This document shows, one piece after another, positions 1-64,000 of a stretch of DNA of 64,000 nt; the first letter of the stretch is position 1; the number at the start of each line of letters is the position of its first letter. The position numbers and the translations under genes were made by a program. Under the pieces are notes generated by a model, which was not told where the DNA came from, made no database searches, and was given only the letters and a program-made list of their open reading frames with translations. The stretch is from Clostridia bacterium (GTDB lineage: Bacteria > Bacillota > Clostridia > Oscillospirales > Acutalibacteraceae), in contig JAFRUO010000008.1 of assembly GCA_017438845.1 (NCBI GenBank), positions 1-64,000 on the forward strand. The letters are read 5' to 3'.

Positions 1-133
1 CACGGGACCCGTTTACGGGTAAGTAAGTAGCAAATGCATGGCTGGCAGGCCAATAAACAGCGCACTTGTGCGCCGCCAGTATCGTATAGGGCTATGCCCG
101 AAAATGAAAAACCACCCGCTATGCGGGTGGATA
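1..133 (+). mobile_element. possible right end of an IS200/IS605-type element (remnant or element starting before the window)
   Basis: This stretch has no gene but several palindromes: a hairpin with arms ACCCG/CGGGT near 8-20, GGGC/GCCC near 92-102, and CCACCCGC/GCGGGTGG near 112-131. The order GCCAGTA, small hairpin, AACCACCCG hairpin matches the right end of the IS200 element at 12.9 kb when that end is read in its tnpA orientation. A transposase gene would then lie left of the window. The last hairpin also works as the terminator of the ABC-F gene on the minus strand. Basis: visible sequence resemblance; identity as an IS end is inference. Confidence 0.35.
107..133 (-). terminator. terminator of the ABC-F gene
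   Basis: A GC-rich hairpin (CCACCCGC arm, short loop, GCGGGTGG arm) lies just past the ABC-F stop codon. On the minus strand it is followed by a run of T. It may have been recruited from an IS end, see the feature at 1-133. Confidence 0.7.
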
Positions 134-146
134 TTTATTCTGGCTT

Positions 147-2051
147 TTATTCGTCTGCGAGCTCAAGCCATTCCTCTTCAATTTTATCCAGCTCTGCCTT
201 CTTTTGCTCAATTTCACCGAGCAGCTCGGAAATAAGCTGATAATCGCTTACGGCTTCGGGGCTGACCGATTTTTCCTCAAGCTCCTTAATTTCCGCCTGA
301 AGCGCGTCGCTCTGCCTTGTAAGCTCATTCAGCCTCGCCGTTCTCTTTCTTTGAGCCGCCTTGTTAAGCTTTGACTGAAGGTAGCTTTCCTTTGCGGCGC
401 TGTCCTTTGCAGGCTCCTTTAGCTTTTCCGCAGGCGCTTTGCGGTGCGCGAGATAGTAATCATAATTACCGTTGTATATTTCAACCGAATCGGGAAATAA
501 TTCTATTATTTTGTCCGGCACGCTGTTTAAGAAGTATCTGTCGTGCGATACCGTTACAAGCGTTCCCCGATACTCGGAAAGGGCTTTGTCAAGCGCCTGT
601 TTGGCTATGTAATCAAGGTGGTTTGTCGGCTCGTCAAGAATTAATAGATTTGCCTTGGAAAACATAATAATACAGAACTGCACCTTTGCACGGTTTGCGC
701 CCGACAGCTCACGAACCTTTTTAAAGACCGCTTCATCCTCAATCAGCAGTGCGCCGAGTGCGCTCCTGATTTCAAAGTCCGTTTTGTTCGGGAATTTCCT
801 GTGCACCGCTTCAATTACCGTGTCGTTTAAATCAAGGTCGGAAAGCTCCTGGTCAAAATATGCCGCCTTGACGTTCCCGCCGAAGCTGATTTTGCCCTCA
901 TACGGCAGCCTGCGCATAATCGCCTTGATAAGCGAGGATTTACCGACGCCGTTTTTGCCGATGATTGCAATTTTTTCGTGACTTCCGACCTCAAGGGAAA
1001 TACCGCTTGAGAGCTGTTTTTTGTTTTCTCCGCTTCCTACCGTAATGCCGACATTGTTAAGGGTAAGCACGGTTTTGTAGGGCTCAAGCTCATAATCAAA
1101 GCGAAAGCGTATATCCTTCGGCGCAGGGTTCGGCTTTTTCTTTTCCTCAAGCTTTTCGAGCGCCTTTACCCTTGAGCCGACCGAATTTGAGCTTGACGAG
1201 CGTGCAAGGTTCTTTTGCACATATTCACGCATTGCCGAAATTTCCTGCTGCTGCTTTTCGTATTCTCTTGTAAGCACCTTAATTCTTTCCTGCTTCTGAG
1301 TTAAAAAGGAGGAGTAGCCGCCCTTGTATCTGATAAGCTCGGTGTTTTCAATTTCACAGATGTCCTTTGCCGTGCTGTCAAGAAAATAGCGGTCGTGCGA
1401 AACTATAACCGCCGCACCCTTATAGTCGTTTTTAAGGTAATCCTCAAGCCATTCAAGCATGCCGAAATCCAAGTGGTTTGTCGGCTCGTCAAGCAGTAAA
1501 AGCTCGGGAGATTTCAGCAGAATTTTAGCCAGCGAAAACCTGATTTTTTCTCCGCCCGAAAGCAGTGCGGTTTTCATGTTCAAATCGAAGTTCCCGAAGC
1601 CGAGTCCGTTTATGACCTTGTTAATTCTTGTCTGTGCACCGAAGCCGTCAAGCGCGGCATAGCGGTTGCTGTATTCCTCGTAACGGGCCTCAAGCTCACC
1701 GTAACGCTGAGTGCCGTGAGGGCAGTCCGACATCATTTCCGTTATTTCCTCAAGCCTCCGACGTATATCGAACACCTCGGCGAGCACTGAGTTTATTTCC
1801 TCCCGAAGGCTGTTCTCCTCGCAAAGGGCTTCGTTTTGTCTGTGATAGCCTATGACGAGGTCCTTCTTTTTTGAAACTTCGCCTTCATCGGGGGAGAGTT
1901 CTCCCGAAATAATGTTTAACAGCGTGCTTTTTCCGACTCCGTTAACTCCGAGCAAGCCGATTCTGTCCCCCTCGTTTACGGAGAGACTGACATTCTTCAG
2001 CACGGTTTCGTCCGAAAAGCCTTTAGTTACATTGTTGACGGTTAAAAGCAT
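147..2051 (-). CDS. ABC-F family ATPase
   Basis: This is a 634-residue soluble protein with two ABC ATPase halves and no membrane segments, as in ABC-F proteins that act on ribosomes (translation factors or antibiotic protection). The first half has a Walker A (GVNGVGKST, about residues 35-43), an LSGGEK signature and LLLLDEPTNHLD. The second has GKNGVGKSS and LLILDEPTNHLD. Between them is the charged ABC-F linker, and the C-terminus (about 540-634) is a coiled coil rich in Lys and Glu. The second signature reads LSGAN instead of LSGGE, which is unusual. The start codon opens with the typical MLLTVNNV. The ThrE genes lie only 3 bases upstream in the same direction, so they may be cotranscribed. 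Whether it gives antibiotic resistance cannot be told from sequence. Confidence 0.93.
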   Translation of the reverse strand: MLLTVNNVTKGFSDETVLKNVSLSVNEGDRIGLLGVNGVGKSTLLNIISGELSPDEGEVSKKKDLVIGYHRQNEALCEENSLREEINSVLAEVFDIRRRLEEITEMMSDCPHGTQRYGELEARYEEYSNRYAALDGFGAQTRINKVINGLGFGNFDLNMKTALLSGGEKIRFSLAKILLKSPELLLLDEPTNHLDFGMLEWLEDYLKNDYKGAAVIVSHDRYFLDSTAKDICEIENTELIRYKGGYSSFLTQKQERIKVLTREYEKQQQEISAMREYVQKNLARSSSSNSVGSRVKALEKLEEKKKPNPAPKDIRFRFDYELEPYKTVLTLNNVGITVGSGENKKQLSSGISLEVGSHEKIAIIGKNGVGKSSLIKAIMRRLPYEGKISFGGNVKAAYFDQELSDLDLNDTVIEAVHRKFPNKTDFEIRSALGALLIEDEAVFKKVRELSGANRAKVQFCIIMFSKANLLILDEPTNHLDYIAKQALDKALSEYRGTLVTVSHDRYFLNSVPDKIIELFPDSVEIYNGNYDYYLAHRKAPAEKLKEPAKDSAAKESYLQSKLNKAAQRKRTARLNELTRQSDALQAEIKELEEKSVSPEAVSDYQLISELLGEIEQKKAELDKIEEEWLELADE

Positions 2052-2054
2052 TGT

Positions 2055-2534
2055 TTATGTTTCTGTTCCTTTTTTCTTTTTATAAAAATGAGTAACAACA
2101 GCCGAAGCCATTCTTACCGCAGTTGAAACCACGATAATCCCTACCGCGAGAGCCATAGCGCTTTTAAGCGTGTAAACCCCGGTGTCGAGGAATTTGTCAA
2201 GGTCGTTGCCCACGGCGTAGCTCATTGTATAGTACAGCGCACTGCCGGGAATCATTGATATTATTCCGACAACGAGGAAGGTGGTAGTCGGAGTTTTTTT
2301 AATTCTTGCAAATATTTCCGCATAAACCGTAACTGCCATTGCCGCCGCAAAAAGGCAGAACAGCTCACTGTCAACGGCATAAAGCTTAACAAGCGTAAAC
2401 ACTGTCCAGCCCAGTGCTCCGCCGAGGGCGGAAATGAGCATCTTTGTACGCCTTGTGTTATAAAGCAGTGAAAAGCCCATTGCGCCGAAAAATGCGGTTG
2501 CAATCTGCAGAATGTAAAGCTTAAACTCACTCAC
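2055..2534 (-). CDS. threonine/serine exporter, ThrE C-terminal half (DUF3815-type)
   Basis: A 159-residue membrane protein with about five hydrophobic segments. In many Firmicutes the ThrE amino-acid exporter is split in two; this matches the short second half with conserved PGSALYYTM-like sequence. The gene overlaps the upstream DUF1212 gene by 4 bases and is only 3 bases from the ABC-F gene, so the pair is translationally coupled. Expected role: efflux of threonine and serine across the cytoplasmic membrane together with the partner subunit. Substrate is inferred from the family. Confidence 0.85.
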   Translation of the reverse strand: MSEFKLYILQIATAFFGAMGFSLLYNTRRTKMLISALGGALGWTVFTLVKLYAVDSELFCLFAAAMAVTVYAEIFARIKKTPTTTFLVVGIISMIPGSALYYTMSYAVGNDLDKFLDTGVYTLKSAMALAVGIIVVSTAVRMASAVVTHFYKKKKGTET

Positions 2535-3292
2535 AGCGTAACACCCCCGAACATAAGCGCCACGAGAATGTAGCCTGCGGCAATTGCAAAGGCGATTATC
2601 AGAGCCTCAAAAAGTCTGAGCATACCCGAGATAATATCGCCGCTGATCATATCCCTGATTGAGTTGGTCAGCGCAACTCCCGGAATCAGCAGCATAATAT
2701 TGCCGACTATGATTTTTGACGAGTCCTCACCGAAGCCGAGCCTGACAAACGAAAAGGCGAGCAGGCAAACTGCGGCTGAGCTGATAACATTTGAAAAGAC
2801 CATATTGACCTTAGTCTTGCTCTGAGCAAAGACGATTAGCTTTAGCACTGCACCTGCAACCGCAGAGGCGGCGGCGTCAATGGCTGAGCCTCCGAAAAAC
2901 AGGGTAAACGAAGCGGAAATCATCGCGCACGCAAAGACTTGAAGCGGCAAACTGTAGCCCTTTTCCTGCTTTACTTCCTCAAACCTTTCGCGGATTTCGT
3001 CAATTTCGGGGACGTTTGCACAGATGTATCTTGAAAGGTCGTTGTACTTGTGAAGCTTGTCGAGGTTTGTGTCGTATCTCGAAACTCTCCTTGTGCCGGT
3101 AACGCTTCTGTCCTCGGAGTCGGTAAGCGTAAGAAAAATAACCGAGGTGATAACAAAAACATCAGCGCTTTTACAGCCGAATACATGAGCAATTCTCTGC
3201 AACGTGTCCTCGACGCGGCTGATTTCCGCACCGCTTACAAGCATCTGCTCGCCGAGATCAAGCGAGAATTTAAGCAGCTCGTCCGAATTCAT
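2531..3292 (-). CDS. threonine/serine exporter, ThrE N-terminal half (DUF1212)
   Basis: A protein of about 253 residues with a soluble N-terminal part (motif SGAEISRVEDTL, conserved in DUF1212/ThrE) followed by about five membrane segments with the ALMLLIPGVALTNS-like motif (here IMLLIPGVALTNSIRD). It forms the split exporter with the next gene. The longer open frame to 3334 is unlikely: a GGAGGG ribosome site sits right before an ATG that is too close, and 7 bases before the ATG at 3292, so MNSDELL is taken as the start. Confidence 0.87.
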   Translation of the reverse strand: MNSDELLKFSLDLGEQMLVSGAEISRVEDTLQRIAHVFGCKSADVFVITSVIFLTLTDSEDRSVTGTRRVSRYDTNLDKLHKYNDLSRYICANVPEIDEIRERFEEVKQEKGYSLPLQVFACAMISASFTLFFGGSAIDAAASAVAGAVLKLIVFAQSKTKVNMVFSNVISSAAVCLLAFSFVRLGFGEDSSKIIVGNIMLLIPGVALTNSIRDMISGDIISGMLRLFEALIIAFAIAAGYILVALMFGGVTL

Positions 3293-3448
3293 TTGCATCC
3301 CTCCGTAAAACATTATAAAAATAATATACCACATTCCGAGTTTAATTACAATGTACGTTTAAAAAAGGGGTCGGTGTAAAAAAAAGAGCCCTGTTTTTTT
3401 GCAAAATCAACAAAAAATGTTAAACCGAAAATTATTTTTAAAATGATA

Positions 3449-3477
3449 TTGCAAAAAAAAATAACTTGTGGTATTAT
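3449..3477 (+). promoter_or_regulatory. promoter of the dockerin-protein gene
   Basis: A -35 TTGCAA (3449-3454) and -10 TATTAT (3472-3477) are separated by 17 bases, fitting the vegetative sigma factor. It lies 84 bases before the coding start. Confidence 0.6.
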
Positions 3478-3493
3478 TGAGTATGTAATTATG

Positions 3494-3526
3494 CACCTTA
3501 ATGGGCTTTTTATGCCCTGAAGGGTG
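3494..3526 (+). other. leader hairpin upstream of the dockerin gene
   Basis: In the 5' leader, CACC (3494-3497) pairs with GGTG (3523-3526) and, inside, GGGC (3503-3506) pairs with GCCC (3514-3517), with an internal loop between. No poly-T tract follows, so it is not a terminator. It may stabilise the mRNA or bind a regulator; no known riboswitch was recognised. Confidence 0.4.
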
Positions 3527-3561
3527 AGGTACAAATACTTTCTTAAAAGGAGAAAACCACA

Positions 3562-5961
3562 ATGAAAAAGCTTTTATCAGTGCTTCTTTCGGCTTTGATG
3601 ATTATAAGCTGTCTTTCAGTAGGTCTTGCAGTTTTTGCGGAAGACGCGGAACCGACCGAGGCTGAAGCTTTAATCACCAAAATCAATGATGCAATCGAAG
3701 TTGCCACTACCGAAGAATACGACGAGAACGGCAACATCACACGTCATACCGCCGGCTATTGGTACGGTCGTACCGTTCGTGCAATGGACGTTAGTGTTGA
3801 CGGAGACGCCAAGAACTATCTCGGCAACCTTCTTAAGTCACAGTATCCCGAGTACAGCGCATTCACTGTTGAGGTACCGCTTGACGAAGAGGGTCACACA
3901 AGAACTTACCCCGATTTCAGCGCAATCGGCACATATATCCTTGCCGGTAAGCTTGAAAATGCGGGCGCAATTGACTCTTCAAACGCAGAGGCTCTTTACA
4001 ACTCACTTGAAGAGGCTACCGCGCTTGACAAGCAGGTAAGAAAGAATAGCGACGCTTACGAAACTCTCGAGCCCGATGACGTTCTCAGACAGTTCGAAAT
4101 CGACCCCGAGACAGTTGAAAATATTGAGGACGAGAATACTCTTGTTTTCAAAGACATCGACATCTTTGCAGGCGACAAGGTAGCGGATTCCGTTATCCCC
4201 GTAATCGCAAGCGTTTATCCGGACCTTACCGGTGTTTCAAAGGGCATCATCAAGAAGGCGGGCGACGCCGGTCTTAAGATGGAAAACTATGTCCTTAAGT
4301 ACACAAACATCAAACTTGAAGCTCAGTTTGACGGCGACAAGCTTATGGGTCTTAAGCTTTCTTATGACATCACAGCAAGCGCTGATATGACCTTTAACGC
4401 TCAGTCTATGACTCTTCAGGCGTCATCTATAGACAATAAGATTGAGTATTACGGCTTTGATTATTTTGATGAAGGAAACGAATTTGACTATGCAGAGCTT
4501 GTCAGAATGATCAACGAGGGTACTGCAAGAGCCGTTGATTCAAGAACAGGCTATGAGTACACCAGAAGCGCCGACACAGACAACAACCAGGCTATCAAGC
4601 TTGACCTTACAGCTGATACATATGCGGCTCTTTCGGGTCTTTCGGACTCTGCACAGCAGGCTATCTTCGGCGTAATCGACCAGGTTACGGTTGCTATCGA
4701 CAACCTCGCAGGTACTTCAATCACTAAGTACGAATGGGTTTGCGACGGCGAAAACTGCCCGATCTGCGCTTCCAACCCCGTTGACAAGGACGGCGTTCTT
4801 ATTCCCTGTAAGGAAGGCGACCACAGCTCGGACGTTACGGAAAAATGGGTTTGCAAGGGCAACAGCTGCCCCGTATGCAGCCAGCATCAGGATAACGACA
4901 CAGGTGAAATCATCGAGTGCGCAAACAACGACTGGATGGAGCCCTATGTCAGAGAGCAGATGCCTTGGCTTGATGACGACCAGGTAAGAGAAGAAGTTGC
5001 AAGCATGAAGGAAAGATGCACCTGCACAACGGAAGAGGTTCCCACCTGCACCTGCAGCAAGAGAGTTGCTCCTCACCAGCTCGGCGTTGAAGTTATGGGC
5101 AAACCCTATGACGTAAATACGCTTCTTGATGCCGGTATCAACGCTATCACAGGCAGACTTAACGACACACAGAAGGATTCACTCACAAAGCTTATGGAGC
5201 TCGGCACTTATCATGCAACGGTTCCCGAGAGCAAGAATCCCGACGAGTACATTGAGCCTAAATATGCCCTTAAGGCAACATCACTTACAGTTAACGACCT
5301 CGATCCCGACTACAACGATCCTTACGAGGTAATGTACGAAGACGGTATCATCAGCTTCTACATTCCTTATCAGGAGAACCCGGGCTATGATTCGGCACTT
5401 GCACATCTCACCGACGATTTCGTAACGGGTGAGGATTTCCAGGCAGCTACTGCCGAAGCTCTTACACAGAGAATCGACGGCGATGTTATAAAGAATCATA
5501 CATCGGGCATTGTTTATTCAGGTAATGAGTCGGCAGATCCCGAAGATCCGCAGGCAGACGTTAATAATGCTTATACACCTATTAAGATTCAGGTTGCATT
5601 CAAGGGCGCTACCGATGACAACATCTACGGTAACGGCGACATTGATAAGCTTATTATCAACTATACCTGCTACTATGAGTATAAGCTTGCAGCTGCTGAC
5701 TTCCTTGAGATAGCAGAAGCTACTTACAGCTCACACACCGACTCAAGCTATATCGTAGGCGACCAGCCCGAATATGAAAAGGGCGACGCTGACCTCAGCG
5801 GCAGAGTTTCAATTATCGACGCAAAGCTTGTTCTCAAGCACATCGTCGGCACAGAATATCTCAACGAGGTTCAGCAGGAAGTTTCCGATATGAACAACGA
5901 CCAGGATATCACCGTTTTTGACGCAAAGATGATTCTCCAGAAGATTGCCGAAGAGGCATAA
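3562..5961 (+). CDS. large secreted dockerin-containing protein with two Cys-rich motifs
   Basis: A 799-residue exported protein. Residues 1-27 form a signal peptide (Lys-Lys start, hydrophobic core, cleavage near VFA-EDAE). The bulk (about 30-730) is not recognised and has no glycoside hydrolase motif. Two similar Cys-rich stretches, WVCDGENCPICAS and WVCKGNSCPVCSQ (about 390-445), and a third cluster CTCTTEEVPTCTCS (about 490-505) look like metal- or disulfide-stabilised knuckles. The last 65 residues form a type I dockerin: two 12-residue calcium loops (DADLSGRVSIID and DMNNDQDITVFD), each followed by an AKL/AKM-type helix. It therefore should dock onto cohesin modules, such as those encoded at 50.5-52.1 kb. 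A strong promoter and GGAG site precede it and a terminator follows, so it is a single-gene unit. Confidence 0.88.
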   Translation: MKKLLSVLLSALMIISCLSVGLAVFAEDAEPTEAEALITKINDAIEVATTEEYDENGNITRHTAGYWYGRTVRAMDVSVDGDAKNYLGNLLKSQYPEYSAFTVEVPLDEEGHTRTYPDFSAIGTYILAGKLENAGAIDSSNAEALYNSLEEATALDKQVRKNSDAYETLEPDDVLRQFEIDPETVENIEDENTLVFKDIDIFAGDKVADSVIPVIASVYPDLTGVSKGIIKKAGDAGLKMENYVLKYTNIKLEAQFDGDKLMGLKLSYDITASADMTFNAQSMTLQASSIDNKIEYYGFDYFDEGNEFDYAELVRMINEGTARAVDSRTGYEYTRSADTDNNQAIKLDLTADTYAALSGLSDSAQQAIFGVIDQVTVAIDNLAGTSITKYEWVCDGENCPICASNPVDKDGVLIPCKEGDHSSDVTEKWVCKGNSCPVCSQHQDNDTGEIIECANNDWMEPYVREQMPWLDDDQVREEVASMKERCTCTTEEVPTCTCSKRVAPHQLGVEVMGKPYDVNTLLDAGINAITGRLNDTQKDSLTKLMELGTYHATVPESKNPDEYIEPKYALKATSLTVNDLDPDYNDPYEVMYEDGIISFYIPYQENPGYDSALAHLTDDFVTGEDFQAATAEALTQRIDGDVIKNHTSGIVYSGNESADPEDPQADVNNAYTPIKIQVAFKGATDDNIYGNGDIDKLIINYTCYYEYKLAAADFLEIAEATYSSHTDSSYIVGDQPEYEKGDADLSGRVSIIDAKLVLKHIVGTEYLNEVQQEVSDMNNDQDITVFDAKMILQKIAEEA

Positions 5962-5985
5962 ACAATCCTTTTAAGATTAAACATA

Positions 5986-6014
5986 AAGCACCGCCTTCGG
6001 GCGGTGCTTTTTTG
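5986..6014 (+). terminator. terminator of the dockerin gene
   Basis: AAGCACCGCC and GGCGGTGCTT arms with a TTCG loop, followed by a T run. It separates the dockerin gene from the convergent DUF378 gene and has T runs suited mainly to the plus strand. Confidence 0.9.
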
Positions 6015-6021
6015 CGGCTGT

Positions 6022-6240
6022 TTATTCGTCGTGACTTGTTTCTCCGATAAGCTCGTTTTCCCTGAACATAAGCGAAACGCACCATATTGCCGACAAGGCG
6101 ACAAGTGTGTAAATAATACGACTTAAAACAGCGCTTTGTCCGCCGAAAATAAAGCTTACAAGGTCAAACTGAAACAAGCCGATCGAGCCCCAGTTAAGAC
6201 CGCCGATTACAAGAATAATCAACGCAATTCTGTCAAGCAT
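6022..6240 (-). CDS. DUF378 family small membrane protein
   Basis: A 72-residue protein with two membrane helices and the signature LNWGSIGLFQFDLV typical of DUF378. The function of the family is unknown. The open frame extends up to 6303, but GAGGAG lies 9 bases before the ATG at 6240, giving MLDRIALI as the start, which matches the usual family length. It is convergent with the dockerin gene. Confidence 0.85.
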   Translation of the reverse strand: MLDRIALIILVIGGLNWGSIGLFQFDLVSFIFGGQSAVLSRIIYTLVALSAIWCVSLMFRENELIGETSHDE

Positions 6241-6318
6241 ATTTTTCAACTCCTCATTTAAATGCTTGTTAGTATTGTTTGCGCTCTTTTTAAAAATATA
6301 CAAAAAGAAAATTTTTCA

Positions 6319-6357
6319 AAAAAGGTGAAGCACTGTTTTTAAGCGCTTCACCTTTTT
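6319..6357. terminator. bidirectional terminator between spoIVA and the DUF378 gene
   Basis: AAAGGTGAAGC (6321-6331) pairs with GCTTCACCTTT (6344-6354) around a T-rich loop; A and T tracts flank the stem so it can act on minus-strand spoIVA transcripts. Confidence 0.75.
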
Positions 6358-6371
6358 GATGTGTTTATACT

Positions 6372-7850
6372 TTATATTATTATGCAAATCAAGCCGTTAC
6401 AGCCTTCGTTTATAACTCTTTCAAGCGTTTCCTGCAGCTTCATCCTCGCCTCATTCGGCATATGGAAAAGCTTGTTTTTAACACCCTCGTTTACGAGCTC
6501 GTTTAAGGATTTTCCGAAAATATTTGACTCCCAGATTTTTGTCGGCTCCTCCTCAAAGCCCTCAAGCAGATATTTAATCAGCTCTTCGGACTGACTTTCC
6601 GTGCCGACTATCGGCGCAACCTCAGTCTGTATATTCGCCCTGAGCATATGTATTGACGGGGCTGACGCCGAAAGCTTAACGCCGTATCTTCCTCCCTGCT
6701 TTATAATTTCGGGCTCCTTGAGCGAAAGCTCATCAATATCCGGCATAATAATACCGTAGCCTGTATTCTCAACCTCCTCAAGAGCGTATTTGATTTTGTC
6801 GTACTCTGTTTTGCTCTTGTTAAGCTGTACGACAAGTTCCATAAGCTGTTCGTCATTTTCAATTTCAAGTCCCGTCTTGTCTGCAATTGTCTTATAAAAC
6901 AAGCCGTTCTCAAGGCTGATGTTAACTAAGGTGCTTCCGTCACCGAGGTTCATTTTAACGATTTCGCTCTTTTCGATGTTTTCGCTTTCATTCAGTCTTT
7001 CGGTAAGCACGCTCACATCGCGTACAAGTCTGAGCCCTTCAGATGATGCGCGCACGCTCTGAAGAATACTGTTTCTTAAAGGGTGCTCCCTCTCAAGGGA
7101 CTTTATCCAGGAGGGAAGGGAGATACTTACCTGCTTAATCGGAAACTCAAAAAGCACCTGAGTAAGTATTTCCTTTATTTCTTGCTCGTCAAGCTCAAGG
7201 CAGTTTACCGCAAGCACGGGAACGGAATATTTTTCCGAAAGCTCCGCTGACAGCTTTAATGCCGCCTCGCTTTTCGGATATGTACAGTTAAGAATGATTA
7301 CAAAGGGTTTGTTAAGCTCCTTTAATTCATCGACAACTCTTTCCTCTGCCTGCTCGTAATCCTCACGGGGGATTTCGCAGATGCTTCCGTCCGTTGTAAT
7401 TACAAGCCCGATTGTTGAATGTTCGTTAATTACCTTTTCGGTGCCGATTTCCGCCGCCATATTAAAGGGTATTTCCTCATCATACCACGGCGTGTGCACC
7501 ATTCTCGGAGCGTCCTGCTCTATGTATCCTACTGCGCCGGGCACAATGTAGCCGACGCAGTCAATAAGTCTTACCCGAAAGCCTGCGTTTTCGGGGAGCG
7601 TCACCTCAACCGCATGCTCCGGAATAAACTTCGGCTCGGTTGTCATAATTGTCCTGCCTGCCGCGGACTGCGGAAGCTCATCAACAGCCCTTGTCTGAAG
7701 AGCCTCGTCCTTGATGTTCGGAATAACAAGCGTGTCCATAAACTTTTTGATAAAGGTTGATTTTCCTGTTCTGACCGGTCCGACAACGCCGATGTAAATA
7801 TCACCGTCGGTTCTGCTTGCGATGTCAGCATATATGCCAGTATGCGCCAT
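6372..7850 (-). CDS. spoIVA: stage IV sporulation protein A (spore coat morphogenetic ATPase)
   Basis: A 492-residue protein, the usual length for SpoIVA. The N-terminal GTPase-like ATPase domain carries Walker A GPVRTGKS (residues 24-31), a switch-like DCVGYIVPGA and the conserved TEPKFIPEHAV segment; the C-terminus ends CNGLICIII, typical of the family. SpoIVA polymerises on the outer forespore membrane with ATP hydrolysis and forms the base of the spore coat. An AGGAGG site precedes the start. It is monocistronic with a terminator behind it. In Bacillus it is under mother-cell sigma E; a matching promoter could not be fixed with confidence here. It is strong evidence that the organism belongs to an endospore-forming lineage. 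Confidence 0.97.
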   Translation of the reverse strand: MAHTGIYADIASRTDGDIYIGVVGPVRTGKSTFIKKFMDTLVIPNIKDEALQTRAVDELPQSAAGRTIMTTEPKFIPEHAVEVTLPENAGFRVRLIDCVGYIVPGAVGYIEQDAPRMVHTPWYDEEIPFNMAAEIGTEKVINEHSTIGLVITTDGSICEIPREDYEQAEERVVDELKELNKPFVIILNCTYPKSEAALKLSAELSEKYSVPVLAVNCLELDEQEIKEILTQVLFEFPIKQVSISLPSWIKSLEREHPLRNSILQSVRASSEGLRLVRDVSVLTERLNESENIEKSEIVKMNLGDGSTLVNISLENGLFYKTIADKTGLEIENDEQLMELVVQLNKSKTEYDKIKYALEEVENTGYGIIMPDIDELSLKEPEIIKQGGRYGVKLSASAPSIHMLRANIQTEVAPIVGTESQSEELIKYLLEGFEEEPTKIWESNIFGKSLNELVNEGVKNKLFHMPNEARMKLQETLERVINEGCNGLICIII

Positions 7851-7945
7851 TTTATTACCTCCTGAGGCGTGAGCCCGTTGTGTTTTTTATTCATTTATAT
7901 TCATTTTACTTTTCATATATGAATAAAAGATATACGAGCCTTCCC

Positions 7946-7988
7946 GACAAAAAAACAAAGCGGATAACCGAGAGGTTATCCGCTTTGA
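7946..7988 (-). terminator. terminator of the alpha/beta hydrolase gene
   Basis: AAAGCGGATAACC (from 7957) and GGTTATCCGCTTT (to 7986) form a 13-bp stem with a GAGA loop. On the minus strand the stem is followed by a seven-T run. Confidence 0.9.
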
Positions 7989-8001
7989 ATAAAAAATTCA
8001 A

Positions 8002-8982
8002 TCAGATGTGTCTGTCAATAAACTCCTTGACCTTGCTCCAGTACATATCGGGGTGTGCACATACCGAGCGTGCGTGCGGTGCGTCCGGAACGGAAAGAAT
8101 ATCCTTTTCGGTCGGGCATGCGCTGTAAACCTGGTCAAGCATTTCATAGGGAACAAAGGTGTCAGCCTCACCGTGAATAAAGAGCATAGGAATCTTGCAT
8201 TTCTTAAGCTGCTCTATGCAGGAAGCCTCTTTGAAGTTAAAGTTTGCCTTTCTCTTGTTTACGTCGTTTGCGCTGTAAAGGAACGGGAACTCGGGAATTT
8301 TCATCTGAGTCATCTTGTGCTTTAAGATTTCCCAAACGTTTGTGTAACCGCAGTCCTCGATTGCAAGCTTGACATTGTCGGGAAGCTCCTCGCCGACCGT
8401 CATCATTGTCGTGGCGGCGCCCATTGAAACTCCGTGAAGAATAATTCTGCACTCGGGGTGATCGTTTACAAGGTATTTAATCCACTCAATAACGTCAAGT
8501 CTGTCCTTCCAGCCCATGGAAATGAATTCCTCCTCGGAATCCGCATGCCCTCTGAGGCTGGGCATAAGTACGTTGTAGCCCCACTCATAAAATTGCTTTG
8601 CGTAAATGCCCATGTTTCTCGGGCTTGAGGTGTATCCGTGAATACAGATGACGTAAATATCGCTTCCGCTCTCGCTCCTGAATAAGTCAGCGTGAAGGTT
8701 TTTACCGTCATAGCTCGGAATTGTAACTTTTTCCTTGAGTGTGTCGTCGTGCCATTTTGCGCCCGACTGTAAAATTTCCTCAAGCTTAGCCTTGTATTCG
8801 TCCTTCATTTTTGCAGCCTTGTCCTTTTCCTGGGCCTTGCTGCCGACCAAGCCGTTCATTCCCGTTCTTGAAAGTACAAAGTGGTATGCAAGTCTTCCCG
8901 AAAGCACGAAGGAAGCCGCCGCCGCACCCGTTGCAATTGCGAGGTATTTAGCTGCTTTTAAAGCCTTGTTCTTTTCAGCCAT
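8002..8982 (-). CDS. alpha/beta hydrolase with N-terminal membrane anchor
   Basis: A 326-residue protein. Residues about 12-32 are a hydrophobic anchor or uncleaved signal; the rest is a serine hydrolase fold. Seen motifs: oxyanion-hole HGYTSSPRN, nucleophile elbow HGVSMGAAT (G-x-S-x-G), an acidic residue in HGEADTFVP and the C-terminal His in DAPHARS. This order fits the BAAT/dienelactone hydrolase-like group of Clostridia surface hydrolases. The natural substrate is unknown. It is a single gene divergent from the DivIVA-like gene. Confidence 0.85.
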   Translation of the reverse strand: MAEKNKALKAAKYLAIATGAAAASFVLSGRLAYHFVLSRTGMNGLVGSKAQEKDKAAKMKDEYKAKLEEILQSGAKWHDDTLKEKVTIPSYDGKNLHADLFRSESGSDIYVICIHGYTSSPRNMGIYAKQFYEWGYNVLMPSLRGHADSEEEFISMGWKDRLDVIEWIKYLVNDHPECRIILHGVSMGAATTMMTVGEELPDNVKLAIEDCGYTNVWEILKHKMTQMKIPEFPFLYSANDVNKRKANFNFKEASCIEQLKKCKIPMLFIHGEADTFVPYEMLDQVYSACPTEKDILSVPDAPHARSVCAHPDMYWSKVKEFIDRHI

Positions 8983-9087
8983 ATTAAAATCTCCGTTCTT
9001 AAATTATTGTATTATAATATACTATTTTATACCAAAAAGTATATAAATGCAAATAAAATATAGATAAAAAATATTTTTACAATTCGG

Positions 9088-9121
9088 TTGTTTTTACTCG
9101 AAAAATCTGCTACAATATAAT
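9088..9121 (+). promoter_or_regulatory. promoter of the DivIVA-like/pcrA operon
   Basis: TTGTTT (9088-9093), 17 bases, TACAAT (9111-9116); an overlapping alternative is TTTACT (9093-9098), 17 bases, TATAAT (9116-9121). Confidence 0.55.
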
Positions 9122-9156
9122 GTAATAATTTCTGCTCTTGAAACAGGGGTGAAAGT

Positions 9157-9936
9157 ATGGATGAACAAATTATGAGAACGAGCGTTTTCGGCGGCTTTAA
9201 GAAGGACGATGTTCTTTCATATGTCGAAAAGCTTCAGAAGGAGATTGCTTCTCTGCAGGCTGAGCTTGACGCAAAGGCAAATGAAATTTCTTCGCTTGAA
9301 AGTAATGCAGCCGAGCTTGAAGAAAAGACGGCAGAGCTTGAAAGCGTCAGCGCTTCGCTTGAGGAAGCAAACAGAAAAATAGACGAGCTTACCGAGGAAA
9401 ACGGCGCTCTTACGCAGAAGGCGGACGCCCTCGGAGAAATTGCCGACGAGTATGTCAATGCCAAGGCGCAGCTTGAAAAGGAAAGCCTTGAAATAAAGCA
9501 GGCGCAGGCAAGACTCGGTGCGGCGTTTATTGACGCTCGCAAGTATTCCGATAATCTTGTTGCCGCCGCCAACGAAAGAGCTATGAAGGCTTCGCAGGGC
9601 TTTTCTCAGGACATTTCACGTCAGGCAGGGGAAATAACCAAGCTTTCCGCCGAAATTGACAAGCTTTCGGCGCAGTTTAATTCGACCGTTAACACGCTTC
9701 ATTCCGACATTGCCGTCCTTGCTCAGAGAATGAGCGCTTCGGCGATGAACCTTCGTCAGCGCAACGAGGCTTCCTTTGAGCCTAACCTTAACGTAAGCTT
9801 TGAGGTTGACGACGACGCCACGGGAGTAATCAACACGGACGACGGAAGCGGACTTACATATATTCAGTATCCGCCTCATACAAGATTTAATGAGGATTTG
9901 GACATTAAGCCTCTCGGCGATGAGGAACAGGCGTGA
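9157..9936 (+). CDS. DivIVA-like coiled-coil protein
   Basis: A 259-residue cytoplasmic protein. The first 25 residues (VFGGFKKDDVLSYVEKLQ) resemble the lipid-binding start of DivIVA/GpsB-type proteins; residues about 25-130 form a long Glu/Lys/Ala coiled coil; the Glu/Asp-rich C-terminus seems disordered. DivIVA-family proteins sit at curved membranes and organise division or spore polarity; the role here is inference. It overlaps the next gene by 4 bases (GTGA), so they are translationally coupled, and heads an operon with the tartrate dehydratase-like subunit and pcrA. Confidence 0.65.
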   Translation: MDEQIMRTSVFGGFKKDDVLSYVEKLQKEIASLQAELDAKANEISSLESNAAELEEKTAELESVSASLEEANRKIDELTEENGALTQKADALGEIADEYVNAKAQLEKESLEIKQAQARLGAAFIDARKYSDNLVAAANERAMKASQGFSQDISRQAGEITKLSAEIDKLSAQFNSTVNTLHSDIAVLAQRMSASAMNLRQRNEASFEPNLNVSFEVDDDATGVINTDDGSGLTYIQYPPHTRFNEDLDIKPLGDEEQA

Positions 9937-10472
9937 GTGAATACAGACTTAACACAAACGAGTTAAAAGAAGCCGCCTCTTACCTTAACGCAGGCGATAC
10001 AGTATATCTTTCGGGTACGGTCTATACGTCGAGGGATGCGGCACACAAAAAAATAATGTCGCTTATTGACGAGGGCAAGCCTTTGCCGTATGACATTAAA
10101 AACGCCGTCATTTACTATGCGGGTCCGACCCCGACGCCCGAGGGGCATGCTATCGGCTCCTGCGGTCCGACTACCTCGTCAAGGATGGACGTGTATGCGC
10201 CGAGGCTTCTTGACATGGGACTTTCGGCAATGGTCGGCAAAGGGCCGAGGAATGCCGAGGTGTGCGAAGCTATTAAGAGAAACGGCGCGCTTTATTTCTG
10301 CGCTATCGGCGGCGCAGGCGCTCTTGCCAGCAGATGTATTACGGACTGCGAGGTAATCGCCTTCCCGGAGCTTGGCTGTGAGAGTGTTAAAAGGCTTGAG
10401 TTTTCCTCTTTTCCGCTGACCCTCGCTATTGACGCGCACGGCGGAAACCTCTTTAAAAACAGCATGGAGTAA
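9933..10472 (+). CDS. class I fumarate hydratase / L(+)-tartrate dehydratase, beta subunit
   Basis: A 179-residue protein matching the C-terminal (beta, swivelling) domain of class I Fe-S hydro-lyases: GDTVYLSGTVYTSRDAAHKK near the start, YAGPTPTPEGHAIGSCGPTTSSRMD in the middle (about residues 62-88) and KRNGALYFCAIGGAGAL later. The start is GTG at 9933 inside the stop of the preceding gene. In most Clostridia the Fe-S-carrying alpha subunit is encoded immediately next to it; none is present here, so it must be elsewhere or the subunit is orphaned. Predicted reaction: reversible hydration of fumarate to malate or dehydration of tartrate. Substrate cannot be decided. Confidence 0.85.
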   Translation: MSEYRLNTNELKEAASYLNAGDTVYLSGTVYTSRDAAHKKIMSLIDEGKPLPYDIKNAVIYYAGPTPTPEGHAIGSCGPTTSSRMDVYAPRLLDMGLSAMVGKGPRNAEVCEAIKRNGALYFCAIGGAGALASRCITDCEVIAFPELGCESVKRLEFSSFPLTLAIDAHGGNLFKNSME

Positions 10473-10475
10473 ACG

Positions 10476-12872
10476 ATGTTAAAAGACGAAATATTATCAC
10501 TCAGAAAACAGATAATCGAAAAAGATTTTGCACGGATGAACCCAATGCAGAAAAAAGCGGTCTTTAAAACAAAAGGGCCGCTTTTAATTCTTGCGGGTGC
10601 CGGGTCGGGAAAAACTACCGTAGTTGTAAACAGAATTGCAAACCTTATTAAATACGGCGACGCCTATTCCTCCGACTGGCTTGAGAGGACGCCCGAAGAG
10701 GCTGACGCTGAAAAAATGAAAAGGTACCTTGACGGTGACGGCACGGTTTATGCGGACATTGCCGACCTTCTGCGCGTCAGGGCGGTCGAGCCGTGGCAGA
10801 TACTTGCCATCACCTTTACCAACAAGGCGGCAAACGAATTAAAGCAAAGGCTTTCCGTTATGCTCGGCGAAGCGGCTGACGACATCTGGGCAAGCACCTT
10901 CCACTCGTGCTGCGTCAGGATTTTGCGCCGTGACGGCGAAAGACTCGGCTTTTCAAAGCATTTTACCATTTATGACACCGACGACAGTAAGCGGGTTATC
11001 AAGGAGTGTCAGAAGCTTCTTGACATTGAGGACCGCTACCTTTCTCATAAGACAATACTTAAAGAAATCAGCAGGGCGAAGGACGCTCTTATCACTCCCG
11101 AGGAATACGCCGAAACCAATCAGGCTGATATAAGACTTGCAAAGGTAGGGGAGTGCTACAAAAAGTATGAGCAGATGCTCGCGTCAGCCGACGCAATGGA
11201 CTTTGACGATATTATAGTCAATACCATCAGGCTTTTCGAGGAGTATCCCGACGTGCTTGAGCATTATCAACGCCGCTTTCATCACATTATGGTCGATGAG
11301 TATCAGGACACAAACTATGCTCAGTACAAACTCACGGCTATGCTCGCCGACGGCTATAAAAACATCTGCGTAGTAGGCGACGATGACCAGAGTATATATA
11401 AATTCCGCGGCGCAACTATTGAAAATATTCTTCAGTTTGAGGACCGTTATGATGACGCTGAGGTAATACGTCTTGAACAGAATTACCGTTCTACTCAGAA
11501 CATTCTTGACGCGGCTAACAACGTTATCGACCACAACAGCGCCAGAAAAGGAAAAAACCTCTGGACGGATAACGGCACGGGAGAAAGAATTAAATGGCAC
11601 ACTGCACGGGATGAAGCGGACGAGGCAGGCTATATAGCAGACGAAATCGAAAAGCAGGTAATTGGGGGCAAAAAGCTCAGCGACATTGCCGTGCTTTACA
11701 GAATGAACGCCATGTCAGGTCCCGTTGAACAGGCACTTGTACGAAGGGGAATCCCGTACAGGCTTATCGGCGGTCATAAGTTTTACGACCGAATGGAAAT
11801 TAAGGATGCAATCGCATACCTTAGCGTTATCAACAACCCTGCCGACAAGGTAAGGCTTCAGCGTATAATCAACACGCCGAAACGAAGCATAGGAGCGACC
11901 ACTGTTGCGAACGCCTCACAGATTGCCGACAGTCTCGGAGTGTCGCTTTATGAGGTGCTTAAAACCTCAGACGAGTATGAGCTTTTAAAAAGGAGCGCAC
12001 AGAAGCTGCTTGCCTTTACGGATATGATAGAGGACTTTATAAGCTATTCCGAGCAGGCGGAGCTTAATGAGCTTCTGAGCTATGTGCTTGAAAAGACGGG
12101 CTATGTTCAGTCGCTGAAAAACGAGCCCGAAAAGTTTGAGGACAGAGTGCAGAACCTGAATGAGCTGGGCGCAACGCTTATAAGATTTAAGGAGGAAAAC
12201 CCCGACGGCGGACTCGGCGATTTCCTTGAAGAGGTCGCATTAATGACCGATATCGACAACTACAACGACGAGGAGGACAAGGCGGTCCTTATGACTCTTC
12301 ATTCGGCTAAGGGACTCGAGTTCCCGATAGTGTTTATCTGCGGAATGGAGGAGGGCGTTTTCCCCGGAATGCAGAGTATGTATAACCCCGAGGAGGTCGA
12401 GGAGGAAAGGCGGCTTTGCTACGTCGGCATAACGCGCGCCAAACAGCTGCTTTACCTTACCAATGCGAAGACGAGGCTTATGTACGGCTCGACAAACTAC
12501 TACCGTCCGTCAAGGTTTTTGGAGGAAATCCCCGAGGAGCTTTTAAAGCACAGCTCTGCGGCGGTCAGCTACGGCGGTTTTTCCTCATTTGCTCAGACGC
12601 CTTCAAGAAGCGTCGGTAATACGCCTTCAAGGCAGTCGGACTTTACCCCTTCCGAAAAGGTTGACCGTGGATTTTCAGGCTCTTCAAACCGCACCGACAG
12701 TAAAGCTTCACTTGATTTCAAGGTCGGTGATGCGGTACGCCACAAGGTGTTCGGTGAGGGCGTTATTACAAGCGTTCAGCCTATGGGCGGCGATATGCTG
12801 ATTGAAATAGCCTTCACTCAGCGGGGCACTAAAAAGCTGATGGGCAAAATGGCAAAGCTAACGAAAATATAA
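10476..12872 (+). CDS. pcrA: ATP-dependent DNA helicase, UvrD/PcrA family
   Basis: A 798-residue superfamily 1A 3'-5' helicase. Motifs in order: Q motif (MNPMQKKAV), Walker A LAGAGSGKTT, Ia (AITFTNKAANELK), II (VDEYQDTN), III (VVGDDDQSIYKFRGA), IV (RLEQNYRST), V (LMTLHSAKGLEFP) and VI (VGITRAKQLLYL). The C-terminus has a Ser/Thr-rich linker and a Tudor-like PcrA tail (VGDAVRHKVFGEG...), which binds RNA polymerase in Bacillus. An insertion of about 40 residues after motif I (about 72-105) is slightly longer than usual. It acts in nucleotide excision repair, replication restart and removal of transcription obstacles. It begins 3 bases after the preceding gene. Confidence 0.95.
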   Translation: MLKDEILSLRKQIIEKDFARMNPMQKKAVFKTKGPLLILAGAGSGKTTVVVNRIANLIKYGDAYSSDWLERTPEEADAEKMKRYLDGDGTVYADIADLLRVRAVEPWQILAITFTNKAANELKQRLSVMLGEAADDIWASTFHSCCVRILRRDGERLGFSKHFTIYDTDDSKRVIKECQKLLDIEDRYLSHKTILKEISRAKDALITPEEYAETNQADIRLAKVGECYKKYEQMLASADAMDFDDIIVNTIRLFEEYPDVLEHYQRRFHHIMVDEYQDTNYAQYKLTAMLADGYKNICVVGDDDQSIYKFRGATIENILQFEDRYDDAEVIRLEQNYRSTQNILDAANNVIDHNSARKGKNLWTDNGTGERIKWHTARDEADEAGYIADEIEKQVIGGKKLSDIAVLYRMNAMSGPVEQALVRRGIPYRLIGGHKFYDRMEIKDAIAYLSVINNPADKVRLQRIINTPKRSIGATTVANASQIADSLGVSLYEVLKTSDEYELLKRSAQKLLAFTDMIEDFISYSEQAELNELLSYVLEKTGYVQSLKNEPEKFEDRVQNLNELGATLIRFKEENPDGGLGDFLEEVALMTDIDNYNDEEDKAVLMTLHSAKGLEFPIVFICGMEEGVFPGMQSMYNPEEVEEERRLCYVGITRAKQLLYLTNAKTRLMYGSTNYYRPSRFLEEIPEELLKHSSAAVSYGGFSSFAQTPSRSVGNTPSRQSDFTPSEKVDRGFSGSSNRTDSKASLDFKVGDAVRHKVFGEGVITSVQPMGGDMLIEIAFTQRGTKKLMGKMAKLTKI

Positions 12873-12876
12873 ATCA

Positions 12877-12903
12877 AAACCACCCGTAAAACGGGTGGTT
12901 TGT
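12877..12903. terminator. hairpin behind pcrA (IS200 right end, possible terminator)
   Basis: AAACCACCCGT and ACGGGTGGTTT arms around AAA, 5 bases after the pcrA stop. It has T at its end but no long T run; it fits the sub-terminal hairpin of the IS200 element better than an independent terminator, though both may apply. Confidence 0.6.
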
Positions 12904-13001
12904 GCAGACCCTAAAAGGGTCTATTACTGGCTACATCTCAAGATGTATGAAAAGTCCGCCAATCGCATATTTTTTCAGGCTGCTGCTAAAGCAGCCTTTT
13001 C

Positions 13002-13475
13002 TTATGCCTTGGTATTCTTTTCACCCGTGAACGGGTCTATGTATTCTTTAAGGCTTATCTGGTCTTCCATCATATCTTCTCTAAGCTGATTTTGTATGTA
13101 CTCCGCTATTTTCTTTTCGTTTTTGCCTACTGTGTCCACATAATACCCCCTACTCCAAAAATGGCGATTTCCGTACTTGTACTTCAAATTTGCATGTCTG
13201 TCGAATATCATCAAACTGCTTTTTCCTTTCAGATATCCTACAAATTGCGATACACTTTTTTTTGGCGGTATGCTTACCAACATGTGTACATGATCTGTAC
13301 ACAACTCTGCTTCTATTATTTCTACTTCCTTCTGTTCGCACAGTTTCCTTAGTATTACTCCAATATCCTTTCGGATATCTCCGTATATCTCCATCCTCCT
13401 GTACTTTGGTGCAAACACTATATGATATTTGCATCTCCAACTTGAATGTGATAAACTGTTTATGTCATCTTTCAT
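13002..13475 (-). CDS. tnpA: IS200-type transposase (HUH, Y1)
   Basis: A 157-residue single-strand DNA transposase of usual length. The HUH metal-binding motif is in CTDHVHMLVSIPP and the catalytic tyrosine in SRGYYVDTVG; WRCKYHIVFAPKYRR at the start and the KGKSSLMIF helix are typical. It works as a dimer that cuts and joins the hairpin ends of the element. GGAGGC lies before the ATG; a GGCTGCTG/CAGCAGCC hairpin after the stop (about 12978-12997) is its terminator. The gene appears intact, so the element could be active. No tnpB is present. Confidence 0.95.
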   Translation of the reverse strand: MKDDINSLSHSSWRCKYHIVFAPKYRRMEIYGDIRKDIGVILRKLCEQKEVEIIEAELCTDHVHMLVSIPPKKSVSQFVGYLKGKSSLMIFDRHANLKYKYGNRHFWSRGYYVDTVGKNEKKIAEYIQNQLREDMMEDQISLKEYIDPFTGEKNTKA

Positions 13476-13600
13476 GATGATGCCTCCTTTGATAGTTTTG
13501 CGGTTGGCGAACCTGCTTTATTCTATCATAGGAGGCTTTTTCGCTGGAAGCTCTTTTATTTCCACCGGCATAGCCGGTGGTTGTCTGTCTCTTAAGAGCC

Positions 13601-13645
13601 AAAACAGCGGTGATGCAGATACTGCGTCACCGCTGAGCTTTTTTA
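13601..13645. terminator. hairpin at the end of rodA
   Basis: CAGCGGTGATGCAG and CTGCGTCACCGCTG arms. A six-T run follows on the plus strand and four T on the minus strand, so it can end transcripts from both sides of the IS200/rodA junction. Confidence 0.7.
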
Positions 13646-14809
13646 TCATAAAAGTGAATCGTAAACCTTGATTCTCACCGTTTCCTCATTACAGTTGTGC
13701 CGGTAAATGCTCAGCACCAGCCCGACTCCGAGATATACGCAAAGGTTAGCCGAGCCGCCTGCGCTGTAAAACGGAAGCGTAATGCCGACAACAGGCATAA
13801 CCATTAAGCACATACCAATGTTGATTAGCATCTGTCCGATTATCATAGCCGCCATACCGTTACAGATAAGCTTAGTCGAAAATGTTTGAGATTTTCTGCC
13901 GACCGAAATCATTCTTATCGAGATAAGCACAAGCAAAAGCAGAGCCGCCGCAGCGCCTGCAAAGCCGAGCTCCTCTCCGATAACGGCAAAAATCATATCG
14001 TTCTGACCCTCGGGAATAAGTCCTGCCTGCGTGTATGAACCCTTAAAAAGACCCTGACCCGTAAATCCGCCCGAGCCGATTGCGGTCATTCCGTATTTTT
14101 GCTGGTAAATAATATCGGGATATAAATCGGGGTAGAGCAGAGCTAAAAACCTGTCCCTCTGAAGCTGCTTTAAAACGTAGGTCCATGCAAGCGGAAGCGT
14201 TGCAACTATAAGTGCAAACACACCTAAAAAGTAGCCCCAGTGTACATCCGCAATGTAAAGCATAATAGCGGTAATAACGATAAATACGAGTGAAGAGCCC
14301 ATATCGCCCGTTGTGGCGACAAGCCCAATCGGTATCATTGCGTGAGCGCCGAGCTGAAGAATGCTCAGCGGCTTGTTGATTTTGTCCTTGAGCGCTTCAA
14401 GGTGAACGCTGAAGGTTATGATAAAGCCGATTTTAACAAGCTCGGACGGCTGAAAGTTGACGGGTCCGAGCTTAAGCCAGGTGTGAACGTCGCTTCGTGC
14501 GGAAGGCCCTGTACCGAACACGTACAACAGAAGCATCAGGATAACACAAACTCCGCCGATTAGCGGCCAAAGCCTTGTAAACACCTGATAGTCAAATGCG
14601 GAAATAATAAGCGAAAGAACAATGCCGAGAGCGACCGCTATCAGCATAATAATAAATTCTCTTGAAAGTCTTTCTCCTTCGCCCAGGCTGTATCTTGTAG
14701 CGCTGTTAACCATAATGCAACCGAGCACGGAGGCCGCAAGGCACATAATAAACAGATAAAGATCCGTTCCTTTAATAAATGCTGCGGCATTGGCAAATAT
14801 TTTTTTCAT
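13646..14809 (-). CDS. rodA: SEDS-family peptidoglycan polymerase, RodA
   Basis: A polytopic membrane protein of about 387 residues with around ten helices. SEDS features: WPLIGG/ARSDVHTWLKLGPVNFQPSELVKIGFI (the conserved W-x-x-x-G and QPSE segment), TTGDMGSSLVF with the catalytic Asp region, and the large loop with GSGGFTGQGLFKGS and FAVIGEELGF. It polymerises glycan strands from lipid II together with a class B PBP, most likely in side-wall growth. FtsW is the alternative, but the short tail and single-gene setting favour RodA. The open frame reaches 14866; the ATG at 14809 after CGGAG is the better start. Confidence 0.88.
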   Translation of the reverse strand: MKKIFANAAAFIKGTDLYLFIMCLAASVLGCIMVNSATRYSLGEGERLSREFIIMLIAVALGIVLSLIISAFDYQVFTRLWPLIGGVCVILMLLLYVFGTGPSARSDVHTWLKLGPVNFQPSELVKIGFIITFSVHLEALKDKINKPLSILQLGAHAMIPIGLVATTGDMGSSLVFIVITAIMLYIADVHWGYFLGVFALIVATLPLAWTYVLKQLQRDRFLALLYPDLYPDIIYQQKYGMTAIGSGGFTGQGLFKGSYTQAGLIPEGQNDMIFAVIGEELGFAGAAAALLLLVLISIRMISVGRKSQTFSTKLICNGMAAMIIGQMLINIGMCLMVMPVVGITLPFYSAGGSANLCVYLGVGLVLSIYRHNCNEETVRIKVYDSLL

Positions 14810-14875
14810 TATAATAGCTCCGATGTTTATTATAATTATTATATTATGTATTGCAACTGATTTCAAGTAAAACTA

Positions 14876-14904
14876 TTTACGAAAGCTCTTTTTAGTGGTA
14901 AAAT
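14876..14904 (+). promoter_or_regulatory. promoter of tsaE-tsaB-rpiB
   Basis: TTTACG (14876-14881), 17 bases, TAAAAT (14899-14904), followed by an AGAGGTG ribosome site and the tsaE ATG. Confidence 0.6.
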
Positions 14905-14919
14905 AACAGAGGTGATTCA

Positions 14920-15351
14920 ATGCAAAGCTTTGTAACTGAAAGCTACGATGAAACGGTGAATTTAGGTGTTCGCCTCGGGAAAAAGCTGAAAAAAGCTTCT
15001 GTTGTTGCTTTTTTCGGCGGCTTAGGTATGGGCAAAACCGCCTTTGTAACGGGTATTGCCGAGGGCATGGGGCTTGAATGTGACGTGTCAAGTCCGACGT
15101 TTGCGATTGTAAATGTTTACGGAAAAAATTCGGAGCTTTGTCACTTTGATATGTACCGCGTTTCTTCGTGGGAGGACTTGTATTCCACCGGCTTTTTCGA
15201 TTACCTTGATATGGGCAGCGTTATCTGCTCGGAGTGGAGCGAAAACATAGAAAACGCCCTGCCCGACGACTGTATAAAAATATACATTGAAAAGGGTAAA
15301 CACGATAACGAGAGAATTATAAAAATATACGGATGTGACTTTGAAATATGA
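14920..15351 (+). CDS. tsaE: tRNA threonylcarbamoyladenosine biosynthesis ATPase TsaE
   Basis: A 143-residue P-loop ATPase. Walker A is GGLGMGKTAF (about residues 34-43), followed by SSPTFAIVNVY and HFDMYRVSSWEDLYSTGF, all hallmarks of TsaE. It drives turnover of the TsaD-TsaB complex that places t6A at position 37 of ANN-decoding tRNAs. It overlaps tsaB by 4 bases (ATGA). tsaD and rimI, often next in line, are not here. Confidence 0.93.
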   Translation: MQSFVTESYDETVNLGVRLGKKLKKASVVAFFGGLGMGKTAFVTGIAEGMGLECDVSSPTFAIVNVYGKNSELCHFDMYRVSSWEDLYSTGFFDYLDMGSVICSEWSENIENALPDDCIKIYIEKGKHDNERIIKIYGCDFEI

Positions 15352-16052
15352 GAATACTTGCTTTGGAATGTTCGTCGGTCAGTGCCTCGGTTGCGCTCAC
15401 GGAAAACGGAAGGGTTCTGTGCAGCGACTTTGTCAGGTCCGGTCTTACGCATTCGCAAACGCTTTTACCGATGCTTGAAAAAATGCTCAAGGAAAACTCG
15501 GTCGGTATAGACACGGTCGATGTTTTTGCCTGCACGGCAGGTCCGGGCTCTTTTACCGGAGTGCGAATCGGAGTAGCTGCCGTAAAAGGGCTTGCCGACG
15601 CGCGTAACAAGCCCTGCTTTGCAGTTTCTTCACTTGAAACCGCCGCTTATCCGTTGCGGGACAGAGAGGAAGTTGTCTGTGCGGTAATGGATGCGCGCTG
15701 TAATCAGGTGTACACCGCTTCGTTTTATAAGGGCGAAAGGCTGACAGAGGATGAGGCAATTCTGATTGACGAATTAAAAGAAAAGCTTCTCGGCTTCGGC
15801 AAAAGCGTTGTGCTTACCGGCGACGGCGCAGAATTGGTTTTTTCCAAACTGAACGGAGAAGTACCTTCGCTTTGTGTAATCCCTCCCGATGAATGCTTTA
15901 TGAGGGCTTCTTCGGCTGCACTGCTGAGCGAGGAAAAAATGAATGCGGGAGAAGCTCCGCTTGCTTCAAAAAGGCTTCTTCCCGTTTACCTGCGAGTGCC
16001 TCAGGCACAGAGGGAGTTAAACAACAAAAACAAATTAAAAGGAGATAAATAA
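15348..16052 (+). CDS. tsaB: tRNA threonylcarbamoyladenosine biosynthesis protein TsaB
   Basis: A 234-residue ASKHA-fold protein. The start LALECSSVSASVAL and the segment CTAGPGSFTGVRIGVAAVKGLA are diagnostic of TsaB. It lacks the metal-binding residues of TsaD and acts as its scaffold partner in t6A synthesis. It is translationally coupled with tsaE, and rpiB begins one base after the stop. Confidence 0.93.
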   Translation: MRILALECSSVSASVALTENGRVLCSDFVRSGLTHSQTLLPMLEKMLKENSVGIDTVDVFACTAGPGSFTGVRIGVAAVKGLADARNKPCFAVSSLETAAYPLRDREEVVCAVMDARCNQVYTASFYKGERLTEDEAILIDELKEKLLGFGKSVVLTGDGAELVFSKLNGEVPSLCVIPPDECFMRASSAALLSEEKMNAGEAPLASKRLLPVYLRVPQAQRELNNKNKLKGDK

Positions 16053-16053
16053 T

Positions 16054-16497
16054 ATGCTTTATTTAGCGGCTGATCACGGCGGATTTTTACTCAAGGAGGA
16101 AATCAAAAAGCACCTTGACTCGGAGAACATTGAGTATATTGATTGCGGCACCGATTCTCCCGAGAGTGTCGATTATGCTCTTATAGCGAAAAAGGCGTGC
16201 GATGAAATTGTTAAGGACAAGGATAACCGCGGTATACTTTGTTGCGGCACGGGTATCGGCATTTCAATGGCGGCGAACAAGGTTAACGGTATCAGGGCGG
16301 CGTGCTGCTCGGATTATTTCAGCGCAAAGTTTACACGCCTTCACAATGACGCCAACGTTCTTTGTATGGGCGGCAGAGTAGTCGGCGCAGGACTGGCATG
16401 TGAGCTTGTCGATGTGTTTCTCAAAACAGGCTTTGAGGGCGGCAGACATCAGAGAAGAATTGACCAGCTTACCGATATAGAAAACGCTCAAAAATAG
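16054..16497 (+). CDS. rpiB: ribose-5-phosphate isomerase B
   Basis: A 147-residue protein of the RpiB/LacAB family. LAADHGGFLLKE at the start and GILCCGTGIGISMAANKV with the catalytic Cys are clear, as is CMGGRVVG. It interconverts ribose 5-phosphate and ribulose 5-phosphate in the pentose phosphate pathway; some family members act on allose or galactose phosphates. It precedes upp, which uses PRPP derived from ribose 5-phosphate, a sensible neighbour. Confidence 0.95.
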   Translation: MLYLAADHGGFLLKEEIKKHLDSENIEYIDCGTDSPESVDYALIAKKACDEIVKDKDNRGILCCGTGIGISMAANKVNGIRAACCSDYFSAKFTRLHNDANVLCMGGRVVGAGLACELVDVFLKTGFEGGRHQRRIDQLTDIENAQK

Positions 16498-16498
16498 C

Positions 16499-16527
16499 TT
16501 GTATTTTTGCAGACGAGGATATATAAT
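16499..16527 (+). promoter_or_regulatory. promoter of upp
   Basis: TTGTAT (16499-16504), 17 bases, TATAAT (16522-16527), directly after the rpiB stop; GGAGG follows before the upp ATG. Confidence 0.65.
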
Positions 16528-16556
16528 TAATACAATAAAACTATGGAGGAAGAAAA

Positions 16557-17186
16557 ATGGCAAACGTTACAATCACCAATCATCCGCTTATTCAGCATAA
16601 GCTCTCTATTTTAAGAGATAAAAGCACGGGCTCTAAGGAGTTCAGAGCACTTATTTCCGAAATCGCGGCTCTTCTCTGCTACGAAGCAACAAGGGATTTG
16701 CCTCTTGAGGAGGTTGAAATCGAAACCCCCATTTCGGTTGCCAAGGCAAAGGTTATCGCAGGCAAAAAGCTCGCCTTTGTTCCGATTTTAAGAGCAGGTA
16801 CGGGTATGCTTGACGGCGTTCTTTCACTTGTTCCGTCGGCTAAGGTCGGTCATATCGGTATGTACCGTGACCCCGAAACAGCGCTTCCCGTGCCTTATTA
16901 CTGTAAGCTCCCTGCCGATATTTCTCAGCGTGAGGTTTTTGTTATTGACCCGATGCTTGCAACAGGCGGCTCGGCAATTGACGCAATTAACCAGATTAAG
17001 CAGTACAACCCCAAGAGCGTTAAGTTTATGTGCATTATTGCAGCGCCCGAGGGAATGAAGGCGCTTTGCGACGCCCATCCCGATGTTGAAATTTACTGCG
17101 CGGCTCTTGACGAGAAGCTTAATGAGCACAAGTATATTGTTCCCGGTCTCGGCGACGCCGGCGACAGAATCTTCGGAACAAAATAA
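16557..17186 (+). CDS. upp: uracil phosphoribosyltransferase
   Basis: A 209-residue type I phosphoribosyltransferase. The start [17 protein letters not shown], the [11 protein letters not shown] segment, the PRPP loop [12 protein letters not shown] and the uracil-binding end [16 protein letters not shown] are all conserved. It makes UMP from uracil and PRPP in the cytosol. A uracil permease is encoded with pyrR at 55.7 kb, so the full uracil salvage route is in this window. Confidence 0.97.
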
Positions 17187-17203
17187 TTTTAGAATAAAAC
17201 AAA

Positions 17204-17245
17204 CCCTCTTTACATACTATTTACTGTATGTAAGGAGGGCTTTTT
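17204..17245 (+). terminator. upp terminator that contains the spoIIID ribosome-binding site
   Basis: Bases 17204-17217 pair with 17226-17239 over 14 bp (one G-T pair), loop of 8, followed by CTTTTT and then the spoIIID ATG at 17246. The GGAGGG Shine-Dalgarno (17234-17239) is entirely inside the 3' arm. When formed, the hairpin should both terminate transcription and hide the ribosome site. Confidence 0.85.
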
Positions 17246-17497
17246 ATGTATACAGTAAGCGACAGAGCCGTAACTCTGGGCAGATACATAGTCGACAACA
17301 ACGCTACCGTCAGGCAGGCGGCAGGGCAATACGGAATCAGCAAAAGCACGGTGCATATGGACGTGACCCGTAGGCTTCAAAAAATCAATCCTTCGCTGTT
17401 TCGTCAGGTGCGCCGTGTGCTCGATGTAAACAAATCGGAAAGGCATATAAGAGGCGGCAACGCCACAAGGGAAAAGTACAAAAAGGACAAAAAGTAA
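17246..17497 (+). CDS. spoIIID: sporulation transcriptional regulator SpoIIID
   Basis: An 83-residue DNA-binding protein, the usual length. A helix-turn-helix covers about residues 20-45 (VRQAAGQYGISKSTVHMDV), and the basic tail RHIRGGNATREKYK is typical. SpoIIID switches genes on and off in the mother cell during sporulation, downstream of sigma E. Its ribosome site is buried in a terminator hairpin, so expression likely needs a transcript starting inside or beyond the hairpin arm, or readthrough from upp. Confidence 0.97.
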   Translation: MYTVSDRAVTLGRYIVDNNATVRQAAGQYGISKSTVHMDVTRRLQKINPSLFRQVRRVLDVNKSERHIRGGNATREKYKKDKK

Positions 17498-17524
17498 GGG
17501 TAAGCACACGGCTTACCCTTATTT
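17495..17524. terminator. terminator between spoIIID and the convergent rnmV operon
   Basis: TAAGGGTAAGC (17495-17505) pairs with GCTTACCCTTA (17511-17521), loop ACACG. It lies between two convergent genes. Confidence 0.75.
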
Positions 17525-17620
17525 CTTGATTTCATCTTTAAGCTTCATTGCCTCCGACACCGAAAGCGCCGTTAAAAGAAACGAAACAAGCGCTATTGCG
17601 AGTTTAATAAATCTTTTCAT
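17519..17620 (-). CDS. 33-residue membrane-anchored or exported peptide
   Basis: A very short gene at the end of the alaS operon. It reads MKRFIKLAIALVSFLLTALS for its first 20 residues, then a short charged tail with two Lys at the end: a signal-anchor helix plus a polar stub. GGAGG lies 7 bases before the ATG, and the ATG overlaps the rnmV stop (ATGA), which is strong support for translation. No family was recognised. It may be a small membrane protein that modulates a partner. Confidence 0.6.
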   Translation of the reverse strand: MKRFIKLAIALVSFLLTALSVSEAMKLKDEIKK

Positions 17621-18222
17621 ATTGCTTCCTCCGATATTTCGCTTACCGCCCTTTTGTAGTCGTCAAAGCTTAAATAGGCGTTAATAATTTTCAACATACT
17701 GTTGGCGCTTGTCTTTTCGGGCAAACCGAGCGCCTTTAAAAGCAGAGTTCTTTTTGACAGAGAGTCCGGCTTTCCGCAGATACCGTCCTCAAACAAATCG
17801 GTTTTCGTGACGAGGCGTCTGTCTTTTTTTTCGTCGGGCGTGCTTCGGGAGGTGATGCCTGCTTTTTTCAGCGCTTCGACAATAACCTCAACGCTTACGC
17901 CCTCAACCCCGAGCTTGCCCTCCCGTGAGGGCTCGGCTTTTCGCTTTTCTTTTCCGAAAATGTCGGGAATATAAACGTGCGTCACCTGTTCGGGCGGTAC
18001 TATACCGCTTAAAAAGGAACGGATTACGAAGCCTGCCGAGTCGCTGTCGGTAAGCACGATAACGCCTTTCTTTTCTGCAAGCCGCCTTATAAAAGCCTGC
18101 TTTTCGCGGTCCTTGAAAATACCGAAGCCATCCGTAGCAATTATAACGGTATCAAGTATTGCTTCGAGCTTTATTTTGTCATATTTTCCTTCGACAATAA
18201 CTGCCTGGTTTATTTTAATCAT
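17617..18222 (-). CDS. rnmV: ribonuclease M5
   Basis: A 201-residue protein with an N-terminal TOPRIM domain: AVIVEGKYDKIKL, IATDGFGIF and VLTDSDSAGFVIR (acidic D-x-D) match RNase M5. It trims the 5S rRNA precursor. The C-terminal half (DUF4093-type) contains GVEGVSVEVIVEALKKAGI. It overlaps holA by 4 bases and the small membrane-peptide gene by 3, so it is translationally coupled on both sides. Confidence 0.93.
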   Translation of the reverse strand: MIKINQAVIVEGKYDKIKLEAILDTVIIATDGFGIFKDREKQAFIRRLAEKKGVIVLTDSDSAGFVIRSFLSGIVPPEQVTHVYIPDIFGKEKRKAEPSREGKLGVEGVSVEVIVEALKKAGITSRSTPDEKKDRRLVTKTDLFEDGICGKPDSLSKRTLLLKALGLPEKTSANSMLKIINAYLSFDDYKRAVSEISEEAI

Positions 18223-19259
18223 TTTACTTCCCTGTATAGCTCAACAATCAGCTTTTCAAGTATGATTTTCGGGTCTGAGCCGTAGCCTTTAATGCTCATA
18301 TCAGCCTCGTTTAAAAGCTCAATGCAGTGTGAAAGGCGGTCTAAGGAAACTTTTGCCGCGTCTCTTTTTGCATAGTTTAAACGGAAGGCTCTGTTTTTGT
18401 AGGAATAAGAATCCTTAAAAGCGTCGAAGCTTTTGCCCTCGGCAAGACAGAGCTTAACCCGATACATATCAATAAAATTTGAGCACAGCGCGCCTAAAAT
18501 CATTTCGGGACGCTCCTTGTTTTCAAACAGAACGGAAAGAATCGAGAGAGCTTTTTCAATATTGCCGCTGATTATTCCCTTTGAAAGGTCAAACACGTTT
18601 GCTTCAAGGCTTTTAGTGCATACGTCGTCAATATCCTCTTTGGTAATTACCTTGTCAGAGGAGTAGTCCGCAAGCTTTTCCACCTCGTTTAAAAGCAGGT
18701 TAAGGTCGCTTCCGACCGTTTCAACCAAATAAGCCGCTACAGCTCTGTCGATGTTACAGCCTCTTTTTGCAAGCCCGCCCGTAACGGTTTTTATCAGTGA
18801 GGAACTGTCCATTTTGTCAAGGCAGAGGCAGGCTCCGTATTTTTCGAAAAGCTTGATTACGTTTTTCCACTTTGCGTTTTTTCCGGTTCCGACGTCGTCC
18901 GTGTCCTGCCAGAAAACCGCAACCGTAGTTTCGGGCATTTCGGCAAGCCACTTTTCAAAGACCTTTTGGTCAGCCGAATAAAACGAGTCAAGCGGCATAT
19001 TTTTCATAAACGTACAGCAGTGCTCGGAAAACACGGGCAGAGTGTCGGTGCTTTCAATCAGGGCTTCAAGGCTTACGTTGTCCTCTGCGTCGAATTTACG
19101 CAGGTTAAAGCCCTCCATATCGGGGCTAACGCATTTTTTGACGATGAGATTGGCGTAGTGCTGCTTTAAAAAAGCTTCGGTGCCGTATATGAGATATGAC
19201 GAAAAAAACTTACCGTCTTTGAGCTGAGCCTTCAGGGAAGCTTCCGTTATTTGCGGCAT
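18219..19259 (-). CDS. holA: DNA polymerase III subunit delta
   Basis: A protein of 346 residues with the AAA+-like fold of the clamp-loader delta subunit. Typical segments are the N-terminal YLIYGTEAFLKQHY, VAVFWQDTDD and the C-terminal RLSHCIELLNEADMSIKGYGSDPKIILEKLIVEL stretch (about 310-343). It opens the beta sliding clamp during replisome loading. The open frame extends into comEC, but AGGAGG is 9 bases before the ATG at 19259 and the upstream residues look like out-of-frame comEC. comEC-holA is a common order; rpsT, often next, is absent and rnmV follows. Confidence 0.92.
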   Translation of the reverse strand: MPQITEASLKAQLKDGKFFSSYLIYGTEAFLKQHYANLIVKKCVSPDMEGFNLRKFDAEDNVSLEALIESTDTLPVFSEHCCTFMKNMPLDSFYSADQKVFEKWLAEMPETTVAVFWQDTDDVGTGKNAKWKNVIKLFEKYGACLCLDKMDSSSLIKTVTGGLAKRGCNIDRAVAAYLVETVGSDLNLLLNEVEKLADYSSDKVITKEDIDDVCTKSLEANVFDLSKGIISGNIEKALSILSVLFENKERPEMILGALCSNFIDMYRVKLCLAEGKSFDAFKDSYSYKNRAFRLNYAKRDAAKVSLDRLSHCIELLNEADMSIKGYGSDPKIILEKLIVELYREVK

Positions 19260-19284
19260 AAAACCAACCTCCTTTTTTGATTTA

Positions 19285-21369
19285 TCAGAGTGAGATTTCC
19301 TTTTTCTCTTGTGAAGGAAGAAGCACGCAGTCTGCCTGCACATCAGGCGCTGTGCCGTCAAGGCATATCAAAGCAAGCCTTCCTTCATAACTTATTGTAA
19401 CATAATTTTGCTCACAGGTCAGCATAAAATTATCATTTTTTATTACACATTTTCCGCTTTCTGTTTTTACGGCGTTGAAATCGGGCGAGAAGCCTTTGGG
19501 GAAATCCGTATCCTCAGTCATAACGTTTTTACATTTAAAGGCGTTTACAATTGGATTTGAAATTAATGCCGAGGACGGCTTACCGCTGTAAATAAAATAG
19601 TCGACCTTTGTTATGGGAACTTCTTCGGCAACCGACCTCAGACCCCTTGCGTCAGCGCCGCTTAATGCGCTGTCAATAATAATACTGTCGCTTCGATAGG
19701 TGACAATTATTCCTGCGCCGCCGCTGCACGGCGAAAGGTAAACGGTCGGACTGAAATAGTCTTTAACAAAGCCGTAAGCGTTAACTGCAATAAAAGCGCA
19801 AGCCAGCACGGACGATACCGCAATAATTTTTTTCCTGTCCTTTACCTTTAATAAAAGCATAAACGCAATTATTACGGCTCCTGCAATTACGATTGCCTTT
19901 GACGCTGTGCCCGAAACACTGACAAGCGTAACGGGAAGCTCTGACAGATATTCCGCTATGCTTAAAACGAGCTTGGAAATAAAGCCGGCAAATGTCATAA
20001 GCACTCTGCCGGGAACGCTTATGCCGATACACATCAAAAGCGCCGCAATTCCGCCTGCCTGCATCAGTAATGAGCCGAGCGACACAAGCACAAGGTTGGA
20101 AATAATTGTAATAACGCTTACCTCTCCGAAGACATAAACGAACACGGGCGCAGTAGCAACGGCGGCTGTCACGGAAATAAGCACGGAATCGCAAACAGCC
20201 CTTGCCAAAAATGCGAACAGCTTGGCAGGCAGCTCCGAAAGCTCGCTTCCGAACAACAGCCTCGGCAAATAGATTCGGTAAACGCCCTCGGTTATTTTTT
20301 TGTTAAAATCGTCAAGCCTCTGCGAGCAGCAAACGATACCCACTGTTGACAAAAGACTCAGCCACAGACTTACGCTCAGGGCGCTGTACGGGTTGAAAAC
20401 CAGCATAATAAACAGTGCGAAGCCCATTGAATTATACGGGTCGGGCTCCCTTAAAACAAAGTCGGAAAGGCGAAGGACTATCATCATAAATCCTGCTCTG
20501 ACCACGGGAGGGTTAGCGCCTGTAAGCAAAATAAAAACCAGGCAAAAAGCTATCGAGCCTACGGAAGCCTTTTTGCGGCTTTTTAAAAGTTTGCGGAACA
20601 CTGCAAAAACAAGCTCCGACCAGACGCCTATGTGCAAGCCCGAAACCGCAAACAGGTGCATTACGCCGCACGCTTTGAATTCGTTTGTAATCTTTTCGCT
20701 CATAACGGATTTTTCGCCGAGTATAAGTCCGCAAATAACCGAGCCGCTGTCACGTTCGGTGACTGACATAATGCTCTGTATCATTCTCAGCTTAAACAAA
20801 AGCAGCCTTTGGGAAAACGAGCTGTCGGCGTGCTTTCTGATTGCGTAATTTGCTTTACTCCTTAAAGAGCCCTTAAGGCTGATCCCCTGCGAAAGGTAAT
20901 AGTTTTCAAACGCACTGTCACCCGAAACTGCCTCGTTTAAGGTAATGTTTAGGGCAATTATATCCGTCGGTTCAATTTCAATCGGAATACTGCTTGTCAC
21001 CCTCATATCAAGGCGCATACTTTCGCCGTTGACCGAGTATATGCGAAGCGGCAGAATTCTTCCGTAGCCGGTGTCATAGGGCAGGGCGTAGAGCACTGCC
21101 GTAACATGAGCCTGCTTGCCTGCCGTTTTACTGATATTCTCAAGCCTTGTTGTTTCGTTTATCAGAAACGAGCACAGAACGAGGGAGAGCGCAAGAAGCA
21201 CGGTCGGAAGGTTAACGATGCGTCTTAATCTTTTTATAAGTACAGATAAAGCCAAGGCGATAAGCGAAGCCGAAAATGCTATGCCTATCGCCCTGACGCT
21301 TCTTAATTTAAAGAGCAAAAACAGTACTGCCAAAGCTGAACAGCCGGCGTAAGCGAATGCTCTTTTCAT
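19285..21369 (-). CDS. comEC: ComEC/Rec2 family DNA uptake channel
   Basis: A 694-residue membrane protein. Residues about 1-200 form the N-terminal DUF4131/OB-like region, about 210-500 the Competence channel domain with many helices (VCGLILGEKSVMSEKI, FAVSGLHIGVW, TGANPPVVRAG), and the last 150 residues correspond to the metallo-beta-lactamase-like domain. That last domain lacks the HxHxDH zinc motif and looks shortened, so nuclease activity is unlikely. ComEC normally carries single-stranded DNA into the cell. comEA is not adjacent. It begins 2 bases after hinT. Confidence 0.88.
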   Translation of the reverse strand: MKRAFAYAGCSALAVLFLLFKLRSVRAIGIAFSASLIALALSVLIKRLRRIVNLPTVLLALSLVLCSFLINETTRLENISKTAGKQAHVTAVLYALPYDTGYGRILPLRIYSVNGESMRLDMRVTSSIPIEIEPTDIIALNITLNEAVSGDSAFENYYLSQGISLKGSLRSKANYAIRKHADSSFSQRLLLFKLRMIQSIMSVTERDSGSVICGLILGEKSVMSEKITNEFKACGVMHLFAVSGLHIGVWSELVFAVFRKLLKSRKKASVGSIAFCLVFILLTGANPPVVRAGFMMIVLRLSDFVLREPDPYNSMGFALFIMLVFNPYSALSVSLWLSLLSTVGIVCCSQRLDDFNKKITEGVYRIYLPRLLFGSELSELPAKLFAFLARAVCDSVLISVTAAVATAPVFVYVFGEVSVITIISNLVLVSLGSLLMQAGGIAALLMCIGISVPGRVLMTFAGFISKLVLSIAEYLSELPVTLVSVSGTASKAIVIAGAVIIAFMLLLKVKDRKKIIAVSSVLACAFIAVNAYGFVKDYFSPTVYLSPCSGGAGIIVTYRSDSIIIDSALSGADARGLRSVAEEVPITKVDYFIYSGKPSSALISNPIVNAFKCKNVMTEDTDFPKGFSPDFNAVKTESGKCVIKNDNFMLTCEQNYVTISYEGRLALICLDGTAPDVQADCVLLPSQEKKEISL

Positions 21370-21371
21370 AA

Positions 21372-21707
21372 TTAAACGAGTCTTTCACCGAGGTTTGCAC
21401 CGCTTAAAATATGGAAATGCAGATGCATAACCGTCTGACCTGCGCCTTCGCCGCAGTTGTTGATAATTCTGTAGTCGCTGACTCCGAGAAGCTTTGCAAT
21501 CTCGGGGATTTTTTTGAAAATGTACGCGACAACCGCCGAATTCTCATCGGTTATTTCGTTCGCACAGGCGATGTGAAGCTTGGGAACGACCAGCGCATGA
21601 ACCTCTGCCTGAGGGTTAATGTCCTTAAAGCAGAGAATTTTGTCATCCTCGTAAACCTTGGTGCAGGGTATATCTCCTGCAATTATTTTACAAAACAGGC
21701 AATCCAT
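21372..21707 (-). CDS. HIT family nucleotide hydrolase
   Basis: A 111-residue histidine-triad protein of the HINT branch, with CIFCKII-like CLFCKIIAGDIP at the start and the triad HLHFHILSG at the end. Such proteins cleave adenosine phosphoramidates and aminoacyl-AMP, which fits its place directly after alaS (10 bases). It is only 2 bases before comEC in the same operon. Confidence 0.93.
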   Translation of the reverse strand: MDCLFCKIIAGDIPCTKVYEDDKILCFKDINPQAEVHALVVPKLHIACANEITDENSAVVAYIFKKIPEIAKLLGVSDYRIINNCGEGAGQTVMHLHFHILSGANLGERLV

Positions 21708-21717
21708 AATCTACTCC

Positions 21718-24348
21718 TTATTTTATAAATGATTTAACTATTTCGTCAGCCTTCATAACTGCGTCGTCAACCTTGGTGATGTCCTTGCCGCCCGCCATTG
21801 CGAGGTCGGGCTTTCCGCCGCCGTTTCCGCCGGCAATCTTTGCAACTTCTCTTACAACGTCACCGGCCTTTACGCCGCGTTCAATTGCTTGCTTTGCACA
21901 AGCGCATACAAACGAAGCCGTGCCCTTTTCGGAGTTGACAGCCGCAAGCACGACAACACGGTTGTCCTTTTCGTCACGGATTGTTTGTGCAAGAGAGCGT
22001 AAATCAACGGAGCTGTCAAGATCTCCGTTTGCAACAAGCTCAAGTCCGTCAAGCTCAATTACATCGAACTGCTTTGCCTTCTGCGAGTTGATTTCCGAGT
22101 TAAGACGGGCGATCTCTCTGTCCTTTTCCTTTAACTCTGCGGTAACCGCCGCAGCCTTACCGACAAGGTCGCTGACATTTGAAAGCTTAAGAGCCGAAGC
22201 GGCTTCACGGAGCTTTACTTCAAGTGAGTTAAGGTAGCTGAGCGTGTTGAAGCCCGTAACGGCGGTAATCCTGCGGACGCCCGAGGCAACGGACGACTCG
22301 GAAACAATCTTGAACAGTCCGAGCATACCCGTGTTTTCGGCATGTGTGCCCCCGCAAAGCTCGGTTGAAAAATCACCTGCTTTTACGACTCTGACCATAT
22401 CGCCGTACTTTTCTCCGAACAGCGCCATTGCGCCGAGCTTCTTTGCTTCTTCAATCGGCATTTCCTTGGTTTCAACGTCGACTGCATTGAGGATTATTTC
22501 GTTTACTCTGTCCTCGACAGCCTTAAGCTCGTCCTCGGTTAAAGCCGAAAAATGTGTAAAGTCAAAACGTACCTCATCGGGGTTTACAAGCTGACCTGCC
22601 TGCTCAACGTGCGTGCCGAGAACTTCTCTCAACGCCGCTTGAAGCAGGTGAGCCGCAGTGTGGTTTCTCTTGGTTGCGTTTCTGCGGTCTGCGTCAACCG
22701 CAGCCGAAACCTTATCGCCGACCTTTAATGATTCTCCGGTTTTTAAAATACCGTGATGAAGAACTACTCCCTCGTGAGTCTTTGTGGTGTTTTCAACCTC
22801 AAAGCTGAAGCCGTTGCCGCTGATTATACCCGTGTCTCCTGCCTGACCGCCCGACTCCGCATAGAAGGGGGTGGTGTCAAGCACAACGGAAATATTTTCA
22901 TCGGCGCAAGCATACTGCTTCGACTCTCCGCCCGAGATAATTGCCTTGATAACCGCTTCGCCCGAAAGGGAGGTGTAGCCCGTAAATTCGGTTTTGTCGA
23001 TTCCTTTGGTTGCGTCGGCAGAGCCTTCCCATGCCTCTGCGCCTGCGCCCTTGTGAGCGGCTCTTGCACGTGTTTTCTGCTCAAGCACAAGCTCCTTAAA
23101 TCTTTCCTCGTCAACCTTTAAGCCCTTTTCCTCAAGCAGCTCCTTTGTAAGGTCAAGCGGGAAGCCGTATGTGTCCGAAAGCTTGAAGGCGTCATCTCCG
23201 CTGAGAGTATCGCCGTCAAGTGACGAAATCATCTGATTAAAAATCATAAGACCCGAGTCGATTGTCTTTGCGAAGCTTTCCTCCTCGGCTTTGATAACGT
23301 TGATAATAAAATCTCTCTTTTCAACAAGGGCAGGATATGCCGACTTGTTTTCGTTGATAACCGTGTCGGCAACCTCCGAGAGGAAGGTGCCCTCAATACC
23401 TAAGAGCCTTCCGTGTCTTGCGGCACGGCGAAGAAGCCGCCTCAAAACATAGCCTCTGCCTTCGTTTGAAGGCATAACGCCGTCACCTATCATCATTGTG
23501 GTGCTTCTGATATGGTCGGTTATAACTCTGAGCGAAACGTCATGCTCTGCGTTTTCGTGGTAGTTGATGCCGGCGATTTTCATAATGTGCTTCATTATGT
23601 TCTGCACCGTGTCAACCTCAAAGAGGTTGTCCACGTCCTGACAGATACAGGCAAGCCTTTCAAGACCCATACCCGTGTCGATATTCGGGTGGTCAAGGCG
23701 GGTATAATTGTTATTGCCGTCGTTTTCAAACTGAGTGAAAACAAGGTTCCAGAACTCAATGTACCTGTCGCATTCACAGCCTACCTTACAGTCGGGCTTG
23801 CCGCAGCCGTATTTTTCGCCGCGGTCATAATAGATCTCCGAGCACGGACCGCAGGGTCCCGCACCGTGCTCCCAGAAGTTGTCCTCTTTGCCGAAGCGTA
23901 CCATATGGTCGGGCTTAACTCCGATTTTCTTCGTCCAGATGTCATATGCCTCGTCATCGTCCGTATACACGCTTATGTAAAGACGCTCGGGGTCCATCTT
24001 GATAACCTCCGTGCAGAACTCCCACGCCCACGGAATGACCTCGTTTTTAAAGTAATCCCCGAAAGAGAAATTACCGAGCATTTCAAAGTAGGTGCCGTGT
24101 CTTGCGGTTTTTCCCACGTTTTCAATGTCGGGTGTACGTATGCACTTCTGGCAGGTGGTAACCCTTTTTCTCGGGGGAGTAATCTCACCGGTGAAATATT
24201 TCTTCATCGGAGCCATACCCGAATTAATCAGCAGAAGGCTCTTGTCATTGTTGGGAATCAGCGAAAAGCTTTCAAGCCTTAAGTGACCCTTACTCTCAAA
24301 AAATTCGAGGTATTTTTCTCTTAATTCGTTAAGTGATGTCCATTCCAT
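21718..24348 (-). CDS. alaS: alanine-tRNA ligase
   Basis: An 876-residue class II aminoacyl-tRNA synthetase of full length. Seen: motif 1 region FLESKGH-like start, TCQKCIRTPDIENVGKTARH, the CxC-type Cys cluster CGKPDCKVGCECD, the editing domain HTAAHLLQAALREVLGTHVEQ, CGGTHAENTG with a metal ligand, and the C-terminal C-Ala domain with GGGGGKPDLAMAGG-like sequence (here GGNGGGKPDLAMAGG). It charges tRNA-Ala and deacylates Ser- and Gly-tRNA-Ala. It heads the operon alaS-hinT-comEC-holA-rnmV. No T-box leader fits in the short upstream region. Confidence 0.98.
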   Translation of the reverse strand: MEWTSLNELREKYLEFFESKGHLRLESFSLIPNNDKSLLLINSGMAPMKKYFTGEITPPRKRVTTCQKCIRTPDIENVGKTARHGTYFEMLGNFSFGDYFKNEVIPWAWEFCTEVIKMDPERLYISVYTDDDEAYDIWTKKIGVKPDHMVRFGKEDNFWEHGAGPCGPCSEIYYDRGEKYGCGKPDCKVGCECDRYIEFWNLVFTQFENDGNNNYTRLDHPNIDTGMGLERLACICQDVDNLFEVDTVQNIMKHIMKIAGINYHENAEHDVSLRVITDHIRSTTMMIGDGVMPSNEGRGYVLRRLLRRAARHGRLLGIEGTFLSEVADTVINENKSAYPALVEKRDFIINVIKAEEESFAKTIDSGLMIFNQMISSLDGDTLSGDDAFKLSDTYGFPLDLTKELLEEKGLKVDEERFKELVLEQKTRARAAHKGAGAEAWEGSADATKGIDKTEFTGYTSLSGEAVIKAIISGGESKQYACADENISVVLDTTPFYAESGGQAGDTGIISGNGFSFEVENTTKTHEGVVLHHGILKTGESLKVGDKVSAAVDADRRNATKRNHTAAHLLQAALREVLGTHVEQAGQLVNPDEVRFDFTHFSALTEDELKAVEDRVNEIILNAVDVETKEMPIEEAKKLGAMALFGEKYGDMVRVVKAGDFSTELCGGTHAENTGMLGLFKIVSESSVASGVRRITAVTGFNTLSYLNSLEVKLREAASALKLSNVSDLVGKAAAVTAELKEKDREIARLNSEINSQKAKQFDVIELDGLELVANGDLDSSVDLRSLAQTIRDEKDNRVVVLAAVNSEKGTASFVCACAKQAIERGVKAGDVVREVAKIAGGNGGGKPDLAMAGGKDITKVDDAVMKADEIVKSFIK

Positions 24349-24389
24349 ATTATATCTCCTTAAAGTAAATATACATAATAATCCAATTT

Positions 24390-24416
24390 AACTTTAAAAT
24401 TATATAATTTAAAGTT
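24390..24416. promoter_or_regulatory. AT-rich palindrome in the divergent alaS/kinase promoter region
   Basis: AACTTTAAA (24390-24398) and TTTAAAGTT (24408-24416) are perfect 9-base inverted arms around a 9-base TA-rich centre that resembles a -10 box for alaS. It may be an operator; being AT-rich it could also arise by chance. Confidence 0.35.
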
Positions 24417-24446
24417 ATAAATGTCAACACGGATAACACAAAATGC

Positions 24447-24475
24447 TTGTTTTATTTTGCGTTTTAATATATAAT
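24447..24475 (+). promoter_or_regulatory. promoter of the two-component system
   Basis: TTGTTT (24447-24452), 17 bases, TATAAT (24470-24475), then a GGGGG ribosome site before the kinase ATG. Confidence 0.6.
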
Positions 24476-24507
24476 AGCAATAAGTTGTATAAAAGGGGGA
24501 ATATCGG

Positions 24508-26481
24508 ATGTCGGGCAAGGCTGTTAAAAGCGTCAAGTTTCGTTCAAACTTGATGACAGTTGGCATTATTGCGGCGCTGCTCTGCTTTACTGTCTTTATT
24601 ACGCTTGTAGGCAATCTGAGCTTTTCCTCGTCGCTTCCGAGCCAGGACGGCACGACGTTCGACCTTGCGGGAATTGATTTTGACTCAGGCGAGAGCGTCC
24701 TGCTTGCAGGAAACTGGAACGAATATGCAGGAAAGTTTATTATTACCGATGAAATCGAAAACCCAAATGTTTCCGCCGTCGTTGATGTGCCGGGCTCGGT
24801 AAGCGACGCTTTAGTGACAGACGGCACGGCAAGCTATGAAGCAGCCTCCTATGAATGCAAAATTAAAAACCTTACCGCGGAGCAGCTTTTGACGCTGTAT
24901 ATTCCCAACATCTCCGGTGCCTACCGTGTTTTTGTAAACGGCATGCTTGTATCCTATAACGGCGAGCCTGACAAGGACGCCGACAAGGCGTGGTCGACCT
25001 CCACGCACAACGATTTGCCTTTCGTGATTGACGGTAACGGTGAGTTTACCGTTGTGGTTGAGCTCTCCTCAAAGAGCAATATGGGAATGTATATGCCCGT
25101 TAAGCTTGCTAACTATGAAGCGGTTCGCTCGGCGGATATTTTTTCGACGGCGCTCAGGTTTCTTACCTGCGGAATTGTTTTTTCCTGCGCTGTTATCTTT
25201 ATCATTCTTAAGTACATAGTGCACAAGGAGCTTTATTCGCTGTGGCTTCCCGTGCTGTCGTTTGTACTTTTGTACAGACTGTTTATGTCGGGAAGCGGCT
25301 ATGCCGTAATACAAAGCCTTATGTTTGACATAAGCTATGAAAAAATAGCGACGCTTACCTTTGTCTTGACCTTTGTTATTAAGCTCGTTTCTTTTATCTA
25401 TATCGCAAAGTGCGTAAAGCTGGACGTGCAGGATAATGTCTACGTTGCCTTCAGCGCAGTGTTCTTAGTGCTTGCGCTCGGGGTTAATCTCTTCCCCGAT
25501 TCTGTCTTTAATTCCTATTATTATCTTGTGCTTCAGTTTATTTCGGTTATAATCGATATCTATATTTTCAACCGTCTTTCAATTGAAATTTGCAAAAAGA
25601 CGGAGTACGCTCTGCTTTATTTACTGTCATATGTTTTTATCGTGGTCGGCGTGCTTGCGGATGTTTTGTACGAAAACGGGATTATTCACGCAAACCTTTC
25701 GTTCTTTATGCCGATGTGCTTTTTGCTGTTTGTGCTTTTCACGGCAATTATTCATGCGCTGCGTGTCAGAAAGCTGTTCGGTTATGCACTTCAGGCTCAG
25801 AAATTCCAGTCCGAGCTTGAACGGGCTAATTTTTCAATGATGCTTTCGCAGATTCAGCCGCATTTTATGTATAACGCGCTCAACACGATTAAGTCGCTTG
25901 TAAAGCGCGAGCCTGATAAAGCAGAAAAAGCGGTAATTGACTTTTCTATGTATTTGCGGGGAAATATGGACGCGCTTTCACAGGTTGACCCGATTCCCTT
26001 TAAAGAGGAGCTGGCTCATGTTAAGCATTATTGCAATATTGAGCAGCTGCGCTTCGGTGATAAGCTTGACATTTTCTATGAAATAGGTCCCGACGAGTTT
26101 TATGTTCCCGTTCTCAGCGTTCAGCCCATAGTTGAAAACGCAATTAAGCACGGTGTTACCAAAAAGGCTGAGGGAGGCTCTGTAACGATTATCACCGAGG
26201 AGGACAACGATAATTATTACCTTATCATTGAGGATGACGGCGTAGGCTTCGACGTTGAGAAGGCAATGAATATCAAGGACGATACACGAAGCCATGTCGG
26301 CATAAAAAGCATTAAGGAACGTTTCGAAAATATTATGTCGGCTAAGGTCACAATCGATAGTACGGTCAACAAGGGCAGCAAGGTCACTGTCACCCTGCCT
26401 AAGAATAAAAACTTCAAGACGCTTCAGGAAAGCATAGAGGCACAGAAAAAAACATCAGCATTGGAGGAGCTTAAAATATGA
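24508..26481 (+). CDS. 7TM sensor histidine kinase, LytS-like (His_kinase family)
   Basis: A 657-residue protein. After one N-terminal helix (about 15-37) comes an extracytoplasmic region of about 170 residues with a jelly-roll, ligand-binding look (7TMR-DISM type: LTLYIPNISGAYRVFVNG). Seven membrane helices follow (about 235-425). The kinase part has the phosphoacceptor MLSQIQPHFMYNALNTI (His452) and ATP-binding N and G boxes (QPIVENAIKHGV, LIIEDDGVGFD, GIKSIKER). It overlaps the response regulator gene by 4 bases. A carbohydrate or cell-wall ligand is plausible but not shown. Confidence 0.9.
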   Translation: MSGKAVKSVKFRSNLMTVGIIAALLCFTVFITLVGNLSFSSSLPSQDGTTFDLAGIDFDSGESVLLAGNWNEYAGKFIITDEIENPNVSAVVDVPGSVSDALVTDGTASYEAASYECKIKNLTAEQLLTLYIPNISGAYRVFVNGMLVSYNGEPDKDADKAWSTSTHNDLPFVIDGNGEFTVVVELSSKSNMGMYMPVKLANYEAVRSADIFSTALRFLTCGIVFSCAVIFIILKYIVHKELYSLWLPVLSFVLLYRLFMSGSGYAVIQSLMFDISYEKIATLTFVLTFVIKLVSFIYIAKCVKLDVQDNVYVAFSAVFLVLALGVNLFPDSVFNSYYYLVLQFISVIIDIYIFNRLSIEICKKTEYALLYLLSYVFIVVGVLADVLYENGIIHANLSFFMPMCFLLFVLFTAIIHALRVRKLFGYALQAQKFQSELERANFSMMLSQIQPHFMYNALNTIKSLVKREPDKAEKAVIDFSMYLRGNMDALSQVDPIPFKEELAHVKHYCNIEQLRFGDKLDIFYEIGPDEFYVPVLSVQPIVENAIKHGVTKKAEGGSVTIITEEDNDNYYLIIEDDGVGFDVEKAMNIKDDTRSHVGIKSIKERFENIMSAKVTIDSTVNKGSKVTVTLPKNKNFKTLQESIEAQKKTSALEELKI

Positions 26482-27284
26482 ATGTTATTGCAGTAGATGA
26501 TGAAAGACTTGTCCTTGAGGATATGGAGGACATTTGCACCAAATTCGGAGAGGTAGAGGAGTTTCATGCCTTTGCAAACCCTGCTGATGCGCTTGAATTC
26601 GTTGCGGTAAACGACAACGTTGACGTAGCCTTTCTTGATATCGAAATGCCCGTTATGACAGGGTTGGAGCTTGCAAAAAGGCTTAACCGTATTCAGCCCG
26701 AAATTAAAATTATTTTTGTAACGGGCTTTAAGGAGTATGCCTTTGAAGCCTTCGGCGTAAATGCCATCGGTTACGTTTTAAAGCCGTTTTCGGCGGAAAT
26801 GGTGAAAAAGGAGCTTCTCAAGGTAAAGCCCGCCTTTGAGTTTGAGGGAAAGCAGAGGGTGTTTATCAAAACCTTCGGCTATTTCGATGTGTTTGTCGAA
26901 GACAAGCCCGTGTATTTTTCTTCCTCGAAATCCAAGGAGCTTTTAGCCCTGCTTGTTGACAGAAGGGGAGGAAGCGTCAGCACCGAAAACGCCATTACGA
27001 TGCTCTGGCCCGAAAGGGAATATGACGACACCGTTCAGTCGCTTTTCAGGAAGGTGCTGAAAAGCCTTCGTGTAGCGCTTGCCGATGCCGACATCAGCGA
27101 CGTGCTGATTGACGTCAGAAACCAGAGAAGCGTTGATATGTCAAAATTCGATTGCGACTATTATAATTTCCTGAAGGATTACGATGCGGCAGCCAATGAG
27201 TACAGAGGCGAGTATATGAACGGCTACGGCTGGGCTGAGGATACAAAGAATTATATTGACAGACTTCTGTCTGAACAGAAATAA
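26478..27284 (+). CDS. response regulator with SARP/BTAD-like output domain
   Basis: A 268-residue protein. Residues 1-120 form a receiver domain with acidic pocket DDE (7-9), phosphoacceptor Asp54 in AFLDIEMPV and the conserved Lys in YVLKPF. Instead of LytTR or AraC, the C-terminus (about 135-268) contains a winged-helix, SARP/transcriptional-activator-like region (FGYFDVFVEDKPVYFSSSKSKELLALLV, about 131-158, then a helix-rich segment). It is cotranscribed with the LytS-like kinase, its likely partner. Targets are unknown. Confidence 0.85.
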   Translation: MNVIAVDDERLVLEDMEDICTKFGEVEEFHAFANPADALEFVAVNDNVDVAFLDIEMPVMTGLELAKRLNRIQPEIKIIFVTGFKEYAFEAFGVNAIGYVLKPFSAEMVKKELLKVKPAFEFEGKQRVFIKTFGYFDVFVEDKPVYFSSSKSKELLALLVDRRGGSVSTENAITMLWPEREYDDTVQSLFRKVLKSLRVALADADISDVLIDVRNQRSVDMSKFDCDYYNFLKDYDAAANEYRGEYMNGYGWAEDTKNYIDRLLSEQK

Positions 27285-27288
27285 AACT

Positions 27289-27315
27289 AAAAGCTCCCTG
27301 ACGGGAGCTTTTTTA
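27289..27315. terminator. bidirectional terminator between the response regulator and cca
   Basis: AAAAGCTCCC and GGGAGCTTTT arms around TGAC with T runs on both strands, between convergent genes. Confidence 0.9.
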
Positions 27316-28647
27316 TTCCTTGTAAAACTCTTGTGCCCTCTCTAACAGGGCTGATTTTTCATTCGGACATCTGTCAAAAATCACCTCGTTAAGAAGTAAC
27401 TCAAGCACCCTTCTGAGGTCGGGACCGTTTTTTACGCCGACAGCCATCAGGTCGTTGCCGTTAACCTTTAACTGCTTGAGCGAATAGCATTCCCCGTTTT
27501 CTCTGATACTCTTTAAAAACAGCTTCATATTTTCAAGCTTTTCGTCATGCGAATGCGGGTCAGCCTTGGCGGCGCAGTCGGCTCGTCTTACCTTGATAAA
27601 GCCTTCATATAGCTTTTCTCCGTAAAGGGAAAGAAACTTTTTTGCCTGTTGTTTTGTTTTCGGGCATGGCAGGGAATGGTTTTCTATCAGCGCACAGACA
27701 AAGTCCGCGACGGCATTCGGATACTTCATTCTCTTTAAAATATTTCTTGCTTTTTCTGCGCTGACAGCGGCGTGACCCTTGAAGTGATCCGTGCCGAATT
27801 CGTCCGTTTTTCTGCATTCGGGCTTTCCTATGTCGTGGAAGAACATTGTAAGCCTCATTTCGGGCGTGCTTTCAATTGCTTCAAGCGCTCTGAGGGTATG
27901 CCCGAAAACGTCGTAAATATGATACGGAGTGTTTTGCTCGCAGCCGTAAAGCTCAACAAATTCGGGTATAAACCGACCGATTACGGGAAGAAATTTCTCA
28001 CATACCTCCGTTACCGAAGAAGCGCATATAAGCTTTGTAAATTCGTCACGAACTCTTTCAATTGCAATGTTGTCAATCAACTCGCAGTTTCTTAATACGC
28101 TTTCGGCAGTTTTCTCTTCAACCGTAAAGCCCAGCGTGCAGGAAAAGCGTATTGCACGAAGTATTCTCAGGGCGTCCTCGGAAAACCTCCTGTCCGGGTC
28201 TCCGACGCAGCGTATGACCTTGTTGCGAATATCCTCCGCTCCGCCGAAAAGGTCAACAAGCCCCTTGCTTTCACTGTAGCAAAGGGTGTTTACGGTGAAA
28301 TCGCGCCTCGCAAGATCGTCCGAGAGCTCGGCAGAAAAGCTGACCGATTCGGGATGGCGGTTGTCAAGGTATTTCCCGTCCAGCCTGTAGGTCGTAATTT
28401 CAAGCGGAAAGCCGTCAAACAGCACTGTCAGCGTACCGTGCTTTATGCCTATGTCAAGACAGCGGTACTCCTTAAAGACCTCTGCGGTCTGCGAGGGCAG
28501 GGCGTTGGTTGTGATGTCGTAGTCATTCGGCTCTCTTCCCATCAGCCTGTCACGCACACAGCCTCCGACGGCATACGCCTCAAAGCCGCTGTTTTCCAGC
28601 AGCTTTATTGCACTGTTAACCTGTTCGGGGAAGTTTAAACTAATCAT
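27313..28647 (-). CDS. cca: CCA tRNA nucleotidyltransferase
   Basis: A 444-residue class II tRNA nucleotidyltransferase. The head domain has YAVGGCVRDRLMGREPNDYDITTNA, with catalytic D-x-D, and RRDFTVNTLCY. The neck carries the base-selecting RRDP/EDAxR-type segment (FSEDALRILRAIRF). The C-terminus has an HD-like motif (MFFHDIGKPECRK), seen in CCA-adding enzymes that also act as phosphohydrolases. It adds or repairs the 3' CCA of tRNA. It is monocistronic. Confidence 0.95.
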   Translation of the reverse strand: MISLNFPEQVNSAIKLLENSGFEAYAVGGCVRDRLMGREPNDYDITTNALPSQTAEVFKEYRCLDIGIKHGTLTVLFDGFPLEITTYRLDGKYLDNRHPESVSFSAELSDDLARRDFTVNTLCYSESKGLVDLFGGAEDIRNKVIRCVGDPDRRFSEDALRILRAIRFSCTLGFTVEEKTAESVLRNCELIDNIAIERVRDEFTKLICASSVTEVCEKFLPVIGRFIPEFVELYGCEQNTPYHIYDVFGHTLRALEAIESTPEMRLTMFFHDIGKPECRKTDEFGTDHFKGHAAVSAEKARNILKRMKYPNAVADFVCALIENHSLPCPKTKQQAKKFLSLYGEKLYEGFIKVRRADCAAKADPHSHDEKLENMKLFLKSIRENGECYSLKQLKVNGNDLMAVGVKNGPDLRRVLELLLNEVIFDRCPNEKSALLERAQEFYKE

Positions 28648-28675
28648 ATTATTATTTTACCAAAAATAAAAGCTG

Positions 28676-28704
28676 TTTACAAGAAGCAAAAAAAGTATTA
28701 AAAT
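28676..28704 (+). promoter_or_regulatory. promoter of the DUF896 gene
   Basis: TTTACA (28676-28681), 17 bases, TAAAAT (28699-28704), 31 bases before the start. Confidence 0.6.
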
Positions 28705-28734
28705 AAGCATAATCTGATTACGGAAGGAAATAAT

Positions 28735-28950
28735 ATGGAAACACCGAGATTAAAAAGAATCAACGAGCTTGCAAAAAAGGAGCGCGAAAAGGGACTTACC
28801 CCGGAGGAAAAGCTCGAACAGCAGGAGCTTCGCGCCGAGTATCTTGCGGTTTTTAAGAACAATTTTGTAAATCAGCTTGAGCACACCTACATCGTCGATG
28901 AAAAGGGGAACAAGAGGAAGGTCCGGAGAAAGTCCGAAAAAAAGGACTGA
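28735..28950 (+). CDS. DUF896 family protein
   Basis: A 71-residue basic protein with two helices. RLKRINELAKKEREKGLTPEE (with EQQELRAEYL after it) is the family signature, as in YnzC of Bacillus, where the gene belongs to the SOS regulon. Function is unknown. The promoter is close and single; parE follows 114 bases later with its own promoter. Confidence 0.88.
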   Translation: METPRLKRINELAKKEREKGLTPEEKLEQQELRAEYLAVFKNNFVNQLEHTYIVDEKGNKRKVRRKSEKKD

Positions 28951-28994
28951 GCGAAGAAAAACTAAAGAAAAACACAAAATAATACGTCTAAAAC

Positions 28995-29024
28995 TTGACT
29001 TAATCGCAATATATAGTGTAAAAT
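28995..29024 (+). promoter_or_regulatory. promoter of parE-parC
   Basis: TTGACT (28995-29000), 18 bases, TAAAAT (29019-29024). The -10 lies inside a long palindrome (29002-29036 region). Confidence 0.65.
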
Positions 29025-29036
29025 ATATTGCGATTT
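29002..29036. promoter_or_regulatory. 13-bp inverted repeat overlapping the parE promoter
   Basis: AATCGCAATATAT (29002-29014) and ATATATTGCGATT (29023-29035) are perfect inverted arms around 8 bases. The palindrome spans the spacer, the -10 box and the likely start of transcription. It may be an operator; because a T-rich stretch follows (TATTTTT), it could also end the DUF896 transcript. Confidence 0.65.
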
Positions 29037-29064
29037 ATTTTTATGATTAAAGGATGGCAGTATA

Positions 29065-31050
29065 ATGGCTAAAAGAGCTGAATACACCGAAGAAAGTATT
29101 TCTCAGTTAAAGGGAGCTGACAGAGTCCGTAAAAGGCCCGCCGTTATTTTCGGCTCGGACGGGCTTGAGGGCTGTGAGCACGCAGTTTTTGAAATACTCT
29201 CAAACTCAATAGATGAGGCAAGAGAGGGCTACGGTAAGGAAATTGTCGTAACCCGTTTCCTTGACGGTTCAATTGAGGTCCTCGACCACGGCAGAGGAAT
29301 GCCGATGGACTTTAATGAAAAAGAGGGCAGATACAACTGGGAGCTGCTTTTCTGTGAGATGTATGCCGGCAGTAAGTATGACACCAATGCAGGCGGAAGC
29401 TACGAGTATTCTCTCGGACTTAACGGACTCGGACTTTGCGCCACTCAGTACGCTTCGGAGTATATGGAGGCGGAAATACACAAAAACGGCTTCTGCTATA
29501 AAATGAGCTTTAAAGAGGGCGAGCCTGTCGGCGAGCTTTTAAAGGAGCCTTACGGGAAGCGTGACACGGGCACAAGAATACATTGGAAGCCCGACCTTAA
29601 GGTCTTTACCGATATTAATATCCCGCTTGAATACTATCAGCAGGTAATTAAACGTCAGTCGGTTGTCAATCCCGGCATTAAGTTTATTTTAAAGGATCAG
29701 AAATCCGCTTCGTCCTTTGAAAAGTACGAATACCTCTACGCAGAGGGTATAGTCGACTATGTAAAGGAAATCGTCGGAGAGGACGCTTTTTCGTCCGTTC
29801 AGTTCTGGCAGACGGAGCGAAAGGGCAGGGACCGTGCGGATATGCCCGACTACAAGGTAAAAATGAACATCGCCGTCTGCTTCTCCAACAAGGTGCAGTT
29901 TAAGGAGTATTACCATAACTCAAGCTTCCTTGAGCACGGCGGAGCTCCCGAAAAGGCGGTTAAAAGCGCCTTCGTAGCGCAGATTGACTCATACCTTAAA
30001 GCGAACAACAAGTATTTAAAATCCGACGCCAAAATCACCTTCCAGGACGTCGAGGACTGTCTTGTGCTTGTAATTTCCTCGTTCTCAACACAGACCTCCT
30101 ACGAAAACCAGACCAAGAAGGCAATCACAAACAAATTTATTCAGGAGGCTATGACCGACTTCTTAAAGCACAGCCTTGAGGTTTACTTTATTGAAAACAA
30201 GCTTGAGGCGGACAGAATCGCCGACCAGGTGCTTATCAATATGCGCTCAAGGATTAAGGCGGAGTCAACAAGGCTTAACATTAAAAAGACGCTTTCTCAG
30301 AGCAATTCCATGACCGACAGAATTGAAAAATTTGTCGACTGCCGTTCAAAGGACGTAAATGAAAGAGAGATTTTTATCGTCGAGGGCGACTCGGCACTCG
30401 GTGCCTGTAAGCAGGCGAGGGATTCATCCTTCCAGGCGGTAATGCCCGTAAGAGGAAAAATCCTGAACTGCTTAAAGGCAGAGTATCCCAAAATTTTTAA
30501 AAGCGAAATTATTACCGACCTTATCAAGGTTCTCGGCTGCGGAGTTGAGGTAAGCTCCAAGGCGAATAAAAACCTTTCGTTGTTCAGCCTTGACAATCTG
30601 CGTTGGAGCAAGGTCATAATCTGTACCGACGCCGATGTTGACGGCTTCCAGATCAGAACGCTGATTCTCACTATGATTTACCGACTTATGCCAACCCTTA
30701 TTAAGGAGGGCAGGGTGTATATTGCGGAGTCTCCGCTTTACGAAATCAGCACCAAGGACGAAACCTGGTTCTGCTATACCGAAAAGGAAAAATCGGACGC
30801 ACTGGAGGAAATCGGCGACAAAAAGTATACCGTTCAGCGCTCAAAGGGACTCGGTGAAAACGAGCCTGAAATGATGTGGCTTACCACAATGAACCCTAAG
30901 ACCCGACGCCTTATAAAGGTTGAGCCCGACTATAACCCCGAAGCGGTTGCCGACAAATTCGACCTGCTGCTCGGCGACAACCTTCAGGGCAGAAAGGACT
31001 ACATTGCCGAGCACGGCTATGAATATATTGACTTGACCGATTTGTCATAA
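29065..31050 (+). CDS. parE: type IIA DNA topoisomerase B subunit (ParE-like)
   Basis: A 661-residue GyrB/ParE family ATPase. The GHKL domain shows EILSNSIDEAREG, DHGRGMPMD and GLNGLGLCATQ; the TOPRIM domain shows FIVEGDSALGACKQAR and ICTDADVDGFQIRTL; the end has QRSKGLGENEPEMMW. Length and divergence from gyrase (VMPVRGKILNCLKA in place of the usual PLRGKILNVEKA) fit a topoisomerase IV-like second enzyme. It decatenates daughter chromosomes with ParC, encoded 33 bases downstream. Confidence 0.9.
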   Translation: MAKRAEYTEESISQLKGADRVRKRPAVIFGSDGLEGCEHAVFEILSNSIDEAREGYGKEIVVTRFLDGSIEVLDHGRGMPMDFNEKEGRYNWELLFCEMYAGSKYDTNAGGSYEYSLGLNGLGLCATQYASEYMEAEIHKNGFCYKMSFKEGEPVGELLKEPYGKRDTGTRIHWKPDLKVFTDINIPLEYYQQVIKRQSVVNPGIKFILKDQKSASSFEKYEYLYAEGIVDYVKEIVGEDAFSSVQFWQTERKGRDRADMPDYKVKMNIAVCFSNKVQFKEYYHNSSFLEHGGAPEKAVKSAFVAQIDSYLKANNKYLKSDAKITFQDVEDCLVLVISSFSTQTSYENQTKKAITNKFIQEAMTDFLKHSLEVYFIENKLEADRIADQVLINMRSRIKAESTRLNIKKTLSQSNSMTDRIEKFVDCRSKDVNEREIFIVEGDSALGACKQARDSSFQAVMPVRGKILNCLKAEYPKIFKSEIITDLIKVLGCGVEVSSKANKNLSLFSLDNLRWSKVIICTDADVDGFQIRTLILTMIYRLMPTLIKEGRVYIAESPLYEISTKDETWFCYTEKEKSDALEEIGDKKYTVQRSKGLGENEPEMMWLTTMNPKTRRLIKVEPDYNPEAVADKFDLLLGDNLQGRKDYIAEHGYEYIDLTDLS

Positions 31051-31083
31051 TAATACAAAAAATAATAATTCAGAGGTTAGAAA

Positions 31084-33330
31084 ATGCCGAGAAAAAAGAA
31101 AACAGAAGAAATAAATCACGACGAAAACGAGCTTAACCTGCATACGCACATTTCGGGAGCAGGCGATGTTGTCCGTCAGAATATAACCGATACGCTTGAG
31201 GTAAACTATATGCCTTATGCGATGAGCGTAATTATGTCGAGGGCAATTCCCGAAATTGACGGCTTCAAGCCCTCGCACAGAAAGCTTCTTTACACTATGT
31301 ATAAAATGGGGCTTCTTACGGGCGGCACAATCAAGTCGGCGAATATCGTCGGCAGAACAATGCAGTTAAACCCTCACGGCGATGCGGCTATTTACGAAAC
31401 AATGATACGTCTTGCCCGCGGCAACGAAAGCCTTCTTCACCCGTATGTTGAGTCAAAGGGAAACTTCGGTAAGGCTTATTCAAAGAATATGCAATACGCC
31501 GCCTCAAGGTATACCGAGGCAAAGCTTGCGCCGATTGCGGCTGAGCTTTTTAAGGACATTGACAAGGACACGGTTGACTTTGTGCCGAATTATGACAATT
31601 CAATGACCGAGCCTACGCTTTTCCCCGTAAGCTTTCCGTCGGTGCTCGTAAATGCGAATATGGGTATCGCCGTAGGTATGGCTTCAAACATCTGCTCGTT
31701 TAACCTCGGCGAAATCTGCAATGCGACAATAGAGCTTATCAGAAACCCCGACGCAGACCTGCTTGAAACAGTCAAGGGCCCCGACTTTATCGGCGGAGCT
31801 CAGCTGCTTTACGACAGAAAAGTGATGGAGGAAATCTACCGCACGGGCAGGGGAAGCTTCAAGCTCCGTGCAAAGTATAATTACGACAAGGCAAACCACT
31901 GTATCGACATTTACGAAATCCCCGCAACCACCACCTCCGAGGCGATAATTGACAAAATCATTGAGCTTGCCAAGGCGGGAAAGGTCAAGGAAATTTCGGA
32001 CATCCGTGACGAAACCGACAAGAAGGGTCTTAAAATCACAATTGATGTCAAGCGCGGTACCGACCCCGACAAGCTTATGAAAAAGCTGTTCAAGTCGACT
32101 CCGCTTGAGGACTCCTTCGGCTGTAACTTTAACGTGCTGATTGCAGGCACGCCGAGGGTGCTCGGTATCAAGGAGCTTCTTTCGGAATGGATTGCCTTCC
32201 GTACCGAGTGCGTAAACCGCAGAGTTTACTTCGAGCTTAACAAGGCTAAGGAAAAGCTTCATTTGCTTGAAGCGTTGCAGAAGGTCCTGCTTGATATTGA
32301 CAAGGCGATTAAGATAATCCGCGCCACAGACGAGGAGTCTGCGGTTATCGAAAACCTTATGATAGGCTTCGGCATTGACCGCGTACAGGCGGAATATGTC
32401 GCTGAAATCAGGCTGCGCCACTTAAACCGCGAATACATCTTAAAGCGCACTGCCGATATACAGAAACTCCGTGATGACATTGAGGATATGGAGGACATAC
32501 TCTCAAGCAAATCAAGGGTTAAAAAGATAATCGTTTCCGAGCTCAAGGAGGTTGCCGCAAAGTACGACAAGCCGAGAAGAACGGAAATTATCTATGACTA
32601 CGAAACCGACACCGATGTGGAGGTCGAGGATATTCCCGATTATCCCGTAAACCTCTTCTTTACCGGCGAGGGCTACTTTAAAAAGATTACGCCTCAGTCG
32701 CTTCGTATGAGCTCCGAGCAGAAGGTCAAGGAGGGCGACAGCGTAATTCAGAGTATTGAGTCGAGCAACAATTCCGACCTGCTTTTCTTTACCAATCAGT
32801 GTCAGGTTTATAAGGCGAAGGCGTCCGACTTTGCCGACACGAAGGCAAGCGCTCTCGGCTCCTTCGTTGCAAGCGACCTCGGCATGGACCCCGACGAAAC
32901 CGCAATTTATATGGTGAACACTACCGACTATAAGGGCTATGTTCTGTTCTTCTTTGAAAACGGCAAGGTTGCGAAGGTTGACCTTTCCTCCTATGCTACA
33001 AAGAATAACCGTAAAAAGCTTATCAAGGCGTACAGCGACAAGTCGCCGTTGGTTGCAATAAGGCATATCACCGAGGACTGCGAAATTGTAATGCGCTCCA
33101 CAAACGGCAGAATACTTCTGCTTAACACCGGGGCAATTTCACCCAAGACCACCAAGGACACTCAGGGAGTCGGCGTAATGACGCAGAAGAAAAATCACAG
33201 ACTTTCCGAGGTCGAGGACTACACTGAGGGTATGTTCGCAAAGCCTGCAAGGTACAGGACAAGAAATCTTCCCGCCGCAGGCTCCGTGCTCGGTAAGGAC
33301 GACGAAGCCGAACAGCTTTCGCTTATATAG
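31084..33330 (+). CDS. parC: type IIA DNA topoisomerase A subunit (ParC-like)
   Basis: A 748-residue GyrA/ParC protein. The quinolone-determining region is recognisable (HPHGDAAIYE-like NPHGDAAIYETMIRLA), the catalytic tyrosine is Tyr143 in AASRYTEAK, and the coiled-coil gate region is normal. The C-terminal beta-pinwheel is short (about 540-748) and lacks a clear GyrA box, which argues for topoisomerase IV instead of gyrase. The N-terminus has a 25-residue Lys/Glu-rich extension. It forms an operon with parE. Confidence 0.92.
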   Translation: MPRKKKTEEINHDENELNLHTHISGAGDVVRQNITDTLEVNYMPYAMSVIMSRAIPEIDGFKPSHRKLLYTMYKMGLLTGGTIKSANIVGRTMQLNPHGDAAIYETMIRLARGNESLLHPYVESKGNFGKAYSKNMQYAASRYTEAKLAPIAAELFKDIDKDTVDFVPNYDNSMTEPTLFPVSFPSVLVNANMGIAVGMASNICSFNLGEICNATIELIRNPDADLLETVKGPDFIGGAQLLYDRKVMEEIYRTGRGSFKLRAKYNYDKANHCIDIYEIPATTTSEAIIDKIIELAKAGKVKEISDIRDETDKKGLKITIDVKRGTDPDKLMKKLFKSTPLEDSFGCNFNVLIAGTPRVLGIKELLSEWIAFRTECVNRRVYFELNKAKEKLHLLEALQKVLLDIDKAIKIIRATDEESAVIENLMIGFGIDRVQAEYVAEIRLRHLNREYILKRTADIQKLRDDIEDMEDILSSKSRVKKIIVSELKEVAAKYDKPRRTEIIYDYETDTDVEVEDIPDYPVNLFFTGEGYFKKITPQSLRMSSEQKVKEGDSVIQSIESSNNSDLLFFTNQCQVYKAKASDFADTKASALGSFVASDLGMDPDETAIYMVNTTDYKGYVLFFFENGKVAKVDLSSYATKNNRKKLIKAYSDKSPLVAIRHITEDCEIVMRSTNGRILLLNTGAISPKTTKDTQGVGVMTQKKNHRLSEVEDYTEGMFAKPARYRTRNLPAAGSVLGKDDEAEQLSLI

Positions 33331-33339
33331 AATTACAAT

Positions 33340-33650
33340 AAAAAACTTATCCGTAAGGGGCGACCCGATGACCCGCATATCTTCCGATATGCGGGTCAAT
33401 TAATACTGAAAACTTAAAACTTAAAAATGAATAATGTCGGTAGGGGCGACCATCGGTCGCCAGTAATATTGAAAAGTGAATAGTGAAAAGTGAATAGGTA
33501 ATAGGTGTTTGCTTCGCAAACCGTAGGGGACGACGTCCGCGACGTCCCGAGGAAATTATATTTAATATCACAACCAACACCAAAGGAGCAGGGATTTGTT
33601 TTAATATCAAACCGTAGGGACGAACATTGTTCGTCCGATTTTATATTACA
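33340..33650. repeat. cluster of REP-like palindromic repeats
   Basis: The 564-base gap between parC and the SLH gene holds at least four related units of the form GTAGGGG-CGAN-loop-NTCGCC: an 11-bp hairpin at 33370-33397 (GACCCGCATAT arm) after AAGGGGCGA; GGCGACC-ATC-GGTCGCC at 33445-33461; GGGACG...CGTCCC at 33527-33548 with GTTTGC/GCAAAC just before it (33507-33521); and GGACGAAC-ATT-GTTCGTCC at 33618-33636. A direct repeat of GAAAAGTGAATAG is at about 33471-33498. Such units are common in gut Firmicutes intergenic regions. The rest of the gap is AT-rich and holds the promoter of the next gene. Confidence 0.7.
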
Positions 33651-33836
33651 CAGTGGACGTTTCTGTGTAATTAGTGTTTATGATTTATCATTGTACAATG
33701 ATATAACAGCAACAAAACAATTAATCAACCGACTAAAGTTTAGATAAAAACTAACTGAAATATTGCTAATTTTGCAGAATTTATGTCTATTTTTGCATTT
33801 TAGCTGTATTATTTTAAAAAAACCTATAAAATGGAC

Positions 33837-33866
33837 TTGACAAACATTAGAGTTTGTGCTTAGACA
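33837..33866 (+). promoter_or_regulatory. promoter of the SLH/protease locus with an operator-like palindrome
   Basis: TTGACA (33837-33842) lies 17-18 bases before a weak -10 (TTAGAC/TAGACA, 33860-33866). ACAAAC (33840-33845) and GTTTGT (33852-33857) form a perfect inverted repeat within the spacer, a classic repressor position. The -10 is poor, which would fit an activated promoter. Confidence 0.5.
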
Positions 33867-33894
33867 TTTTTTATTAACACAGGGAGGATTTTTT

Positions 33895-35670
33895 ATGAAA
33901 AAGGCAGTTTCCGTAATTTTATGTCTGGTGCTGTTGCTTTGCGCTTCGGTAAGCGTAAACTCAGTAGCGGATAACGAAGAAAAGATTTATTGTACAGCAA
34001 CTATTAAGGATGATTTCGCACCCGACTGTGTTGTGGTCGTTTTTAAAAAATACGCAAGCGAAATCAACAAGGTGCATACGGCAGATGAATTTCCGGGCAT
34101 CGAAATTGAAAAAATTGAAGATTTGTTCAGAGTAGATAATCCCGATGAAAACGACACGGTTAACAAAGAAAACTTCCATCAAATCTATAAACTCACGCTG
34201 AAAAACAAGGGCAAAGAAGAGGTGCTAAACGCAATTATGGTTTTAGAACAGCTGGATTATATTCGCAGTGCCTCTCCCGACTATGTCGTTAGCTCGACCG
34301 TAGACGATAACCAAGATGTTTTCCCCGATGTAAAATACGGCTCCTGGTATTATGATTCCGTAAAAATGATGGCAAACACAGGTCTTATGAAGGGCTATGC
34401 GAACGGTACATTCGGACCCGGCGACAATCTTCAAAGGCAGGACTTTGTAATTGTTCTTGCAAACTTGGAAAATGTTGATTTAACAAAATATGAGAATTTT
34501 GAATGTAAGTTCAATGACGTTCAACCTGCTAAATACTATACTGCGGCAGTGAACTGGGCTGTTTCGGAGGACATTATCAAGGGTTATCAGAACAGCTGCT
34601 TCGGTGTAGGCGACCCGATTACCCGAGAGCAGATCTGCACTATACTCTACAGATATGCCGGCGAGCCCGAGGTCGGAGAGGACGCGGTTAAAGTAATGAA
34701 CGGCTTTAAGGACAGCGGTAATATAAGCGCGTTTGCAAAAGCTCCCATCGCATGGGCGATAGACAGCGGCATTATATCCGGTATGGCAGACGGACGGCTT
34801 GCCCCGACCGCCACGGCTTCAAGAGCGCAGATTGCAAAAATCATACAAAATGTCATTATAAATATACCTCAGATTAATCACAAGGATGTTGAAGTAACAC
34901 CCGAGCTTGTCAGCGAGGTTAAAAGGGCAATTTATGACTGGATTGTTGAAAACTCGTTTGAAGAGTTTAACTATTATAAAATGGACGATCCTACCGAGCC
35001 CTTTGACGAAGAAAAAATCGATGTTGAATTTATAGGTCAATACAGTGATTGTTTGGGAATTAGATTTAAAGCCAATTATGTCGGAAATATCAGCAAAAAA
35101 GTTTGGTACGAAATGTATATGGAAGGGAAAATATATAGTAGTATTATGTGTTATCAGAACAGGTATATTTCTTATTTAGAATATAAGGATTTTTTGACTT
35201 ATCATGAGCCTGGTAGTTATTCGGAAAACTATATTCTTTCAAAAAAAATACATGATAATACAGCTACTGTTGAAGAACGTCAATTATACGAAGAAAAACT
35301 AAAAAACGACGAAAAATTATATAGCTGTGCAACGATTGACGATGACTTTGCAGATGATAGAGTTTTAGTAACCTATAAAAAATCTGCAAGTATAATTAAC
35401 AAAATTCATACAGCGGACGAATTCCCGGGAATTGAAATAGAATCAATAAAGGATTTAACTTATATTGAAGGTTCTGTTGACAGCAAGGAAACTTTAAACA
35501 AAGAAGAGTTTCATCAAATTTTAATGATAACACTTAAAAACAAAGGAAAAGAGGAGGTGTTAAATGCAATATCGCTTTTGGAAAATCGAGACGATATTCA
35601 GTACGTAGGTCCTGATTATCATATTGCTTTAGCAGATACAAGCAAAAAGAACACAAGTGGGTTGTTCTAA
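33895..35670 (+). CDS. SLH-anchored surface protein with two subtilase propeptide-like modules
   Basis: A 591-residue exported protein starting at the ATG after GGGAGGA. Signal peptide 1-24. Module 1 (about 28-130) and module 2 (about 470-580) are copies of the same domain: both have EIxK/IINK-(V/I)HTADEFPGIEIE, NKExFHQI and LKNKGKEEVLNAI. The domain resembles an I9-type subtilase propeptide and occurs a third time in front of the S8 protease encoded next. Between the modules lie three SLH repeats (about 140-190, 203-255, 263-320) with FPDVKYGSWYYDSV- and GYANGTFGPGDNLQRQ-type signatures, which bind cell-wall polymers, and an unrecognised 150-residue stretch. There is no catalytic domain. From about 34.9 kb the DNA becomes clearly AT-richer, suggesting mosaic origin. 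Likely a surface-held partner or inhibitor of the neighbouring protease; this is inference. Confidence 0.8.
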   Translation: MKKAVSVILCLVLLLCASVSVNSVADNEEKIYCTATIKDDFAPDCVVVVFKKYASEINKVHTADEFPGIEIEKIEDLFRVDNPDENDTVNKENFHQIYKLTLKNKGKEEVLNAIMVLEQLDYIRSASPDYVVSSTVDDNQDVFPDVKYGSWYYDSVKMMANTGLMKGYANGTFGPGDNLQRQDFVIVLANLENVDLTKYENFECKFNDVQPAKYYTAAVNWAVSEDIIKGYQNSCFGVGDPITREQICTILYRYAGEPEVGEDAVKVMNGFKDSGNISAFAKAPIAWAIDSGIISGMADGRLAPTATASRAQIAKIIQNVIINIPQINHKDVEVTPELVSEVKRAIYDWIVENSFEEFNYYKMDDPTEPFDEEKIDVEFIGQYSDCLGIRFKANYVGNISKKVWYEMYMEGKIYSSIMCYQNRYISYLEYKDFLTYHEPGSYSENYILSKKIHDNTATVEERQLYEEKLKNDEKLYSCATIDDDFADDRVLVTYKKSASIINKIHTADEFPGIEIESIKDLTYIEGSVDSKETLNKEEFHQILMITLKNKGKEEVLNAISLLENRDDIQYVGPDYHIALADTSKKNTSGLF

Positions 35671-35764
35671 AGATTTAACACATACAAATAAGGGATAGCA
35701 AGATTATATTTTTTATTTGACCGCATTTTTTCATATTTATATGAGAATGAAAGAGAAGATTAAA

Positions 35765-38158
35765 ATGAAAATGATTAAAAGAATATGCGCAGTATTATTA
35801 TCTGTTATACTGCTCTTAAGTATAGCTTCGGGAATAAATTGCTATGGTTTCTCTATTAACGAAGAAGAAAAAATATATTCCAATGCAACTTTATCAGATG
35901 ATTTTGCAGAAGATAAGGTAATCGTTATTATAAAAGAATCTGAAAGTGAAATTAATAAAGTTCATAGTTTTGATGAATTTGATAATGTTGAAATTGAAAG
36001 AGTCGACGATTTAACACTTATTGAGGGTTCTGTTGAAGAAAAAGAGTGTTTAATTAGAAATAATTTTCATCAAATATTAAAAATAACACTCAAAAGCAAA
36101 GGAAAGCAGAATGTGCTAGAAGCTGTTAACAAATTGCAGAAAAACAACAGCTTTTTATATGTTGGTCCTGCTTACAGAGTATATTTACCATCATCGTGTA
36201 ATGAAGAACAAACAGAGATGTCACAACGTTCAACCGTTCCTAATGATTCCTTTTATTCATCCCAATGGGGCTTGCCAAATATTAATGCTTCTTCGGCATG
36301 GGGGATAACAAAAGGGTCAAATAATGTTTTGGTTGGTGTGATTGATAGCGGTATTAATTCTAGCCATGAAGATCTAATTAACAAGGTAGATTTATCTTTA
36401 GGTGGAAATTTTACAGGTGACGGTCAAGGCACGACTGATTTAATAGGTCATGGCACTCATGTTGCGGGTATTATAGGCTCAAACACTAATAATTCGACGG
36501 GAGTCTCCGGTGTGTCTTGGTATGTTCGATTAGTATCTCTTAAGGTTTTTTCAACGGTAAATGGACATGAAGGCGACACAAGTTGTGTGGTATCTGCCAT
36601 TAATTACGCAATAAATAACAATATTAAAATACTAAACTATAGCGGTTGGGCAACAGCGACTCCAGAATTAAGCACTATTATTAATCAATACTCAGGATTA
36701 CTAATTTGTGCAGCAGGAAATGATCAAGCAAATACAGATTCAAATCCGCACTATCCTTCTTCATATCCATCGAGCAATATCATTTCAGTTGCAGCTATAG
36801 ACAGCGATAATAGTTTAGCAAGCTATTCCAACTACGGTGCTTCATCGGTTGACCTTGCAGCACCCGGAACAAGTATTTTAAGTACATACCCCATAGCCTT
36901 GTGTAACAGTCAGGGCAGTACAAATGGACACTATGCTACTGGCTACCATTATATGTCGGGTACCTCAATGGCTACTCCGCATGTTGCCGGTGTAGCGGCG
37001 CTGATAAAGAGCCTTAACTCAAATTTTAATTCCGCTTTTATCAAACGCGCAATTATGGCGCACACTACAAGCGTACCTTCTTTAAGCGGCAAATGTGTGA
37101 CCGGCGGAAAGCTGAACGCATATGCGGCAGTCAATTATGCCAACAACAATAAGTATATTTGTTCAAATTCAGACACTATTCAAGCGGTACCCGGAGGAGT
37201 TCGGGTTTCGGGTTGGGCTTACGCCCACAGCCATCCGAGCAGCAGTTTAAGAATTCATGTGTATATAGGCGGCTCGGCAAGCTCGGGAACAGGAGAACTT
37301 CACGATATTGGAACAACAAACCACTTGAGAAACGATATTAACGATATTTTTGGAATCACGGGAAATCACGGCTTTAGCAAAAGGGTTGCAACCAATTTGC
37401 GAGGAACGCAGGAAGTAAATGTTTACGCAATTAACACAGTCACGGGAACATCAAAGAAAATCGGAAGCGCTACAGTCAATATTCCTGTAGGAGACCCTAC
37501 GGGTAATGTAGACCATATAAATGCTTTACCCGGAAAAATTGACGTTGCCGGTTGGGTGTTTGACTGTGATAATCCCGATTATTCTGTAGAAGTTCATGTT
37601 TATGTAGGGGGGCCTTCGGGCACTCCCGGAGTGGAATCTTTTGCTATAACCGCAGATCAACCGAGACCTGACATAAACGGGCATTACGATATCCTTGGAG
37701 ACCATGGGTTCAGCGAAATACGAACAACGAACAAAAGAGGAACACAGGAAGTTTATATCTATGCCATCAACATCGGTAACGGATCAAACAAGCTTCTCGG
37801 TCATCAAACCGTTACAATACCGACAGGCAACCCCATAGGGCATATAGACCATATCAATATGTCATCGGGTCAAGTATATGTTTCGGGCTGGGCGTTTGAC
37901 TACGACACGCCGTTTTCACCAATTGCCATACACGTATATATCGGAGGCAGTGCAGGAACAACAGGAGCCGAAGGTCATGCTTTATCAACAAACACCTTGA
38001 GGACTGATATTAACAACAATTATCATCTTGAAGGTAACCATGGATTCAGTCACAGTATTACAACAAGCAAAACAGGCACGCAGGAGGTCTATATCTACGC
38101 CATTAATGCCGGCGCAGGTCCCAACATTTGCCTCGGACATCAGTCCGTTACAATTTAG
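35765..38158 (+). CDS. secreted subtilisin-like serine protease (S8) with three C-terminal repeats
   Basis: A 797-residue protease. Signal peptide about 1-30; propeptide-like module about 32-145, homologous to both modules of the upstream SLH protein; S8 catalytic domain about 160-460 with Asp194 (VIDSGINSS), His229 (GHGTHVAG) and Ser401 (GTSMATPHVAG), an intact triad. The C-terminus has three repeats of about 108 residues, each with V(S/A)GW..., IHVY(I/V)GG, DIN, HGFS and GTQEV(Y/N)(I/V)YAIN, likely beta-sandwich binding modules. There is no LPXTG, SLH or membrane anchor. The start ATG at 35765 gives a normal signal peptide; upstream in-frame ATGs are at 35741 and 35747. The gene is AT-rich in its first half and follows the SLH gene by 94 bases with no terminator. 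Confidence 0.9.
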   Translation: MKMIKRICAVLLSVILLLSIASGINCYGFSINEEEKIYSNATLSDDFAEDKVIVIIKESESEINKVHSFDEFDNVEIERVDDLTLIEGSVEEKECLIRNNFHQILKITLKSKGKQNVLEAVNKLQKNNSFLYVGPAYRVYLPSSCNEEQTEMSQRSTVPNDSFYSSQWGLPNINASSAWGITKGSNNVLVGVIDSGINSSHEDLINKVDLSLGGNFTGDGQGTTDLIGHGTHVAGIIGSNTNNSTGVSGVSWYVRLVSLKVFSTVNGHEGDTSCVVSAINYAINNNIKILNYSGWATATPELSTIINQYSGLLICAAGNDQANTDSNPHYPSSYPSSNIISVAAIDSDNSLASYSNYGASSVDLAAPGTSILSTYPIALCNSQGSTNGHYATGYHYMSGTSMATPHVAGVAALIKSLNSNFNSAFIKRAIMAHTTSVPSLSGKCVTGGKLNAYAAVNYANNNKYICSNSDTIQAVPGGVRVSGWAYAHSHPSSSLRIHVYIGGSASSGTGELHDIGTTNHLRNDINDIFGITGNHGFSKRVATNLRGTQEVNVYAINTVTGTSKKIGSATVNIPVGDPTGNVDHINALPGKIDVAGWVFDCDNPDYSVEVHVYVGGPSGTPGVESFAITADQPRPDINGHYDILGDHGFSEIRTTNKRGTQEVYIYAINIGNGSNKLLGHQTVTIPTGNPIGHIDHINMSSGQVYVSGWAFDYDTPFSPIAIHVYIGGSAGTTGAEGHALSTNTLRTDINNNYHLEGNHGFSHSITTSKTGTQEVYIYAINAGAGPNICLGHQSVTI

Positions 38159-38182
38159 TTCTTCTTCATTCATCTTTCCTAT

Positions 38183-38222
38183 ACCGACCGCCGCGGCAGC
38201 TCGTTCTGTTGCGGCGGTTGGT
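38183..38222. other. strong hairpin after the protease gene
   Basis: ACCGACCGCCGC (38183-38194) pairs with GCGGCGGTTGGT (38211-38222). No T run follows on the plus strand, so it is not a standard terminator there, though it may protect the mRNA end or stop transcripts with the AT-rich sequence behind. Confidence 0.5.
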
Positions 38223-38253
38223 CTAAAAAAAGAGCTTTTAGCAAAATTTATTC

Positions 38254-38282
38254 TTGACTTATTAAAAACAGTATGTTATAGT
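38254..38282 (+). promoter_or_regulatory. promoter of rpmG-secE-nusG-rplK-rplA
   Basis: TTGACT (38254-38259), 17 bases, TATAGT (38277-38282). It leaves a leader of about 85 bases before rpmG. Confidence 0.7.
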
Positions 38283-38373
38283 ATGTGTACCTCTGAAAGA
38301 GGGCTTTATTTTTGTGCTCGCTTTTTGGAGGCAGGCTAAAAGCGTATTCGCAAATTTACGGAGGTGCCGAACA

Positions 38374-38523
38374 ATGAGAGTAAAGGTTACATTGGCTTGT
38401 ACAGAGTGCAAGCAGCGCAACTACAACACAATGAAAAACAAGAAAAACACTCCCGACAGGCTGGAGATGAACAAGTACTGCAGATTCTGCAGGAAACACA
38501 CTCTCCATAGGGAAACAAAGTAA
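38374..38523 (+). CDS. rpmG: 50S ribosomal protein L33
   Basis: A 49-residue protein, usual length. [17 protein letters not shown] contains the first CxxC and YCRFCRKHT the second, so this is the zinc-binding (C+) form. The frame is open upstream, but GGAGG lies before the ATG at 38374. rpmG-secE-nusG is the common Firmicutes order. Confidence 0.95.
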
Positions 38524-38537
38524 GCGGAGGTAGAGTT

Positions 38538-38936
38538 ATGGCTGATAACAACAACAAAAAATCTGCCGAAGCTGCCGAAGCTAAGGAAGCTAAGAAGAAC
38601 ACCGCTTCCAAGGAAAAGACCAACAAGAAGAATGACAAGGCTGCTCCTTCCAAGGAAAAGAAGGGTAATGTCTTTGCACGTGCCTGGGCGGCAATCAAAA
38701 AGTTCTGCAAGGATATTAAGGGCGAGTGCAAGAAGGTCGTTTGGCCTGACGCAAAGACCGTTCTTAAAAGCACGGGCATCGTTCTTTTGTGTGTAGCAGT
38801 TCTCGGTGTGATTATCTGGCTTATCGACATGGGCCTTTCACAGGGTATTGACGCTGTCGTCAACCTTGCTAAGAATTCCAATGCCGAAACCACCACACAG
38901 GCACAGGGCATGATTCACGGATTCTTCGGCATATAA
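38538..38936 (+). CDS. secE: preprotein translocase subunit SecE
   Basis: A 132-residue protein with one membrane helix (about 75-97) preceded by the conserved amphipathic FCKDIKGECKKVVWPDAKTV. The first 45 residues are an extra Lys/Ala/Glu-rich hydrophilic tail, longer than in Bacillus SecE (about 60 residues in all). A further 30 residues follow the helix. It is part of the SecYEG channel. Confidence 0.93.
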   Translation: MADNNNKKSAEAAEAKEAKKNTASKEKTNKKNDKAAPSKEKKGNVFARAWAAIKKFCKDIKGECKKVVWPDAKTVLKSTGIVLLCVAVLGVIIWLIDMGLSQGIDAVVNLAKNSNAETTTQAQGMIHGFFGI

Positions 38937-38948
38937 GGAGGATAGCTT

Positions 38949-39509
38949 ATGGCAGAATTCTCCAGATGGTATGTAGTTCACACCTATTCCGGTTACGAGA
39001 ATAAGGTAGCGGCAAACCTCGAAACGGTTGTTGAAAACCGTAAGATGCACGACTACGTGCTCGACATTCAGGTTCCCACCGAAATCGTTACCGAGATTAA
39101 GGATGACGGTACCAAAAAGGAAGTCGAAAGAAAAATTTTCCCCGGCTACGTTCTCGTTAAGCTCGCAGTTTTTGAGGATGAGGACTCCGGAGAGCTCGAA
39201 ATGACCGATGACACCTGGTATATTATCCGCAACATCAGAGGCGTTACGGGCTTCGTTGGCCCTGAGGGTAAACCCGTTCCGCTGACCGAAGCCGAAATCG
39301 CAAACCTCGGTGTTGAGAAAAGGGTCGTTGAGGTTAACTACGAAAAGGGCGACATGGTCACAATTATCGACGGTGCCTTTGACGGCATAATCGGCGTTGT
39401 TGACGAGGTCGACACCGAAAACAATATGGTCAGGGTTATTATTTCAATGCTCGGCAGGGAAACACCCATTGAGCTTGAGCTTGACCAGGTTGAAAAATCA
39501 CAGGACTAA
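38949..39509 (+). CDS. nusG: transcription termination/antitermination protein NusG
   Basis: A 186-residue protein with the NGN domain (WYVVHTYSGYENKVAANLE at the start, FPGYVLVKL in the middle) and a C-terminal KOW domain (KGDMVTIIDGAFDGIIGVVDEV). It binds RNA polymerase and affects pausing and termination. It sits 12 bases after secE, as usual. Confidence 0.96.
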   Translation: MAEFSRWYVVHTYSGYENKVAANLETVVENRKMHDYVLDIQVPTEIVTEIKDDGTKKEVERKIFPGYVLVKLAVFEDEDSGELEMTDDTWYIIRNIRGVTGFVGPEGKPVPLTEAEIANLGVEKRVVEVNYEKGDMVTIIDGAFDGIIGVVDEVDTENNMVRVIISMLGRETPIELELDQVEKSQD

Positions 39510-39558
39510 TTTAAGGTAATAAGCGCAAGTCGCTTTTTATAGCGTGCCGAAGGCATGC

Positions 39559-39601
39559 TGTGGGAGGGGTAAGCCAAGCCACTTACTCCGCCACTACCAC
39601 A
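39559..39601 (+). promoter_or_regulatory. structured leader of rplK
   Basis: TGTGG (39559-39563) pairs with CCACA (39597-39601), and GGGGTAAG (39566-39573) with CTTACTCC (39582-39589). It lies in the gap between nusG and rplK, shortly before the rplK ribosome site, and carries GTGGGAGG as in L1 binding sites. Autoregulation by L1 or L11 is possible. Confidence 0.4.
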
Positions 39602-39618
39602 TTTTGGAGGTGCTAAAA

Positions 39619-40044
39619 ATGGCTCAGAAAGTAATAGGCTTTATCAAGCTTCAGATTCCCGCCGGCAAGGCAACACCGGCACCGCCCGTAGGACCGGCAC
39701 TCGGTCAGCACGGCGTTAACATTATGGCGTTCACTAAGGAATTTAACGAGCGCACAAAGAACGACATGGGACTTACAATTCCCGTTGTTATCACAGTTTA
39801 TGCAGACCATTCGTTTACCTTTATTACCAAGACTCCGCCCGCAGCGGTTCTTCTTAAAAAAGCTGCAGGTATCGAGAAGGCTTCGGGCGTTCCGAACAAG
39901 GAAAAGGTTGCAAAGGTTACGAGTGAGCAGGTAAGAAAAATCGCTGAGCAGAAAATGCCCGACTTAAACGCAGCAACCATCGAAACCGCTATGAGCATGA
40001 TCGCCGGTACAGCTCGTTCAATGGGCATCACTGTCGAAGATTGA
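39619..40044 (+). CDS. rplK: 50S ribosomal protein L11
   Basis: A 141-residue protein with the conserved [31 protein letters not shown] (residues about 5-35) and C-terminal [10 protein letters not shown]. It binds 23S rRNA in the GTPase centre. The ATG at 39619 after TTGGAGG is used; the longer open frame is artefactual. Confidence 0.97.
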
Positions 40045-40053
40045 TGCTCCTTC

Positions 40054-40079
40054 GTGGGAGGAAAAATCCGATTAACCAC
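40054..40079 (+). promoter_or_regulatory. candidate L1 protein binding site before rplA
   Basis: GTGG (40054-40057) pairs with CCAC (40076-40079) and GGA (40060-40062) with TCC (40067-40069); between them are the unpaired GA and GATTAA-type bases that mimic the L1 site of 23S rRNA (GTGGGAG ... CCAC). It lies 22 bases before rplA, a fitting place for L1 translational feedback. Confidence 0.45.
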
Positions 40080-40100
40080 TTAATGGGAGGAAATTAAATT

Positions 40101-40793
40101 ATGAAACACGGAAAGAAATATAACGAAAGCGCAAAGCTTATTGAAAAAGCTAAGCTTTACGACACAAACGAGGCTTTCGAGCTTGCAGTTAAATCAGCAA
40201 CCGCAAAGTTCGACGAAACAGTTGAAGCTCACATCCGTCTTGGCGTTGACTCACGTCACGCTGACCAGCAGGTCAGAGGCGCTGTTGTTCTTCCTAACGG
40301 AACAGGTAAGAACGTCAGAGTTGCCGTATTTGCAAAGGGCGACGCAGCAGACGCCGCAAAAGAGGCAGGCGCTGAGATCGTCGGCGCAGAGGACCTTCTT
40401 GCCGACATTCAGGGCGGTATGATGGACTTTGATGTTTGTATCGCTTCACCCGACATGATGGGCCTTGTAGGCCGCTTAGGTAAGGTGCTCGGTCCCCGCG
40501 GACTTATGCCTTCACCCAAAGCAGGTACTGTTACCCCCGATGTTGCAAAGGCAGTTACAGAGGCTAAGGCAGGTAAGATTGAATACCGTCTTGATAAGAC
40601 CAACATTATTCACTGCCCCATCGGTAAGGTTTCATTCGGCGCTGACAAGCTCACCGAGAACTTTGACACACTTATGGACGCTATTGTTAAGGCAAAGCCT
40701 GCCGCACTTAAGGGACAGTACATTAAGTCCTGCGTAGTTGCCACAACAATGGGCCCCGGCGTTAAAATTAACTCCAACAAGTACGGAGTATAA
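40101..40793 (+). CDS. rplA: 50S ribosomal protein L1
   Basis: A 230-residue protein with [56 protein letters not shown] and [11 protein letters not shown], all L1 signatures. It forms the L1 stalk and in many bacteria represses the L11 operon. GGGAGG precedes the ATG. Confidence 0.97.
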
Positions 40794-40799
40794 TTACGC

Positions 40800-40828
40800 T
40801 TGACAAACCCGAAAGGGTATGTTAATAT
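40800..40828 (+). promoter_or_regulatory. promoter of rplJ-rplL
   Basis: TTGACA (40800-40805), 17 bases, TAATAT (40823-40828), immediately after the rplA stop. An overlapping TATAAT (40826-40831) is less well spaced. Confidence 0.7.
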
Positions 40829-40840
40829 AATATCCGCTTG

Positions 40841-41223
40841 CCGAAGACAGCAGGTGCTTTAGGCAAGAGTTAACGAATCCAAATCGGTTTTCATTAGTAT
40901 ATTTGCCTTTATATTTTGTTAAAAATGCTCGGAATACAGCGTATTCCTGTGCTTTTTGCCGCATCTAAAGTCAAATCTTCTTAATGAAAACTGCACAGCA
41001 CTGAAAATGCAGGTATTTTAAGCTGAAATTTGGTGGCTTGAGATTGCAGGAAGGCTGGCGCCTTTCAAAATCGAAAACGCCAAAGTTCACTTTAATAACG
41101 CATTTTCAGCGGTTTAGATTCGTCAACTCTTGCCTATGCGTAAAGATTTATTCTGCCTGCCGAGGAAAAGGACTTAGTTTAAAGTTTCAGAGCCTTTTCT
41201 GTCTTTGCAGAGAAGGCTTTTTT
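40841..41223 (+). promoter_or_regulatory. ribosomal protein L10 leader with large inserted domain and terminator
   Basis: The 475-base gap before rplJ is filled by the leader. The conserved halves of the L10 leader are CCGAAGACAGCAGGTGC (40841-40857) and CTGCCTGCCGAGG (41153-41165), about 300 bases apart. Between them, 40860-40879 pairs with 41117-41136 (19 of 20 bases). Inside lie 40885-40896 with 40982-40993, hairpin 40931-40937/40941-40947, and 41001-41010 with 41100-41109 (10 perfect pairs). The end is a terminator: 41191-41200 with 41209-41218, then six T. L10(L12)4 is known to bind such leaders and repress the operon. The size is far above the usual length. Confidence 0.75.
41191..41223 (+). 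terminator. attenuator in the rplJ leader
   Basis: AGCCTTTTCT pairs with AGAGAAGGCT (10 bp, loop 8), followed by a T run. It lies 46 bases before the rplJ start and must be bypassed for rplJ-rplL expression. Confidence 0.85.
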
Positions 41224-41268
41224 CATCTCATAAAGCAAGCGTATCAATTTAACAGGAGGTGAATTCGT

Positions 41269-41907
41269 TTGCCAAGTGAGAAGGTTTTAGAAATCAAGAA
41301 GCAGCAGGTAGCCGAGCTTAAGGAAAGGTTTGACAATGCCTGTGCAGGTGTAATTGTTGATTACAAGGGTATCAACGTTGCTGACGACACAAAGCTTCGT
41401 AAGGAGCTTCGTGAAGCAGGCGTTAAGTACACGGTAACCAAGAACACACTTATCCACCTTGCTATTGACGGTACCGATCTCAGCGGTCTTGACGGCGTTC
41501 TTGAGGGAACAACAGCTGTCGCTACAAGTGACGACGACTACACAGCAGCAGCAAGAATTCTTAAAAAGTTTGCCGACGCCAATCAGAACTTCAATATTAA
41601 GGGCGGATTTATTGACAACGAGGTAATCGATCTTGATAAGCTTACAGCACTTGCTAAGCTTCCCACAAGAGAAGTATTGCTCGCTACAGTTTGCAGTGCC
41701 TTCAACGCTCCTATCGCAGCTTTTGCCCGTGCAATTCAGGCAGTAGTTGACAAGAGCGGCGAGGAAGTTCCCGCTAAGGAAGAGGCTCCCGCAGAGGAGG
41801 CTGCTCCTGCAGAGGAAACTGCACCCGCAGAGGAGGCTGCTCCCGCAGAGGAAGCTGCTCCCGCAGAGGAAGCTGCTCCCGCAGAAGAGGCAGCACCGGC
41901 AGAATAA
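41269..41907 (+). CDS. rplJ: 50S ribosomal protein L10 with Ala/Pro/Glu tail
   Basis: A 212-residue protein started by TTG, 9 bases after AGGAGG. Residues about 1-165 are a normal L10 (VLEIKKQQVAELKERF, VDYKGINVADDTKLRKELREAGV). The last 45 residues are about eight repeats of the type APAEEA, an acidic low-complexity tail encoded by an imperfect 18-base tandem repeat. L10 holds the L7/L12 stalk; the normal L12-binding helix lies before the tail. Confidence 0.95.
   Translation: MPSEKVLEIKKQQVAELKERFDNACAGVIVDYKGINVADDTKLRKELREAGVKYTVTKNTLIHLAIDGTDLSGLDGVLEGTTAVATSDDDYTAAARILKKFADANQNFNIKGGFIDNEVIDLDKLTALAKLPTREVLLATVCSAFNAPIAAFARAIQAVVDKSGEEVPAKEEAPAEEAAPAEETAPAEEAAPAEEAAPAEEAAPAEEAAPAE
41772..41904 (+). 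repeat. 18-base tandem repeat in the 3' end of rplJ
   Basis: Imperfect copies of GCTGCTCCCGCAGAGGAA encode repeated Ala-Ala-Pro-Ala-Glu-Glu. Such repeats vary in copy number by slippage. Confidence 0.8.
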
Positions 41908-41953
41908 TCTGTCACTATTAAAAATCTAAATTTGTAAAATGGAGGACAATATA

Positions 41954-42334
41954 ATGGCTTCAGAGAAAATCGCAGCAATGATTGAAGAAATCAAAGCTCT
42001 TACAGTTCTTGAGCTTTCAGAGCTCGTACACGCAGTAGAGGATGAGTTCGGCGTATCAGCCGCAGCAGCAGTAGCAGTAGCAGCTCCCGCAGAGGGCGGC
42101 GCAGCAGCAGCAGCTGACGAAAAGACTGAGTTCGACGTTGAACTTACAGAGGTTGGCGCAGAGAAGATCAAGGTTATCAAGGCAGTTCGTGAGATTACAG
42201 GTCTCGGACTTGCAGAGGCTAAGGCTCTCGTTGACGGCGCACCGAAGGTAATCAAGGAGCAGGCTTCTAAGGAAGACGCTGACGCTGCTAAGGCTAAGCT
42301 CGAAGAAGTTGGCGCAAAGGTTACACTTAAATAA
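41954..42334 (+). CDS. rplL: 50S ribosomal protein L7/L12
   Basis: A 126-residue protein, usual length. The N-terminal dimer domain ([29 protein letters not shown]), an Ala-rich hinge and the C-terminal domain ([28 protein letters not shown]) are complete. It recruits translation GTPases. GGAGG lies 9 bases before the ATG at 41954. Confidence 0.97.
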
Positions 42335-42346
42335 TTTTGCGTTTTT

Positions 42347-42375
42347 AAACAGCTCTCTTTTGAGGGCTGTTTTTC
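42347..42375 (+). terminator. terminator of rplJ-rplL
   Basis: AACAGCTCTC and GAGGGCTGTT arms followed by TTTTTCTTTT. Confidence 0.9.
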
Positions 42376-42400
42376 TTTTGTGAAATTTTTCTGTTTTTAC

Positions 42401-42429
42401 TTGACATTTTTATAAAAAGTGATTATCAT
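42401..42429 (+). promoter_or_regulatory. promoter of the small amphipathic peptide gene
   Basis: TTGACA (42401-42406), 17 bases, TATCAT (42424-42429): near consensus and 34 bases before the ATG, so strong expression is expected. Confidence 0.75.
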
Positions 42430-42463
42430 ATAAGTGATAAATAACAAAAGGAGGCGTTCCGTA

Positions 42464-42616
42464 ATGGGTGATATCATCGGCACAATTACAGGTATTCTTC
42501 AGCCCGTAATCGAGACAATTACCGGTTTAATCGGCGGCGGTGACGGCGGCAGCTTTGACATCGGTTCCATCATTTCAACAATTACCGGTTTCTTAGGCGG
42601 ACTTATCGGCGGCTAA
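42464..42616 (+). CDS. 50-residue amphipathic glycine-rich peptide
   Basis: A short protein from the ATG at 42464 after AAGGAGG. It has no Lys or Arg, several Asp, and two similar hydrophobic halves around GGGDGGS; the motif TITG(I/L/F) occurs three times. It lacks a signal peptide. This composition is like modulin, leaderless bacteriocin or other membrane-active peptides, but no family was recognised. It has its own near-consensus promoter and a hairpin behind it, so it is a real, probably highly expressed gene. The earlier in-frame ATG at 42434 lacks a ribosome site. Confidence 0.7.
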   Translation: MGDIIGTITGILQPVIETITGLIGGGDGGSFDIGSIISTITGFLGGLIGG

Positions 42617-42633
42617 TCATTAACGGTATATTC

Positions 42634-42662
42634 GGAAGCATACCTCGAGTATGCTTCCTTGC
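42634..42662 (+). terminator. hairpin after the small peptide gene
   Basis: GGAAGCATAC (42634-42643) pairs perfectly with GTATGCTTCC (42649-42658), followed by a weak T tract. Confidence 0.6.
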
Positions 42663-42680
42663 CTTTTAAGGAGATTATTA

Positions 42681-43319
42681 ATGAAAAAAGCTTTATCTGT
42701 GTTTGCCGTGCTTTTAATGCTCATCTGTCTTTGTTCGTGCAAATCAAAGAACAAGGCTGAGCCCGAGACAACTTCAGGCACGGTTACAACCACATTTCCC
42801 TATACATACGAAACACATACTCTTTCGCCTGACGACACGCCCGAAAAAATAGAGGCGTCAAGCGTGCCGAATGCCACGGTTGCGCCTTCGGGCGGCAGTC
42901 ATCAGCAGGCGCCGCAGTCAACCAAGCCGCCCGTTTCAAAGGACGGCGTTGTAACCTATTATTCGGACAACCCCAACAATAAATACATTAAAACCGTCGC
43001 TGACAAATTCGGCTCTGATCCGTCTAATCTTGTAGCGCTCATTAAAACCAACGCGCAGTATCCCGGCGCGTCGGTGCTTGAGTTTGACGGCACAAGAAAC
43101 GCGGACGGAAGCCTTGTAACTACGACCGAAACCCTGCGTTATATTTATGATGTACAGGACAGCGGCGTAATTAACAAATCGAACAAGGACGGCACGGATA
43201 CCTACGGCTATAACCGTCTTTCAGGTATGACGGCGTATATGCTTGCGGAAAAATATATGGTTCCGAGCCTCGACAATTACAGACAGAATATGGTTTATGA
43301 GGACTATTTCGGACAGTAA
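42681..43319 (+). CDS. putative lipoprotein of unknown function
   Basis: A 212-residue exported protein. The signal ends in the lipobox LCSC (Cys about residue 20), so it should be lipid-anchored. A Thr/Ser/Pro-rich linker (about 25-85) is followed by a globular region (about 95-212) with KFGSDPSNLVALIKTNAQYPGASVLEFDG. No enzyme motif was recognised. AAGGAG precedes the ATG at 42681. It lies between the small peptide and the GH36 gene. Confidence 0.8.
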   Translation: MKKALSVFAVLLMLICLCSCKSKNKAEPETTSGTVTTTFPYTYETHTLSPDDTPEKIEASSVPNATVAPSGGSHQQAPQSTKPPVSKDGVVTYYSDNPNNKYIKTVADKFGSDPSNLVALIKTNAQYPGASVLEFDGTRNADGSLVTTTETLRYIYDVQDSGVINKSNKDGTDTYGYNRLSGMTAYMLAEKYMVPSLDNYRQNMVYEDYFGQ

Positions 43320-43335
43320 TTATTCATAATAAATC

Positions 43336-43360
43336 AGCGGGCGGATAATATCCGCCCGTT
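43336..43360. repeat. palindrome after the lipoprotein gene
   Basis: GGGCGGATA and TATCCGCCC arms form a perfect hairpin of the same REP-like GGGCG type as at 33.4 kb; it may end the lipoprotein transcript although the T tract is interrupted. Confidence 0.55.
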
Positions 43361-43382
43361 ATTTATGTTTACACTGTGTTAA

Positions 43383-43411
43383 TTGCTAAAATAAAATAAA
43401 TGTGCTATCAT
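43383..43411 (+). promoter_or_regulatory. promoter of the GH36-like gene
   Basis: TTGCTA (43383-43388), 17 bases, TATCAT (43406-43411). Confidence 0.55.
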
Positions 43412-43438
43412 AGAGCCATATGAAAGCAGAGTGATACT

Positions 43439-46099
43439 ATGGAAAACAAAGCATTAATCAAAAATGAAAACGGCGTGCTTGAAATCGGCAACGCTTATAT
43501 TGCAAGGCGTTTTACCGCTGACGGTGCGTTTAAAACCGTCGGTGTTGTAAACTGCTGTCTGCCCGATTCTTATGAGTACCGCCCCGACGGGGGAGAGGAG
43601 TTCGTCATAAGCCTTTCGGGAAGATTTAAAAAATACAGAATCACGGCTTCAATGCTTTCCGTTAAAAGCGTCAAGGCAAGGAGCACCGAAAGCGGCGCCG
43701 AGCTTATAGCTGAATTTGAACCTTACCGTATTGCCTCCGAAGAGCTTTCGGTTACCGTGCTTTACTCTCTCGGAAATTCGGATTTCTTTTTAAGGAAACA
43801 GCTTTTTATTAACAACAACGGCAGAGGTAAGCTTCGCCTTGACTCGATTGACTGCGAAAGTCTTGCTTTAAAGCCCGATTCTTTTAAGTGGAGCTGTCCC
43901 GAATGCAGTAAGGTGTTTCTTTCACCGTACCATTCACGGCTCGGTCAGCCCGTTTATTTTGACAGCTTTTTTGCGGGCTATGAGTTTCCGCTTTGCAATA
44001 ATGATATTAAAGAAAACACGGCTGTTTTGCGCCGCTTCAGCGGAAAAAGGCTCTCGGAAATCTGCCCGTCCGACAAGGGCTTTTCAGATTTTTCTGCGGT
44101 GCTCGGCTGTGCGGACGGCACGGGCTACGAAAATGTCAGAAGGGCTTTTTTTGCTTACGTCGACAGCTTTGCAATTAAGGACAGATTCACCCTTCAGTAC
44201 AATTCATGGTATGACCATATGATGGATATTGATGAGGAAAAGATTATAAGGTCCTTTACGGAAATTGAAAAGGGCATGACCACTCACGGCATAAGGCCTC
44301 TTGACGCTTATGTTATCGACGACGGTTGGAATGATTACGGCTCTGACTTCTGGAGCTTTAACGAAAAGTTCCCCGACGGGCTGAAAAAAATCAGCCGTCT
44401 TTGCAAAGCGCTCGGCTCCGACACGGGACTCTGGCTCGGACCGAGGGGCGGCTACAACTATAACCGAAGCTTTGCCAGGAGAATCGCAAGAGCAGGCAAG
44501 GGCTCGTTAAATAAAAACAGCGGCGATATCTGTGTGGCTGACAAAAAATACATTGAAAATACACTGGAGCTTATGCACGGTTATGCCGACAAATACGGTG
44601 TTTCCTACTGGAAGCTTGACGGCTTTCTGTTAAAGGGCTGTCACTCACGGCGCCACGCGCATCCCTTCGGCGGGGAGCAGGATATGTACTGCTACACAGC
44701 CTGTTGGGAGGAATGGCTTAAAGGGCTTGAAAAGCTTGCACATGACAAACCGACGCGCTTTAATCTTACCTGCTACACGCCTGCAAGTCCTTGGATATTG
44801 CGTTATGCCGAAAGCGTATGGATAGGCAACAGCGACGACGTGGGCTATCTTTCAAAGGGCAAAAACGCAGAAGAGCTCTGCGACTCCGATGCCGACAGGA
44901 TGTTAAGCTACCGTGACGGCAGATATTATGATTTCGTTAACACAAGGCAGTATCAGCTTCCGATACGTTACCTCTACAACCACGAGCCGATTTTTGCACA
45001 CAGGGCAGAGTGCGAAATGACGGACGCGCAGTTCAGAAATTATCTTTATATGCTTGCAATGCGTGGGAATACGTTGTGGGAAATGTATTTAAGCTACGAC
45101 TTAATGACGGAGAATAAGTGGCAGATACTTGCCGAGGTTACTGCTTTTGCAGAGGAAAACCATACCTTACTTCGCCGTTCCCGTCCGATTGGCGGCAACC
45201 CGGAAAACGGGGAAGCATACGGATACTCAGCATTCGACGGCGAAAGGGGCTTCCTCGCCGTGAGAAATCCGTCGAAAAGCATAAAGGAGTTTAGCTTTAC
45301 GCTTGATGAAGAATCGGGCTTTGCGAAAACGGACTGTCAGCTTTCGCTGTATGAGCTGCTTCCATCGCTTAAAAAGCACGAAGCGGTTAAACTTGGCTAC
45401 GGCTCAAAGCTTAACCTCAAAATCCCCTCGGGCGCGGTGCTTTTGTTTGAACTGGGAGGGGAACAAAGGGAGGATAAGCCTTCGCTTGTGTATGCTAAAA
45501 AGACGGGCAATAATTGCACGCTTCTTTTTGACAGACCTGTTTTGTGTGACGAAAAAAGCTTTACCTTCGAGGGTGAAGCACTTTCCTTCAGCGTAGGCTC
45601 TGACCGCAGATTGGTGACGGTTGAGGGCAAATTCCAAAACAAAGCAGACCTTACGCTTTGCGCTTCGGACGTATACGGCGGCGTACTTTCGGGTAAGCTT
45701 TCATTAAGCGATGAGACAAACGGAAAAATTACGGACGGCTCGGTTGCCGACGCCGATTTTACACTTTGCTGCACCCTTGAAAACGCACCGTCCGACGGGT
45801 TGCTTTTCTCGGTTTCAAACCGCCTTGCTGTAAGTGCGGTCAACGGCTGTATACAGCTTAATATTGCAGGCGTAAAGCTCAGAAGCAAAACCGAGATTTC
45901 GGGCAGAGAAAGCGTAGAGCTTTGCATAGTAAGAGAAAAGAATACCGCTCTCAGGCTATATATAGACTCAAAGCCCGACTGCACCGCCTATGTGCGCGGG
46001 GCAGGCTTCGGAGATATTCCCGTTAAGGATGCAAGAATGTCAAAATGTGTCGTAAAATACGATATTCTCAACAGAGCACTTGCATTCGATGAGGTTTAA
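43439..46099 (+). CDS. GH36-like (clan D) glycoside hydrolase
   Basis: An 886-residue protein without signal peptide, so likely cytoplasmic. The N-terminal third is a beta-sandwich, the centre (about 250-560) a TIM barrel with AYVIDDGWNDYGSDF, GLWLGPRGGYNY and YWKLDGFLLKGC; Asp394 in KLDGF is the candidate nucleophile. The last 230 residues form further beta domains. The layout fits alpha-galactosidase or raffinose-family hydrolases, though the exact sugar is not clear. With the GH31 enzyme and the aldose epimerase it points to oligosaccharide use. Confidence 0.75.
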   Translation: MENKALIKNENGVLEIGNAYIARRFTADGAFKTVGVVNCCLPDSYEYRPDGGEEFVISLSGRFKKYRITASMLSVKSVKARSTESGAELIAEFEPYRIASEELSVTVLYSLGNSDFFLRKQLFINNNGRGKLRLDSIDCESLALKPDSFKWSCPECSKVFLSPYHSRLGQPVYFDSFFAGYEFPLCNNDIKENTAVLRRFSGKRLSEICPSDKGFSDFSAVLGCADGTGYENVRRAFFAYVDSFAIKDRFTLQYNSWYDHMMDIDEEKIIRSFTEIEKGMTTHGIRPLDAYVIDDGWNDYGSDFWSFNEKFPDGLKKISRLCKALGSDTGLWLGPRGGYNYNRSFARRIARAGKGSLNKNSGDICVADKKYIENTLELMHGYADKYGVSYWKLDGFLLKGCHSRRHAHPFGGEQDMYCYTACWEEWLKGLEKLAHDKPTRFNLTCYTPASPWILRYAESVWIGNSDDVGYLSKGKNAEELCDSDADRMLSYRDGRYYDFVNTRQYQLPIRYLYNHEPIFAHRAECEMTDAQFRNYLYMLAMRGNTLWEMYLSYDLMTENKWQILAEVTAFAEENHTLLRRSRPIGGNPENGEAYGYSAFDGERGFLAVRNPSKSIKEFSFTLDEESGFAKTDCQLSLYELLPSLKKHEAVKLGYGSKLNLKIPSGAVLLFELGGEQREDKPSLVYAKKTGNNCTLLFDRPVLCDEKSFTFEGEALSFSVGSDRRLVTVEGKFQNKADLTLCASDVYGGVLSGKLSLSDETNGKITDGSVADADFTLCCTLENAPSDGLLFSVSNRLAVSAVNGCIQLNIAGVKLRSKTEISGRESVELCIVREKNTALRLYIDSKPDCTAYVRGAGFGDIPVKDARMSKCVVKYDILNRALAFDEV

Positions 46100-46136
46100 T
46101 TGTATAATATAAAGGATAACCGAAAGGAGTGACGGC

Positions 46137-47096
46137 ATGAATACGTTAGAGCTTATTGTTCCCTGCTTTAATGAGGAGGAGGCTTTGCCTGCGTTTTATG
46201 AAAGCGTTGCTCCCGTCCTTTCTTCCTTAAAGGGAGTCAATGCGTCGTTTATCTTTGTCGATGACGGAAGCCGTGACAATACCCTCGGAGCAATCAAAGA
46301 CTTTTGCCGTAAGGACGGAAAGTCAAAATACATTTCCTTCTCACGCAATTTCGGCAAGGAGGCGGCGATGCTCGCAGGCATGAAAATGTCGAGGGCGGAC
46401 TTTGTCGGTATTATTGACGCCGACCTTCAGCACAGTCCCGAGCTTATTTCCGATATGCTTAAAGCGGTAACCGAAGAGGATTATGACATTGCCGCCGCAA
46501 GAAGGCTTGACCGCAGGGGAGAGGCAAGGATTAAAAGCGCATTTTCACGCTCGTTTTACAAGCTGATTAACAAAATCTCCGACGCCGACATTGAAGACGG
46601 AGCGCAGGATTTCCGTATTATGAAGCGCAAGGTCGTAGAGGCAATCGTTTCAATGCCCGAATACAACCGCTTTTCAAAGGGTATCTTTTCCTGGGTCGGT
46701 TTTAAGACAAAATGGTTTGAACACGAAAACAGAGAGAGGGTTGCGGGTAAAACCAAGTGGTCCTTCTGGAAGCTGTTTTCTTACGCTGTCGACGGCATAA
46801 TCGGCTTTTCGACCGCACCGCTTAAAATTTCACTCATTATCGGCACCTGCACCAGCATTTTGGGCTTCCTGTATGCGCTTTACACAATAGTTAAAACGCT
46901 TATCTTCGGTGCGGATGTCAAGGGTTATCCGTCAATTATCTGTGCAATACTGATTGTCGGCGGACTGATTCTTATCTCGCTCGGAATCACCGGCGAATAT
47001 GTCGCAAGAATGTATATGGAGGTCAAAAACAGACCTGATTATATAATTAACGAAACAAATATTATACCCGACAGAGGGTATTTCAAAGGAGAGTAA
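46137..47096 (+). CDS. family 2 glycosyltransferase, undecaprenyl-phosphate type
   Basis: A 319-residue membrane protein. The GT-A domain has LIVPCFNEEEALPAFYE, the D-x-D-like VDDGSRD and IDADLQHSPE and QDFRIMKR; two C-terminal helices (about 232-300) anchor it. It resembles GtrB/DPM1-type enzymes that charge undecaprenyl phosphate with glucose or a related sugar for surface glycan decoration. A partner flippase is not adjacent. GGAG precedes the start, 37 bases after the GH36 gene. Confidence 0.88.
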   Translation: MNTLELIVPCFNEEEALPAFYESVAPVLSSLKGVNASFIFVDDGSRDNTLGAIKDFCRKDGKSKYISFSRNFGKEAAMLAGMKMSRADFVGIIDADLQHSPELISDMLKAVTEEDYDIAAARRLDRRGEARIKSAFSRSFYKLINKISDADIEDGAQDFRIMKRKVVEAIVSMPEYNRFSKGIFSWVGFKTKWFEHENRERVAGKTKWSFWKLFSYAVDGIIGFSTAPLKISLIIGTCTSILGFLYALYTIVKTLIFGADVKGYPSIICAILIVGGLILISLGITGEYVARMYMEVKNRPDYIINETNIIPDRGYFKGE

Positions 47097-47099
47097 ATT

Positions 47100-47303
47100 A
47101 TGACAGAAATTACAAAGGATATGACCATAGGCGATATTTTAGACGAAAACAGGGAAACCGTGCCCTTCTTCCTTGAAATGGGTATGCACTGTCTCGGCTG
47201 CCCCGCTTCAAGAGGCGAAACGGTAGAGGAGGCATGTATGGTACACGGCGTTGACGCCGACGAGCTTGTAAATAAAATTAACGCCTTCCTCGCTTCCAAA
47301 TAA
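47100..47303 (+). CDS. DUF1858 family protein
   Basis: A 67-residue protein with the DUF1858 signature: TIGDILDENRETVPFFLEMGMHCLGCPAS, ending in a C-x-x-C motif that could bind metal or be redox active. Similar domains occur alone or at the start of hybrid-cluster and ScdA-like proteins. It begins 3 bases after the GT2 gene. Confidence 0.88.
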   Translation: MTEITKDMTIGDILDENRETVPFFLEMGMHCLGCPASRGETVEEACMVHGVDADELVNKINAFLASK

Positions 47304-47308
47304 AAAAG

Positions 47309-47336
47309 GAGCAGGGCGAAAAGCCCTGCATTTTTT
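47309..47336 (+). terminator. terminator after the DUF1858 gene
   Basis: GCAGGGC and GCCCTGC arms around GAAAA, followed by six T. trmK begins 5 bases later, so trmK must be read from readthrough or an undetected promoter. Confidence 0.85.
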
Positions 47337-47341
47337 AAGCT

Positions 47342-48001
47342 ATGGTAAAACTAACCGAAAGACTTAAATGCGTGGCAGAGCTTATCAACCCGTGCGACAG
47401 CTTTATCGACATCGGCACGGACCACGCATATCTTCCCGCATATCTTGTCAGTCAGAACATAATAAAACACGCAATCGCCGGCGACATCGCCCCCAACCCT
47501 CTTAAAAACGCTAAAAAAACCGTTAAACGCGAAGGGCTTGAGGACGTTGTTGAACTGCGTCTTTCCGACGGTTTTGACGAAATCGGTCCCGATGAAGGCA
47601 CGGAAATTGCAATTGCAGGGCTCGGCGGACTGATGATAGCGGAAATGCTCAACAAAACCGAGTGGCTGCGTGACGAAAAATACCACCTTGTAATTCAGCC
47701 GATGACTCACTTTGAGGACGTGCGCTTTGCGCTCAACAACAACGGCTTTACGGTTGAAAAGGAAATGGCGGTTGCCGAGGGCAGAAGACTTTACCTCGTG
47801 CTGTCGGCACGGTATTGCGGAAAGGTTGAAAAAAGACCGCTTCACTGGTATTACATAGGCTCGCTTCACGAAAGCGACAGACTGACCGACCGTCAGTTTG
47901 CCGAAAGGGTTAAGAAAAGCCTTTACAAAAAATATAAGGGCACTGACGATGAAATTACACTTGAAATATTAAGGAGCATCGAAAATGGCAAGGGTAAGTG
48001 A
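47342..48001 (+). CDS. trmK: tRNA (adenine-22-N1)-methyltransferase
   Basis: A 219-residue Rossmann methyltransferase. IDIGTDHAYLP is the SAM-binding motif and IAGLGGLMI the conserved catalytic region of TrmK. It makes m1A22 in tRNA. It overlaps the Nif3 gene by 17 bases, the usual Firmicutes pair. Confidence 0.93.
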   Translation: MVKLTERLKCVAELINPCDSFIDIGTDHAYLPAYLVSQNIIKHAIAGDIAPNPLKNAKKTVKREGLEDVVELRLSDGFDEIGPDEGTEIAIAGLGGLMIAEMLNKTEWLRDEKYHLVIQPMTHFEDVRFALNNNGFTVEKEMAVAEGRRLYLVLSARYCGKVEKRPLHWYYIGSLHESDRLTDRQFAERVKKSLYKKYKGTDDEITLEILRSIENGKGK

Positions 48002-48728
48002 TTTTTATTCCTATATTGACAGCTTTGCGCCGTTTTCCTCTCAGGAGGAATGGGATAACAGCGGCTTTCTTGTCGGAGAAGCCGACAGGGAGGTAACTGC
48101 GGTTACGGTCTGCCTTGACGTCACCGAAGAGGTGATAAGGCAGGCGGCGGACAACGGCTGTGAGCTTATAGTATCGCATCACCCCGTTATCTTCAACGCT
48201 CAGAAAAGCATAACCGACCGAAACCCTGCCTACCTTTGTGCAAGGCTTGGGATTTCCGTTATATCCGCTCATACCTGCTACGACTTCGCTTTTGGCGGAG
48301 TAAGCGATATTTTAGCCGAAGCCGCAGGACTCAAAAACATAAGGAAGTCGGTTTCGGGCGAATTTACGCTTGGCGAAACGGACTGTGAAACTGCGGAAGA
48401 GCTTGCAAAAAAAGTAAAGAGCGCATTAGGCTGTGAAATTCAGCTTTGCTTAAAGGGCAAGAACGTAAATACCGTCGGAGTTTGCGGCGGAGCAGGCTCG
48501 GACTTTGTTTTGGACGCAAGGAACGAGGGGGCGGACGCCTTTCTTACGGGCGAAGCTAAGCACCACGAATTTCTTGACGCGGTACAAAACGGCATAAGCC
48601 TTATTTGTGCAGGCCATTTTGAAACCGAAATCATTTCCGTAATGCCTCTTGCAAAAAGACTTCAAGAGCATTTCGGTACGGTTAAAGTATTCACTGCCCG
48701 TGAAAAATCACCTATTGAACACATTTAA
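47985..48728 (+). CDS. Nif3-like dinuclear metal centre protein
   Basis: A 247-residue NIF3 family protein with ELIVSHHPVIF, the metal-binding His pair, SAHTCYDFAFGG and the C-terminal LICAGHFETE. It is often labelled GTP cyclohydrolase 1 type 2, but its function is unsettled. It is coupled to trmK and followed 2 bases later by rqcH. Confidence 0.92.
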   Translation: MARVSDFYSYIDSFAPFSSQEEWDNSGFLVGEADREVTAVTVCLDVTEEVIRQAADNGCELIVSHHPVIFNAQKSITDRNPAYLCARLGISVISAHTCYDFAFGGVSDILAEAAGLKNIRKSVSGEFTLGETDCETAEELAKKVKSALGCEIQLCLKGKNVNTVGVCGGAGSDFVLDARNEGADAFLTGEAKHHEFLDAVQNGISLICAGHFETEIISVMPLAKRLQEHFGTVKVFTAREKSPIEHI

Positions 48729-48730
48729 TT

Positions 48731-50476
48731 ATGGCACTTGACGGAATTACATTACATTTTATAACAGAGGAGCTTAAAGAAAAAATTCTCCTTTCCAAGG
48801 TGGAAAAAATATATCAGCCCTCAAAATGCGAGCTTGTGTTTTTAATGAGAACACGGGCAGGGGCTTTTCGGCTTTATATGTCGGCTCAGGCAATTTCGCC
48901 GAGAATACAGCTGACGGCTTTTACACCCGAAAATCCGCAAAAGCCGCCAATGCTCTGTATGCTTTTCAGAAAACGGCTTACGGGAGCGGTGCTTGAGGAA
49001 ATCGAACAGTTTTCACTCGACAGGGTTTTGCGCCTTAAGTTTAACTGTACTAATGAAATCGGCGACAGACAGACGCTGTTTTTGTATATTGAAATAATGG
49101 CTCAGCGAAGCAACATTGTGCTGACCGACGCCGAGGATATTATTATTGACGCAGTAAAAAGGGTGGACGAAACCAAGTCCACCTACCGTGAAATTCTGCC
49201 GGGCTTAAAATATCTGCTTCCGCCTTCGCAGGGCAAGCTCGATATTACAACAAGCTCGGAGGACGAGCTTGTTGAGGCAGTGCTTTCGCACGGCTCTAAA
49301 AAGCTTTCTGCGGCGGTACTCAACTCTGTTACGGGCGTTTCCCCGATTGTCGCAAGAGAGCTCGCTTACAGAAGCTGCGGTGACGATATTCAGACCGATT
49401 TAATTACGCCCGACGGAAGGCAAAGGCTTTCGGAGTGCTTCTCTTTAGTAAAAAACATCATTATTAACGGCGAGGCATTGCCCTGTGCGGTTTTTGACAG
49501 TGACCGAAAGCCCGTTGATTTTTCTTTCTTTGACATAACTCAGTACGGCGATGCGCTCAGCAAAAAACAGTTTGACAGCTTTTCGGAGCTTCTTGATGAA
49601 TTTTGCTTTGAAAAGGACAGACTGCTTCGCATTAAAAACCGTGCCGGAGATCTTTTAAAGCTGCTTTCAAACACCAGGGAGCGGATATTGCGAAAAATCA
49701 ACCTCCAGAAGGCTCAGCTTGAAAAATGCGCCGACAAGGAGCAGCTTCGTATCTGCGCCGAGCTTATCGGCTCAAACCTTTACAGGCTTGAAAAGGGCGC
49801 GGCGTTTTATGACCTTGAGAATTATTATGACGGCGGAAAAATGCTTCGTATATCAGCCAACCCTGCGCTGACTCCCGTGCAGAATTCGCAGAAATATTAC
49901 AAGGATTACCGCAAGGCGGTCACAGCGGAAAAAATGCTTGACGACCTGATTGACAGCGCCGAACAGGAGCTTTCGTATATTGATTCCGTGCTTGACAGTC
50001 TTTCAAGGGCTGACACCGAGGCGGAGATTTCCGAAATCAGGCAGGAGCTTATAGGTGCAGGCTACTTAAGAAGCCGCTCAAAGGACAAAATCAAGCTTCC
50101 CAAAACGCTTCCGCCGTATGAGTTTACGACGAGCGACGGCTTTAAGGTGCTGGTCGGGCGCAACAATTTTCAGAACGATAAGCTCACCTTCAAGACCGCG
50201 AAGAATTATGATATGTGGCTTCACACGCAGTCGTTTGCAGGCTCGCATACAATTATCGTTTCCGATAACCGTGAAATCACCGACACCGCGATTTTTGAAG
50301 CCGCAAGAATAGCCGCAGGCTTCAGCTCGGCAAGCGAGGCGTACAAGGTCCCCGTTGACTACACGCTTGTTAAGAACCTTAAAAAACCGCCTAACTCAAG
50401 ACCGGGCAAGGTGATTTATCACGTTTATAACACAATCTATGTTGAACCTTTAAAGAGGGAGAGAGAACAAAAATGA
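48731..50476 (+). CDS. rqcH: ribosome quality control factor RqcH (NFACT family)
   Basis: A 581-residue NFACT protein. NFACT-N opens with GITLHFITEELKEKIL; the functional Asp-Arg pair is in SLDRVLRLKF; a coiled coil covers about 290-430; NFACT-R has GFKVLVGRNNFQNDKLTF and MWLHTQSFAGSHTIIV. It binds stalled 50S subunits and adds Ala tails. Older records call it a fibronectin-binding protein. It overlaps the next gene by 4 bases (ATGA). Confidence 0.93.
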   Translation: MALDGITLHFITEELKEKILLSKVEKIYQPSKCELVFLMRTRAGAFRLYMSAQAISPRIQLTAFTPENPQKPPMLCMLFRKRLTGAVLEEIEQFSLDRVLRLKFNCTNEIGDRQTLFLYIEIMAQRSNIVLTDAEDIIIDAVKRVDETKSTYREILPGLKYLLPPSQGKLDITTSSEDELVEAVLSHGSKKLSAAVLNSVTGVSPIVARELAYRSCGDDIQTDLITPDGRQRLSECFSLVKNIIINGEALPCAVFDSDRKPVDFSFFDITQYGDALSKKQFDSFSELLDEFCFEKDRLLRIKNRAGDLLKLLSNTRERILRKINLQKAQLEKCADKEQLRICAELIGSNLYRLEKGAAFYDLENYYDGGKMLRISANPALTPVQNSQKYYKDYRKAVTAEKMLDDLIDSAEQELSYIDSVLDSLSRADTEAEISEIRQELIGAGYLRSRSKDKIKLPKTLPPYEFTTSDGFKVLVGRNNFQNDKLTFKTAKNYDMWLHTQSFAGSHTIIVSDNREITDTAIFEAARIAAGFSSASEAYKVPVDYTLVKNLKKPPNSRPGKVIYHVYNTIYVEPLKREREQK

Positions 50477-51303
50477 AAAAACTGATTTCCGTAATAAGTC
50501 TTATGACTGCCGTTTTAATGCTTTCGACCGTATTCTGCTTTGCCGCAGAATACAGCTGTACGCTCAATTGCTCGTCCGACAAGGCGAAGGAGGGCGATGA
50601 GGTAAGCTTCAGCGTAGATGTCGGCGATGGCTTGTCGGGACTTGAGGCGTATGTTTACTATGACACCGACTGCTTTGAGTTTGTTTCGGGCGAGGAGGGC
50701 AGTGTTATGATGACTGCCGCCAACACCAAAAATCCGGGACAGATTCACATTGCAAGCGCCGCCATGGGCGCAACAAAGGCGGGCACCGTTTACTCGTTTA
50801 ACTTAAAGCTTATAAAGCAGGGCGGTAAGGTCAGCCTGAAGGTGGTTGACGCCACCGACGACAACGACAAAAATGTTGCGGTAAGCCTTAACAATACCGA
50901 AATCAGCTTCTCGTCCTCCGGTAAGGCGGACAAGCAGGAAACACCCAAAAGCGAACAGGAGGTTAACGAGATAGTAAGCCCTGAAAAAGGCGGTCAGAGT
51001 GATGCGGTCAAAAACGATGAGGCGGTGACCGATGCTTCGGGCAAGCCGATTGAAGGCTCAACCTACTTAACGGGTCAGGGCGCACAGGAGGCAAAGACTG
51101 ACGGTGAGGACGGCGAAGCCGAAGAAAAGGGAGAGGACACCAAGCTCGGAATCACCGCGGCGGTTACGGTCGGCGTGCTGTCTCTTGCGGCGGTTATAGT
51201 ACTGATTATCAGAAAGAAAACAGCCGGTGAAAATAATGCCTCGGCAGCCGATGAGGCAGAAAAAAACGGCAGTGAAAGCTCAGAGGATAACAGCGAATTA
51301 TAA
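50473..51303 (+). CDS. membrane-anchored cohesin-like surface protein
   Basis: A 276-residue protein with a signal peptide (1-23), a cohesin-like domain (about 25-150: EGDEVSFSVDVGDGLSGLEAYVYYDTDCFEFV), a Glu/Lys/Asp-rich linker and a membrane helix (about 220-242) with a charged cytoplasmic tail of about 30 residues. It holds one cohesin module on the membrane. Its start overlaps the end of rqcH, an odd partner. The next gene encodes a similar cohesin protein with a wall-sorting signal. Confidence 0.78.
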   Translation: MKKLISVISLMTAVLMLSTVFCFAAEYSCTLNCSSDKAKEGDEVSFSVDVGDGLSGLEAYVYYDTDCFEFVSGEEGSVMMTAANTKNPGQIHIASAAMGATKAGTVYSFNLKLIKQGGKVSLKVVDATDDNDKNVAVSLNNTEISFSSSGKADKQETPKSEQEVNEIVSPEKGGQSDAVKNDEAVTDASGKPIEGSTYLTGQGAQEAKTDGEDGEAEEKGEDTKLGITAAVTVGVLSLAAVIVLIIRKKTAGENNASAADEAEKNGSESSEDNSEL

Positions 51304-51329
51304 TCTTTTAGAAAAATGCTCTTTTGATA

Positions 51330-51358
51330 TTGACAATTCAAATTAAATATAGTATTAT
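51330..51358 (+). promoter_or_regulatory. promoter of the wall-anchored cohesin gene
   Basis: TTGACA (51330-51335), 17 bases, TATTAT (51353-51358), a near-consensus promoter. A 14-base perfect palindrome GCCGTGTACACGGC (51413-51426) lies in the leader. Confidence 0.72.
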
Positions 51359-51449
51359 TTATTTAAATAGTTATAGGTTAATTTATGCCCTTTGCTATTA
51401 GACTACAAATTAAGCCGTGTACACGGCAAAGAAAAAGGCGGTAAAAACA

Positions 51450-52112
51450 ATGAAAAAAGTTCTTTCAGTTCTCGTAGCAGTTCTTCTTGTTGCATCAGCT
51501 TGCGTTCCTGCATTTGCAGCGGACGAAATCGTTATGACTCCCTCAGTTACAGAGGCTAAGGTCGGCGATGTTGTTACTATCAACTTTGACATTGCCGAGG
51601 GTTACACAGGTGTTACAGGCTCCATCAAATATGACCCCAACTATTTTGAGTATGTTGAGGATTCGGCTACTGCTACCGACTTAATGGTTACAGAGCTTAA
51701 CGACGGCATCGAAGGCGAAATCAAAGCGGCTTCCGCTAAGACTGAGCCCGCAGAGGCAGGCACACTTTTCTCAGCTCAGTTCAAGGTTAAGAAGGTTAAC
51801 GGTGAGTTCACCGCAGAGCTTGAAAAGCTTATCGACGAAAACGACAACGATGTAGCGGATACCGTTACAATCGCTCCCGTTGTTATCGCAGCTAAGGCTG
51901 ACGAGTCAACAACAAAGGCTTCCGATGAAACCACAACTAAGGCAGCAGAGCCCACAACAAAGGCTACTCCTTCAAGCAGCGGCTCAAAGAAAAGCAGCAA
52001 CTCCACAAAGAACCCCAAGACAGGCGGCGTTCAGGTAATCGGCAGTGCAGCTGCAGTTCTCGTTGCTTCCGCATTCGTTGCATACACAATGAAGAAAAAG
52101 ATTGAAGACTGA
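51450..52112 (+). CDS. cohesin-domain cell-wall protein with sortase-type signal
   Basis: A 220-residue protein. Signal peptide 1-23 (cleavage after AFA), cohesin domain about 24-150 (VTEAKVGDVVTINFDIAEGYTGVTGSIKYDPNYFEYVED), a Thr/Lys-rich linker (repeats of EPTTKA type), then NPKTGG, a hydrophobic helix and a KKK tail. NPKTG resembles a class B-type sortase motif. It should display one cohesin on the wall. The open frame has an upstream ATG at 51417, but the ATG at 51450 gives a normal signal peptide. A terminator follows. Confidence 0.82.
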   Translation: MKKVLSVLVAVLLVASACVPAFAADEIVMTPSVTEAKVGDVVTINFDIAEGYTGVTGSIKYDPNYFEYVEDSATATDLMVTELNDGIEGEIKAASAKTEPAEAGTLFSAQFKVKKVNGEFTAELEKLIDENDNDVADTVTIAPVVIAAKADESTTKASDETTTKAAEPTTKATPSSSGSKKSSNSTKNPKTGGVQVIGSAAAVLVASAFVAYTMKKKIED

Positions 52113-52132
52113 GAATTGAACACTTAAATATT

Positions 52133-52165
52133 AAGGCGTTCCGTAAGGAGCGCCTTTATTTTTTT
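52133..52165 (+). terminator. terminator of the cohesin gene
   Basis: AAGGCGTTCC and GGAGCGCCTT arms around GTAA, followed by a T-rich tract. Confidence 0.88.
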
Positions 52166-52167
52166 AT

Positions 52168-52203
52168 TTATAAAAAAAGAAACGCACTTAGGCGTTTCTT
52201 TTT
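52168..52203. terminator. bidirectional terminator beside the structured RNA
   Basis: AAAAAGAAACGC and GCGTTTCTTTTT arms around ACTTAG, with A/T runs on both sides. On the minus strand it follows the structured RNA candidate directly. Confidence 0.82.
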
Positions 52204-52214
52204 AACTGTTTTTC

Positions 52215-52435
52215 TTTTCTAACTAAAACCCACCCGACCGTAGCCGGTCAGTAATAACCTGCATGTTAAAGCAGGTGGGTGCCGGACGGATACTTACGTA
52301 TGCTCCCAACTTCCGTTTGCACGGGAGGTCTGCTCCACAGTACCCTGAACCTTAGCTCCCATTAAAAATGTGTTGGGTTAATAATAACCGGACATTTATC
52401 GCATCGGGCAGGCGTTATTAGTTTGTCATAAACAG
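52215..52435 (-). ncRNA. structured noncoding RNA candidate (raiA- or 6S-like, class not settled)
   Basis: The gap between the cohesin gene and the DUF1292 gene codes for nothing but is full of pairings: 52228-52232 with 52276-52280, hairpins 52236-52240/52245-52249 and 52258-52262/52271-52275, 52286-52290 with 52312-52316, crossing 52303-52307 with 52323-52327 (a pseudoknot), and 52382-52388 with 52414-52420. Longer-range pairs are 52233-52237 with 52404-52408 and 52244-52248 with 52387-52391. The minus strand is favoured because a terminator with seven T follows in that direction. Size (about 200 bases) and pseudoknots suggest the raiA motif of Firmicutes; a 6S RNA is an alternative. Confidence 0.6.
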
Positions 52436-52441
52436 TAAGAT

Positions 52442-52738
52442 TTATTCGTCCTTGATTTCGAACATCTCACTGAGTCTTTCCTCGAAAATTTCACCGACCT
52501 CGTCGAACTCAACGTCGTCCTCAATCGGGGCTAAGTAGGTTTCCTCGCCTTCCTCCTCGACCTTGAGTATGATAAGCTCGCCGTCGTCGTCAAGCACCTC
52601 GCTTGCCTCATCGTAAACGGGCAGGAGTGCGACATATCTTCCTTTGTCGGTTTCGATTCTGTCAAGCTCCTCGAAGGTGTGCTCAACTCCGTCCTCATCG
52701 ACTACCGATACTATATCGGGACCGTATTCTTCGCTCAT
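52442..52738 (-). CDS. DUF1292 family protein
   Basis: A 98-residue, very acidic protein. DIVSVVDEDGVEHTFEELDRIE and ILKVEEEGEETYLAPIEDDVEF are typical of DUF1292 (YrzB-like). The function is unknown; family members often lie near alaS and yrrK-yrrL, but not here. GGA precedes the ATG. The structured RNA lies just downstream and may share its transcript. Confidence 0.87.
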   Translation of the reverse strand: MSEEYGPDIVSVVDEDGVEHTFEELDRIETDKGRYVALLPVYDEASEVLDDDGELIILKVEEEGEETYLAPIEDDVEFDEVGEIFEERLSEMFEIKDE

Positions 52739-52806
52739 AGTTTAAATCCTTTCGTTTTCTTAATTATATTTTACAACTAAAGCGCCGCCGAGTCAACCGG
52801 AAAATC

Positions 52807-53667
52807 TTACACGTCCTCATTAAATTCCGCACGCCATTCGAAGCTGAAGCTTTGGTCGGGCAGGAGGGTGATATTGCCCCTCTTTGTGTAGAAGCTTTCG
52901 TTTTTTTCGTGCGAGTCATTGATTCCGCACCATGGCTCAAGGCAAACAAACGGCGCGTCGGGCTTTGCCCAGACCGAAAAATATTCGCATCCTCCGAAGA
53001 AGAATTTGACACTTTTTTTAAGTCTTTCTTTTTTGAGCGTGACATATCTGCTCTCAAGTCCCTCAAAAATCATAACGTCCTTATCAAAAAGATGCTCGGT
53101 GATTTTAATTGTATTTTCACCGTCAAGGATTAAATCCCTCTCTCCGTTTAAAAGGGAGTCGCCGCCGATTCTTTCACAGTAAGCGTGTTCATTTTTTTCA
53201 AAGACAATGCTGTCGCCCCTCTCACATTTAAAGGCGGGATGTGCGCCGATTCCGAAGGGCATAGGCCGCCTGTCCGTGTTCTTAACGGTGTGAGTGACCG
53301 TAAGAGAATTACCGTTTATCAGGAATTTCACCCTTAGCTCATAGCTGAACGGGAAGCTTTCAAGCGTGCCCTCGCTTTCGGTCTGAACAAATTCAAGACT
53401 GTTCCCGTCAGCGCCGACAAGCTCAAATTCACGGTGCCTTGCAATGCCGTGACGTATTATTTTATAGCTTTTACCGTCAATCTCACATTCACCGTTGAGC
53501 AGACCGCCTATAACCGGGAACAGGATAGGCGACTGACCGTTCCATATGTCGGGGTCCGGCTGCCAGAGGAATTCATATCCGCTTTTTTCCGACCTTACGC
53601 TTGTAAGCGTTGAGCCGAAGCTGTCTGCACAGATGCCGATTATACCGTTTGAAATGCTTTTTTGCAT
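52807..53667 (-). CDS. aldose 1-epimerase family protein
   Basis: A 286-residue beta-sandwich protein of the GalM/LacX type. RHGIARHREFEL and IGAHPAFKC carry the active-site His residues and CLEPWCGIND contains the catalytic Glu region. It converts alpha and beta sugar anomers, and some relatives act on glucose 6-phosphate. It is separate in transcription from the DUF1292 gene (68-base gap) and fits the sugar hydrolases in the window. Confidence 0.85.
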   Translation of the reverse strand: MQKSISNGIIGICADSFGSTLTSVRSEKSGYEFLWQPDPDIWNGQSPILFPVIGGLLNGECEIDGKSYKIIRHGIARHREFELVGADGNSLEFVQTESEGTLESFPFSYELRVKFLINGNSLTVTHTVKNTDRRPMPFGIGAHPAFKCERGDSIVFEKNEHAYCERIGGDSLLNGERDLILDGENTIKITEHLFDKDVMIFEGLESRYVTLKKERLKKSVKFFFGGCEYFSVWAKPDAPFVCLEPWCGINDSHEKNESFYTKRGNITLLPDQSFSFEWRAEFNEDV

Positions 53668-53740
53668 ATTATCACCTCGCTGTTATTGTACCATTCCTTT
53701 TAAAAAAATAAAAGATATTTAAAAAAATTAATTTAGGGTG

Positions 53741-53769
53741 TTGACCTAATAAATAAAATAAAGTAAAAT
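53741..53769 (+). promoter_or_regulatory. promoter of the unknown gene at 53.8 kb
   Basis: TTGACC (53741-53746), 17 bases, TAAAAT (53764-53769). Confidence 0.6.
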
Positions 53770-53823
53770 AATAATACTATTCAGAATTATTACTCTTATT
53801 TACATAGATTTACGGTGGAAAAG

Positions 53824-54495
53824 ATGAAACAGATATTTGCATTTGAGGTTTTTGATATTATTCCCTGCCCCGAGGGGATTATCATATCTCAGAAGGAGCT
53901 TTACAACGGTACCAGCTACAAGGTAAGCTTCCTTCAGTACGACGTTGCCCTTGACAGAAAGACTCCCGTTACCAAGGATATATATCAGGGCTTTAAATTC
54001 GGGGAGAACTTTGAAAAAATCTGCGATGAGCTCGGCGACTACGTGTCGTGCGACGTAACATTTTTTAAAAACGGAAGCGTTGTAATTGTTTACCCGACGG
54101 GCGAAACGGGCATTTTCGACAAGAACGGCGACAATATTTTTACCTCGGATCTCTTTTACCGCGACTGTCCGATTACCGGCGCAGTTGCCGATACGGCTCA
54201 GTTCTGGACCGCAGTGCCAAGGCAGAATTCCATTATCAGCTATTCTATTCCGCACAAGAAGTTTAATATGAGAATCGGCTCTGCCAATTCGGGTACCTTT
54301 AACGAGCCCGTCAGCGTAAGCCGTTACGGAAATGACCTTTATGTCTGTAATTCGGGCTCCTGCAAAATCCGCACGGTAAGCCTTGAGAATTATCTTGCCA
54401 ACGACTACAGACGTTTTGAAGAGCCCGTTTACAAATATCTCCGCTCTGCAGGCAAGGAATTTGTCGTGCTCAGCTCGGGCGTATATATACTTTAA
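53824..54495 (+). CDS. conserved-looking protein of unknown function (beta-propeller-like)
   Basis: A 223-residue cytoplasmic protein without recognised family. Several short beta-rich units resembling NHL or PQQ propeller blades are visible (NGSVVIVYPTGETGIFDKNGDNIF; YGNDLYVCNSGSCKIRTVS), but too few for a full propeller. GGTGG lies before the ATG at 53824; a GTG at 53815 is an alternative start. It has its own promoter, and the flavin-binding gene follows after 48 bases. Confidence 0.7.
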   Translation: MKQIFAFEVFDIIPCPEGIIISQKELYNGTSYKVSFLQYDVALDRKTPVTKDIYQGFKFGENFEKICDELGDYVSCDVTFFKNGSVVIVYPTGETGIFDKNGDNIFTSDLFYRDCPITGAVADTAQFWTAVPRQNSIISYSIPHKKFNMRIGSANSGTFNEPVSVSRYGNDLYVCNSGSCKIRTVSLENYLANDYRRFEEPVYKYLRSAGKEFVVLSSGVYIL

Positions 54496-54543
54496 ACTTT
54501 ACCGCTTTGCCATAGTGCGAAGCGGTTTATTTCGGAGGAAAAA

Positions 54544-55020
54544 ATGTTCAGACCTTTACTCAGAAAAAAGCAAGCCCTCTCAGAGGAGGAGTGCCTTCGT
54601 ATTCTCAAAGAAGAAAAAAGGGGGGTGCTCAGCGTAATCGGCGACGAAGGTTATCCCTACGGTATGCCGCTTAACCACTGGTACTGTGAGGAGGACGGAA
54701 GAATATATTTTCATTCCGGTAAAAAAGGACACAGAACAGACGCTTTGACAAAGAATAACAAGGTTTCCTTCTGCGTATACGACAGCGGTTATTTAAACGA
54801 GGGCGACTGGGCGCTTAACATTAAAAGTGTGATTGTTTTCGGCAGGGTACATTTTGTGGAGGACTTTGACGAGGCTATCACAATAAGCCGTAAGCTGAGC
54901 CGCAAGTTTACCGACGACGAGAGCTATATTGAATATGAGGTTGAGCACTCCGGCAATTCGGTGCTTTGCTTTTACATTGAACCGGAGCATATCAGCGGTA
55001 AGCTCGTAAACGAAAAATAA
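54544..55020 (+). CDS. pyridoxamine 5'-phosphate oxidase-like flavin-binding protein (NimA type)
   Basis: A 158-residue split-barrel protein. LRKKQALSEEECLRILKEEKRGVLSVIGDEGYPYGMPLNHWY (about residues 7-48) and IYFHSGKKGHRTDAL are typical of the family that binds FMN, some members of which reduce nitroimidazoles. The physiological substrate is unknown. GGAGG lies 4 bases before the ATG. Confidence 0.88.
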   Translation: MFRPLLRKKQALSEEECLRILKEEKRGVLSVIGDEGYPYGMPLNHWYCEEDGRIYFHSGKKGHRTDALTKNNKVSFCVYDSGYLNEGDWALNIKSVIVFGRVHFVEDFDEAITISRKLSRKFTDDESYIEYEVEHSGNSVLCFYIEPEHISGKLVNEK

Positions 55021-55042
55021 TACAATATTTTGTAAAAAACTG

Positions 55043-55071
55043 TTTACAAACACTATATTTTGTATTATAAT
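55043..55071 (+). promoter_or_regulatory. promoter of pyrR-uraA
   Basis: TTTACA (55043-55048), 17 bases, TATAAT (55066-55071). Confidence 0.75.
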
Positions 55072-55098
55072 ATCTTTAATTAAACAAGCCCTTTAATT

Positions 55099-55170
55099 CG
55101 GTACGAGAGACCGACAAGGAATATATAAATATACCTATGCCTTGTCAGACTCTGACAGGGCATTTTTTAA
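55099..55170 (+). promoter_or_regulatory. PyrR-type attenuator leader
   Basis: Terminator 55138-55162 (11-bp stem, loop ACT) with six T. Antiterminator: GACAAGG (55113-55119) pairs with CCTTGTC (55140-55146). Anti-antiterminator: CGGT (55099-55102) with ACCG (55110-55113) around ACGAGAG, the PyrR-binding loop; it shares base 55113 with the antiterminator, so the two exclude each other. With UMP, PyrR would hold the binding hairpin and stop transcription. Confidence 0.85.
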
Positions 55171-55181
55171 GGAGTAACGAC

Positions 55182-55718
55182 ATGAGCGAAAAGGTCATTA
55201 TCGACTCTCAGACCATGATGAGGACGCTTGCAAGGCTTTCTCATGAAATAATCGAGAGAAATCCGGACCGAAAAAGCCTTTACCTTGTCGGCATAAAGCG
55301 CAGGGGAGTGCCGATGAGTAAGATACTCAAAAACAATATCGAACAGTTTTCCGACATCTCGGTCAGCCTCGGCGAGCTTGACATTACGCTATACCGCGAC
55401 GACCTTTCGGAACAGTACAACACCCCTCATCTCAACAGCACGGTAATCGACTTTGACGTCAACGGGAAAAGCATAATTTTAATTGACGATGTAATCTACA
55501 CAGGCAGAACCGCACGGGCGGCTATGGACGCCGTGATGAAGCTTGGCAGACCGTCTAAAATTGAGCTTGCCGTTATGGTTGACAGAGGTCATAGGGAGCT
55601 TCCGATTTTTGCAAACTATGTCGGGAAGAATATTCCCACCGCAAAGGACGAGTTCGTCAGCGTCCGTCTTTTTGAAACGGACGGCAGGAACGAAGTCGCT
55701 CTTTCAAAACCCGAGTAA
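55182..55718 (+). CDS. pyrR: pyrimidine operon regulator / uracil phosphoribosyltransferase PyrR
   Basis: A 178-residue RNA-binding protein. VGIKRRGVPMSK, DITLYRDDLS and the PRPP loop IILIDDVIYTGRTARAA are hallmarks. It senses UMP/UTP and binds the leader in front of its own gene. The ATG at 55182 after AAGGAG is chosen; the longer frame has no ribosome site. It is followed by uraA; pyr biosynthesis genes are not here. Confidence 0.95.
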   Translation: MSEKVIIDSQTMMRTLARLSHEIIERNPDRKSLYLVGIKRRGVPMSKILKNNIEQFSDISVSLGELDITLYRDDLSEQYNTPHLNSTVIDFDVNGKSIILIDDVIYTGRTARAAMDAVMKLGRPSKIELAVMVDRGHRELPIFANYVGKNIPTAKDEFVSVRLFETDGRNEVALSKPE

Positions 55719-55753
55719 ACAAAGGCGAAAGCCTGAATATAGGAGGAAAAATT

Positions 55754-57124
55754 ATGAATCTTGTCTACAACATCAAGGACAAGCCGAAGTTCGGTCAGCT
55801 GATCGTCTTCGCATTCCAGCAGTTGCTTGCAATCCTTGCGGCAACAATCGCCGTTCCTGCTATCGTAGGAAACGGTATGAGCCAGTCGGCAGCTCTTTTC
55901 GGAGCAGGCGTCGGCACTATCGTCTATCTTCTTTTCACTAAGTTCAGAAGCCCTGTATTTTTAGGCTCCTCGTTTGCCTTCCTCGGCTCTATGTTCGCAG
56001 CCTTCGGCGGCGGTGTTTCGGCTGCAAAGGGCTACGCAGGCATTATCCTCGGTGCAATTTTTGCAGGCCTTGTTTACGTTGTAATCGCAATTATCGTTAA
56101 GATTGCAGGCGTTAAATGGATTAACAAGCTTATGCCAGCAGTTGTTATCGGACCGACAGTTTCAATTATCGGACTTTCACTTGCAGGAAACGCTATCGGT
56201 GATTCTCTTGCAGGCGCATTTGACGCTGATGCAGGCGCATATGTTATGACAACTCACGTTTGGGTTGCTCTTATCTGCGCGCTTGTAACACTCTTTGTAG
56301 TTATTCTCTGCTCGGTTTACGGCAAGAAGATGTCAAAGCTTATTCCTTTTATTATCGGTATCGTTGCAGGCTATCTTGTAGCTACCTGCTTTACACTTAT
56401 CGGCATGAAAACAGGCAACGAGGCTCTTCAGATTATCGACTTCAGCGTATTCAGCGAGATGAAGATTTTTGCAATTCCCGACTTCACCTTCTTAACGGCG
56501 GCTCAGGGACTTTCCGAAATTGACGGCAAGTACATTGCAACAATCGCAGTAGCTTACGTTCCCGTTGCTTTCGTTGTTTTCGCAGAGCATATTGCAGACC
56601 ACAAGAACCTTTCTTCAATCATCGGCACAGAGCTTCTTGAGGACCCCGGCCTTCACAGAACGCTTCTCGGCGACGGCGTAGGCTCAATGGCAGGCGCGTT
56701 TTTCGGCGGATGCCCCAACACTACATACGGCGAGTCAGTCGGCTGCGTAGCTATCACAGGTAACGCTTCCGTTGTCACAATTCTCACAACAGCCGTTATG
56801 GCTCTTGTAATTTCCTTCTTCGGACCCTTCGTAACCTTCCTTTCGACAATACCCGGTTGCGTAATGGGCGGCGTATGCATCACGCTTTACGGCTTTATTG
56901 CAGTATCCGGTCTTAAAATGATTCAGCCCGTGGACCTCGGCAACAACAGAAATCTTTTCGTTGTTTCCGTAATCCTTATTGCAGGTATCGGCGGCATGAC
57001 TCTTAAAATCGGTCAGGTTACGCTTACCGAAATCGCATGTGCGCTTATCCTCGGCATTATCGTTAACCTTGTTCTCGGCAGAAATGACAAGAAGGAAGAG
57101 GTTAAAGAGGAAAAGGCTGAATAA
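55754..57124 (+). CDS. uraA: uracil permease (NCS2 family)
   Basis: A 456-residue membrane transporter with about 14 helices. AFQQLLAILAATIAVP, the VIGPTVSIIGLSLAG segment, VAFVVFAEHIADHKNLS with the substrate-binding Glu and TTYGESVGCVAITG are NCS2 signatures. It imports uracil with protons, feeding upp. GGAGG precedes the ATG. pyrR-uraA ends in a clear terminator. Confidence 0.95.
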   Translation: MNLVYNIKDKPKFGQLIVFAFQQLLAILAATIAVPAIVGNGMSQSAALFGAGVGTIVYLLFTKFRSPVFLGSSFAFLGSMFAAFGGGVSAAKGYAGIILGAIFAGLVYVVIAIIVKIAGVKWINKLMPAVVIGPTVSIIGLSLAGNAIGDSLAGAFDADAGAYVMTTHVWVALICALVTLFVVILCSVYGKKMSKLIPFIIGIVAGYLVATCFTLIGMKTGNEALQIIDFSVFSEMKIFAIPDFTFLTAAQGLSEIDGKYIATIAVAYVPVAFVVFAEHIADHKNLSSIIGTELLEDPGLHRTLLGDGVGSMAGAFFGGCPNTTYGESVGCVAITGNASVVTILTTAVMALVISFFGPFVTFLSTIPGCVMGGVCITLYGFIAVSGLKMIQPVDLGNNRNLFVVSVILIAGIGGMTLKIGQVTLTEIACALILGIIVNLVLGRNDKKEEVKEEKAE

Positions 57125-57145
57125 GCTTTCAAACTTTTCCGAAAA

Positions 57146-57180
57146 ACTCCCGAAGTTTACGGCTTCGGGAGTATTTTTTT
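57146..57180 (+). terminator. terminator of pyrR-uraA
   Basis: ACTCCCGAAG (57146-57155) pairs with CTTCGGGAGT (57163-57172), followed by seven T. Confidence 0.92.
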
Positions 57181-57230
57181 CTTTATTTCTTTAAAAGTAT
57201 ATGTTACAATTATTAAAAGGGGGAGTTTAT

Positions 57231-57980
57231 ATGAACACGAAAGTAAATAAGCCTTACGAAAGCAAGCTCTTTGCGGTATTGCTTATGCTTGTCGGCTTAG
57301 TTGATTTAGCTTCGATAGTATACAAGTTTTTTGCATATCGCTTCGAATATGACCCGACCTTCAGCCCCGTTGATTACGGCAGAATAAAATATGTTATGTT
57401 TTTTACGGTTGAGTCAAATTTCCTCGTAAGCGTTTACCTTATTTTGCTTGCTCTTACCGTTTTCGGAGTTAAAAAGCTTGCCCGTCTTACGTTTAACCCT
57501 ACCGTGTCGTGTTTCCTTACGACATATATTATAATCACGGGGCTTGTGTACTGCTCGGGTATTTTCCTCGGTATGACCGAGCCGTCAAAGTGGGACACTT
57601 TTTACCACTTTGTGTCAAGCGGCAATCAGATCCTTCATCATATGATAGTGCCTCCGTTTATGGTGCTTCTCTATCTTTTACCGCCGACAAATGAGAGCTT
57701 CCCGAAAAAAAGGGTATGGCTCGTTGGTATTTACCCGCTTGTGTATTCTCTGTTTTCCATTATCAGGGGTGCGGTTTCAAGGCTTCATTTTTACCCCTAT
57801 CCGTTTTATAAGCCTGATTTTTATACCGATTTGTTTTTCGGCGGCAGGCAGGTCAGCGTCGGGTTGCTTTATCTTTCAATGCTTCCCGTACTGATAGTCG
57901 GAATAATGATTTTTATTTTACTGGCAAGACTTCTTTTGTTCATCAAGGACAAGGGAAATAAAAAAAGAGAGGGGAAATAA
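57231..57980 (+). CDS. Pr6Pr/FAR-17a-AIG1-like integral membrane protein
   Basis: A 249-residue protein with six or seven membrane helices. FTVESNFLVSVY and QILHHMIVPPFMVL show the conserved Thr/Ser-x-Asn and His-x-x-x-Pro that resemble the Thr and His of AIG1/ADTRP-type intramembrane hydrolases. The bacterial relatives have no proven function. GGGGG lies before the ATG at 57231. It is one base from the GH31 gene and probably cotranscribed. Confidence 0.68.
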   Translation: MNTKVNKPYESKLFAVLLMLVGLVDLASIVYKFFAYRFEYDPTFSPVDYGRIKYVMFFTVESNFLVSVYLILLALTVFGVKKLARLTFNPTVSCFLTTYIIITGLVYCSGIFLGMTEPSKWDTFYHFVSSGNQILHHMIVPPFMVLLYLLPPTNESFPKKRVWLVGIYPLVYSLFSIIRGAVSRLHFYPYPFYKPDFYTDLFFGGRQVSVGLLYLSMLPVLIVGIMIFILLARLLLFIKDKGNKKREGK

Positions 57981-57981
57981 T

Positions 57982-60390
57982 ATGTCAGAGTTCTTTGATA
58001 TTTTTAAGCCTGAGGAAGTATATGCTACGGCGAAGGAATTTACTATTGTTAAGGGCGATATCAGAATCAGCGTTTTAAGCGACACTCTTGTAAGAGTCGA
58101 AAAGGGCGTTGGCGGTAAATTCTGCGATTTGGCTACGCAGGCTGTTGTTAACAGAAGCTTCGCAAGACCTGAGTTCGAGAAGCGTGAAAACGGAATCAAA
58201 ACCCTTATTGTTACCAAAAAGGCTGAGTTTCTTATAGATACGCTTTTGGGCAAAATCGAGAGCGTTAAAATCGACGGAAGACTCATTACCGATTTTTCGT
58301 CGGGTAACCTTAAGGGCACAAAAAGAACCCTTGACCAGAGCTTCGGCAGGGTCAGCCTCGGCAACGGCATTATTTCCGAAAACGGTGTATACATTTACGA
58401 CGATAAGGCATCCCTTCTTATTAATCCCGACGGCAGCGTAAAAGACAAAAATCCGGACCGCAGTGACCTTTATTGCTTCGCTTACGGTAAGAATTACAGA
58501 CAGGGTATATTCGATTACTATTCGCTGACGGGCTTCCCGCCGCTTATTCCGAGGTTTGCCTTAGGCAACTGGTGGTCGCGCTACAAAGCGTATACGCAGG
58601 AAGAATACCTTAGTCTTATGGACAAATTCCGCGCAAAGAAAATACCGCTTACGGTTGCCACGGTCGATATGGACTGGCACTGGGTAGACGTTGAAAAGCA
58701 GTTCGGAGATAAGGCAAAATCCGCCGGTAAAACTATCAGGGAAGCTATTAACAACGCTATTTACACAGGCGGCTGGACGGGCTACAGCTGGAACACCGAG
58801 CTTTTCCCCGACCCGAACGGCTTCCTTCAGGCGCTTCAGGCGCAGAATCTTAAAGTTACAATGAACCTTCATCCTGCTTCGGGCGTAAGGTTCTTTGAGG
58901 ACGCATATAAAGAGTTCGCCGAGTTTATGGGGATTGACCCCGAAACGGGCGAGAGCATTGAGTTTGATATAGGCGACAAAAAATTCATCGAGGGTTATTT
59001 CCGCTTCCTTCACGAGCCGTTGGAGAAGGCAGGAGTCGATTTCTGGTGGATTGACTGGCAGCAGGGCACAAAGTCGAGCGTTGAGGGGCTTGACCCTCTC
59101 TGGGCGCTTAACCATTATCATTTCCTTTGGTCGGGACGCGACAGAAGTAAACGTCCGCTTATCCTGTCACGCTTTGCAGGAATAGGCTCTCAAAGGTATC
59201 CTCTCGGCTTTTCGGGCGATACCGCACAGAATTGGGACGTGCTTGATTTTCAGCCTTACTTTACCAATACTGCCGCAAATATCGGCTATAGCTGGTGGAG
59301 CCATGACATCGGAGGACACCACTTCGGAAAGAAGGACGACGAGCTCTATCTTCGTTGGGTTCAGTATGGCGTGTTCAGCCCGATAATGAGGCTTCATTCC
59401 ACTTCAAATGAGTTTATGGGTAAGGAGCCATGGAAATACTCTGCCGAGGTTGAGCACTTTGCAACAGAGGCGCTGAGACTTCGCCACAGGCTTATTCCGT
59501 ATCTTTACTCGATGAATCGTCTTACGCACACTCAGGGCAGAGCAATTTGCGAGCCGATGTATTATGAGTATCCCGAAAAGGGCGAGGCGTATAACTGCCC
59601 GAACGAATACCTTTTCGGCACGGAGCTTCTCGTCTGCCCGATTACCGAGCGCACCAACCGTAATACACGAATGGCAAGCACACGCGTCTGGTTCCCCAAG
59701 GGAAGATACACGGACATTTTCACAGGCAGAATTTACGAGGGCGAACAGGCTGTTACCGTTTGCCGCGATATAAGCTCAATTCCCGTTTTTGCCAAGGAGG
59801 GTGCGATTATACCGATGTATGCTGCCTCTGCGTCGAACAGCGTTGAAAACCCCGACACGCTTGAAATTATGCTTTACAGAGGCAATGGCAGCTTCTGCCT
59901 TTATGAGGATGACGGAAAGAGCCTTGACTTTGAGGACGGAAAATTCGCCGAAACCGAGTTAAGCTTGTCCGAGGACGGAACATCGCTTTGCTTTAAAATC
60001 GGTAAGCCTGAGGGCGACGTCAGCGTAATCCCTTCAAAGAGAAGCTATATCTGCCGCTTTTGTGACATTATATCTGCCGAGGCGGAGCTTTACATTGACG
60101 GGAAGCTTATGAAAAATGTAAGCCTCGATACAGACGGGGGCTTTGTAACGCTCAGGGTTGAAGGCTTGTCAACCGACGCCGAAGCGGAGATAAAGCTTAA
60201 AAACGTCAGTGTGCTCACTAACCTTGAAAAGAAGGAGCTTATAATCAACACCGTTTCAAAATATCAGGGCTCAAACAACAAAAAGAAGGGCTTGTACACT
60301 GACTATGCCCTCGGCAAAAAACCGATGCCCGCCTCGCTCAAGGAGTGTTTCAGGGTGCCGCTTGAGGAAATTGAGGCTATGCAAAAATGA
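57982..60390 (+). CDS. family 31 glycoside hydrolase (alpha-glucosidase-like)
   Basis: An 802-residue protein without signal peptide. PRFALGNWWSRYKAYTQEEY, TVDMDWHW, the nucleophile region FWWIDWQQG (Asp358) and RFAGIGSQRYPLGFSGDT, SHDIGGHH are characteristic. The C-terminal beta domains are complete, with a tail of about 60 extra residues. The likely activity is alpha-glucosidase or alpha-xylosidase on oligosaccharides in the cytoplasm. Confidence 0.92.
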   Translation: MSEFFDIFKPEEVYATAKEFTIVKGDIRISVLSDTLVRVEKGVGGKFCDLATQAVVNRSFARPEFEKRENGIKTLIVTKKAEFLIDTLLGKIESVKIDGRLITDFSSGNLKGTKRTLDQSFGRVSLGNGIISENGVYIYDDKASLLINPDGSVKDKNPDRSDLYCFAYGKNYRQGIFDYYSLTGFPPLIPRFALGNWWSRYKAYTQEEYLSLMDKFRAKKIPLTVATVDMDWHWVDVEKQFGDKAKSAGKTIREAINNAIYTGGWTGYSWNTELFPDPNGFLQALQAQNLKVTMNLHPASGVRFFEDAYKEFAEFMGIDPETGESIEFDIGDKKFIEGYFRFLHEPLEKAGVDFWWIDWQQGTKSSVEGLDPLWALNHYHFLWSGRDRSKRPLILSRFAGIGSQRYPLGFSGDTAQNWDVLDFQPYFTNTAANIGYSWWSHDIGGHHFGKKDDELYLRWVQYGVFSPIMRLHSTSNEFMGKEPWKYSAEVEHFATEALRLRHRLIPYLYSMNRLTHTQGRAICEPMYYEYPEKGEAYNCPNEYLFGTELLVCPITERTNRNTRMASTRVWFPKGRYTDIFTGRIYEGEQAVTVCRDISSIPVFAKEGAIIPMYAASASNSVENPDTLEIMLYRGNGSFCLYEDDGKSLDFEDGKFAETELSLSEDGTSLCFKIGKPEGDVSVIPSKRSYICRFCDIISAEAELYIDGKLMKNVSLDTDGGFVTLRVEGLSTDAEAEIKLKNVSVLTNLEKKELIINTVSKYQGSNNKKKGLYTDYALGKKPMPASLKECFRVPLEEIEAMQK

Positions 60391-60405
60391 CATTAAACAT
60401 AACAC

Positions 60406-60434
60406 TTGTAAACGTACAGTTATAGTGGTATTAT
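60406..60434 (+). promoter_or_regulatory. promoter of the diguanylate cyclase-nadA-mnmA operon
   Basis: TTGTAA (60406-60411), 17 bases, TATTAT (60429-60434). Confidence 0.65.
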
Positions 60435-60461
60435 TAATAATGTGAAAGTGAGGTGAGAACA

Positions 60462-61613
60462 TTGATTAACACGTCTGCATATATGTTCGGCGACATAATA
60501 TGCTTTATGGTTGCGTTTATTGTATCCGTGCGTGCTTCCAAGCAGTTTAAGGTGCTTCTTGACGAGCGCTTCTTCTTCGAGGTCGTACTTGCGGCAATTA
60601 TCCTTATCATTTCGGACATTATTTCCGGCACGGTAAACGGTATCGTTCTTCCCGGCTTCAGAACGATTAACATTTTTGCCAGCGGACTTTATCTTTTTGA
60701 GCTGTGCTTTATCGGGAACGTGTGGCTGGTATACGTCGACTACAAGCTGAACCGACAGACAAAAAGCGCCTTTAAAAAGAGGGTTGCCATATACTCTCTG
60801 CCTTCGTTGGTAATGCTTGTGTTAATCATATTCTCACAAAAGACTCACATTATCTACTATGTTGACGAGCAGAACGTTTATCATCGGGGAGAGGATTTTA
60901 TACTGCATATTGTTTTTTCCTTTGTCTATATTTTCTATGCGTCATTCATCTCGTTGAAGGAGGCAGTGAAGGAAAAGAACAAACTTGTCAGGCGCGACAA
61001 GAGAGCTCTTTCAAGCTTTGCCTTTGCTTCCTTCTTCTGCGGAATGCTCCAGCTTTTCGTGCCGACTCTTTCCTTTACAGTCGTAGGAATTACAATTTCC
61101 ATTCTGCTCGTTTACCTGAACGTTCAGACAAAGCAAATCTTTATTGACTCTCTGACGGGTATTAACAACCGTCGTCAGCTCAATATTTACATTGAGTCAA
61201 TACTTGAAAACAGGAAAAATAAAAGCGCTTACCTTTTAATGATGGACGTTGACCGCTTCAAGTCAATCAACGACACCTTCGGTCACCTTGAGGGCGACAT
61301 CGCTCTTATTAAGGTAGCGGAAATTCTTACAAGGGTCTGCAACAAGGCAAACGACTTCGTTGCGCGTTACGGCGGCGATGAGTTTGCGATTGTGGCGCTC
61401 AGGAATTCCGACTATGACATAGAGCTGCTGAAAAAGGATATTCAGCGTATGATAGACGCGGAAAACCTTTCAAGCGGTAAGGAATACGACCTGTCGCTGA
61501 GTATAGGCAGCGCAAAAATATTCGTTGAAAAGGACACCTTTGAAAGTGCAATAACTAAGGCAGACAAACAGCTCTACCTTATAAAACAAGGAAAAAGCAG
61601 GGTAAAACTATGA
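60462..61613 (+). CDS. membrane-bound diguanylate cyclase (GGDEF)
   Basis: A protein of about 383 residues. Six hydrophobic helices (about 5-220) form the sensor part; the GGDEF domain follows with DSLTGINNRRQLN, MMDVDRFKSINDTFGH and the active-site RYGGDEFAIV, all intact. It should make cyclic di-GMP. The start is either TTG at 60462 (AGGTGA 5 bases before it) or GTG at 60453. It overlaps nadA by 4 bases. No EAL or HD-GYP protein is in the window. Confidence 0.9.
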   Translation: MINTSAYMFGDIICFMVAFIVSVRASKQFKVLLDERFFFEVVLAAIILIISDIISGTVNGIVLPGFRTINIFASGLYLFELCFIGNVWLVYVDYKLNRQTKSAFKKRVAIYSLPSLVMLVLIIFSQKTHIIYYVDEQNVYHRGEDFILHIVFSFVYIFYASFISLKEAVKEKNKLVRRDKRALSSFAFASFFCGMLQLFVPTLSFTVVGITISILLVYLNVQTKQIFIDSLTGINNRRQLNIYIESILENRKNKSAYLLMMDVDRFKSINDTFGHLEGDIALIKVAEILTRVCNKANDFVARYGGDEFAIVALRNSDYDIELLKKDIQRMIDAENLSSGKEYDLSLSIGSAKIFVEKDTFESAITKADKQLYLIKQGKSRVKL

Positions 61614-62524
61614 TTAAAGACATCCAACAGGAAATTTTAAAGCTGAAAAAAGAGAACGACATCTGCATACTTGCTCACAGCTATGTCGCTCACGAGATAA
61701 TCGAAATCGCCGATTTTACGGGCGACAGCTATGCTTTGTCGGTAAAGGCAAAGGACGCGCCGCAAAAAACCGTGATAATGGTCGGTGTGCGCTTTATGGC
61801 TGAAACCGTAAAGATTCTTTCACCGGAAAAAAAGGTTATACTTGCAAACCCCGGCGCAGGCTGTGCAATGGCTGACCAGATGGACAGGGAGCTTATCAGC
61901 GAGGTTAAAAAGAGTTATCCCGACTACAAGGTTGTGGCTTATATCAACACCACCGCTTCGCTTAAAACAATTTGCGACGTTTGTGTTACAAGCTCTTCGG
62001 CGGTCAAAATTGTAAAGGCACTGCCCGACAAGAATATTCTTTTTATTCCCGACTGCAACCTCGGTGCTTATGTTGCCGAGCAGCTTCCCGAAAAGAATAT
62101 CAAGCTGCTTCAGGGCGGCTGTCCCGTACATGCCGCTGTTTCGGCTGACGAGGCAATCAAGGCGAAAAAAGAGCACCCGAATGCTCTTCTGCTCGTTCAC
62201 CCCGAGTGTAAGGCTGAGGTTGTGAAGCTTGCCGACTACGTAGGCTCAACCTCGGGTATTATGGATTTTGCAGGCAAATCGGACTGCAGGGAATTTATTA
62301 TCGGGACCGAGCTTTCAATTGCGGAGCACCTTCAGTATCAGTATCCCGACAAGATGTTCTACTATCTTTCGGACAAGCTTATTTGTAAAAATATGCGTCT
62401 TAATACGCTTTATGATGTTTATAACGCTATCGTCGGCAGAAGCGGCGAGGAGATAATTCTTGACGGCAAAACAATTGCGGACGCACGCAAATGTATTGAC
62501 GAAATGATTCGTTTAGGCGGTTGA
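61610..62524 (+). CDS. nadA: quinolinate synthase A
   Basis: A 304-residue [4Fe-4S] enzyme. ILAHSYVAHEI, ANPGAGCAMADQM, NTTASLKTICDVCVTSSSAV, IPDCNLG and HPECKAEVVKLADYVGSTSGI are typical, and the three cluster Cys are visible. It condenses iminoaspartate with dihydroxyacetone phosphate to make quinolinate for NAD. nadB and nadC, usually adjacent, are absent here. Confidence 0.95.
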   Translation: MIKDIQQEILKLKKENDICILAHSYVAHEIIEIADFTGDSYALSVKAKDAPQKTVIMVGVRFMAETVKILSPEKKVILANPGAGCAMADQMDRELISEVKKSYPDYKVVAYINTTASLKTICDVCVTSSSAVKIVKALPDKNILFIPDCNLGAYVAEQLPEKNIKLLQGGCPVHAAVSADEAIKAKKEHPNALLLVHPECKAEVVKLADYVGSTSGIMDFAGKSDCREFIIGTELSIAEHLQYQYPDKMFYYLSDKLICKNMRLNTLYDVYNAIVGRSGEEIILDGKTIADARKCIDEMIRLGG

Positions 62525-62526
62525 TA

Positions 62527-63591
62527 ATGGAAAAGGTTATGACAGGTATGAGCGGCGGCGTAGACAGCTCCGTCGCCGCTTTTCTTTTACTTAAAGAGGG
62601 CTTTGAGGTTGTCGGAGTTACAATGAAGCTTTTTGACGGTGAGGAGGTTTCCGCACTGTCCGACAAAAGCTGTTGCTCGGTTGACGACGCAATTGACGCA
62701 AAAAGAGTGTGCGCCGCGATGGGCATAAAGCACTATATGCTTAATATGAAGGACGACTTTAAGCGTGATGTTATCGACCGATTTGTTACGGCTTATCAGA
62801 ACGGTGAAACTCCCAACCCCTGCATAGACTGCAACAAATATTTAAAGTTCGGGAAAATGCTTCGTCGTGCCTCCGAGCTCGGTATGGATTATATAGCCAC
62901 GGGGCATTATTCGCGCGTTGAAAAGCAGGGGAGCAGGTATCTTCTGAAAAAGGCGGTTGACCCGAAAAAGGATCAGAGCTATGTGCTTTATTCGCTTACG
63001 CAGAGTCAGCTCTCAAGGCTGAAACTGCCGCTCGGCGCATACACTAAACAGCAGGTCAGGGAAATCGCCCTTGAAAACGGCTTTGTCAACGCCGAAAAGC
63101 ACGAAAGCCAGGACATCTGCTTTGTACCCAACGGCGACTATTACAGCTTTATTGAACGCTATACGGGGAAGTCCTATCCGCACGGAGATTTTGTGAACAC
63201 TGACGGCGAACGTCTCGGAGAGCACAAGGGGATAATCCGCTATACAGTAGGGCAGAGGAGAGGGCTCGGACTTGCCCTTCCCGAAAGTATGTACGTGCTT
63301 GAAAAGGATATTGAAAATAACAGGGTGATTCTCGGCTTTAATAACGACCTTTTTTCAAGGGAACTGACCGTTAAGGACATCAGCTTCACGGCTTGCGACA
63401 GACTTGACGGCGAAGAGCATCTGCTCGTCAAGGTGCGTTACAATCAGACCGAGCAGCCCGCTACGGTAATCCAGACCGGGGAAAACAGGTTGAAAATTAT
63501 TTTTGACGAGCCGCAAAGGGCAATCACAAAGGGGCAGGCGGCGGTTATTTATGACGGTGACACCGTTGTCGGCGGCGGTACAATAGAATGA
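62527..63591 (+). CDS. mnmA: tRNA-specific 2-thiouridylase MnmA
   Basis: A 354-residue protein. The PP-loop SGGVDSSVAAFLL, the catalytic Cys in NPCIDCNKYLKFG, the second Cys in ESQDICFVP and the C-terminal barrel are complete. It puts sulfur on U34 of Glu, Gln and Lys tRNAs. The ATG at 62527 lies just after the nadA stop; an overlapping TTG at 62521 is possible. Confidence 0.96.
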   Translation: MEKVMTGMSGGVDSSVAAFLLLKEGFEVVGVTMKLFDGEEVSALSDKSCCSVDDAIDAKRVCAAMGIKHYMLNMKDDFKRDVIDRFVTAYQNGETPNPCIDCNKYLKFGKMLRRASELGMDYIATGHYSRVEKQGSRYLLKKAVDPKKDQSYVLYSLTQSQLSRLKLPLGAYTKQQVREIALENGFVNAEKHESQDICFVPNGDYYSFIERYTGKSYPHGDFVNTDGERLGEHKGIIRYTVGQRRGLGLALPESMYVLEKDIENNRVILGFNNDLFSRELTVKDISFTACDRLDGEEHLLVKVRYNQTEQPATVIQTGENRLKIIFDEPQRAITKGQAAVIYDGDTVVGGGTIE

Positions 63592-63616
63592 TACAGCAAA
63601 TCGGGATTTGTCAAAA

Positions 63617-63808
63617 GAGGCTTCCCCTTGAGGGGAAGCTGTCACCGCAGGTGACTGATGAGGTGGAGAGTAATCGATAACGCCACTTCGTGGCTACACC
63701 TCATCCACCGCAAGCGGTCCCCCTTTTTTCTCCGAAAACAGGAAACCCTCTGTCTGCTTCGCAGACATCTCCCTTAAAAAGGGAGTCACCTCAAGGAGAA
63801 GGCTTATT
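63617..63808. repeat. MITE-like intergenic repeat of gut Firmicutes
   Basis: A dense run of small inverted repeats: GCTTCCCCT/AGGGGAAGC, GTCACC/GGTGAC, TGATGAGGTG/CACCTCATCC across about 50 bases, CCGC/GCGG, GTCTGC/GCAGAC, and CTCCCTT/AAGGGAG. There is no coding potential. The pattern is that of the widely dispersed noncoding repeats seen between genes in Clostridia genomes; the name and origin are inference. Confidence 0.7.
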
Positions 63809-63841
63809 CTGAATGACAAACTCTTATTTGTTGATAGAAAT

Positions 63842-63884
63842 AAATACAGCGGCTGAATTTTTTACTCAGCCGCTGTATTTTTTT
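63842..63884. terminator. strong bidirectional terminator
   Basis: AAATACAGCGGCTGA (63842-63856) pairs with TCAGCCGCTGTATTT (63866-63880), T runs on both strands. Confidence 0.9.
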
Positions 63885-64000
63885 ATTTATTCGTCCTGTC
63901 AACCTTAGCTTCTGCTTTCATAAGAAAATCGTACACGGGTTTAAGCTCGATAAAGCGTTCGCCTATAACATCGGCAAGCTTGTCGCTGAAGAGTAAATCA
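63883..64000 (-). CDS. C-terminal end of a gene cut by the window edge
   Basis: An open frame enters from the right edge on the minus strand and stops at 63883-63885. The visible 38 residues include a hydrophilic helix (LADVIGERFIELKPVYDFL) and end in DRTNK. The product cannot be identified. A good terminator directly follows, supporting a real gene. Confidence 0.6.
   Translation of the reverse strand, partial: DLLFSDKLADVIGERFIELKPVYDFLMKAEAKVDRTNK

What the first reader, a model, noticed from the sequence alone, without database searches (positions are those of the whole stretch)
33895..38158. Surface-anchored double propeptide protein next to a subtilase with the same module: a possible tethered protease-control system
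The same about 105-residue module occurs three times: twice in a non-enzymatic SLH protein (about residues 28-130 and 470-580) and once as the prodomain of an intact S8 protease (Asp194, His229, Ser401). Shared words include INK-HTADEFPG-EIE, FHQI and LKNKGKEEVLNAI. I9-type propeptides are known chaperones and tight inhibitors of their own protease. Here two free copies would be fixed to the cell wall by three SLH repeats while the protease is released, suggesting a shield or folding partner acting in trans. I know of standalone I9-like inhibitors, but not of an SLH-anchored tandem one.
Basis: partly seen in the sequence, partly recalled or inferred. Interest (0 to 1): 0.78.

Follow-up and report, generated by a model that had tools for sequence, protein, structure and literature searches.

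The report
Wall-anchored and signalling subtilase prodomains
A gut-type clostridium carries the "safety-catch" domain of a secreted protein-cutting enzyme not only on the enzyme but also, twice, on a protein fixed to its own cell wall and, in three further genes, on the outer end of membrane proteins that look like gene switches (anti-sigma factors), which suggests a still untested system for restraining and sensing that enzyme.

Summary
An SLH (wall-anchor) protein (33895-35670) holds two copies, and the adjacent intact S8 subtilase (35747-38158) one copy, of the same ~110-residue module; a profile built without window sequences scores them 135, 126 and 113 bits. The module is a subtilase prodomain: it precedes the S8 domain in 36 other collected proteins, and 15 of 29 members hit Pfam Fervidolysin_NPro-like, mostly weakly. 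Its confident model (pLDDT 92) is a beta-alpha-beta-beta-alpha-beta plait, compatible with but not diagnostic of I9.

The genome's only other three copies are each the extreme C-terminal, extracytoplasmic end of a single-membrane-span protein encoded directly after an ECF sigma gene, i.e. putative anti-sigma factors; a linker+module unit of the SLH protein is 47% identical to one. In another family of the order, enzyme-free module proteins lie in ECF sigma/anti-sigma operons, twice with a module-bearing S8. The exact SLH pair was not seen in other sampled genomes.

Best reading: wall-tethered prodomains restrain the subtilase in trans and anti-sigma copies sense it, like the lysozyme receptor RsiV. 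Binding, inhibition and signalling are inferred, not shown. New variant of a known kind.

The parts
33895..35670 (+). P0001: SLH protein with two prodomain modules, no enzyme domain (591 aa, signal peptide about residues 1-25)
33973..34299 (+). module A (P0001 27-135), subtilase-prodomain-like
   Evidence: 135 bits with a profile lacking window rows
34318..34854 (+). three SLH repeats (P0001 about 142-320), predicted cell-wall anchor
   Evidence: PF00395 E 3.4e-30, 3 stretches; nearly 50 further SLH matches in the genome
34885..35220 (+). middle region (P0001 331-442), possibly a degenerate 'NYNGY' domain; not statistically supported
   Evidence: only 5.5 bits with a profile lacking this sequence, while shuffles reach 13
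35221..35304 (+). linker SENYILSKK..LKND shared with the anti-sigma-like protein L089
   Evidence: BLASTP P0001 443-569 vs L089 protein 141-259, 47% identity, E 1e-32
35305..35637 (+). module B (P0001 471-581), closest in the tree to the protease's own module C
   Evidence: 126 bits; AF2 pLDDT 92.1, pTM 0.81; tree 98/86 with module C
35747..38158 (+). P0002: secreted S8 subtilase with module as prodomain (803 aa; the likely start may be the ATG at 35765)
35861..36190 (+). module C (P0002 39-148), prodomain of the subtilase
   Evidence: 113 bits; model pLDDT about 84-94 over most of it
36233..37147 (+). S8 catalytic domain (P0002 163-467), thermitase/deseasin-like; D200, H235, N325, S407
   Evidence: PF00082 E 2.7e-46; VIA-align Z 45.9 (rmsd 1.6, 289 aligned) to 3vv3, 43.9 (1.4, 274) to 1thm; residues
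37178..38155 (+). three C-terminal repeats of about 103 residues, function unknown
   Evidence: read from the sequence; no Pfam hit; model pLDDT under 50

Best explanation
The module is the prodomain (fold-helper and temporary inhibitor) of a subclass of S8 subtilases. In this genome the prodomain occurs in three settings: on the subtilase P0002 itself (in cis), twice on the wall-anchored protein P0001 encoded just upstream (in trans, tethered), and at the outer tip of three putative ECF anti-sigma factors. I think P0001 captures and restrains mature P0002 or related subtilases at the cell's own surface. I think the anti-sigma copies are receptors for free subtilase: binding or cleavage of the tip would start regulated proteolysis of the anti-sigma factor and release the sigma factor, much as RsiV does with lysozyme. 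Shown: homology, architecture, gene neighbourhoods, intact protease residues, a confident plait fold, presence of site-2-protease and SLH-ligand enzyme families. Inferred: that the sigma-linked membrane proteins are anti-sigma factors; binding, inhibition, sensing, and any link between the wall protein and the sigma operons, which lie elsewhere in the genome.
For: Three homologous modules. The module precedes the S8 domain in 36 other collected proteins and hits Fervidolysin_NPro-like in 15/29 members. Fold model with pLDDT 92, prodomain-compatible topology. The genome has only two S8 genes, and only P0002 carries the module. The genome's other three modules are C-terminal on single-TM proteins directly after ECF sigma genes (TIGR02937 at 71.8, 89.8 and 84.4 bits, cutoff 42.9); of four ECF sigma genes found next to a single-TM partner, three have the module. 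An orthologous sigma/anti-sigma-module/SLH operon exists in another species of the genus (L086). In G038, G063 and G100, ECF sigma plus a single-TM partner lie beside enzyme-free module proteins, and in L085 and L169 beside a module-bearing S8 as well. Linker+module of P0001 shared with the anti-sigma-like L089 (47%). Four free single-module proteins end exactly 6 residues after the helix-capping position, as do the BPN' propeptide and POIA1; two of the four come from one genus. M50 and pyruvyltransferase families present. Precedents: RsiV (PMC5014341), SUB1-ProM (PMC6993865).
Against: No binding or activity data. The model of P0002 does not place the module reliably on the cleft (Foldseek match to pro-subtilisin E, 3whi: rmsd about 24). 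The helix-capping Glu typical of S8-fused modules (28/37) is absent from all three window modules and all four anti-sigma modules, so affinity may be reduced. Module B has a 17-residue tail that the protease might cut. Fold search does not single out I9. P0001 itself is not in a sigma operon. The exact SLH pair was not found elsewhere. Anti-sigma function rests on position and topology; the best NCBIfam anti-sigma match to a module-bearing one is only E 0.076.
Confidence: 0.5

Rival explanations
1. P0001 is a surface-fixed foldase (trans-acting chaperone): its modules fold or activate P0002 as it leaves the membrane, rather than restraining it.
For: Propeptides of subtilases are known intramolecular chaperones (PMC6993865 introduction); P0001 lies directly upstream of P0002 in the same direction; P0002's own module lacks both helix-capping acids (G-P-A) while A and B keep the Asp, so the cis copy might be weak.
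Against: P0002 already has its own complete prodomain; it does not explain the anti-sigma, dockerin-like and lipoprotein copies.
Confidence: 0.15
2. The free modules are shields against foreign subtilases (of competitors or host), not regulators of P0002.
For: Surface anchoring; arrays of diverged modules without an S8 gene on the same contig, e.g. four lipoprotein-like genes in G278 (L078); copies as dockerin-like and free secreted proteins.
Against: Module B groups with the neighbouring protease's own prodomain (98/86), which points to the cognate enzyme; the gene pair is adjacent.
Confidence: 0.15
3. The module has become a general small plait used for other contacts (surface architecture, polysaccharide or peptide binding); the S8 link is ancestral only.
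For: Fold is generic (RRM, S6, ACT-like; best Z 6.9); capping Glu lost in anti-sigma and window copies; appears with SLH, dockerin-like and CotH-like partners.
Against: Conserved module words between A, B and C; 6-residue tails in free copies as in true inhibitors; co-location with S8 genes in L068, L085, L169 and the window.
Confidence: 0.15
4. P0001 is a debris gene: an SLH protein that picked up fragments of tandemly duplicated subtilase genes, without function.
For: Truncated protease duplicates do occur in relatives (L072); P0001 is not seen elsewhere.
Against: Intact 591-residue frame with signal peptide; both modules are complete and score as well as the protease's own prodomain; linker+module unit shared with an anti-sigma-like protein.
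Confidence: 0.05

Closest known systems
Stand-alone subtilisin propeptide-like inhibitors (MEROPS I9: POIA1, yeast peptidase B inhibitor, Arabidopsis SPI-1; TgMIC5; Plasmodium SUB1-ProM, PMC6993865)
   Same: Prodomain-like domain without an enzyme, in SUB1-ProM's case encoded next to subtilase genes; compatible plait topology; C-terminal tail of 6 residues after the capping position in four free relatives of the module, as in POIA1
   Different: The examples named in that paper are eukaryotic proteins; here bacterial, two copies on one wall-anchored protein, and further copies on putative anti-sigma factors; inhibition not shown
RsiV/sigma-V (anti-sigma factor that is receptor and inhibitor of lysozyme, PMC4183432, PMC5014341)
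   Same: ECF sigma operon, single-TM partner whose outer domain would bind an enzyme; RsiV also inhibits its enzyme
   Different: Outer domain is a subtilase-prodomain relative, not the RsiV lysozyme-binding domain; ligand would be a protease; anti-sigma function and signalling untested here
Fervidolysin N-terminal prodomain family, Pfam PF22148
   Same: 15 of 29 modules match at E up to 0.1 (best 3.4e-7); N-terminal to S8 domains
   Different: Window copies fall below the curated cutoff (18.6 and 17.9 vs 21 bits); module is longer (about 110 vs 81 positions)

Membership tests
Subtilase prodomain (Fervidolysin_NPro-like, PF22148) | Pfam gathering score of 21 bits reached by the window copies | tested here: not met
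   P0001 18.6 bits; module B alone 17.9 bits, E 0.0041; related members reach E 3.4e-7
Subtilase prodomain (Fervidolysin_NPro-like, PF22148) | Position directly N-terminal to an S8 catalytic domain in homologues | tested here: met
   37 S8-fused modules incl. P0002 (architectures)
Peptidase inhibitor family I9 (PF05922) | Sequence similarity to I9 | tested here: inconclusive
   1 of 29 members hits PF05922 at E 0.053; hhalign with four I9 sequences: probability 10%, E 0.003, aligned only over the C-terminal 22 columns incl. the capping motif
Peptidase inhibitor family I9 (PF05922) | Beta-alpha-beta-beta-alpha-beta propeptide fold | tested here: inconclusive
   AF2 pLDDT 92, compatible topology, but best matches are RRM/S6/ACT plaits (Z up to 6.9); a subtilase propeptide, 8c4x_B, only at Foldseek rank 34
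Peptidase inhibitor family I9 (PF05922) | Helix-capping acidic pair (Glu69/Asp71 of BPN') | tested here: inconclusive
   S8-fused modules: Glu 28/37, Asp/Asn 34/37; window A S-P-D, B G-P-D, C G-P-A; anti-sigma copies 0/4 Glu, 2/4 Asn
Peptidase inhibitor family I9 (PF05922) | Tight inhibition of a subtilase | not testable with these tools
   needs assay
RsiV-like enzyme-sensing anti-sigma factor (concerns L088, L089, L090, L086, not P0001) | Encoded directly after an ECF sigma factor, one TM helix, extracytoplasmic domain | tested here: met
   L088, L089, L090 and L086; P0001 itself has no sigma gene beside it
RsiV-like enzyme-sensing anti-sigma factor (concerns L088, L089, L090, L086, not P0001) | Match to a curated anti-sigma family | tested here: inconclusive
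   L088 protein matches NF052375 'antisigma' only at E 0.076, 13 bits against a cutoff of 100; L089 and L090 none
RsiV-like enzyme-sensing anti-sigma factor (concerns L088, L089, L090, L086, not P0001) | Ectodomain binds an enzyme and binding triggers site-1 cleavage | not testable with these tools
   only the site-2 (M50) protease family was found in the genome
SLH cell-wall-anchored proteins | Three SLH repeats; pyruvyltransferase genes for the wall ligand in the genome | tested here: met
   PF00395 in 3 stretches; two PF04230 genes in the genome; localisation itself not shown

The most novel reading that the evidence does not exclude
A bacterial protease-homeostasis circuit in which one subtilase prodomain has been reused as wall-tethered inhibitor and as the sensor tip of several ECF anti-sigma factors, so that free subtilase at the surface is both restrained by, and reported through, copies of its own prodomain.
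Probability: 0.3. Interest if true: 0.85.

Novelty: new variant of a known kind. Interest (0 to 1): 0.62.

Why it matters
The stand-alone propeptide inhibitors described in the paper read here are eukaryotic, and my searches of the held library found no paper joining an I9-like or propeptide domain to SLH proteins or anti-sigma factors. If true, this gives a ligand hypothesis for several orphan ECF sigma systems of Clostridia (secreted subtilases), a parallel to RsiV-lysozyme with a protease as signal, and simple modules for tethered protease control.

Tried and rejected
1) I first took the middle region of P0001 (331-442) to belong to a recurrent domain ('NYNGY', A3) found next to module-bearing S8 genes; a profile without P0001 scores it at only 5.5 bits and shuffles reach 13, so I do not claim it. 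2) Suspected that small partner proteins near S8 genes (L068, L092, L032) are PrcB-like, as in dentilisin; no Pfam support, dropped. 3) Fold search of the full P0002 model returned catalytic-domain matches and no usable module placement. 4) Fold search with module B gave generic plaits; no I9 family member stood out. 5) Sequence search of solved structures with the module profiles found no propeptide. 6) A P0001-wide alignment for structure prediction was abandoned because MAFFT placed the NYNGY fragments on module B. 7) A possible ECF promoter element (AACCTTTTT, seen upstream of two sigma operons) occurs in the window no more than by chance and not near P0001. 8) Phylum-wide search beyond the class gave only weak matches in long frames, most over 600 aa, whose architecture I did not inspect.
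Full report
OBSERVATION. The window holds two adjacent forward genes between topoisomerase-type genes and the secE/nusG/rplK region (gene names from my reading of the translations): P0001 (33895-35670, 591 aa) and P0002 (35747-38158, 803 aa). P0001 has a signal peptide, module A (27-135), three SLH repeats (Pfam E 3e-30), a middle region, and module B (471-581); P0002 has a signal peptide, module C (39-148), an S8 domain (E 3e-46) and three C-terminal repeats. A module profile made without any window sequence finds A, B and C at 135, 126 and 113 bits. A-B are 60% and A-C 45% identical. Catalytic D200, H235, N325 and S407 are present.

WHAT THE MODULE IS. In other genomes the module is mostly the segment in front of an S8 domain; counting P0002, 37 S8-fused modules were collected. 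Pfam's Fervidolysin N-terminal prodomain matches 15 of 29 aligned members at E up to 0.1 (best 3.4e-7), the window copies just below its cutoff; PF05922 (I9) matches one, weakly. AlphaFold2 on module B with 28 relatives gives pLDDT 92 and pTM 0.81 with order beta, short helices, beta, beta, helix, beta. Structure searches return many ferredoxin-like plaits (best Z 6.9) with one subtilase propeptide at Foldseek rank 34: compatible with an I9-type propeptide, not diagnostic. A profile comparison with four I9 sequences aligns only the C-terminal 22 columns, including the capping motif.

THE REST OF THE GENOME. The genome (2.24 Mb, 33 contigs, 98% complete) has six modules. The three outside the window are L088 (C6:75 kb), L089 (C27:110 kb) and L090 (C3:64 kb). 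Each is the last ~105 residues of a 229-275 aa protein with a short N-terminus, one TM helix and a linker, encoded directly after an ECF sigma gene (TIGR02937 71.8, 89.8 and 84.4 bits against a cutoff of 42.9). These are putative anti-sigma factors by position and topology; curated anti-sigma families give no real match. Among the sigma-like genes inspected, four lie next to such a single-TM partner; three of these partners carry the module and the fourth (L157) a different large ectodomain. The L090 operon, sigma/anti-sigma-module/SLH protein, has an ortholog in another species of the genus (L086; 28% over the anti-sigma protein). P0001 residues 443-569, linker plus module B, are 47% identical to the L089 protein: an SLH protein and a putative anti-sigma factor share one unit. 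In a tree of 43 modules, B groups with the protease's own C (98/86) and A weakly with L088 (91/68). The genome has just two S8 genes, and only P0002 carries the module. It also has M50 site-2-protease genes and two pyruvyltransferase-family genes.

DISTRIBUTION. Modules were found in 20 of 394 genomes of the order and 19 of 391 of the class; beyond the class only weak matches in long frames. Enzyme-free forms include free secreted proteins (L068, L077, L130, L131), lipoprotein-like arrays (L078), a C-terminal membrane-span form (L091) and dockerin-like proteins (L036, L080, L081, L166-L168; my reading of the sequences, with only a sub-threshold Pfam dockerin match for L080), besides the anti-sigma forms. 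In G038, G063 and G100 the module proteins follow ECF sigma and a single-TM partner gene, and in L085 and L169 a module-bearing S8 is in the same run. Counting loci, 8 of 21 enzyme-free entries (two of the 21 are duplicates), 2 of 6 mixed and 0 of 30 S8-only loci have an ECF sigma gene within three genes; many S8-only loci had short flanks and the sigma-linked ones fall in two lineages, so this is suggestive only. The exact SLH-double-module plus S8 pair was not seen elsewhere.

CLUES TO MECHANISM. In subtilisin-propeptide complexes Glu69 and Asp71 of the BPN' propeptide cap two enzyme helices (PMC6993865), and six more residues lead to the C-terminal Tyr77. The aligned motif is E-P-D/N in most S8-fused modules (Glu 28/37, Asp/Asn 34/37) but S-P-D, G-P-D and G-P-A in A, B and C, and lacks the Glu in all four anti-sigma copies. 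Four free single-module proteins end exactly six residues after this motif, as do the BPN' propeptide and POIA1; anti-sigma copies end after 8-9 and module B after 17. L130 and L131 are from one genus and L068 may be a partial duplicate of its neighbour, so this is supportive, not strong.

INTERPRETATION. Shown: homology, architecture, neighbourhoods and intact protease residues. Inferred: P0001 holds two prodomains at the wall that bind the neighbouring subtilase, and the anti-sigma copies report free subtilase. The precedents are SUB1-ProM, a stand-alone propeptide-like inhibitor encoded beside subtilase genes (PMC6993865), and RsiV, an anti-sigma factor that is both receptor for and inhibitor of lysozyme (PMC5014341). 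Rivals are a surface foldase, a shield against foreign proteases, a general-purpose plait, and gene debris.

NOVELTY. My searches of the held library found no paper linking such prodomains with SLH proteins or anti-sigma factors; most subscription papers are not held, so this is a limited check. I file it as a new variant of known kinds (stand-alone propeptide inhibitors; enzyme-sensing anti-sigma factors).

Noticed in passing
L033 209-1366, L035 3120-3983 and 6280-7179, L082 2687-3382, L086 1498-3333, L090 4626-6143, L098, L108: A second unnamed ~107-residue domain ('NYNGY': YYxGxYNGY...LxEAYxxGxLTxxDI) recurs beside module-bearing S8 genes, on SLH and dockerin-like proteins, and as the outer part of other single-TM proteins next to possible sigma genes; no Pfam or NCBIfam hit to it in those tested.
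   Followed up: partly
whole genome G000: Nearly 50 matches to the P0001 SLH region at about 35-67% identity, a large set of wall-anchored proteins for a 2.24 Mb genome.
   Followed up: no
window 37178-38155: Three C-terminal repeats of ~103 residues on the subtilase (..VSGWA.D...I.VHVYIGG...HGFS...G.QEVYIYAIN..) without Pfam hit; AF2 gave no confident fold.
   Followed up: no
window 33350-33640: Intergenic stretch with several palindrome-like repeats of the type GTAGGGGCGACC..GGTCGCC / CCGTAGGGACGAA..TTCGTCC, resembling dispersed REP-like elements.
   Followed up: no
L134 1318-3219: Module fused to a CotH-like domain (my reading of the sequence, no family search) instead of an S8 domain.
   Followed up: no
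L032 1820-5947: A module-bearing S8 protease that itself carries an SLH-like stretch, so in a relative the enzyme rather than the free prodomain may be wall-anchored.
   Followed up: no
L157 755-2755: The fourth ECF sigma gene of this genome is followed by a 667-aa single-TM protein with a large ectodomain that reads like a beta-propeller.
   Followed up: no

Follow-up and report, generated by a model that had tools for sequence, protein, structure and literature searches.

6S RNA is well known in bacteria, where it ties up RNA polymerase by mimicking a promoter. For 6S-1 of Bacillus subtilis, the available part of one report gives the pRNA as 5'-GUUCGGUCAAAACUA (PMC12005410), and the accessible text of a second describes a hairpin in the 3' strand of the central bubble there too (PMC8876501); in Campylobacter, 6S RNA has a sigma70 promoter of its own, according to the portion consulted of a third (PMC3847290). 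Among the titles and abstract openings of the open-licence literature, we found neither a DUF1292-6S unit nor an mRNA-derived 6S RNA. The locus described here lies in a stretch of 64,000 nucleotides (the window, meaning the whole stretch of DNA that was analyzed). The RNA itself is an ordinary 6S RNA; the unusual part is its probable mode of expression, a modest and testable novelty.

Identity, strand and fold of the RNA

The original prediction had placed a structured noncoding RNA in this gap, and this was borne out: there is no listed open reading frame of at least 50 aa in the gap, the folding energy of the minus strand is -84.3 kcal/mol (z -3.91; none of 200 dinucleotide shuffles was as good), and a search with the Rfam covariance models returned a match to RF00013 (6S RNA) at window positions 52417-52223, on the minus strand, with 55.7 bits and an E value of 2.3e-8. 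The match is full-length (model positions 1-187 of 187) and lies only 9.3 bits above the gathering score of 46.4; no second Rfam match in the 64 kb window passed its curated cut-off. We are nearly certain that the minus strand of 52223-52417 specifies a canonical 6S RNA with one gene copy; 6S RNA had originally been named as the alternative. The features of the RNA are as follows.

52223-52417, minus strand: 6S RNA (RF00013 footprint, 195 nt), with a full-length Rfam match and covariation in 35 relatives
52370-52384, minus strand: central-bubble 5' strand containing the putative pRNA template; position taken from the Rfam alignment, sequence nearly invariant in 35 genus rows
52303-52327, minus strand: terminal stem-loop, in which CUCCC/GGGAG is practically invariant and an alternative inner hairpin, CCGnn/nnCGG, covaries (helix 7)
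52257-52276, minus strand: hairpin in the 3' strand of the central bubble, ACCUGC...GCAGGU (consensus helix 8, 6 pairs)

The identity that had been preferred, a raiA-type RNA, proved wrong. Comparable length and dense noncoding structure speak for it; however, a raiA search (RF03072) of 52100-52500 was empty even at E 10, the best raiA score in the genome, 9.8 bits, is far short of the 101.3-bit cut-off, and we regard such an RNA at this locus as virtually inconceivable. None of the 36 matches that the same interval gave at E 10 or below was to HEARO, which had also been suggested as a check. The remaining 35 lax matches there, far below their cut-offs and mostly in the terminator region, were treated as chance.

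Since the plus strand of the region also folds better than its 200 dinucleotide shuffles and almost as well as the minus strand (z -3.77), which a long inverted structure would lead one to expect, the strand was assigned by the RF00013 match and not by folding energy. This near-equal folding could speak for transcription of the region from the plus strand, either as a separate RNA or as a structure in the 3'UTR of the cohesin-like gene. Against this stand the confinement of the Rfam match to the minus strand and two plus-strand terminators that precede the region, and we consider a plus-strand product very improbable.

52133-52156, plus strand: terminator
52174-52203, both strands: palindromic intrinsic terminator with a T run on both strands; for minus-strand transcription, the end of the 6S unit

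The second of these was listed for the plus strand, and its minus-strand T run was read from the sequence; the claim that the minus strand ends in a terminator was right.

Next, we examined the fold in an alignment of the 35 genus 6S footprints, set in a single orientation. RNAalifold returned a rod of 46 pairs, consisting of a closing stem, a large central bubble and a terminal stem. With a consensus derived from the same 35 rows, which are related to each other, pairing was found in 97.1% of cells (shuffles: 88.2%, with 0/500 as high), and 20 of the 46 pairs had changed on both sides (shuffles: 13.5, with 0/500 as many). The covariation score was 0.300; shuffles gave 0.140, and slid versions did not exceed 0.053. 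The covariation in relatives proposed as a check is present for the rod, and in the closing stem four pairs have 14 to 16 compensated sequences each. The hairpin in the 3' strand of the bubble occurs in 35/35 genus rows, with its 6 pairs formed in 100% of cells and invariant.

The two crossing helices from which a pseudoknot had been proposed did not gain support. Complementary words for 52286-52290/52312-52316 exist, but they pair in 34.9% of cells versus 35.9% in shuffles, and no compensated change was seen in this helix among the 35 relatives. The helix 52303-52307/52323-52327 is paired in every row (175 cells, 100%) with a single change, C-G to U-G; it lacks covariation because it is practically invariant. 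Its inner bases compete with the covarying hairpin of helix 7.

The central-bubble strand of the genus rows, UAACCCAACA, is nearly invariant, and most family rows read UAACCC(U/A)AC. A pRNA copied from this conserved strand would read 5'-GUUGGGUUA, similar to the one of B. subtilis 6S-1. We located the start through the RF00013 alignment and the position of U44 of E. coli 6S RNA, which we take to be the pRNA start there; the predicted start is opposite C at 52372, and the predicted product is 5'-GUUGGGUUAAUAAU. By analogy with the known 6S mechanism, from which we infer both polymerase binding and pRNA release, the rod with its central bubble would mimic an open promoter and bind the sigmaA RNA polymerase holoenzyme at low nutrients; the polymerase would copy the short pRNA from the 5' strand of the bubble, whereupon the 6S RNA would be released.

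Genomic neighbourhood and distribution among relatives

The gene directly upstream of the 6S footprint, on the same strand, encodes a DUF1292 protein.

52442-52738, minus strand: DUF1292 gene, 98 aa (PF06949, 67.8 bits), whose stop codon lies 24 nt before the 6S footprint

The RNA had been placed between a cohesin gene and DUF1292. Its position between a secreted cohesin-like gene and a DUF1292 gene was confirmed; on the cohesin side, the adjoining plus-strand gene (51417-52112) has no Pfam match at 1e-3, and a weak Cohesin match (26.1 bits; cut-off 24.1) falls one gene further, in the plus-strand gene 50473-51303 just before it. The protein of 51417-52112 has a threonine-rich tail and a C-terminus in which NPKTG is followed by a hydrophobic stretch and KKK, an end that we take to resemble a sortase signal. 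The protein of 50473-51303 also has a hydrophobic stretch near its C-terminus.

A search of the genome with RF00013 returned one 6S match and no second copy. A 24-base piece of the genome (G000:C13:27927-27950) is 92% identical to part of a relative's 6S RNA, probably by chance. In the genus, 35 of 39 genomes have a 6S match (32 above the cut-off), one each; in the family, 257 of 300 (241 above); and in the class sample, 124 of 148 (117 above). Two family genomes, G067 and G235, have two matches each, possibly a 6S-1/6S-2 pair or an assembly artefact, and the other matching family genomes listed have one. True loss of 6S RNA in the four genus genomes that gave no match was considered and not supported: DUF1292 matches are missing too (0/4), and one of the four, G029, has a piece resembling the 3' end of 6S RNA at bases 1-30 of a contig. 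Assembly gaps are therefore the likeliest reason for the missing matches.

DUF1292 is directly upstream of 6S on the same strand in 35/35 genus loci and likewise in 28/30 best-scoring and 19/20 lower-scoring family loci (47/50). In the class, this arrangement was found in 9/30 best-scoring and 16/57 other loci. The first 30 family and the first 30 class loci were the best-scoring ones, while the 20 lower-scoring family and the 57 further class loci were hand-picked for different families or genera. The stretch separating DUF1292 from 6S contains a terminator-like site in 0/35 genus loci and in 0/28 and 1/19 family loci; within 150 bases downstream of 6S, such a site is present in 23/35 genus and in 14/30 and 12/20 family loci.

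Predicted promoters of the DUF1292-6S gene pair

We scored a sigmaA-type promoter as a site matching at least 10 of 12 consensus positions, up to 90 bases before 6S or up to 130 bases before DUF1292. The test included seven loci whose first 16 bases contain neither CCT nor CTGC. For the DUF1292 promoter, one linked class locus was too short upstream, leaving 8 of 9 in that sample; all other rows were scored. Before 6S, the best site in the window reaches 7/12, when compared to 10/12 for the site before DUF1292.

52768-52796, minus strand: sigmaA-type promoter TTGACT-17-TAAAAT before DUF1292, matching 10/12 consensus positions; proposed promoter of the DUF1292-6S unit

Counted as consensus matches, promoters before 6S were found in 10 of 107 loci in which DUF1292 precedes 6S (genus: 4/35; family: 1/28 and 2/19; class: 1/9 and 2/16; shuffles: 2-4%) versus 38 of 65 loci in which it does not (family: 1/2 and 0/1; class: 14/21 and 23/41). 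The difference has a Fisher p of 5e-12 over all loci and of 4e-5 in the class samples alone (linked: 3/25; unlinked: 37/62), values that are optimistic because the loci are related. Promoters before DUF1292 were found in 20/35 genus and in 24/28 and 18/19 family loci (62/82 together; shuffles: 3-5%), and less often in the linked class loci (5/8 and 6/16). The same picture emerged when promoters were scored over slightly different search distances with a bonus for TG.

Given the fixed DUF1292 neighbour and this promoter pattern, the 6S RNA is probably a cleavage product of the DUF1292 mRNA, derived from its 3' end. Transcription would start at the promoter in front of DUF1292, 6S would form the 3' part of an mRNA that ends at the terminator 52203-52174, and the tail of this mRNA would then be trimmed to the mature 6S ends. 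A DUF1292-6S transcription unit with processing to 6S would be the simplest reading of the sequences, and we consider it fairly probable that 6S RNA is made in this way in the family; there, the 6S gene seems to have no dedicated promoter and to be expressed as part of the DUF1292 mRNA.

The same 6S RNA might instead be transcribed from an unrecognised promoter of its own, located in the last DUF1292 codons or in the short gap, with DUF1292 a mere conserved neighbour. The 10 linked loci with a 10/12 site before 6S agree with this, and there is a precedent in lactic acid bacteria, in which, as far as the available part of the source goes, the promoter region of 6S and the 3' end of the rarA gene upstream overlap (PMC8414754). 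The end of DUF1292 may contain a promoter of another type. However, genus loci have such sites before 6S far less often than before DUF1292 (4/35 versus 20/35), and the window itself offers the 7/12 site versus the 10/12 promoter of DUF1292. We regard an own promoter as plausible and yet clearly doubtful.

Processing from the DUF1292 mRNA can be taken further. Across the whole family, 6S RNA might lack a promoter of its own and arise solely through processing of the DUF1292 (YrzB-like) mRNA at its 3' end. The level of 6S RNA would then depend on the DUF1292 promoter and an RNase, and DUF1292 might be functionally tied to 6S or to RNA polymerase control; we put this forward tentatively, with slightly more doubt than belief. 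Viewed as an RNA, the locus adds one 6S gene to those described, while the gene pair predicts a whole family that makes its 6S RNA from an mRNA tail. If this is true, an abundant regulator of RNA polymerase would be coupled to a protein of unknown function, and DUF1292 would have its first functional lead.

Comparison with described 6S systems

The RNA shares with RF00013 (ssrS; 6S-1/bsrA in B. subtilis) the full-length covariance match, the closing stem, the central bubble and the terminal stem, as well as the occurrence of one gene per genome with a terminator downstream. With B. subtilis 6S-1 it also shares the 3'-bubble hairpin, as described in the available part of PMC8876501, and a predicted pRNA product that starts GUU.GGU, as judged from the accessible text of PMC12005410. 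The pairing of the upper arm is different: Rfam's own RF00013 pairs, applied to the 35 genus rows, are formed in 76.2% of cells versus 97.1% with the clade's own consensus, and the upper arm therefore departs from the Rfam 6S consensus. Also different from RF00013 6S RNA is the setting of the gene: it follows DUF1292 immediately and mostly lacks its own promoter.

Conserved neighbours are in themselves shared with other lineages. In lactic acid bacteria, the neighbours of 6S are likewise conserved at the family level, as stated in the portion consulted of PMC8414754; according to the same portion, rarA is upstream there and 6S has its own promoter, whereas here DUF1292 is upstream and the proposed promoter precedes DUF1292. 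Similarly, the available part of PMC3847290 describes a close linkage of 6S RNA to a protein gene, purD, in Campylobacter and Helicobacter; there, 6S lies upstream of purD, whereas at the locus described here 6S lies downstream of the protein gene.
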